A DNA stretch of 32,010 bases, taken from NCBI GenBank assembly GCA_026396255.1, contig JAPLXD010000016.1, positions 1 through 32,010 on the forward strand, in the 5' to 3' direction. The notes under the pieces are model-generated. The model was not told the origin of the DNA, made no database searches, and saw only the letters and a program-made list of their open reading frames with translations. The stretch is from Candidatus Moraniibacteriota bacterium (lineage in GTDB: Bacteria > Patescibacteriota > Minisyncoccia > Moranbacterales > UBA11712). Positions 1 to 32,010 of the stretch are shown piece by piece; position 1 is the first letter of the stretch; every line of letters begins with the position of its first letter. Position numbers and translations under genes: made by a program.

Positions 1-2
1 TC

Positions 3-101
3 ACTGAATATGTGAAATACTACAATCAAGAAAGACAGCAGTGGAATTTAAAAAAGATGACCCCTGTGAACTACAGAAATCATCTTTTGACTTGCGTCTG
101 A
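3..101 (+). mobile_element. C-terminal fragment of an IS3-family (IS150-like) transposase, truncated by the window edge
   Basis: Frame 3 reads TEYVKYYNQERQQWNLKKMTPVNYRNHLLTCV*, matching the typical IS3 OrfB/rve C-terminus (YxxYYNxxRxxxxLKxxTPxxYR). Confidence 0.75.
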
Positions 102-134
102 CCTTTTTTACTTGTGTCTACTTCAGAGGGTACA
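102..134 (+). repeat. Probable right terminal inverted repeat of the IS3-family element
   Basis: Reverse complement reads TGTACCCTCTGAAGTAGACACAAGTAAAAAAGGT, starting with TG and resembling IS150-group ends; lies directly after the transposase stop. The other end is outside the window. Confidence 0.5.
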
Positions 135-236
135 CTTCAAAGATAGAGCGGGGGCTTTTTTATTGAAAATATAAATTTTTTATTTTATTTATTTTTCCCA
201 ATATTTTGGGAGGGAAGTGGGGTCAGGGGTGTATAG

Positions 237-270
237 AGAGTGTCGCCCAATGTAGGTTATGCGACACTCT
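237..270. repeat. 10-bp perfect inverted repeat (agagtgtcgc/gcgacactct), 14-nt loop, 3' of the NUDIX gene
   Basis: Read directly from the sequence; no U-tract on either side, so a classical terminator is not supported. Confidence 0.6.
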
Positions 271-283
271 AGGCTATTCTTCT

Positions 284-805
284 TTACAACAACTTCTTTT
301 GAGCTAACATCAAGGCTGCAATAGTCATACCATCTATTATTTTATTTTCCTCCACCATTTTATACGCTTGCTTTATCCCTATTTCAATTGGATCAATATA
401 TTCTGTCTCCTCCTTGTCCGCACCCACAAATTTCAGATCAGTCGCCAAGAATACAGAACAAATTTCAGATGACACGCCGTTATATGGAACAAATTTTCCA
501 ACTCTTTCCAACTTACCTGCTTTATAGCCCAACTCCTCTCTCAACTCTTCTTCAGCCGCTTTTCTGGCATTCGATCCCTTTTTCACACTTCCGCCAGGCA
601 GTTCGATTGTCCATTTCTTGATGGGATAGCGATATTGTTTTTCGAAGAGAATTTTGCTTCCTTTTACCGGAATAATGAAACTTGATTCCTTGATATCAAT
701 AAAATAAAAATCTCCCTTCTTCTTGGTGTGAGTTTCAAAACGATCTTTCCGAATTTGCCACCACGGATTTTTGAAAACTATTTTTGATGAAAGAGTTTTC
801 CACAT
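284..805 (-). CDS. NUDIX hydrolase (ADP-ribose pyrophosphatase-like)
   Basis: Nudix box GGSVKKGSNARKAAEEELREELGY fits GX5EX7REUXEEXGU. Confidence 0.9.
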   Translation of the reverse strand: MWKTLSSKIVFKNPWWQIRKDRFETHTKKKGDFYFIDIKESSFIIPVKGSKILFEKQYRYPIKKWTIELPGGSVKKGSNARKAAEEELREELGYKAGKLERVGKFVPYNGVSSEICSVFLATDLKFVGADKEETEYIDPIEIGIKQAYKMVEENKIIDGMTIAALMLAQKKLL

Positions 806-822
806 AAAATTAAAATAAATTT

Positions 823-2223
823 TTAATGATAAATAATCATCTGATCAACGACCACGCCGCTGCCGTACAGCGCGCCGACATACGCTTTTGTCGAACTCAA
901 GAAAATATTCGCTCCCCAATACGGGTCATGAACGACATAGTTGCCGTCTTTATCTTTGTCGTGAATGACCACATAGTGCCCCGCTCCCCTCTTTGTTGCT
1001 TTCACAAAAACGATGACCGGATTTTTGTTTTTCAGTTCCGTGTCAATGACATTCCAATCAATGTTCCCATGTCCGGTCGAGGACACCAAGTTCACTCCTT
1101 TCCAAGACTGCGGCCAGACGATCAGGTCGTGTGAGAAAATCGGCTGCTTGGCCAGGATGCCCGGATCGATGTTTACGCCGTGATAGTCCAAAACCATCGC
1201 CAGGGCCGTCACCGCGCAGCCATAGCTTTTCATAAGAGTATTGGAATACCCGATGCCTTGATCTCCCCAGCGAGAATCACGCTGGTTAAAATACCAGCTT
1301 GTGGAAGCAAGACCTGACTTTGGTTTTTGGATGTTTGCTTCAACTGCAGCCAGATCGGAACTTTTCTGCTGGCTCAATTCATCAATGTCGCCCAAAAGTG
1401 ATTGTTTTTCTTCTTCAACATGTTGCAGAAGATCTTGGTATTTTTGCTCTTGCCCGTTCGTATCGGCCAAAAGCTGCTGCTTTGAGGCTTGCTCCCCGTC
1501 GAGCGCCAGTTTTTGCTGAGAGATATTCCCTCTTTGTTCTTTTTGCTGTTCGTTTTTCGCTTCAAGCGTTTTTTTCGCATTTTCCAGCTGACTTTGCGCG
1601 TCGCTGATCGAAGCAAGAACATTGTTAACCTTATCCCCTGTCTGCGAAATATATTCCGATTGGTTCATAAACTCGGAAAAGCTGGAATTTTTGAGAAGCA
1701 TCTCAGTGAGCGTGTCCTGGTCGTTTTCATAGTAGGCCTGGAGCAGCTGCCCCAAAACAATTTTCTGCGCATCAATATCTTTTTGCTTTGTTTCAATTTG
1801 CGTGGAAAGTGTCCCGATATCCTGATCCGTAGAGTCAATATTCTGTTGAAGCGTGGTAATATCTCCCTCCAGAGACGAAATTTGGCTCTCCATGAGCTTT
1901 ATCTGGTTCCCAAGCGTCTGAGCCTTGTTCTGGTTCAGATCAATCATCTGGCGATAGTTTTCCGCTTTTTGCTCGAGATCCTGGATTTGCTGCTGCTTGT
2001 CCTGGATTTGCTGCTGGTCGACCGGGCTTGTGGTCGCAGGGTTGGTCGCACCACTACTGCTTGTGCCATTTGTCGCACTTTGGGCAAATGAATGTTTTGT
2101 GATTAAATTCGCGGACAGAAAGATAAGAAGGAAATAAAAAGCTGTCGTCGCGTAGCGACACCTAAATTTGTCACCCTGCGGGTGATCCCCCGTAGGGGGA
2201 AATTTTGAAATTTTATCTTTCAT
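823..2223 (-). CDS. Secreted coiled-coil protein with C-terminal C39-like cysteine peptidase domain
   Basis: N-terminal hydrophobic segment (FYFLLIFLSANLITKHSFAQ), long Gln/Lys-rich coiled coil, then WYFNQRDSRWG...SYGCAVTALAMVLDYHG...GHYVVIHDKDKDGNYVVHDPYWG with Cys/His/Asp arrangement typical of Peptidase_C39_2. Confidence 0.8.
   Translation of the reverse strand: MKDKISKFPPTGDHPQGDKFRCRYATTAFYFLLIFLSANLITKHSFAQSATNGTSSSGATNPATTSPVDQQQIQDKQQQIQDLEQKAENYRQMIDLNQNKAQTLGNQIKLMESQISSLEGDITTLQQNIDSTDQDIGTLSTQIETKQKDIDAQKIVLGQLLQAYYENDQDTLTEMLLKNSSFSEFMNQSEYISQTGDKVNNVLASISDAQSQLENAKKTLEAKNEQQKEQRGNISQQKLALDGEQASKQQLLADTNGQEQKYQDLLQHVEEEKQSLLGDIDELSQQKSSDLAAVEANIQKPKSGLASTSWYFNQRDSRWGDQGIGYSNTLMKSYGCAVTALAMVLDYHGVNIDPGILAKQPIFSHDLIVWPQSWKGVNLVSSTGHGNIDWNVIDTELKNKNPVIVFVKATKRGAGHYVVIHDKDKDGNYVVHDPYWGANIFLSSTKAYVGALYGSGVVVDQMIIYH
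2147..2205. repeat. Intragenic cluster of three small hairpins at the 5' end of the C39-like gene
   Basis: gtcgc-gta-gcgac (2147-2159), tcaccc-tgc-gggtga (2171-2185), tccccc-gta-ggggga (2186-2200), with aaattt flanks at 2164-2169 and 2200-2205; encodes KFPPTGDHPQGDKFRCRYATT before the signal peptide. Confidence 0.75.
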
Positions 2224-3722
2224 TTTATTTTCTGTATGGATTTTTTGATTCTTTTAATACTTTCCGTCTTACCTATTACCCAAGTTACCTCGAATGGCGA
2301 CGGGCTTTTCTCTTTTCCGGTCAAGGCGACGCGCAAAGGCCACAGCAGCTCTCCCCTATTCTTCGAATCGGCCGCTTCCATCAAGCGGTTTTTCAAATTT
2401 TCCAGCTCCCAATTTTTTTCTTCTATCCTGGAAAAAATATCCAATGATTTGTTCAGCGAATTTTTCAAATCATCATCGCTCATATTTTTCCATTTCAATA
2501 TCTTTCCGTCATAATTCGGCGCGTCAAAATAAAATTCAGTGTTTTCGGCAATGTCAGAAAGTTTTTTCATCCTCTCTCTTTCCACGCTCACGATTTTTTC
2601 AAGATATTTGTCTGTCAATTCTGTATTTCCGCCTTTTCGGCGGATCGCCGATGAGGCGATTCCAAAATACGGCCGGCAAAGATCAGCCAGATCTTTGATA
2701 TTTTTTTCGCGGATATAGAGTCCGTTCATCCAATCCAACTTTTCCAGGTCAAAAATTGCGCCGGCTTTGTTGAGTTTCGCCACATCAAACTGCTGCGCGA
2801 GTTCGTCAAGAGAAAATATTTCCTGCTCCGTTTTCGGATTCCATCCAAGAAGAGAGATGAAATTCACGACTGCTTCGGGAAGATAGCCTTTATTCTTGAA
2901 ATCCTCCACACTTACATCTCCATCACGCTTGGATAATTTCTTTTTTGTATCTTTGTTGAGAATTGCGCTGAGGTGGCCGTACTGCGGCGGCTCCCAACCG
3001 AAAGCCTGGAAAAGCAGGATGTGTTTCGGCGCGCTCGGCAGCCACTCTTCTCCCCTGATCACGAGAGTCGTTTTCATCAGATGATCATCAACGACATGGG
3101 CGAGATGATAGGTCGGATAGCCGTCTGATTTGAGCAAAACAAAATCATCCAGATTTTTGTTCACAAATTTCATTTTTCCCCGCACCGCGTCTTCGAATTC
3201 CGTCTCCCCTGTTTCGGGAACATCAAAGCGAATGACATATTTTTCTCCAGCTTCCACTTTTTTTTCCGCCTCTTCGCGCGAATACGTTTTGAGACAGAGT
3301 TTGTCGTAGGCCGGCGCCAGCTTCGCTTTTTCCTGCACCGAGCGCAAAGTGTCGAGCCTTTCGGGCGTACAAAAGCAATAGTAGGCCTTCCCCTCTTTCA
3401 CGAGCTGATGAACGTATTTTTGATATATTTCAAGCCGTTTTGACTGGATATACGGACCATATTCGCCTTTTTCGGCAATATTTCCCGATTCATCCAGAAA
3501 TACGCCTTCATCATGCTTGATCCCTGCCCATTCAAGCGATTCAAATACTTTTTTCAAGGCATCGGAGACTATTCTCTTCTGATCCGTATCTTCAACCCGA
3601 ATATAAAAAGTGCCATCATACTTTTTGGCATAAAGATAAACATAGAGGGCCGTCCGCAAGTTCCCTATGTGCATATATCCAGTTGGACTGGGCGCGAATC
3701 GCACCCTGGGTTTTTGGTTCAT
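2220..3722 (-). CDS. gltX: Glutamyl-tRNA synthetase; start revised to MNQKPRVRFAPSPTG
   Basis: RFAPSPTGYMHIGNLRTAL (HIGH-type motif) and KKLSKRDGDVSV (KMSKS-type motif). ORF-track start at 3854 is too long; ATG at 3722 fits the conserved N-terminus. Confidence 0.95.
   Translation of the reverse strand: MNQKPRVRFAPSPTGYMHIGNLRTALYVYLYAKKYDGTFYIRVEDTDQKRIVSDALKKVFESLEWAGIKHDEGVFLDESGNIAEKGEYGPYIQSKRLEIYQKYVHQLVKEGKAYYCFCTPERLDTLRSVQEKAKLAPAYDKLCLKTYSREEAEKKVEAGEKYVIRFDVPETGETEFEDAVRGKMKFVNKNLDDFVLLKSDGYPTYHLAHVVDDHLMKTTLVIRGEEWLPSAPKHILLFQAFGWEPPQYGHLSAILNKDTKKKLSKRDGDVSVEDFKNKGYLPEAVVNFISLLGWNPKTEQEIFSLDELAQQFDVAKLNKAGAIFDLEKLDWMNGLYIREKNIKDLADLCRPYFGIASSAIRRKGGNTELTDKYLEKIVSVERERMKKLSDIAENTEFYFDAPNYDGKILKWKNMSDDDLKNSLNKSLDIFSRIEEKNWELENLKNRLMEAADSKNRGELLWPLRVALTGKEKSPSPFEVTWVIGKTESIKRIKKSIQKIK
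2628..2660. repeat. Two adjacent intragenic hairpins in gltX
   Basis: tccgcc-ttttc-ggcgga (2628-2644) and atcgcc-gatga-ggcgat (2644-2660); encodes GIASSAIRRKGGNTE. Confidence 0.7.
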
Positions 3723-3726
3723 AAAC

Positions 3727-4224
3727 CTAAAGATATTTATGAAAAACGAGCAGAATAGAAATTCCCACCGCTGACAGGAACAATCCCCGCAGAAACAAGA
3801 ATGTTTTTTCATTGTTGAAAAAACGCCAACCGGACAAAAAACCGACACGGGCATAGGTGTTAATCACCAGAAACACCGTCCCGAAAAGGAAAAAGAAAAT
3901 AATGAAGAGCACCAGCGACAGGAGATCGGCCAAAAAAGATTGCTCTGTGATCAGCGTACCGAAGAAAAAATGGGAAAGCGGCATGTAGAGAAATTGGAAA
4001 AATACGATATAGGAAAACAAAAAGGCGCTGATGAACCTTTCGATCTTTGAGAGATAATCTTCTTCATACTGCTGGTTGGAAACCAGCATACCAAGAAAAA
4101 AAATTGCAAGTACCGCGTATGTTGAATAAGTCGACACCGGGCTCCAATTGATTTGCAAAGAACTCCAAATCGCGAGAACAGCGATGATAGCTGAGATTGA
4201 AAAGATAATAAACCTTTTGTTCAT
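3727..4224 (-). CDS. Small polytopic membrane protein of unknown function
   Basis: Several hydrophobic segments from MNKRFIIFSISAIIAVLAIW; start overlaps the stop of the upstream WecG-like gene. Confidence 0.7.
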   Translation of the reverse strand: MNKRFIIFSISAIIAVLAIWSSLQINWSPVSTYSTYAVLAIFFLGMLVSNQQYEEDYLSKIERFISAFLFSYIVFFQFLYMPLSHFFFGTLITEQSFLADLLSLVLFIIFFFLFGTVFLVINTYARVGFLSGWRFFNNEKTFLFLRGLFLSAVGISILLVFHKYL

Positions 4225-4949
4225 GATTTTTTTTCTGACAACGAGATTACCGGAAATACCACCACTGCGTTCCAGATCCGCCGGAATCTTTTCGGCTCTT
4301 GCGCTAGCCGCCAAGACCACTCCAGACCCAGCACCCGGAAAAAACGCGGAGCGCGGCGAATTTTTCCGGTGAGAAAATCAAAAGCCCCCCCCACTCCGAT
4401 GAGGATTTTCGCGTTCGGAAATTTCGCCCGGTTTTCAAAGATGAATTTTTCCTGCTCCGGCGCGCCAAAATTGACGAACACGATTTCGGCCTGATTTATT
4501 ATACCATTTTTGAAGAACTCCTGACTAGGCAAAAAATATTCGGATTTTGCGGACAAATTGGGATGTTTTCTTTTGATTGCCTGCTCTATTTCTTTCGGCA
4601 GGCTCAAGCTGTTTTGGGCTGAAACTACCAAAATTCCATGCTTTTTATCTTCTGCCAACTCCAATAAAAAATCAACCAGGTCAGCCCCGGAAAATCTCGC
4701 TCTTATTTTGTTCCCTTTCAAAAAACTCACCAGCTTCAACCCAAACCCGTCGCAAATATTCAAGTCCGCGCTATTGAGAATGTTTCTATACTTCTCATTC
4801 CGATGCGCTTTGAGAAGAATTTCCGGATTGAGTGTCGCGACGAATTTTTGCCGGGGGCTGTTTTCAAGAAAATTTGAAATTTTTTCTTTTATTTCCCTTA
4901 CAGAAAAGTTGTCGATTCTGACTCCAAAAATTGTAATATCGCTTTTCAT
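4221..4949 (-). CDS. WecG/TagA/CpsF-family glycosyltransferase
   Basis: FVATLNPEILLKAHRNEKYRNILNSADLNICDGFGL...FVNFGAPEQEKFIFENRAKFPNAKILIGVGGAFDFLTGKIRRAPRFFRVLGLEWSWRLAQEPKRFRR is characteristic. Confidence 0.93.
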   Translation of the reverse strand: MKSDITIFGVRIDNFSVREIKEKISNFLENSPRQKFVATLNPEILLKAHRNEKYRNILNSADLNICDGFGLKLVSFLKGNKIRARFSGADLVDFLLELAEDKKHGILVVSAQNSLSLPKEIEQAIKRKHPNLSAKSEYFLPSQEFFKNGIINQAEIVFVNFGAPEQEKFIFENRAKFPNAKILIGVGGAFDFLTGKIRRAPRFFRVLGLEWSWRLAQEPKRFRRIWNAVVVFPVISLSEKKS

Positions 4950-4952
4950 AAA

Positions 4953-4996
4953 ATCCCTCTCCAACTCTCCCTTTATCAAAGGGAAAGAGATTTTTA
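4953..4996. repeat. Intergenic palindromic repeat containing cccttt-atc-aaaggg
   Basis: 6-bp stem, 3-nt loop at 4969-4983 in the short gap between the WecG-like gene and the next CDS; resembles the ctccctttgataaagggag-type dispersed repeats seen in many bacterial genomes (from memory, not searched). Confidence 0.5.
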
Positions 4997-7243
4997 TTCC
5001 ACATCTACCTGGTATATTCCTGCCGTGTCATCTTTTTTGTCGGAATGGATTTCAGAATTGTCCGCGCCATATACCCCGAAAATTACATCATTTTCGTCCG
5101 GTTTAATATTTGGAAGATCGGCGCTAATAGCCTGTTTCTGGCCAATATTTGTTATATATTTACTGAAAACTTCTTGCCCGTTGAGAAGAACTTTGATCAT
5201 AAGCGGTTTTGAGACCTTCACATTGAAGTCGAGGCGGCTGCTTTGGACCTTTCTGGTCATATTGACCAGTTTCATTCCCGCACCATTCTCCGCAAAGCGT
5301 ACAATGCCGTTCTTTGCGTTGCTTTTTCCGACCCAATGCGGATTGGAATAGTCCATCGCCAAAAACATATGTGAGGGGGTTTGACTTCGGTCGATTCCGC
5401 AGGCATACAAATAATCATCCGTATATACGTCGGAACATTTTATCACGCTCGCTATATAGGCTTTAGCCGGGTAAAACATATCCGGATCGCCCTTCTCGGG
5501 ATTTCCCTTAAGTCCCTGCTTGTCGAGGATAATCCAGCGAATATTGTAATAATTGAGAATTTCGCTCGAAATATCATAATAAGCATTTTTCATAATATCA
5601 GTATCGTTGCCGCTCGCTCCATTGGGTATATCATAGAGCAACGTCCGGATGATCGGCGTCCCGCGCTGGAAGGTATAGTGATTGTCAATCACGCGGGCGA
5701 AATCGTAGCCGTTGATCGTATTTTTGCGATGGATACTTTTCCAGACCAGATCGCGCGAAGCGAAATCGTAGCTTGTGTTTCCCGGAACTTCGAGAACGCT
5801 ATAGCTGGCCTTGTCTTGCCCCAATCTTTCATAGAAAGAAGAATGGAGAAGTGAATTTGTCTTGAATGGAACAACGAGGAAATCAAGAATAATAATCAAG
5901 CCGACCAAGGAATATAAAATTTTAGATTTTTTATCTAATATCCAACCCGAATTATCAATCCCCTCATCGCCTGTCTCATTTTCTTTATTTTGAGCTTTGA
6001 GCTTTGCGTTTTGAGCTTTTTTTTGCAAAATATTTTGGAGATATGCTGCCCCCCAGGCTGCCAGCATTGAAAACCCGAGTATCGACCAAATAAAAAGCCG
6101 TCCCACTGTCCGGATATTTTTGTAAAAAGGCACGTATTGATAAATGAAATAATACGGCATTTTGACCGGCGGATCGAGCAGTCCCTTGTAGTGCAGATAC
6201 GGTCCCCACGACAACACATAAAAACCGATTGCCACAAAGAACCAGAAAAGTATGCCCCTGGTTGGAACATTTTTCTTCTTGAGTAATCTTATTCCGAAAA
6301 TTCCCAAAAGGGAAAGCAAGAGTACGGAGTACCCGGCATAGGCCGAAAATGTGCTGTCCGAATTGCGCTCAAATTGGTCGCGGAGGTGCGGAAAAGTGTT
6401 CGGCCAGAATGTGTGGAAATTGGGAGGCACAAAAATGCTCAGCGCGTCGTTCGAATATTTCACGGCCGATTTTAACCCGGCATCGAGAAAGTTGTTGTTG
6501 GACCCGGCAATCACAAAAAGTGATCGAAACATAAAAAAGAACAAGATTGACAAAACAACCGCACTTGTTCCGGCATAGGCCCAAAATTTTCCTCGCAAAT
6601 ATATTTTCGGCTGAACAATAAGCTTGTAGATGAGAAAAAACAAGATGAAAATGACCGTAAAAGCCAAGAGCTGGTGCTCTACGAAACCAACCAGAAGCAA
6701 AAATAAGGCAGCAAGAGAAAAGTTCCTAAGCCTCAAATCTTCGAAAAATTTGAACAGGTACAACGCAAAAAAAGGAAGCCATTCCTGGTGCATTGTTCCG
6801 GCATTGGTGGACAGGGCATTGTGGATATGAAACGGAGAAAAAGCAAAAATGATCCCGGCAATGAGCGAGGCTGGTTTGTTTTTGGTGAAATAAAAGGCCA
6901 AAAGATACGCGCCGAATCCGGAAAGAATGAAGGACGCAAAAAACAAAAGATTGTAGCCAATCACCCGACCGAAGATCAGCTGAAAATAGGCATATAATGT
7001 CGTAATATTGAATTCAGACCGCTTGATGAGCTCAAATGTCCCTTTGAAAATACCTTGGTCGGAAAGCAAATTCGCCTTGTCCCCGGCCACACCGACCACT
7101 TGCATCGTATCCGCTCCGGAACTCGGCACGGACGAGAAAAAATGCCAGGCTGAAGGCCAAGTAAGAATAATTGAAAGCAAAGCAAAAAAAAGGATAACCC
7201 TGAATTTTTCGTTTTTGAAAATTGTCACTATTTTTTTATTCAT
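4994..7243 (-). CDS. Large polytopic membrane protein, YfhO/GT-C glycosyltransferase-like
   Basis: Many TM segments, N-terminal extracytoplasmic loop, soluble C-terminal domain; start MNKKIVTIFKNEKF overlaps the preceding GT2 stop. Confidence 0.75.
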   Translation of the reverse strand: MNKKIVTIFKNEKFRVILFFALLSIILTWPSAWHFFSSVPSSGADTMQVVGVAGDKANLLSDQGIFKGTFELIKRSEFNITTLYAYFQLIFGRVIGYNLLFFASFILSGFGAYLLAFYFTKNKPASLIAGIIFAFSPFHIHNALSTNAGTMHQEWLPFFALYLFKFFEDLRLRNFSLAALFLLLVGFVEHQLLAFTVIFILFFLIYKLIVQPKIYLRGKFWAYAGTSAVVLSILFFFMFRSLFVIAGSNNNFLDAGLKSAVKYSNDALSIFVPPNFHTFWPNTFPHLRDQFERNSDSTFSAYAGYSVLLLSLLGIFGIRLLKKKNVPTRGILFWFFVAIGFYVLSWGPYLHYKGLLDPPVKMPYYFIYQYVPFYKNIRTVGRLFIWSILGFSMLAAWGAAYLQNILQKKAQNAKLKAQNKENETGDEGIDNSGWILDKKSKILYSLVGLIIILDFLVVPFKTNSLLHSSFYERLGQDKASYSVLEVPGNTSYDFASRDLVWKSIHRKNTINGYDFARVIDNHYTFQRGTPIIRTLLYDIPNGASGNDTDIMKNAYYDISSEILNYYNIRWIILDKQGLKGNPEKGDPDMFYPAKAYIASVIKCSDVYTDDYLYACGIDRSQTPSHMFLAMDYSNPHWVGKSNAKNGIVRFAENGAGMKLVNMTRKVQSSRLDFNVKVSKPLMIKVLLNGQEVFSKYITNIGQKQAISADLPNIKPDENDVIFGVYGADNSEIHSDKKDDTAGIYQVDVE

Positions 7244-7970
7244 ATTTTCCTTTCCAATCATTTCTTCTGATCCGCAAAAGATCCCAGATCATATTCATCG
7301 GATCGCGGAATATCCGGAGAGATCTTGAGGGCGGATTTTGGAGATGAATCGGAAGCTCTTTGATCTTATACCCACATTTGTTCGCAACGAAGATGACTTC
7401 CGCATCGAAGGCGAATCTTTTCACGGTGAGTTTGGGAAAAATTTTCATTGCCGCTTCTCGCCGAAAAACTTTGAACCCGCACTGCGTGTCTTTCACGTTC
7501 CAGTTGTTGGTGATGATCATCCTGATCAGACGAAAAGCTTTTTCCATCAGCTTGCGGTGGAACTGCACAGACTGGATGATTTTGAGTCCTGGAACAAACC
7601 GGGAAGCAATGACGATGTCATGGCCGTTCTGAATTTCCGCAACAAATTTTTCGAGCTCTTCGATGGGGATCCCGAGATCCGAATCAACAAACATCCCAAC
7701 GTCGCTTTCTTCACCGATTGCCAACATTCCATCTCTCACGGCGCCTCCCTTGCCCTGGTTTTCTTTGTTGTCAATAACCTTTATCCCGAGTTCCTGTTGG
7801 AGCGCCAAAAGCTCCTCCGCTGTATTGTCGCGGCTTCCGTCATTTACGGCAATTATTTCGTAGTGATCAAACCTTTGTTTCAAATAATCGTCGATTTTCT
7901 TGATGTTTTTCCGGATATTCTTGCCTTCGTTGAAACAAGGAGTGACTACGGATATTTTCGTGTTCTTCAT
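7236..7970 (-). CDS. GT2 family glycosyltransferase (dolichyl-/polyprenyl-phosphate glucosyltransferase-like)
   Basis: ISVVTPCFNEGKNIRKNI...IIAVNDGSRDNT...NQGKGGAVRDGML...MFVDSDLGIPIEEL...DTQCGFKVFRREAA. Confidence 0.9.
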   Translation of the reverse strand: MKNTKISVVTPCFNEGKNIRKNIKKIDDYLKQRFDHYEIIAVNDGSRDNTAEELLALQQELGIKVIDNKENQGKGGAVRDGMLAIGEESDVGMFVDSDLGIPIEELEKFVAEIQNGHDIVIASRFVPGLKIIQSVQFHRKLMEKAFRLIRMIITNNWNVKDTQCGFKVFRREAAMKIFPKLTVKRFAFDAEVIFVANKCGYKIKELPIHLQNPPSRSLRIFRDPMNMIWDLLRIRRNDWKGKYE

Positions 7971-8047
7971 ATATTCAACTTCAGTATCACATTTCTTAAT
8001 CTACTATATTTTTCTCAATTTTTCCAGTGCTTTGGCAAACTTTGTGC

Positions 8048-9721
8048 TTATTTAAAAATATCCTTGAAAAATACTCTTTTTGAATTTTGAAGGTCGTCAA
8101 CACTCTTATGGAAAGTCGGCAACACCTGATCAACAAAACTATCGTTCGGCTTGAGGGTTCGAACTGTATAGGCACCGAATTTCTTTTCACCGGTAGCAGA
8201 AAATTCAGAGCCAAGAGACTCGCTTAGCTTGCTATTCGCCGCTCTCGTGAGCTTGGTGTCGAAATAACACGTATTTTGATCGACAGTTTTCACATCAGTC
8301 AGAGACAGTCCGTTCTTTCCTTTGAGCGCGAGCAAATATTTTATCGGCCGACCATATTCCGGAGCTGAATTATAATAGACCGTGCTCTTCGGACAACTGG
8401 CGGCCATGAAATCCACCGCATTTTCAAGATGCCAAAGAACGATGCCATCGCGCGCCTTGAGGATGATCGTTCTGTTTGGATAGATCCCCTTCTTCTGGGC
8501 AGATTCGATTTCTTTGAACCATTGGTATGTGCCAAGCAGGTTTGCCAGGATCAGAACCGCTGGAATCGCGAATGCCAGACCGATCCAGATGATTTTTTTC
8601 GGTTTTTCGAGACGCAAAAAGAATTGCGAAATATATCCGGCAAACATGAAAGGCAAGGTGATCATTGGCAGGAAAAAACGCGGCCGGATGTCAAAAGCGA
8701 TCGGGATATAGGCTAAAAAATACACTACAAACCAACAGAAAGTCAGGAGCAAAAACTTTTTCTTGACCGCATCTTTTTCTTCGCGATAAAATTTCAAATT
8801 CAAAACAAGGGCCGGAATCATGAAAAAAATCCAAGTCAAATTGGCTGGCAAGGAATCATTGTTTTTTACTATGTATCCGGTCAGAATAGTCAACCAGTTT
8901 TGGCCGAAATAGGAAAAATCGCGGGTAATATTTTCCCAAAGGGCGTGGTTTGAGGCCTTGGAATGGATAGCCGCCACAAATTCCTTTGAATTTGCTCCAT
9001 GCGTATGGATTTCATTGGCCACAACCGGGGCATAGAGGATCATTACCATCGCCAAAAACAAAATAACCTTTTTCCAGTCCAGATATTTTCGAAGTCCCTT
9101 GCGCTCGAACCACAAAAAAACAAGGGTGACGAGAGGCAAGGTCAAAAAAGAGAGAAAATGAAGCTGGGTCGAAACCGCGAACGACAGGCCGGCAACCGCC
9201 ACCCAGCGCAAGCGATATTTCACTTTCTCATCAAACACATTGAGAAGGGCATAGAAAAACAGCAGATTGAAAAACGGCAAAGCGTTTGGATTCCAGGAAA
9301 ACCGCGAATATTCGATGGCAAGAAAACACAAAGCATATGCCGAAGCCAGAATCATCGACCAATTTCGGTCAAAATATTTTTTGAGCAGAAGATAAAAAAG
9401 CGGGATGGAAAGGATTGAAAAAAACAAATCGGGATAGGCCAAGACTGACGGGCTCACGCTGTGAAAAAGAACGGCGGCGGCATATTGGAAATAGTAGAAG
9501 ACCGGCCCGAGGTTGAGATGAGTTCCGCCGGCTTTCGGCCCCAAAAGCGGCAGCCAGCCTGGCCCTTTTTCAAAGGCTTGCCGGGTGAGAGAAGCGTCCC
9601 GCGCCTGATCCATCTTGAAAAAAAGCCAGTCGTGAAAATGCCATACGCGCAAAAAAATTCCGACCGCCACGACAGCCGCAAATATGATTATTTTCCAATT
9701 TTTTTTGAAAAATTCAGTCAT
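8048..9721 (-). CDS. GT-C (GT39/ArnT-like) membrane glycosyltransferase
   Basis: Polytopic; FLRVWHFHDWLFFKMDQARDASLTRQAF motif shared with the two paralogs at 10770-12488 and 12460-13974. Start chosen at MTEFFKKNWK. Confidence 0.8.
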   Translation of the reverse strand: MTEFFKKNWKIIIFAAVVAVGIFLRVWHFHDWLFFKMDQARDASLTRQAFEKGPGWLPLLGPKAGGTHLNLGPVFYYFQYAAAVLFHSVSPSVLAYPDLFFSILSIPLFYLLLKKYFDRNWSMILASAYALCFLAIEYSRFSWNPNALPFFNLLFFYALLNVFDEKVKYRLRWVAVAGLSFAVSTQLHFLSFLTLPLVTLVFLWFERKGLRKYLDWKKVILFLAMVMILYAPVVANEIHTHGANSKEFVAAIHSKASNHALWENITRDFSYFGQNWLTILTGYIVKNNDSLPANLTWIFFMIPALVLNLKFYREEKDAVKKKFLLLTFCWFVVYFLAYIPIAFDIRPRFFLPMITLPFMFAGYISQFFLRLEKPKKIIWIGLAFAIPAVLILANLLGTYQWFKEIESAQKKGIYPNRTIILKARDGIVLWHLENAVDFMAASCPKSTVYYNSAPEYGRPIKYLLALKGKNGLSLTDVKTVDQNTCYFDTKLTRAANSKLSESLGSEFSATGEKKFGAYTVRTLKPNDSFVDQVLPTFHKSVDDLQNSKRVFFKDIFK

Positions 9722-10773
9722 CAGAATGTTTTTGACCATTTCACGCCGTATTTCCGAAACCAGTCTGCTATTTTGCCGCTGCTAACTTTTTTGTTTTTCT
9801 GGATAGCGCGCCGCTTTTTGACCAGATCCGGAATATTGGCAACAACACTCCCCCACGCCCGCAAGATTTCCTTCGCAACCATAGTTTTGTTTTGTCCGGA
9901 AAATTCCGCTCCTTTTCTTCCTTTTTTCATTATAACTCGAAAAAGCAAAAAAATGTACCTGACGGGCGTGAAAACGAGCAGAATGACCGCCAACCGGCAA
10001 AGAGGATAGTTTTTGATCAGTGTGAAAAACCGGTTGCGGTTGAGATAGTAGGCCTTGAAACCGGAAATTCCTCCAGCGGTTGCGCTATGGACGTGCCACG
10101 CGACGGCTTTGGGACAATAGAACGATTTGAATCCCGCCAGCCGCATTCGCCAAGCCAGATCAACATCTTCATAGTAGGCAAAATGGCTGTTGTCAAAATA
10201 CTCACCCTCGGACAATTGAGTTTTCTCCAGGGCTTTTCGGGTGAAAAGTGAGGCCGCACCGGTTGCTCCGAAAATCTCTTTTTCTTCATCGTATTTTTTG
10301 CCGTCTTTTTCGCTGTATCCCCGGTTTGTCGCCACTCCGTCAACGCTCAAAAGAATTCCGGCACAATCAATTTTTTCCGGCTCGAAAAAATTCAAAACTT
10401 TCGGCTGTGCCGATCCTGCATCGGGATGCTCTTGGCTGCAATTTATCATATTTTCAATGAATTTTTCGTGAAGTTTGGTATCATTGTTGAGAATGAAGAC
10501 ACATCCGATGCTTTTGTCTTCAAGCGCCTTTTTTATGCCGATATTGTAGCCTTTCGCAAAACCGGTATTTTCCTTTAATTGAATAATTTCCGTTTTGGGA
10601 TAATTTTCTCGAACAAAATCAACCGATCCGTCTTTCGACCCATTGTCTACAAAGATCACTTTAAAGTCCCGATAACTTTGTTTCTCAAGTGAATCAAAAC
10701 AGTCTTTCAAATATTTTTTGCCGTTCCAATTGGCGATGATAACAGCGGTTTCGATCATCTGAACTGCGCTCAA
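9721..10773 (-). CDS. GT2 family glycosyltransferase (rhamnosyltransferase-like)
   Basis: VIIANWNGKKYLKDCFDSLEKQSY...VIFVDNGSKDGSVDFV...FILNNDTKL...FAYYEDVDLAWRMRLAGFKSFYCPKAVAWHVHSAT. Confidence 0.93.
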   Translation of the reverse strand: MSAVQMIETAVIIANWNGKKYLKDCFDSLEKQSYRDFKVIFVDNGSKDGSVDFVRENYPKTEIIQLKENTGFAKGYNIGIKKALEDKSIGCVFILNNDTKLHEKFIENMINCSQEHPDAGSAQPKVLNFFEPEKIDCAGILLSVDGVATNRGYSEKDGKKYDEEKEIFGATGAASLFTRKALEKTQLSEGEYFDNSHFAYYEDVDLAWRMRLAGFKSFYCPKAVAWHVHSATAGGISGFKAYYLNRNRFFTLIKNYPLCRLAVILLVFTPVRYIFLLFRVIMKKGRKGAEFSGQNKTMVAKEILRAWGSVVANIPDLVKKRRAIQKNKKVSSGKIADWFRKYGVKWSKTF

Positions 10774-12488
10774 TTATTATTTAGAGTATCATCAATGTTT
10801 TGGGGATATGATTTTGACCCAAGCTGCCTTTGGTTTTTCAGAATATATATCCCGATTTCCCCGAAATTTTGGTACTGCTTGATCGGAAAACCTTTTGTGT
10901 CAACTGCCAAACCGCTGCCACCTTTTTTCCCTACATAAAAAAGCTGGGCATCCGGCGGAATATTATTATAATCTTTCTGCTCCCGAAGAAGCGTGATATT
11001 TTTCTCTGAAAACACATAGGACAGCGGATAATAATAATTTTGCATATATTTCCCGTCAGCTATCATATAAATCTTCCCCTCGGAACCTGCCTGGGAAACA
11101 ATATAATCCCGCATATGGGTCAGTTCTCCCAAAACCACGTGCTGCGGCTGACTGTGATCATTTGACGCATAAAGTTTCGTTTCAACCAAAAGGGTATTGA
11201 AATTGAATCCAATAATGAGCGCACTAACGACGAAAACGGCCGGAAAAAATATTTTTGGATATTTTTGTCTTACAAATTCAAATATAAGGCCCAAAAAGAG
11301 ATATGGGACAAAAAATACCTGGAGATAGTATCTCAGAGGCGCATCTGCTATGACCGGATAAATAATAAGAAAAGATAACCCAATATACAAGCCGATCAAA
11401 CCCAAAAATGTTTTTCTTTTTTGATCTTTTTCCCGGCGATAAAAATATATCAAGAGGCCATAGCCGAATATGGAAAAAAGCAAACCGGCCGCCATCTCAA
11501 GTATTTTTTTCACATCGAGGGGGATACCGAGTAATTTTTGCTTGTACATTCCCACGGCAATCGTCAGATAATTGCATTCCACCTTGTTCCCGAGTGAAGA
11601 AATGATGTGGGTGTTGGCTTGGACATGGCAAACAGCGTCAAGAGCCAGCGGATTGTATCTTTCGTTGGCAGCCCCTGTGCTATCCGTGGATCCGGCAGAC
11701 AGCTTGAACAGTTTTTTTGTATTGGAAAAATTGTGCCGGGTTTCACTGACGATCTGATTGGTGTTGAGGAGCAAAACGATGCCGATGATCAGCAGCCAGC
11801 GTTTCCAAAGGCGCCAATTGCTTTTGAGCGAAACGACGAGAGTGATCAAGCTAACCGAAGTCAAAAGAAAAATTAAAATCGTATGGAGCTGGATACCGAT
11901 ACCCACCGCCACCCCGATCCCCACAATCCAGCCCCAATGCACGCGCTCTTTTTCGGTGAGAAATTTCCAGAGCGACAGCAAAAAGAGCAGTACAAAAAAA
12001 GGCATCGGATTCGGATTCCAGGCGAACCGGGAATATTCAATGGCAAAGTAGGAAACGGAATAGAGCCCGGTGAGCACCAGTGAGATATTGGTCTTGAAAT
12101 ATCTTTTCAGAAAATAATACAGCAGCGGAATCGCCAAGATGTTGAAAAACAAGTCCGGATAGGCCATCGTACTTGGCGCGACTCCGAACAATTTGCCGCT
12201 GGCGATTTGGAAATAATAGTACATCGCCCCCAAATCAAAACTCGTGCTGGCCGCCCGGAAGCCCATCAGCGGCAAGGGAGATTTTCCAGCCAAAAAATCT
12301 TTCACCACCAGCACGTCGCGCGCCTGGTCCGGATAGAAATACAGCCAATCGTGAAAATGGTAGGTGCGCAAGAATATTCCGACCACTATGATCAGCGCGA
12401 GAATCCAAATGCGTTTCGGAATTTTACTTATTGAATTTTTCATGTCGCTTATCTTCATATCATTGCTGCGACCCGTTCTTTTGAACAA
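10770..12488 (-). CDS. GT-C (GT39/ArnT-like) membrane glycosyltransferase
   Basis: Polytopic; FLRTYHFHDWLYFYPDQARDVLVVKDFL motif; paralogous to 8048-9721 and 12460-13974. Confidence 0.8.
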   Translation of the reverse strand: MFKRTGRSNDMKISDMKNSISKIPKRIWILALIIVVGIFLRTYHFHDWLYFYPDQARDVLVVKDFLAGKSPLPLMGFRAASTSFDLGAMYYYFQIASGKLFGVAPSTMAYPDLFFNILAIPLLYYFLKRYFKTNISLVLTGLYSVSYFAIEYSRFAWNPNPMPFFVLLFLLSLWKFLTEKERVHWGWIVGIGVAVGIGIQLHTILIFLLTSVSLITLVVSLKSNWRLWKRWLLIIGIVLLLNTNQIVSETRHNFSNTKKLFKLSAGSTDSTGAANERYNPLALDAVCHVQANTHIISSLGNKVECNYLTIAVGMYKQKLLGIPLDVKKILEMAAGLLFSIFGYGLLIYFYRREKDQKRKTFLGLIGLYIGLSFLIIYPVIADAPLRYYLQVFFVPYLFLGLIFEFVRQKYPKIFFPAVFVVSALIIGFNFNTLLVETKLYASNDHSQPQHVVLGELTHMRDYIVSQAGSEGKIYMIADGKYMQNYYYPLSYVFSEKNITLLREQKDYNNIPPDAQLFYVGKKGGSGLAVDTKGFPIKQYQNFGEIGIYILKNQRQLGSKSYPQNIDDTLNNN

Positions 12489-13974
12489 GCAGCATGGAAA
12501 AACTTCCGTAGTCTTTGTACTGAAGGATATTCACACCTGTGTCTAAGACAATTTTTTTCCGATTTTTCTGCCTCACAACCTGAAAAGATTGGTCGGGCAG
12601 CGGCAAGTTCTTGAGCAAGGACAATTTTATGTTCGACCTTCCGACCAGATATTTGAGCGGCGTATAAGCTTTGTGCAGAAATTCTTTGTCCCCGGAAATA
12701 TATACATTCTTTTTATTGCTTGCGTTGGTAACGATAAATCGGGAAAATTCCTCGGCCTCCTTGAGAATTGTGACATTGACATCGCTTCCCCCGGGATTGC
12801 CATAATTCGCGAACACGGCAAATGATTTTTGGACGAAGAAAAGATTCGAGCCAAGGCCGAGCAGAACGAAGGGAAGGAAAACGAGCGGGAGATAGAATCT
12901 CACTGAAAGCTCATAGGCCATCTTTGTGAAAACGAGGTAAGCTATTCCCGTGAAAACAAACACAATTCCCAAAAAGGCCTTCTGATCCGCATCCGCCTCT
13001 TTCAAAAAATATCTGACAGCCAGGACCAGCCCGCCCAAAACGAATACGGAGCCAAAAGCGAATACCACGACATTCGCTTTGCTGCTGCCGGAGCCAAAAG
13101 AACATTTGTCGGAGATTTCGTATCCCGAAGCGATATAGATGTTCCCTTGAACCAAGCAGCTTGTGCTTTGAAAAATATTTCCAGCCACGGTGCTTTCCGC
13201 TTTCTGCTTGGTCTTGAGCCCCTGGAAAAAAGCTGTAATATTTTTTCCGTTTGTCTTATGCATATCAATCAACTGCGGAATGTTGACGAAAAGAGACACG
13301 GCCAGAACAATCAAAAAAAATTTCAGTACGTTTTTTTTCTTGAACAGAAAATAGCCAAAAACAAGAACCGTCACCGCCGGCAGGATCACCAAAAGCGTCG
13401 TATGGAGTTGGACGCCCACTCCGATTGCGACACCGGCCAATACCGCCCACAAAAATTTGTGTTTGCCCTTCCGGGAAACAACTTCGTGGATTGCATACAA
13501 AAACAAAAGAGTCCAGAACGGTGTTGAATTCGGATTCCAGCCGAAACGGGCATAGAAAATCGCATAGGCCGAAACAGCGAATATCGCTGTCAGATACAAG
13601 GATACATATTTCTCAAAATATTTGCGAAGAAAAAAGAAAAGAAGAGGAATGAACAAGATCCCCGTGAACAGATCCGGATAGGCCATTTTGTCCGGAACGT
13701 TTCCAAAAATTTTGGCCGAGACGATTTCAAAATAGTAAAAGGCCGCTCCCAGCCGGAATTGAGTTCCCCCGGCTTTGGGACCGAGCAGAGGCATCGGCGC
13801 AGATCCGTCGACCGCGCTTGAAACAATCAGCGCGTCTCTTCCCTGGTCGGCGTTGAAGCGCAGCCAGTCGTGATGATGCCAGGTGCGCAAAAATATCCCG
13901 ACGATCAGAATGGCCAGCAGGATCCACCAAAACTTCGGAATATTTTTTATAATTTCAAGTATCTTTTGATGCAA
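12460..13974 (-). CDS. GT-C (GT39/ArnT-like) membrane glycosyltransferase
   Basis: Polytopic; FLRTWHHHDWLRFNADQGRDALIVSSAV motif. Confidence 0.8.
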   Translation of the reverse strand: MHQKILEIIKNIPKFWWILLAILIVGIFLRTWHHHDWLRFNADQGRDALIVSSAVDGSAPMPLLGPKAGGTQFRLGAAFYYFEIVSAKIFGNVPDKMAYPDLFTGILFIPLLFFFLRKYFEKYVSLYLTAIFAVSAYAIFYARFGWNPNSTPFWTLLFLYAIHEVVSRKGKHKFLWAVLAGVAIGVGVQLHTTLLVILPAVTVLVFGYFLFKKKNVLKFFLIVLAVSLFVNIPQLIDMHKTNGKNITAFFQGLKTKQKAESTVAGNIFQSTSCLVQGNIYIASGYEISDKCSFGSGSSKANVVVFAFGSVFVLGGLVLAVRYFLKEADADQKAFLGIVFVFTGIAYLVFTKMAYELSVRFYLPLVFLPFVLLGLGSNLFFVQKSFAVFANYGNPGGSDVNVTILKEAEEFSRFIVTNASNKKNVYISGDKEFLHKAYTPLKYLVGRSNIKLSLLKNLPLPDQSFQVVRQKNRKKIVLDTGVNILQYKDYGSFSMLLVQKNGSQQ

Positions 13975-13986
13975 GAGTTTTGATAA

Positions 13987-15171
13987 TTACTTCAGTTTAG
14001 ATTTCAAATATCCGTAATATTCAACGTTCGCGCTATTTTTGTTCGTATAGTTTTCCAAAACTTTTTCCCTGGCAATCTCGCCCATTTGTCTCCTCAAATC
14101 ACCATTCAGAATCAACTTCTCCAGTTTTTCTTTCCATTCTTCGTCATCACCGGCCACAAATCCGTCCACACCGTCCTCGATCGCCTCTCGAAAGGTTTGT
14201 GTCGCCGCAGCCACTGTTGGCACGCCCACAATCCCCGCTTCGATGAATTTTAGTTCCGATTTTGACTCGCAAAAAGGGTTGCCGATCTCAAGCGGCGCAA
14301 TATTGATGTCAGCGCCCGCAATATTTTCTAGATGCTTCTCCCACGGCACAAAGGGATGTTTTTTCACCCGCTCGTCGAAATTTGCTTGCCTTTGATCAAT
14401 TTCAAGCGGACCGAAAAGATGCAGTTCGACTTGCGGATATTTTTCGAGAAGGCCGGAAAGGACGTCTTTCACCGTCTCAAAATCCTTGTCGTGGCTGGCT
14501 GTTCCGGAAAAATAGCCAATTTTCACAGGCGTGGAGATTCGATCTCCATTTGGAGATCGAATCTCCAAAATCTTTTGCGCGACTTCAACATCATAATTCG
14601 ACAACTTGTTTTTCGAAACGAAAACTTGTTTTCCATGTGTCTTCAATTTTTCCGCAAGATATGACGTTGCTGTCACACAAGTTTTCGCATAATCGTCGTT
14701 CAAAATTTCGCTGCCCACTCCGGTCTCATATTGCTTGCGCTCAAGCGTGTTGAGTCTTTCAAAAAAGTCCATCCGCTTCACATACTCCGGATCATAGACC
14801 AGATCGTCCGTTTCAAAAATAATTTCTTTTTTTTGCGCCTTGATGTTTTCGATCATCTTCGCGATGGTATTGGAATAGATCGTCTTTTGGAAAATAAAAA
14901 TCTTGAACCGGTCAGCGTAGCGCGGCAAGAGCGGATTGTCCTGGACCGTGACGCTGCATTTGAAGCCATGCAGCCTCAACTCTTCCGCCTGCCGCTCGCT
15001 GCGATATTTCGCGCTGTCCCCCACTCCGCTGGAAATGAAAAGGATGTCGCCCGATCCGACGCGTCCGAACAATTTGAAAAAAGAAACGACGGATCTTTTC
15101 CCGCCGCGCAAAATTCCCTCGCGTTTCATCGCGCTGATCCCCTTTCCCAATTTGACCGACCACGATTTCAT
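13987..15171 (-). CDS. GT-B glycosyltransferase (GT1/GT4-like)
   Basis: KIGYFSGTASHDKDFETVKDVLSGLLEKYPQVELHLFG...ADINIAPLEIGNPFCESKSELKFIEAGIVGVPTVAAATQTFREAIEDGVDGFVAGDDEEW. Confidence 0.88.
   Translation of the reverse strand: MKSWSVKLGKGISAMKREGILRGGKRSVVSFFKLFGRVGSGDILFISSGVGDSAKYRSERQAEELRLHGFKCSVTVQDNPLLPRYADRFKIFIFQKTIYSNTIAKMIENIKAQKKEIIFETDDLVYDPEYVKRMDFFERLNTLERKQYETGVGSEILNDDYAKTCVTATSYLAEKLKTHGKQVFVSKNKLSNYDVEVAQKILEIRSPNGDRISTPVKIGYFSGTASHDKDFETVKDVLSGLLEKYPQVELHLFGPLEIDQRQANFDERVKKHPFVPWEKHLENIAGADINIAPLEIGNPFCESKSELKFIEAGIVGVPTVAAATQTFREAIEDGVDGFVAGDDEEWKEKLEKLILNGDLRRQMGEIAREKVLENYTNKNSANVEYYGYLKSKLK
14532..14567. repeat. Intragenic double-hairpin palindrome: tggagat-tcg-atctcca tt tggagat-cga-atctcca
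   Basis: 17-bp perfect inverted repeat with 2-nt spacer; each arm is itself a 7-bp stem with a 3-nt loop. Encodes EIRSPNGDRIST in frame within the GT-B gene. Confidence 0.9.
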
Positions 15172-16382
15172 TTTTTTGTTAATTTCTCAAATATCTCAAA
15201 CAACTTTTTGGCTTCTTTTTCCTCACCCAATTCTTCCATATCATAATGAATTTTCTCTGAAGTTTGGATACCCTCCAAGATGCCGTCCAAATCGCCGAAA
15301 TTCTGCATATAATGGCCTTTTTCTCCCAGTCTCGCGCGGTTGAATTCTTTTTCGAAACAAACGATCGGACATCCGGCCGCCATCAGATTGACCAATTTTC
15401 CGCTGCCTTCCGTCGTACTGCCATTTTTCGGATCAATCGCCGCGTCAGCCAGCGCCAGATAGGCCGGCAAAGAAAAATATTTCACTCTCCCCGCAAAATA
15501 TACGGAATCTCCAAGATTATTTTTTCCGACATATTCTTTGTATTTTTCTTCATCGTTTCCAAATCCGCCGATGAGCAGTTTCCAATCTTTCTTTTTCCAA
15601 AGCTCGGCTTTTTCCTTCCGAGAGTTGAACTCTCGGAATTCCTCAAAGCCAAGCTTTTTTATATTCTTGAATGCTTCGAGCAGTTCGCCGACTCCCTTGT
15701 TGTCGCTCAATCCCCCGATATAGACCAATAACTTTTTTCCTTCCGCCCATTCTTTGATCTCGGCAATCTTTTTCTGCTCATCTTGGGTCAAGCGCGGAAT
15801 ATTCCGGAAAAGCTCCAAATCAATCCCGTCGCGGACGATGTCGATTCGATCCTTGTGCTTGTACAATTGTTCCATCTGCGGCTTCACGTTCTCACTGCTC
15901 ACCACCAGCCAATTGCAGCGGTTGATCAAACGGCGAGAAAGCCATACGAAAAACCGGCGGGCGATGAAATTTTTCCGGTTGTAGCTTTTGAACTCTTCTT
16001 CGAGATCCGCCTGCAAATCAACGACCACGGGAGGATTTTGAAATGTCAGTCTTTTTGCCACATATCCGACACCAAATCCTTCGTACATATGGCCATGGAT
16101 GATGTCCGGTCGAAATTCCTTGATCAGCCGGCGGCACAAGAAAATCAATTTGATGTCGAGCCAAAATTTTCCCCAGGAAAATCCCGGAGCCGTCCGTTTG
16201 TACCATCCGACTTTCCCGATCCGCTCGATATCAAGACCGGCAATATCATCTCCCGAAAAATAGGTGCAAATTTTCACTTCAGCCCCGAATTTTTCAAGAT
16301 ATTTCGCGTCGCCGTATATCCGCATATGGCAGCCCCGATCGGAAAAGAAAGACGTCGCTGCAATCGTCAAAACTTTCATCAT
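15168..16382 (-). CDS. GT4-family glycosyltransferase
   Basis: LLVYIGGLSDNKGVGELLEAF...WKLLIGGFGNDEEKYKEYVGKNNLGDSVYFAGRVKYFSLPAYLALADAAIDPKNGSTTEGSGKLVNLMAAGCPIVCFE. Confidence 0.9.
   Translation of the reverse strand: MMKVLTIAATSFFSDRGCHMRIYGDAKYLEKFGAEVKICTYFSGDDIAGLDIERIGKVGWYKRTAPGFSWGKFWLDIKLIFLCRRLIKEFRPDIIHGHMYEGFGVGYVAKRLTFQNPPVVVDLQADLEEEFKSYNRKNFIARRFFVWLSRRLINRCNWLVVSSENVKPQMEQLYKHKDRIDIVRDGIDLELFRNIPRLTQDEQKKIAEIKEWAEGKKLLVYIGGLSDNKGVGELLEAFKNIKKLGFEEFREFNSRKEKAELWKKKDWKLLIGGFGNDEEKYKEYVGKNNLGDSVYFAGRVKYFSLPAYLALADAAIDPKNGSTTEGSGKLVNLMAAGCPIVCFEKEFNRARLGEKGHYMQNFGDLDGILEGIQTSEKIHYDMEELGEEKEAKKLFEIFEKLTKK
15616..15638. repeat. Intragenic hairpin palindrome ttccgagagt-tga-actctcggaa
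   Basis: 10-bp perfect stem, 3-nt loop (or 11 bp with 1-nt loop), inside the GT4 gene, encoding EFREFNSRKE. Confidence 0.85.
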
Positions 16383-16846
16383 ATTTTTTCGATATTATCC
16401 CCGGGAATCGGTTCCGGATAGAAAACAAATCTTTTTCTCATAAAAAAATTCCACTGGAGAACCAGTATGATTGCCACCAATTTGGCAATCATCACGTATA
16501 TTTTCAGCTTGTCCACCAAAACCCAAAGGATGAGCTCCGTCCAAGCCAGCCCCCCGAGGCCAATCATCGCGAAAACGGAAAATTCCCTTTTGATTTTTCC
16601 GCTGCTCTGGAAAACCAAAAACGAGTTGAGAATATAATTGACGGTTATGCCGCAAAGAAAGCTAACCGCAGCCACAACGAGATAGTTGAGATGCAAAAAA
16701 TGGGTCAAAACAAAAAGGATGCCGACGTCCGTGGCAGTTGCGACCGCTCCGCACATCAGATAGCGAAAATATTGCAAAAGACCCTTGTTGACCTTCCGGC
16801 CCAGGATTTTTTCGATAATTTCATCGATCCAGTCTTTTATGTTCAT
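16379..16846 (-). CDS. GtrA family membrane protein
   Basis: LLQYFRYLMCGAVATATDVGILFVLTHFLHLNYLVVAAVSFLCGITVNYILNSFLVF. Confidence 0.9.
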   Translation of the reverse strand: MNIKDWIDEIIEKILGRKVNKGLLQYFRYLMCGAVATATDVGILFVLTHFLHLNYLVVAAVSFLCGITVNYILNSFLVFQSSGKIKREFSVFAMIGLGGLAWTELILWVLVDKLKIYVMIAKLVAIILVLQWNFFMRKRFVFYPEPIPGDNIEKI

Positions 16847-16862
16847 ATGAAATACAATTCAC

Positions 16863-18698
16863 TTATTGATTGATAAATTCTGACGCTTTAAAAACTTTCA
16901 CAAAATCGTTTGGATTGTTGTTGATGATGAATCGGAAGGAATAGTTGTTGCTCTTGTATATTTTCTCGAAATCCGCGATATTTTTGAGCGATTTGGACAT
17001 CTTGAGGCTGCGGGAGCGGCGGTCGGTCGAAACGACAAAATAGTCGATCTTGTTCTGCAAAAAAGTTGTTTTCTTGAAATCGATGAAACATTTTCCGGCA
17101 AAAACTTCGCAAACCGCCCCTTTGTCCGACCAAATCGTCATATCATGGGCGTTGGGCAAACTATTGAGATAGCTGGCCGCCTCGAAGCTCCCTTCCCCCA
17201 TTCCCTTGAGGTTCACGATGAAATTGTTCGGCAAAATTTCGGACGCATAAGCCAGAAAATTCGGCCGGGAGATGAAGAGACTGCCCAAAAGCACGACAAT
17301 CAAGACCGCGTAAACTGTCAAAACCGGAACAAATTTCTTGACTTTTTTTATTTCAAGAAATTGGGAAACGCCGATAGCCGCCACCACAAAAATAAGCGGA
17401 TACACTATAATCTGGTATCTCACCGTTGCAATCACCGAATTTACCGCGTTGCCGAGATAGAAGATGAAAAGAAAGATGAGAATATAGACAACGGTGATCG
17501 TATCGCGCCGCATTTCTTTTTTTCGGAAAATATTGACCACAGAGAGCAGAATCAAAATCAAAATGAGCGGTGAAACGCTGAAAAGCAAACTATAGAGATC
17601 GGAAGAAATCGCGCCGCCGTATTTTTGCAGTCCATTCCCCTGTCCAAGCCCTTTGGGCTGCGAAATAAGCGCCTGCATATCAATAATATGAACATGCCCG
17701 TAAACGTGCAAAAAAACGAAAGCGGCGAAAGCCAGAAACAAACCGGCGAAAAATTTGGCAATCACACCGCGATATTTCGCCAAAAAACCAAAGATGATAT
17801 TTGAAAACTTGGCTTCAAGCAAAAACGTATCCGCAGCCACCAAAACAATAAGACCGACAAAGAGCGGCCAGGTGGATGAGAAAACTTTGTTCCCGATCGT
17901 GGCATGGATAAGCGTCGAAATTTTGACCCAGGTCGCCGGGAAGAAAACAAAAGCCGTCACCATGGTCGCCAGGACAAGAATGACATAGTTGGCGAGCGCT
18001 TGTTTCAAATATTCCCCGATGGCAACCTTTTTGTGGGCGTGGAAGATATATTCCAAAAAGAAAACCAGGAAAAAATAGACCAGGAGGATATTGGCCACAT
18101 ATTTGGTGATGACGGAAAGTCCGAGAAAAAAACCGGAGAGAATAAGAAATTTTCTTTCACTTCCTTTGAGAAAAACGAAAAGACTAAGCGTAGAAAGTGC
18201 CGTGAGGATCCAAAGAAGCGCGTCCGAATTGATGATGAGGGAAATGCCCAAGAGGACCGGGGAAAGACCCATGAAAAGAAGCGAGAACCTGGCCACGTTT
18301 TTCCCGAGCAGCTTTTTGATGAGCCAATAGAAAACGGGAAGCATGGCGAGCGTGAAGAGAAAAACAGGCAGGCGCAATTTGAAATAGATGTCCCGGATCT
18401 TTTGGATCTGGTCGGGCGTTTTGGGGTCATAGCGCAAAGGCTGGAGATCTTTCGGATTTTCACCGATGAACGGCAGTCCCGCCCCGGAAACAATCGCCAA
18501 AGGCACGCCCGGCTTGTCGGATATGTTCGTGTTTTTCCACTTCATCTTCTGGATCGCGTTCCAAAACGTGGGAACCCGGCCATACGACCAATACGGCTCG
18601 TCCACTCCGGAAAAATTTGCCAAGCGATGAAATCCGAAATAGAAGCTCGAAGCGACAATGACCAAAAAAATGAGGATTGTGATTATTCTTTCTTTCAT
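16863..18698 (-). CDS. GT-C (GT39/PMT-like) membrane glycosyltransferase
   Basis: Polytopic; YFGFHRLANFSGVDEPYWSYGRVPTFW acidic loop motif; paralog of 18876-20732. Confidence 0.8.
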   Translation of the reverse strand: MKERIITILIFLVIVASSFYFGFHRLANFSGVDEPYWSYGRVPTFWNAIQKMKWKNTNISDKPGVPLAIVSGAGLPFIGENPKDLQPLRYDPKTPDQIQKIRDIYFKLRLPVFLFTLAMLPVFYWLIKKLLGKNVARFSLLFMGLSPVLLGISLIINSDALLWILTALSTLSLFVFLKGSERKFLILSGFFLGLSVITKYVANILLVYFFLVFFLEYIFHAHKKVAIGEYLKQALANYVILVLATMVTAFVFFPATWVKISTLIHATIGNKVFSSTWPLFVGLIVLVAADTFLLEAKFSNIIFGFLAKYRGVIAKFFAGLFLAFAAFVFLHVYGHVHIIDMQALISQPKGLGQGNGLQKYGGAISSDLYSLLFSVSPLILILILLSVVNIFRKKEMRRDTITVVYILIFLFIFYLGNAVNSVIATVRYQIIVYPLIFVVAAIGVSQFLEIKKVKKFVPVLTVYAVLIVVLLGSLFISRPNFLAYASEILPNNFIVNLKGMGEGSFEAASYLNSLPNAHDMTIWSDKGAVCEVFAGKCFIDFKKTTFLQNKIDYFVVSTDRRSRSLKMSKSLKNIADFEKIYKSNNYSFRFIINNNPNDFVKVFKASEFINQ

Positions 18699-18761
18699 AA
18701 GCTTATTTTGCTCCTTAATCCAATAAAAATTAGCCTTAATGGCTTCGAATCAGGCTATATA

Positions 18762-18790
18762 ATTATATCCCAAAAAAACGATTTTGTGAA
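18762..18790 (-). promoter_or_regulatory. Sigma70-like promoter: TTCACA -17 nt- TATAAT (minus strand), upstream of the GT-C gene at 16863-18698
   Basis: -35 at 18785-18790, -10 at 18762-18767, spacer exactly 17 nt; downstream GGAG Shine-Dalgarno-like motif before ATG. Confidence 0.6.
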
Positions 18791-18854
18791 CCCCTCACCA
18801 CGGCCGCAAATCCCCCTCTAAATTGCATTTACATAGCTTATCCGTGGTGAGGGG
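18791..18854. repeat. 13-bp perfect inverted repeat cccctcaccacgg ... ccgtggtgagggg, 38-nt loop, directly abutting the promoter -35
   Basis: Arms at 18791-18803 and 18842-18854, read directly. Confidence 0.85.
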
Positions 18855-18875
18855 CGAATGGCTCATCGCAGTATT

Positions 18876-20732
18876 TCAAGGCAAGCTGTCGGCCTTCATC
18901 ACTTTCACAAAATTTCCGCTTCGGCCGCCAACGTTCAGTTGAAATTGGTATGGATTTGTTTCCGAATATAAGCTGCCGACTTCGATGGCGCCATTCAGTT
19001 TTGTAAGTCTTGTTTGTGCCATATGGACGGATTTGGCTTCCCTCCCCGCACTGACGACAAAATAATCAAAACTGGTATTCAGCTGATCCGGCTTGAGGGT
19101 GTCCGAACAGGCTCCCACAAACGCCTCACATACCCCGCCTTCATCCGCCCACACCTTGATATTTTTCGCATCAGGAAGGCCGTTGAGATATTGCGCCGAT
19201 TCCCAGCTGCCGTCACCCATATTGCGCAAATCCAGAATATCTTGTTTTGGGAGCAAATCGGATGTGTACGACAGATAAAAGGGCCTGATGGAAACCAGCG
19301 ACCATATGGAAACGGCAAACAAGATCAAAAGAACAGCCAGGTGCGAACGAACGGAAGAAAAATATTTTTTCAGACTTTTCATGTCCAGCAAATGGCCAAG
19401 CCCGATAGCGGCGATGATGGAAGCGACGGGATAGAGGACGATCTGATAACGGGGAGTCGGACTCACTCCGCTGGCAGCGGATCCGAGGTAGTAAAAAAGA
19501 ATAAACAGGAGCAGACAGAAGACGGGCAGCGACTCGTCCTTTCCCATCCGGCGCACGCCGGATCGCACCACGGCGAGCACGAAAAGAATGGCTGCGGCGG
19601 GAATGAGGCTGAAAAGAAACGGATAAAAGGAAGAGAGCATGATGATGAGAGGTTCGCCAAAACGCGCGTTTATTTGCTTGAGTTCAAGCGTCGGAAAATT
19701 GAAGACCGGCTGGAAATCAAAAAATTTCATCCCCGAATACGTGTTCACGAAAACAAAAGCCATCAAAGCGAGCGCGATGGCATATACGGCTCCGCGAAGC
19801 CAATTTTTTCGCGTCCGGATTGGATCGCATATCATACTGATGATTTTGCTTTTCAGAAGATAGGTATCAGCAGCGGCCAAAAGCAAGAGCGCGAAAAAAA
19901 TGCGCCAGGTCCTATAGAACGCCTTGCTGTATATGGTCACGTCAAGCAAAATTTTCGGCTTCACCCAGACGGCCGGGAAAAAAACAAAGATCGTCACGGC
20001 CGAAACCAGGATCAAAAGCCCGAAATCGGCGAAGGCTTTTTTGAAATACTTTTCGGCTCCGCGCGTTTCGCCCTCGAAAATATATTTCAAAAAAATAAGC
20101 CCGAAAAAGAAAAGAAAAAGGATGTTCGCGATATATTTGTCAATAAGAGCCAATCCCAGCAAAAATCCGCTTAAGTATAGGAAATTTCGGTTGTTTTCTT
20201 TTTGGTAGACCAGAAAACTCAAAAGGGCGAGCGGGATCAAGCTCCACAAAACAGCGTCCGCGTTGATCATCAGTGAAATCCCGAGAAGAACGGGAGAAAG
20301 CCCGATGAAAATGATCGAGGACCGGGCGATATTTTTCCCCAGCAGCTTTTTGATGAGCCAATAGAAAATAGGCAGCATGGCCAGCGTGAAGAGATATACC
20401 GGCAGGCGCAAATCAAAATACAGGCTGCGGAGCGCCTGCAAATCTTGTGGGCTTTTCGGTGCGTAGCGCAAGTCTCCGAGCTTCGCCGGATCGCCGCTCA
20501 CCCAATGCAAACCGATGCCGGAAATGGCCGCCAAGGTGACGCCTGGCTTGTCGCAAAGCGCCGTGTACTTCCATTTCATACTTTGGATAGCATCCCAAAA
20601 TTGGGGCACCCGGTCGTAGGACCACAAAGGCTCGTCCACGCCGGAATAACTTTCAAGACGATGAAATCCGAAATAAACGCTTGTCGCGATGACAGCGACA
20701 AAGATCGAAATCGTGATGATTCTTTCTTTCAT
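18876..20732 (-). CDS. GT-C (GT39/PMT-like) membrane glycosyltransferase
   Basis: Polytopic; YFGFHRLESYSGVDEPLWSYDRVPQFWDAIQSMKWK; strong similarity to 16863-18698. Confidence 0.8.
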   Translation of the reverse strand: MKERIITISIFVAVIATSVYFGFHRLESYSGVDEPLWSYDRVPQFWDAIQSMKWKYTALCDKPGVTLAAISGIGLHWVSGDPAKLGDLRYAPKSPQDLQALRSLYFDLRLPVYLFTLAMLPIFYWLIKKLLGKNIARSSIIFIGLSPVLLGISLMINADAVLWSLIPLALLSFLVYQKENNRNFLYLSGFLLGLALIDKYIANILFLFFFGLIFLKYIFEGETRGAEKYFKKAFADFGLLILVSAVTIFVFFPAVWVKPKILLDVTIYSKAFYRTWRIFFALLLLAAADTYLLKSKIISMICDPIRTRKNWLRGAVYAIALALMAFVFVNTYSGMKFFDFQPVFNFPTLELKQINARFGEPLIIMLSSFYPFLFSLIPAAAILFVLAVVRSGVRRMGKDESLPVFCLLLFILFYYLGSAASGVSPTPRYQIVLYPVASIIAAIGLGHLLDMKSLKKYFSSVRSHLAVLLILFAVSIWSLVSIRPFYLSYTSDLLPKQDILDLRNMGDGSWESAQYLNGLPDAKNIKVWADEGGVCEAFVGACSDTLKPDQLNTSFDYFVVSAGREAKSVHMAQTRLTKLNGAIEVGSLYSETNPYQFQLNVGGRSGNFVKVMKADSLP

Positions 20733-20734
20733 CT

Positions 20735-21748
20735 TTAATTTTCGATGATTTCTTTTATTTTATAATTCATTCCTCCGTGCGCCTTGTAATAGCTTTTCGT
20801 GGCAATATCGGCCAAGAGTCCGAAAATGAAGAGCTGGATCCCCGTCAGCAAAAGAAATACCGCCACCAACGGCCAGTTCTTGTCCGACATCCTCACGCCA
20901 TAGGCAAATTTTTCCACAAAAAGCACCGCGGTCAAAATGAAGCCGAGTCCAAAGACAAGCAAACCGCCGGCGCCGAAAAGATGCAAGGGCCGGTTGGCGT
21001 ATTTTTTCCAGAACCAGATGGAAATCATGTCGACGATTCCCTTTACTCCCCGCTTCCAATTGTATTTGGTCACGCCGTGCTTGCGCGGATGATGACTCAC
21101 CGGAATTTCCCCCACCTTGAAACCCTGGATCTTGAGGGCGGCCGGGATGAACCGGTGCATTTCGCCGAAGAGATCGAGATCATCAAAACATTCCCGCTTG
21201 TAGGCTTTGAGGCTGCACCCGCTGTCCTGGATCCCATCGTCAATCAGAATTTTGCGCACGATGTTCGCTATGCGCGAATTGAATTTTTTGAAAAACTTGT
21301 CTTTTCTGTCTTTGCGCCAGCCGGAAACGACATCATAACCTTCGTCCATTTTTTTCAGCAATTTTCCGATGTCCGCCGGATCGTTTTGCAGATCGCCGTC
21401 CATCGTGATGACAATCTCCCCGGTCGAGTTTTTGAATCCCGCGTCAAAGGCCGCCGTCTGGCCGAACCACTTGCGCTGGACGATGAACTTGAGGGGCGAA
21501 AGAGTCCGGCAGATCTCATTGGTTTTGTCCGTGCTCCCGTCATCGATAAAAACGATCTCAAAAGTTTTTCCGAGCGCCCGGCAGGCTTCGACGATCCTTT
21601 GGTGCAATTCGCGCACATTCCCCTCCTCATTGAAGAGCGGAACGACGACAGACAAATCCGGGTTCTTGCCCCGCATAAAAATATCTTGCTCCGATTTTTG
21701 GTCGTCGTTTTCCGCATCTTTTGTGCGGGGTTGGCTGGTGTTTTCCAT
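20735..21748 (-). CDS. GT2 polyprenyl-phosphate glycosyltransferase with C-terminal TM helices (GtrB/DPM1-like)
   Basis: LSVVVPLFNEEGNVRELHQRI...IVFIDDGSTDKT...GQTAAFDAGFKNSTGEIVITMDGDLQNDPADI...DSGCSLKAYKRECFDDL plus two hydrophobic C-terminal helices. Confidence 0.93.
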   Translation of the reverse strand: MENTSQPRTKDAENDDQKSEQDIFMRGKNPDLSVVVPLFNEEGNVRELHQRIVEACRALGKTFEIVFIDDGSTDKTNEICRTLSPLKFIVQRKWFGQTAAFDAGFKNSTGEIVITMDGDLQNDPADIGKLLKKMDEGYDVVSGWRKDRKDKFFKKFNSRIANIVRKILIDDGIQDSGCSLKAYKRECFDDLDLFGEMHRFIPAALKIQGFKVGEIPVSHHPRKHGVTKYNWKRGVKGIVDMISIWFWKKYANRPLHLFGAGGLLVFGLGFILTAVLFVEKFAYGVRMSDKNWPLVAVFLLLTGIQLFIFGLLADIATKSYYKAHGGMNYKIKEIIEN

Positions 21749-21754
21749 ATATTT

Positions 21755-21783
21755 ATGATAATCTAAAAAAGGATTAAAATCAA
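21755..21783 (-). promoter_or_regulatory. Sigma70-like promoter TTGATT -17 nt- TATCAT (minus strand); predicted leaderless start for the GT2 gene
   Basis: -35 at 21778-21783, -10 at 21755-21760; only 6 nt between -10 and ATG (21748). Confidence 0.5.
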
Positions 21784-21797
21784 AGAAAAATTCATTT

Positions 21798-23555
21798 ATG
21801 AAAATATTTTTGGGTATTTTGGTGTTTTTTCTCGCCTTCGGCTGGCTGGTTTTGCTCCTGGCGGCGACTGGTTTATTCTACTTCGGAGCAATCGTTTTGT
21901 CAATTTTGGCCAGCTTTGTCTTGGCCTGGCTATTTTTGCCTAAGATAAGCCAAAATATAGACTTCAAAACCGGCAAAATATTTGGTCTGGTGGCTTTGCT
22001 TTCTCTTGTCATTTCTCTCGCCGCCTGCCATTTTGCCACGCCGACCGTTTTCGGCGGAAGGGACCAAGGATCGATTGGCACGGCCGCGATATATCTTTCC
22101 CAAGGTCACAATTCCAAGGTCAATCTTCCGGTCGCGCATGACCTTTTTCAAAAATACGGACCGGGCAAAGCGCTCAACTTCCCCGGCTTTGACTACGCCA
22201 AGGACGGCAGTCTCTTTTCCCGTTTCCCGCTCGGTTTCACGTCGTATCTTGCCGCTTCATATAATTTGTTTGGTCTCAAGGGGATCCAGTATGCCAATTT
22301 TGTCCCGTTGTTTTTCTTTCTGATCCTAAACTGGCTGATCATCAAAGAATTTTTCGACGACAAAGTTTCTCTGCTTGGATATCTCCTCGCCGCGACTTTT
22401 TTTCCGTTCCTGTGGTTTGCCAAATACGCCCTCACGGAAACATATACGCTTTTCCTTGTTTGGGCGGGAATATATTTCCTTCTTCGATTCCAGAGCCAAA
22501 ACCAAGGTCGAACCTTGGGAAAATCCCAAGGTTCGACCTTGGTCTGGTTTTCCCTCGCCGCCTTCGCCCTCTCGGCGCTCGTCCGAATCGAAGGCATTGT
22601 TTTCTTTTTCCTCGCGGCCATATATATTCTCCTGCTGCAAAGAAAAAAAATTCTGGATCTGCCAAAGAATTTCAAAAGAAATCTCGTGATTGCGACTTTG
22701 GTTTTGCTGGCGCTGTACTTTTTTCTTAATTTTCCTGATCTCATCGACAGCGGCAAGAATCTGGTCAAGGCGTTTCTGCCCAACTCCGCCAAGGAATCCG
22801 CCCCGTCAGCCAATATGTATGAGTATCTCGCCCGAATATTTTTCAATTATAATCTGCTCGCCTATATTCTCATTGGACTCGTCGGCATCATCCTGCTCGC
22901 AAAAAATATCCGCAAAAATTGGCTCAAGACTGAATTTCTCCCGCTTTTTCTCACTTTCCCGACTTTCATCTATCTCCTTTCGCCGATGATCACGCTCGAC
23001 GAGCCGTGGTTTTTGCGCCGGTTCGTTTTCGCCGTCTTCCCGGCGCTGCTCCTCTATTCAATCTATGCCCTCCAAAAATTTTTCTATCACAAAATGTTTT
23101 TGTATTTTGTCCTCGTTGTTTTGATTGTCGCCAACGGAGTCGTGAGCTGGCGTTTTTTCACCACTTCGGAAAACAAAGAGCTTCTCCCGCAGATCGAAAA
23201 AATTTCCCAAAAATTCGGCTCGGACGATCTGATTCTGGTTGACCGGATGGCCACCGGCAGCGGCTTTTCGCTCGCCAGTGAGCCCTTGCAGACAATATAC
23301 GGAAAACAAGCCGTCTATTTCATGAACGCCGACGATTTGAAATTCATCAATCAGGATAGATACAAAAATATATACCTGCTCACGCCGCTCATAAGCGAAG
23401 AACAAAATCCCTGGTACGCCGACCTCGTCACGGACAAATCCCCCGCCGACGCCCAAATTATCACCAACAATTTCCTCGAACCGGCTGACAACAAATACGC
23501 CCTCGCCCAAAATGTCGAGACGAAAGATCTGATGGTGGTTTGGAAAGTGAAGTAA
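21798..23555 (+). CDS. Polytopic GT-C (GT39-like) membrane glycosyltransferase
   Basis: Polytopic; FGGRDQGSIGTAAIYLSQGH... loop, ALTETYTLFLVWAGIYFLLRF, LVRIEGIVFFFLAAIYILL. Confidence 0.75.
   Translation: MKIFLGILVFFLAFGWLVLLLAATGLFYFGAIVLSILASFVLAWLFLPKISQNIDFKTGKIFGLVALLSLVISLAACHFATPTVFGGRDQGSIGTAAIYLSQGHNSKVNLPVAHDLFQKYGPGKALNFPGFDYAKDGSLFSRFPLGFTSYLAASYNLFGLKGIQYANFVPLFFFLILNWLIIKEFFDDKVSLLGYLLAATFFPFLWFAKYALTETYTLFLVWAGIYFLLRFQSQNQGRTLGKSQGSTLVWFSLAAFALSALVRIEGIVFFFLAAIYILLLQRKKILDLPKNFKRNLVIATLVLLALYFFLNFPDLIDSGKNLVKAFLPNSAKESAPSANMYEYLARIFFNYNLLAYILIGLVGIILLAKNIRKNWLKTEFLPLFLTFPTFIYLLSPMITLDEPWFLRRFVFAVFPALLLYSIYALQKFFYHKMFLYFVLVVLIVANGVVSWRFFTTSENKELLPQIEKISQKFGSDDLILVDRMATGSGFSLASEPLQTIYGKQAVYFMNADDLKFINQDRYKNIYLLTPLISEEQNPWYADLVTDKSPADAQIITNNFLEPADNKYALAQNVETKDLMVVWKVK
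22501..22543. repeat. Intragenic double-hairpin palindrome: accaaggt-cga-accttggga aaa tcccaaggt-tcg-accttggt
   Basis: 20-bp perfect inverted repeat with 3-nt spacer; each arm is a 7-bp stem with CGA/TCG loop. Encodes NQGRTLGKSQGSTL in frame inside the GT-C gene. Confidence 0.92.
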
Positions 23556-23556
23556 A

Positions 23557-23585
23557 TTGACGCCAAAAAGGCCAAATGATATAAT
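23557..23585 (+). promoter_or_regulatory. Sigma70-like promoter TTGACG -17 nt- TATAAT; predicted leaderless start at 23592
   Basis: -35 at 23557-23562, -10 at 23580-23585; 6 nt to the ATG; -35 begins 1 nt after the upstream stop codon. Confidence 0.7.
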
Positions 23586-23591
23586 TCAGTT

Positions 23592-23789
23592 ATGAGAATC
23601 ATCAAATGCGATATTTGCAAAAAGACTATGAGCAAAAGCTCAGAGGGCTTCCAGCTAATGGGAAGTGACGGGATAATGGAATTTTCATCTTTTGAATTCT
23701 GTTCTTCATGTAGCAAGCCAATCGTAAAAATACTAAAGGACAAAAAATTACTAAGAATTGAGAACAAACAAAATGGAGGAAAAAAATAA
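23592..23789 (+). CDS. Small protein with two CxxC motifs (putative zinc ribbon)
   Basis: MRIIKCDICKKTMSK...SFEFCSSCSKPIVKILKDKK; preceded by a consensus promoter. Confidence 0.7.
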   Translation: MRIIKCDICKKTMSKSSEGFQLMGSDGIMEFSSFEFCSSCSKPIVKILKDKKLLRIENKQNGGKK

Positions 23790-24129
23790 TCAAAAAGAAA
23801 AAGAGCTGACATTAAATGACTTGGCGCAGATGATGGAAGGCGGGTTTAAGCGTGTCGACAAAAGATTCGAGGAATCGCGCAAATATACCAAAAAACTGAT
23901 AGATGAGAAAATAGAATGGCTGGCAAGAAATACTCAAGACAATTTTTTGAGCATTGAAGGGAAATTAGACGGTGTTGAGGGAAGACTGGGCAAAATAGAA
24001 ACCGGTATGGAAGATATCAAAGCCAATCTGAACAAAAAAGTTGACCGTTTTGAGCACAAAGATCTTGAAATCAGAGTGGAAAAAATGGAAGAAAAATTCA
24101 AGCTGAAACAAAGGCTGAAATTCGCCTGA
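23773..24129 (+). CDS. Small charged coiled-coil protein of unknown function
   Basis: MEEKNNQKEKELTLNDLAQMMEGGFKRVDKRFEE...; overlaps the zinc-ribbon ORF in another frame. Confidence 0.7.
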   Translation: MEEKNNQKEKELTLNDLAQMMEGGFKRVDKRFEESRKYTKKLIDEKIEWLARNTQDNFLSIEGKLDGVEGRLGKIETGMEDIKANLNKKVDRFEHKDLEIRVEKMEEKFKLKQRLKFA

Positions 24130-24146
24130 AAAATTCGCAAAGAATT

Positions 24147-24168
24147 CCGGCCGTGCGCCGGTTTTTTT
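24147..24168 (+). terminator. Putative intrinsic terminator
   Basis: ccggc-cgtgc-gccgg followed by seven T residues, 18 nt after the coiled-coil ORF stop. Confidence 0.6.
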
Positions 24169-24234
24169 CTTGCTTTTTGCCCGTTTTTTTGTTTTAATGG
24201 AAATATATCATCTTAAAAATATTACCTAAAAATC

Positions 24235-24798
24235 ATGAAAAACAAACTTCAAAAAGCCAGCGCCCTCATTGACGCTTTACAGGACAACGAGGAGTTCTTG
24301 AGCAGTCTGAACTCGGCAAAAGATGAAATCATCAAATCCCTTGAAAATAAGGGAAAACTGATGGCCTGCGGCAACGGCGGAAGCGCGACACAAGCCTCGC
24401 ATATGGTTGGAGAATTTGTCGGGCGCTTCGCTTTCGACCGGCCGGCCCTGCCCGCGATTTCTCTTTTCGATCTTGCGACCACAACCGCTGTCGGCAACGA
24501 CTATGGATATGATGATATCTTTTCGCGATTTGTGGATTCGTTAGGGAATAATAACGATATTTTATTCTCAATCAGTACTTCGGGCAATTCCGGCAATTGC
24601 CTCAAAGCGATGGAATCCGCCAAAAAGAAAAATATCAAAAACATTACTCTTCTCGGAAAAGACGGCGGAAAAATGAAAGAGCTGTCCGATATGGCCATTG
24701 TTGTGCCTGATAGCAACACACCCCTGATCCAAGAAATTCACTTGATGGTCATCCACTGGCTGTGTGAAGAAGTGGAAAAACATTTTTTTGAGAAATAA
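24235..24798 (+). CDS. gmhA: Sedoheptulose-7-phosphate isomerase (SIS domain)
   Basis: KLMACGNGGSATQASHMVGEFVGRF...PAISLFDLATTTAVGNDYGYDDIFSRFV...LFSISTSGNSGNCLKAMESAKKKNI. Confidence 0.88.
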   Translation: MKNKLQKASALIDALQDNEEFLSSLNSAKDEIIKSLENKGKLMACGNGGSATQASHMVGEFVGRFAFDRPALPAISLFDLATTTAVGNDYGYDDIFSRFVDSLGNNNDILFSISTSGNSGNCLKAMESAKKKNIKNITLLGKDGGKMKELSDMAIVVPDSNTPLIQEIHLMVIHWLCEEVEKHFFEK

Positions 24799-24808
24799 TA
24801 AAAAATAC

Positions 24809-25846
24809 ATGATTACAGCCCAACGCTCCAAAGGAATCCTCTCTAATGCAAAAAACAAGCCCGTTCTCGCGCTCGGAGATGTGATGCTTGACGCGTATCT
24901 CACCGGACCGGTCGAGAGATTGTCTCAAGAAGCGCCGGTTCCGATCATTGCCGTTCAGGACGAACAATTTTTTCCAGGCGGCGCTGGAAACGCGGCCAAT
25001 TGCATGGCCACGATTGGAATTGCGACGCATCTGGTCGGAGTCGTGGGCGGAAAAGGCCGTATCAACTATGCCGAAATTCTCGAAGAGGAATACAAAAAAT
25101 GCGGGATAATCACCCATTTCAGCACAGATCCGAACCGGAAAACAACCTTGAAATTGCGCCTCGCAGCGGTCAAAACAACCAAACAACATGTCGCCCGAGT
25201 GGATATGGAAGATACACAGCCTCTCGACGCAGAAAAGGAAAAAGAGGTTTGCGAATATATGCAGGGCTTAGTACGGGAAATAAATCCGGCCGTCATATCA
25301 CTTCACGACTACAAAAAGGGATTCTTGACGGAAAATATTTTCAAAGTGGCTTGCGAAATTTCCGAAAAAAACCAGATCCCTATTTTCGCCGACCTCAAAC
25401 AGGATACTTTTGTGAAATATAGAACGTTTATCAAAAATGCTTCGCTATTTTTTCTGAAACCCAACCGAAACGAATCCGTTGAAACGGCAAAACAACTGAA
25501 CGGCTTCGACAAAGACGGCAGCAGCGACGAAGAGCTTTCTGAAGTGGCGCATATCATCCAAAACGAAACTCCAATTAATATCATCATCACGCGCGGCGGA
25601 AAAGGCGCCGCCCTGTATGAAATCGGCAAAGACCCCTATTTCGTCCGTCCCGAAGAAGTTGAGGAGCAATTTGACGTGGCGGGTGCCGGTGACACAGTGG
25701 AGGCCTTTCTGGTCGCCGGATATCTCGGCGGAGCGACAATCCCCGAAGCGCTCGAGATCGCCATCGCCGCTTCCCAAGTCGCCATCCGCAAATTCGGCAC
25801 CTCCGTTGTCACCGAAGAAGAACTTCTGGCATGGCTGGAAAATTGA
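24809..25846 (+). CDS. D-glycero-beta-D-manno-heptose-7-phosphate kinase (PfkB family; HldE N-domain/RfaE1-like)
   Basis: LALGDVMLDAYLTGPVERLSQEAPVPIIAV...FPGGAGNAANCMATIG...VAGAGDTVEAFLVAGYLGGATIPEALEIAIAASQVAIRKFGTSVVTEEEL. Confidence 0.9.
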   Translation: MITAQRSKGILSNAKNKPVLALGDVMLDAYLTGPVERLSQEAPVPIIAVQDEQFFPGGAGNAANCMATIGIATHLVGVVGGKGRINYAEILEEEYKKCGIITHFSTDPNRKTTLKLRLAAVKTTKQHVARVDMEDTQPLDAEKEKEVCEYMQGLVREINPAVISLHDYKKGFLTENIFKVACEISEKNQIPIFADLKQDTFVKYRTFIKNASLFFLKPNRNESVETAKQLNGFDKDGSSDEELSEVAHIIQNETPINIIITRGGKGAALYEIGKDPYFVRPEEVEEQFDVAGAGDTVEAFLVAGYLGGATIPEALEIAIAASQVAIRKFGTSVVTEEELLAWLEN

Positions 25847-25859
25847 AGGAAATAACCCC

Positions 25860-25892
25860 AGAAGCCATTCTCGCTCCGGCGAAATGGCTTCT
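25860..25892. repeat. 10-bp perfect inverted repeat agaagccatt...aatggcttct, 13-nt loop, between the heptose kinase and nucleotidyltransferase genes
   Basis: Read directly; followed by CTTT only, so it is at best a weak terminator or processing hairpin. Confidence 0.7.
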
Positions 25893-25907
25893 CTTTAATA
25901 CATATAA

Positions 25908-26402
25908 ATGAAAACAGCGAGAAATAAAATAAAGTCAGAAAAAGAAATAATCGAAATTGCCAAAAAATTGAAAGGCGCAGGCAAAAAGATTGTCACCACC
26001 AACGGCTCTTTTGATATTTTCCATTTCGGACACATCAAACTTTTTGAAGAAGCCAAAGCGCAAGGCGACATTTTGATTGTCGGCATTAATAGTGATAAAT
26101 CAGTAAAAGAATACAAGAAGAAACCCGGCCGGCCGGTGAGTCCCGAAAATGCAAGAGCCGGAGTCATCGCCGCTCTCGAAGCGGTTGATTTCGTTTTTCT
26201 TTTCGATGACACGACTCCCAACCGCTGGCTGGAAATTTTGAAGCCCGACGTCCATTGCAATTCAAGCGAATATGGAAACCCCGAGGAATGGGTTGAGTAT
26301 GCATCGGTCACAAAAAACGGCGGAATTTGCCACGCCGTCCCTCGCGGCGACGACGGACTTTCCACAACGGAGATTATTGATAAAATAAAGAAATATTGCT
26401 AG
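25908..26402 (+). CDS. Heptose-1-phosphate nucleotidyltransferase-like (HldE C-domain/RfaE2-like, cytidylyltransferase fold)
   Basis: TNGSFDIFHFGHIKLFEEAKAQGDILIVGINSDKSVKEYKKKPGRPVSPENARAGVIAALEAVDFVFLFDDTTP...LSTTEIIDKIKK. Confidence 0.87.
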   Translation: MKTARNKIKSEKEIIEIAKKLKGAGKKIVTTNGSFDIFHFGHIKLFEEAKAQGDILIVGINSDKSVKEYKKKPGRPVSPENARAGVIAALEAVDFVFLFDDTTPNRWLEILKPDVHCNSSEYGNPEEWVEYASVTKNGGICHAVPRGDDGLSTTEIIDKIKKYC

Positions 26403-26436
26403 TATAAATAAAGATTATTTGAAATAGACTTGCAAA

Positions 26437-27159
26437 ATGCCCGAATTCAAAAAAATCAGCATCGTCATCCCGATATACAACGAAGAAAAAACACTTGCAA
26501 AAATCATCGCCGCGGTCGAAAACGCGGATGTTTTTGGTCTCGAGAAAGAAATTATTCTTGTGAATGATTGCTCAAAAGACAAATCGAAAGAAATTCTTGA
26601 AAAATACGCAGGCAAGCACAAAATTCTGCACCATAAGATCAATAAAGGCAAAGGCGCCGCCCTCAAAACCGGATTCGCGGGTGCGACCGGCGACATCGTC
26701 CTCATCCAGGACGCGGATCTCGAATACGATCCGAATGAATATATCAATTTGCTCAAACCCATCCTCGACGGCAAAGCGGACGTCGTTTTCGGCTCGCGTT
26801 TTTCCGGCTCCGGCGCGCATCGCGTGCTCTATTTCTGGCATTCCCTCGGAAACAAGTTTCTGACCGGGCTTTCCAATATGCTCACCAATCTCAACCTCAC
26901 CGACATGGAGACCTGCTACAAAGCTTTCACGAAAGAAATCATGGATCAGATACATCCCAAACTCGAATCGAAAAGATTCGGTTTTGAACCGGAAGTGACG
27001 GCGCGCATTGCCAAACTCGCCAAAAAAGACGAATGCCGCATCTATGAGATCGGAATATCATACAGCGGCCGGACATACAAAGAAGGCAAAAAAATCGGCC
27101 TCAAAGACGGCTTCGAGGCGGTGTGGTGCATAATCAAATTCAACCTGCTGAAAAAATGA
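26437..27159 (+). CDS. GT2 polyprenyl-phosphate glycosyltransferase (DPM1-like)
   Basis: [18 protein letters not shown]...[16 protein letters not shown]...[34 protein letters not shown]...[14 protein letters not shown]. Confidence 0.93.
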
Positions 27160-28817
27160 ATTTCGCCGAAAAAATAAAATATTTTTTCAAAAAATACAAA
27201 ATTTCCCTGCTTGTCGCGCTTTTTTATACGGCAACGGCTTTTTTTGTTTGTTTCTTTCTCTTGAAAGATATCGCCCACGCCCTCATCCCGGGCGACGGAC
27301 TTTTCACCTATTGGACAATGGGCTGGGATGTCCACTCGTTTCTCCACAATCCGGGAAATCTTTTCAATGCCAACATTTTTTATCCAAACCCGAACACCCT
27401 CGCCTACAGCGAAGGACTTTTCGCACCGGCTCTCATCGCCCTGCCTTTTTTCTTGATTCTCCGGAATATGATCGTCGTCTATAATCTGATGATCTTTTTC
27501 TCCTACATCCTCGCCGCTTTCGGCGCCTACAAACTGGCGAAATACTACACCAAAAACAATTACGCCTCCTTCATTGCCGGACTGATTTTCGGTTTTGCGA
27601 CTTTTCGAGTGGCAAACGGCCATTTTCAGAACCTTATCATATTTTGGATGCCTTTTGCCGTTCTTTATCTTCAAAAATATCTGGACACAAAAAAACGCAA
27701 ATACATCGTATATTTCGCCCTTCTTTTTTCCGCCCAAATGCTCACCTCCTGGTATATGGGAGCTTTCCTCTCTCTATTCATTGCTTTTCTTCTGATAACG
27801 AATTGGAGACTGATCCGTGATAATTTTTCTTCTTTTATCAGGGATGGACTGATCGCTTTGGTGCTCATCGCAATTCTCGTCGCACCTTTTGCGTATCCGT
27901 ATTTCAAGCTTCACAGGGAAACTAATTTTGCTTATCCTGTCTGGGAAATCATCAGCGGATCTTCTGATATCGGCGGATATATTTTTCCCATCCCGGGATC
28001 GCTCGAGTCGCCCATTATGTCACTTCTGAAAATAACTAAGGTTCATTGGAGCGAAAATGTCAATTTTCTTGGGTACTTTTCACTGCTTTTGCTGATTTAT
28101 TATTTCTTTTTTTCCAAAAACAAAATTAAAAACAAAAATTTCAAGATATTCTTTTGGGGAATCCCGATTTTCATGATTTTTTCCTTCGGTCCGGTCTTGA
28201 GATCTTTTTCTTTCATGACAATTCCTTTGCCATACCAACTTTTGGTGCCTTTTTTGGGTTTTGTCAGGAGCCCAAACCGACTGGCAATTATTGTTTTGCT
28301 CTGTCTCTCAATAGCTGTCGCCTATATAATTGCCTCAATAAAACTGAAAAATATAAAGCTGAAATTTGTTTTGGCTGTTTTGGCGCCAATAATCATCCTT
28401 TTGGAATTTTATGTTCCCCGCGGTCCGCTACCCCAAAATACGGCCTGCCCCGAAGTTTATTCATACATCAAAAACAGCAATTCGGTATCGGCGATCGTCG
28501 AAATGCCAATTCAGGAAAATGCCGACGGAGCGTTGCCCTATATTTATTATTCCACCTGCGATGATTTCAAACCGATTTTCAACGGCTACAGCGGATATTT
28601 CCCGGCCAAATACACCAATTATTCAACCAAACTGCGGCAATTTCCCGCCGACAAAAGCCTGGATCTTATGAAACAAATCGGCATCAGCCACGTTCTGCTC
28701 CACTTCGGCACCTTTCCCGAAAACCAGACCGGGCCTTCCATTGAGGATATCCGAAGGAACAGCCGCCTCAAAATCGAATATGAGGATGGAAAAGATTTTT
28801 TGATCTCCGTACACTAG
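27156..28817 (+). CDS. Polytopic membrane protein, GT-C-like glycosyltransferase
   Basis: Many TM segments; ATGA overlap with the GT2 gene; start [13 protein letters not shown]. Confidence 0.7.
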
Positions 28818-28821
28818 TCGT

Positions 28822-30381
28822 ATGAAAAAAGACAAATACGCAAAAATTTTTCTGATCATCCTTTTTGCCTACGCCGTCTTCAGTTTTTCGGTGATGAAAA
28901 ATTTCGGCATCACCTGGGACGAGCCGACCCAGCACCTCATCGGGAGAGCGGCTCTGAACTACATAAAGGGAACGATTAGCGGTTTCGGCTATCTGCAGAA
29001 CGATCTCGTTTTCTATGGCCCTTTTTTCGAGATGGCGAACCAGCTGGCCGGAAATTTTTTCAGGTCGACTTTTCACATTGACCGCGTGGACGCTTTCCAT
29101 ATCCTCATCATTTTGTCGGCGCTCATCGGCCTGTTTTTCTTTTTCAAGCTGAAAAGGCGTATGTTCGGCAAAAAAACGGCCTTTTGGGCTTCGATTTTTC
29201 TGATGCTGCACCCGGTTTTTTTCGCCCACAGCCAGTACAATTCGAAAGACATTCCTTTGTTCATGCTTTTCATGATCACCCTTTTTCTGCTCTATACCGG
29301 ATTCAAAGAAAGAAAGCTCTGGAAAATCGCCTTGGGCGGAGTCGTTTGCGGACTGATGCTCGACACCCGCATCGACGGCCTTCTCATTCTCCCGGTTTTT
29401 TTCGGCGCCTATTTTCTCCACACCGGACTGATGTTCCGCTCAACCCACCGGAAAGATTGGATTGTCCGGCTCAAGCGAGATATTTTTTTCACCGCTGTTT
29501 TTTTTGCCGCCACAGCAGTCGCGGTGTATGCCGCCTGGCCGACCCTCTGGCACAATCCTCTTTTCTTTTTCGATTCGCTCCACTATTTTCTCCACCACGG
29601 CTGGCCGGGAAGCGTCCTTTATTTCGGAAAAACATACAGCCTGACTGCTATTCCCTGGAGCTATACCATTTTTTTCCTTTTCGCGACCATGCCGCTGGCG
29701 TTTTTGATTTTCACCGCCGCCGGAATTTTTGCGGCCGCCAGATCGATCCTGCGGAAAGAAAAACTTCTCGAAATTTCCATCCTTTTTCTGTGGCCGGCCT
29801 CCCGTTTCGCCGTCGATCTTTTTCCCGATTCTCTCAAATATGACGGCGTCCGGCATTTTCTGATTGTCCTTCCCGCTTTCATGGTCCTGGCCGGCTGGGG
29901 ATTTGCCCGCTTGCTCGACAAAATTCCGAAATATTTTCCAAAAGCGAAAAACGCGGTGCGGGCGGGACTGATCACCGTCGTCATCGTATGGTCGCTGGTT
30001 CAATTTTTCCATGTTTTTCCTTTCGACGGGTCGTACTTCAATGAAGTGATGCAAATGGAATATCCGAAAAATATCGACCTGCAATTCGATTTTTCCTATT
30101 GGGGCGAAACCTATCGGCAGGGAGCGGACTGGCTCAACCAAAACGCCGAGCCGAAATCAACCTACTGCGTGCCGATCGCCGACCATCTTTTGAAATCCTA
30201 TCCGGTGCGCAAAGACCTGACAATGGATTGTTCCGAAAAGACCGAGTATCTGATGTTTTTCACCCGCTGGCCGGGCATTCCGGAAAGTCTCGAAAACGAA
30301 TTTCACTACAGAGAAAAAGACCCTGTTTTCAGAATCTCGAAATATGATTCGGATATGCTGTTGATATACAAAGTGAAATAA
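28822..30381 (+). CDS. GT-C (GT39-like) membrane glycosyltransferase
   Basis: Polytopic; FGITWDEPTQHLIGRAALNYI acidic loop; HSQYNSKDIPLFMLFMITLFLLY. Confidence 0.8.
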   Translation: MKKDKYAKIFLIILFAYAVFSFSVMKNFGITWDEPTQHLIGRAALNYIKGTISGFGYLQNDLVFYGPFFEMANQLAGNFFRSTFHIDRVDAFHILIILSALIGLFFFFKLKRRMFGKKTAFWASIFLMLHPVFFAHSQYNSKDIPLFMLFMITLFLLYTGFKERKLWKIALGGVVCGLMLDTRIDGLLILPVFFGAYFLHTGLMFRSTHRKDWIVRLKRDIFFTAVFFAATAVAVYAAWPTLWHNPLFFFDSLHYFLHHGWPGSVLYFGKTYSLTAIPWSYTIFFLFATMPLAFLIFTAAGIFAAARSILRKEKLLEISILFLWPASRFAVDLFPDSLKYDGVRHFLIVLPAFMVLAGWGFARLLDKIPKYFPKAKNAVRAGLITVVIVWSLVQFFHVFPFDGSYFNEVMQMEYPKNIDLQFDFSYWGETYRQGADWLNQNAEPKSTYCVPIADHLLKSYPVRKDLTMDCSEKTEYLMFFTRWPGIPESLENEFHYREKDPVFRISKYDSDMLLIYKVK

Positions 30382-30387
30382 AAATAC

Positions 30388-31950
30388 ATGAAAAAAAATA
30401 GATACACAATTATTTTTCTGACTATAATAAGCTTTTATTCCATTTTCAGTTTTTCCGTGATGAAGGATTTCGGCATCACCTATGATGAACCCACCCAACA
30501 AACCATTGGCCATGTAATGTCTGACTATGTCGATGGAACAAGTAAAAGTTTTGACGCGCTGAAAGATGATGTAATCTATTATGGTCCTTTTTTCGAAACC
30601 CTGAACTACAAATTCGGAAACGCGATGGAAAAGTCTTTCCGTGTCGACCAAGTGGATGCTTTTTATATCCTCATCACTCTTGCTTTCATCCTTGGGATTT
30701 TCTTTTTATTCAAACTTGTTTCGGAAATGTTTGATAAGCGGACAGCGCTCGTCGCTTCGGCTTTTCTCATGCTCCAGCCGGTTGTTTTCGCCCACAGCCA
30801 TTATAATTCCAAAGACATACCCATCACTGCCCTGTTTATAATAGCGCTTTATTTTCTATACTCCGGTTTCACACAAAAAAAACTATGGAAAATAATTTTG
30901 GGCGGAATCGTCACTGGGTTTCTCGCGGACACAAGAATAGACGGAGTGATGCTTCTCCCTGTTTTCTTTGGCGCCTATATCCTTTTCCTCATATCAAAAC
31001 TCAAAAATATTCCTCGGCAAGGATGGCTGAATCAACTCAAAAAAGATATTCAATTTACCGTTGTTTTTTTGATCGCAATGTCGGCAACTGTTTATGCCGC
31101 CTAGCCGACACTTTGGCGCAATCCTCTGTTTTTTTTCAAGGCTTTGGATTATTTCCTGCATCACGGCTGGGCCGGAAATGTCCTTTATTTCGGAAAATTT
31201 TATCTCGCGACGCACCTTCCCTGGCACTACGCCCCATTCTTCCTTGCCGCGACCACTCCTCTTGCGATTTTGATTTTGGCAATGATTGGCCTCGTTGTCG
31301 CATTCAAAAAAATACTGCGTGGCGAAAAATTTTTCGAAATCACGCTTATTTTCCTATGGCTATTCCTTCGCCTTGGCCTCGGAATCCTGCCCGAATCGGT
31401 GAAATATGACGGTGTTCGTCAATTTTTGATCATCATCCCGGCTTTCATCATTTTTGCCGCCCTTGGTTTTGATTTTATTCTCGAAAGATTCCCAAAATAT
31501 TTTCCAAAAATAAAAAAGTGGAAAACGCAAGTTGGAATCGTCATAGTCATCTTCTTTTGGTTGCTGGCAGAATTTTTCGGGATATTCCCTTTCGGCGGAT
31601 CCTATTTCAACGAAGCCGTCCGCTTCGCTTTTCCAAATAATCTCGACAAGCAATTCGATTTCGAATATTGGGGGTCTTCCTATCGGCAGGGAGTGGACTG
31701 GCTCAACCAAAACGCCGAATCGAATTCGACGTATTGTGTTCCGATTGCCGGACATCTCATTGGATTCTATTCCGTCCGTCCGGATTTGAAATCAGATTGC
31801 AGTGAAAATACAGATTATCTGATGTTTTTCACCCGCTGGGCGGGCATTCCGGAAAGTCTCGAAAACGAATTTCACTACAGAGAAAAAGACCCTGTTTTCA
31901 GAATCTCGAAATATGATTCGGATATGCTGTTGATATACAAAGTGAAGTAG
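30388..31950 (+). pseudogene. GT-C (GT39-like) paralog of 28822-30381 interrupted by one in-frame TAG at 31102-31104
   Basis: Both halves are in the same frame and align end to end with the neighbour; TAG replaces the paralog TGG (VYAAWPTLW vs VYAA*PTLW), both at codon 239. Confidence 0.85.
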
Positions 31951-32010
31951 GGACTTAACGATTCTAAAACAAAACTATTTTTTTTATTTTTTCTCCACGA
32001 CTAAAGCGAA

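Follow-up and report, generated by a model that had tools for sequence, protein, structure and literature searches.

In-frame palindromic doublets in Moranbacteria genes are probably REPIN-like mobile elements

Two perfectly palindromic segments lying within genes of a Candidatus Moraniibacteriota bacterium are probably REPIN-like elements, that is, inverted REP doublets that are non-autonomous and would be moved by RAYT-like transposases; judging from sequence, we place the probability of this reading at about 0.83. Both lie in the 32,010-nt stretch of DNA analyzed here (the window; contig JAPLXD010000016.1 of assembly GCA_026396255.1). In the window's genome and its relatives, such inverted doublets form multi-copy families, sit in frame in core genes at sites that are empty or differently filled in orthologs, and have stems that recur at the flanks of cognate RAYT genes. 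We identify the system as REPIN/RAYT-like: its doublets have stems that also occur beside Y1 tyrosine transposase genes, either in the genome itself or in a sister genome.

The first element (14532..14567, minus strand) is a 36-bp member of the GGAGAT family in which TGGAGAT-TCG-ATCTCCA is followed by a 2-nt spacer and an inverted copy, giving 17-bp arms (14532-14548 and 14551-14567) with 100% complementarity. The second (22501..22543, plus strand) belongs to the CCAAGG family and consists of CCAAGGT-CGA-ACCTTGG and its inverted copy, with 7 nt between the small hairpins; read as one long inverted repeat, it has 20-bp arms (22501-22520 and 22524-22543), also 100% complementary, around a 3-nt spacer. 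The two REPIN-like units measure 36-43 bp overall, and both halves of each form small hairpins of their own, with a 7-bp stem and a TCG or CGA triloop. RNA folding favored the single long hairpin over two small ones for both elements (-29.0 and -37.4 kcal/mol). The first-pass annotation of this DNA had described perfect inverted repeats with arms of 17 and 20 bp at these positions, arms that are themselves triloop hairpins, and retention of the reading frame, and all of this held: the 14532 element reads EIRSPNGDRIS in ORF 13990-15171 (minus strand) and the 22501 element reads NQGRTLGKSQGSTL in ORF 21798-23555 (plus strand). Its claim that such elements exceed chance was likewise borne out, since the window ORFs contain 2 strict doublets (stems of at least 6, a loop of 3 nt and a gap of at most 12), whereas 300 synonymous-codon shuffles and 300 codon-order shuffles gave none. 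The stems had also been called unrelated, which is correct insofar as their sequences differ, but both fit the inner-arm pattern RA(G/C/A)RY beside the triloop (GAGAT and AAGGT).

The gene that contains the first element (13990..15171, minus strand) encodes a GT-B glycosyltransferase with a Glycos_transf_1 domain (Pfam PF00534, E=1.3e-12, residues 217-369), and its insert (LEIRSPNGDRIS) lies in the linker directly preceding the C-terminal Rossmann domain. An AlphaFold2 model from eight orthologs, which is of modest quality (mean pLDDT 66, and below 50 at residues 205-212), predicted residues 206-215 to be coil, preceded by a helix (192-205) and followed by a strand (216-221) that forms the first strand of the second domain. 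This predicted coil position is in keeping with a tolerant linker. The second element lies inside a polytopic membrane protein of 585 aa (21798..23555, plus strand), previously read as a GT-C; the ORF matched no Pfam family at 1e-5, and its insert falls in a loop between hydrophobic segments.

To place these elements among others like them, we used the genome of the window (G000; 925,653 bases in 61 contigs), in which there are dozens of palindromes of 36-60 letters, and sampled stretches amounting to 463 kb of G000, 605 kb of G004 and 800 kb of G005. The 463 kb of G000 yielded 25 strict doublets compared with 0 in dinucleotide and synonymous-codon shuffles, and a looser definition yielded 72 compared with 0, 0 and 0 in the controls, with the caveat that doublet density in G000 is biased upwards because the stretches were partly picked around matches. 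The GGAGAT hairpin had 51 matches in G000 (at most 2 mismatches) and the CCAAGG hairpin had 10, with none for either reversed-pattern control. Within G000, the hairpins of a family were mostly arranged as inverted pairs at unrelated loci without common flanks, and near-identical doublets of 34-35 nt were present at 17 unrelated loci whose flanks are not shared. A templated hairpin-duplication process, raised in the first-pass annotation, is not needed to account for this spread, as identical doublets recur at unrelated loci with no flanks in common. We looked for a common flanking or target motif around the doublets and found none.

Most families do share one property: the inner arm of the stem, beside the 3-nt loop, follows the pattern R-A-(G/C/A)-R-Y (GAGAT, AAGGT, GACAT, AAAGC, AAGGC, GAGGT, AAAGT, AACAT and AAGAT), with AGGGT as an exception and CCGCC-type classes that differ. 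This shared pattern explains why the same architecture had been seen with unmatched stems. The tetranucleotides at the feet of the hairpins were close to background, with GTAG at 1, GTGG at 2 and CGTC at 0 of 92 ends.

The doublets sit predominantly inside genes. All 17 GGAGAT doublets lie in ORFs, mostly those of core genes, as does one GGAGGT relative, and 20 of 21 doublets of the GAGAT-core family lie in ORFs of at least 150 aa, the coding fraction of the sample being 0.83. Hosts of GGAGAT-type doublets recognized by Pfam included the PheRS beta chain, Asp/Glu racemase, PriA, topoisomerase I, RuvX, ribosomal protein L23, a class II (D/K/N) tRNA synthetase, UvrC, CysRS, SMC, MurB and TGT; the in-frame host genes include pheT, topA, priA, uvrC, rplW and smc, and an ATP synthase subunit of the alpha/beta family hosts a related doublet, of the GACAT type. 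Two families whose stem or loop contains stops (AAGGC, which has TTA/TAA loops, and AACAT) were extragenic in the G000 sample, although the numbers are small (two of two cases each). The doublets with a 34-nt core in G000 were all in one frame (6/6), which is the sole open frame of the TAA-loop form, and those with a 35-nt core used all three frames. Were frames equally likely, six of six alike would have a probability of about 0.004, although this regularity was noticed post hoc.

In relatives, the orthologous linkers often held a different palindrome. Both host genes were present in all eight genomes of the family (8/8), and the linkers of both were empty in some relatives and held other palindromes in others. 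The membrane-protein linker carries ACTTGGAAAC in G004, TTTTAGACGT in G005, TCGTAGGTGT in G007 and AAGGT in G003, and what appears to be a decayed hairpin in G006; the GT-B linker carries GGAGAC-TAA in G002, TGACGAAGGC in G005 and CTGACGGGAG in G007, and again a decayed hairpin in G006. Two of the stems in the membrane-protein linker, those of G007 and G004, are the flank stems of two different RAYTs of G005. Of 42 ortholog sites in the sampled genomes, 18 had a hairpin of 6 bp or more compared with 10% of random windows, and 13 had one of 7 bp or more compared with 5% of random windows in the same genes; these sites are not all independent, as certain genes are represented by two genomes. Other orthologs were free of any element, for example those of the ATP synthase subunit and SMC. 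At three G000 GGAGAT sites, a relative carries a TAA-loop doublet in codon-for-codon register (GT-B in G002; TopA and a LysRS-like gene in G004); all three encode LETKSPIGDLVS, and the G004 pair do not differ at any base. A fourth TAA-loop doublet (G004 C14:33394) has no ortholog among the sampled G000 stretches. Among the orthologs, mostly at 55-87% protein identity, we saw neither a transposition event nor an excision product, and no empty site that was exact to the nucleotide. The many families, the coexistence of empty and filled orthologous sites and the absence of doublets from shuffles give good support to the earlier proposal that small palindromic insertion elements, defined by structure and diverse in sequence, form a class.

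Palindromic elements of other designs were also observed. A composite 'class B' element in the window (15599..15657, minus strand; in frame in ORF 15168-16382) has AAAGC outer hairpins that enclose a TTCCGAGAG inner hairpin. The G005 ortholog has the same outer hairpins with another inner hairpin at the same site, as if the core had been swapped and the frame kept, and the G004 ortholog is without the element. Class B elements are about 56-60 bp long, with AAGGT or AAAGC outer hairpins; the segment between these often forms a hairpin too, with TTCC...GGAA at its feet; further composites were seen at L048:10296-10351, L049:691-746, L067:8411-8466 and L077:1449-1509. A 'class C' doublet (TCACCC-TGC-GGGTGA / TCCCCC-GTA-GGGGGA) lies at 2171..2200 (minus strand), in frame near the N-terminus of ORF 823-2223. 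Class C-like doublets are GC-rich 15-mers placed back to back in frame (for example TCCGCC-NNN-GGCGGA twice, 30 bp), and others were found at L058:2349-2378, L072:7779-7809 and L118:11260 (G005); for two class C-like doublets outside the window, one ortholog alignment each shows a 30-nt gap at the position of the doublet. Longer C/T-rich intragenic doublets of about 85-95 bp (CTCTCCCTTT...AAAGGGAGAG and TCCCCCTTT...AAAGGGGGA) were located at the G004 ortholog (L149) of L051:16650, at L049:1576-1669 and at L057:10905-10989. In G104, which belongs to another family of the same order, there are three near-identical TTGGAGACTAAATCTCC doublets (C33:17220-17255; C33:23281-23316, L258; C66:13115-13150, L259), one of which is in frame as LETKSPIGDLVS in a 610-aa ORF resembling threonyl-tRNA synthetase. 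Finally, positions 1-120 of the window resemble the C terminus of an insertion-sequence transposase of the integrase type (YYNQERQQWNLKKMTPVNYRNHLL), and from this resemblance the contig probably breaks at an IS copy.

Seven genes in G000 exceeded the cut-off for PF01797 (Y1, IS200-like), and the HxH motif (H90, H92) and Tyr151 are invariant in the five main ones. Against the NCBIfam model REP_Tyr_transpos (NF047646, cut-off 80 bits), these five scored 20-32 bits and so fall below the cut-off, C48 scored 66.7 bits and C40 alone passed (86.9 bits); a phmmer search of a RAYT against PDB sequences returned no matches. Most G000 Y1 genes have gene-specific hairpins a short distance from their start or stop codon, which would fit the terminal hairpins of IS200/IS605. 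Examples of the stems are CTATTCGAGAT at C28, TCCTAACAT on both sides of C51 and CCAAGG upstream of C53, a gene whose inner stem differs between its two flanks. The CCAAGG stem of the 22501 element is thus found directly upstream of the C53 Y1 gene, and it is also present inside that gene. Ahead of the HxH motif, the C53 RAYT gene (L052:15643-16341) contains an in-frame doublet of the CCAAGG family (DPRPNLGAPPRFGLGFG) that its four paralogs lack.

Across the order, 57 of 131 genomes have a RAYT relative. At 17 of the 37 full-length relatives the two flanks share an inner stem (triloop hairpins of 7 bp or more whose inner five bases are identical) compared with 1.6% of random positions, although these loci are related to each other and the 17 are not independent events. 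A flank stem tends to be scattered through the genome of its RAYT and rare in others (ACTTGGAAAC, 9 copies in G005 and 0 in G000; TCGAGAT, 7 copies in G000 and 0 in both G004 and G005), and several recur outside the RAYT locus in the same genome. For the family of the 14532 element, no RAYT with GGAGAT flanks was found in the family and order genomes searched; the nearest is C28 (TCGAGAT), which differs by one stem pair. G004 has doublets and no RAYT homolog, and doublet density does not follow RAYT number (G005 has 8 RAYT matches and 3.8 doublets per Mb).

We propose that RAYT/IS200-type Y1 tyrosine (HUH) transposases cognate to the doublets most likely recognize the hairpin by its stem and loop in single-stranded DNA, such as may be met at replication forks, and would move the doublet in trans. 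As GTAG/CGTC tags are absent, recognition would have to differ from the E. coli type. Insertions would persist if the element brings no stop codon into the frame of the host gene and falls in a tolerant protein linker, so that copies would accumulate in core genes and later decay to ordinary linker sequence. With several RAYT families of different stems in the clade, the same permissive linker would be hit by different families across genera.

The presence of different palindromes at one orthologous position might instead reflect rewriting in place, which we consider rather unlikely: the insertions would be old and inherited, and the stem and loop of an occupied site would later have been exchanged for those of the currently active family by gene conversion or RAYT-guided replacement. 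The codon-for-codon placement of all three TAA-loop doublets compared, at sites where G000 has its own GGAGAT doublet, the peptide that these three share and the confinement of 34-nt cores, but not 35-nt cores, to one frame are hints of inherited slots whose sequence was later replaced. However, target-site preference together with a permissive linker would give the same picture; the exact coincidences number only three and were noticed after looking, and co-occupied linkers mostly have unrelated stems with boundaries that shift by a few nt. If rewriting does occur, palindromic 'slots' in core proteins would be passed down on the time scale of genera, and the sequence in them would change together with the resident transposase.

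Retention of the palindromes for a host function (an mRNA hairpin for translation or decay, a protein-binding site or an uptake sequence), with mobility secondary, would suit the strong predicted mRNA hairpins and the many copies within one genome, but it is made improbable by a patchy distribution over the order, where the TGGAGAY form occurs in 3 of 131 genomes, by the many empty orthologs and by stems that are unlike between sister genomes. Hairpin-templated mutation, in which quasipalindromes would be corrected by template switching in replication with no mobile element involved, would account for stems that are perfectly paired though their sequences differ across genomes; we regard it as very improbable given the near-identical doublets at unrelated loci, the empty orthologs and the match of stems to transposase flanks. 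Position in coding sequence is all that speaks for a linker that merely encodes a palindrome, whether as conserved protein sequence or by chance, and with 0 doublets in 300 synonymous-codon shuffles and linker sequences that differ among orthologs we give this reading almost no weight. An assembly artefact was ruled out by recurrence of the pattern in independent MAGs, and intrinsic terminators do not account for in-frame doublets in mid-gene.

Read as REPIN-like, these elements would constitute a dense multi-family system in a reduced genome with an unusual target, since they lie in frame in core genes and different families occupy the same linkers in sister genera. The in-frame core-gene sites and the different palindromes at the same linkers make them look like elements that repeatedly supply proteins with new sequence, and the old proposal that mobile palindromes make new protein segments becomes testable by comparison. 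The many natural pairs of RAYT and stem also offer material for studying how transposases recognize untagged hairpins.

That REPINs are inverted REP doublets moved by RAYTs is an established proposal (Bertels and Rainey, 2011, PMC3116915; RAYTs in PMC2817692). As in that account, short palindromes in Moranbacteria form inverted doublets that can fold into one long hairpin, and there are several families per genome, a number of them near a Y1 gene of their own (PMC3116915). The doublets examined here are inverted short palindromes with a short spacer, multi-copy and dispersed with no shared flanks, and a family-specific Y1 gene flanked by the repeat was found for several families, including CCAAGG (with the differing C53 flanks), but not for GGAGAT in the genomes searched. 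In size, the Moranbacteria doublet spans 36-43 bp with a spacer of 2-7 nt, whereas SBW25 GI has 71 bp between 16-mers; SBW25 REPINs are described as extragenic, whereas the Moranbacteria ones are mostly intragenic and without the GTAG tag (PMC3116915). Neither the GTAG/CGTC foot tag nor the predominantly extragenic location of classical REPs was found.

In Di Nocera et al. (2013, PMC3733652), in-frame REPs and dimers are described in core and repair genes (uvrA, tRNA synthetases), as are TIRtrons/TIRYTs, RAYT-like genes flanked by untagged, partly self-complementary repeats, and one case of different REPs at approximately the same site, in recB of two Xanthomonas species; the sections consulted do not mention Patescibacteria. 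Compared with GTAG/CGTC REPs and TIRtrons as described there, intragenic location is the rule for the main Moranbacteria family and co-occupied linkers are frequent. Quentin et al. (2018, PMC6006769) describe tnpAREP genes of subclass 2.4 that themselves contain in-frame REPs, and the C53 RAYT with its in-frame CCAAGG doublet resembles these genes; some TnpAREP subclasses (2.4, 2.6 and class 3 were compared) have untagged, atypical hairpins that are copied in the genome. The main text of that paper does not contain the terms CPR or Patescibacteria, and in the literature collection searched, which takes in only a minority of subscription papers and preprints, RAYT and Patescibacteria did not occur together in any paper. 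The precedent named in the first-pass annotation, that of Rickettsia palindromic elements (RPEs), holds for where the elements sit, as these too are palindromic and lie in frame within functional genes, again in a reduced genome (PMC3733652). A REPIN/RAYT-like system is the better match, since the stems match Y1 gene flanks: in the same source RPE-4 and RPE-6 are counted among CGTC repeats and have no dedicated transposase, whereas Moranbacteria have transposases with matching hairpins and no CGTC tag. The Moranbacteria system is best read as a REPIN/RAYT-like system, of a known kind, that is special in its untagged hairpins, its intragenic location and its recurrent occupation of the same linkers.
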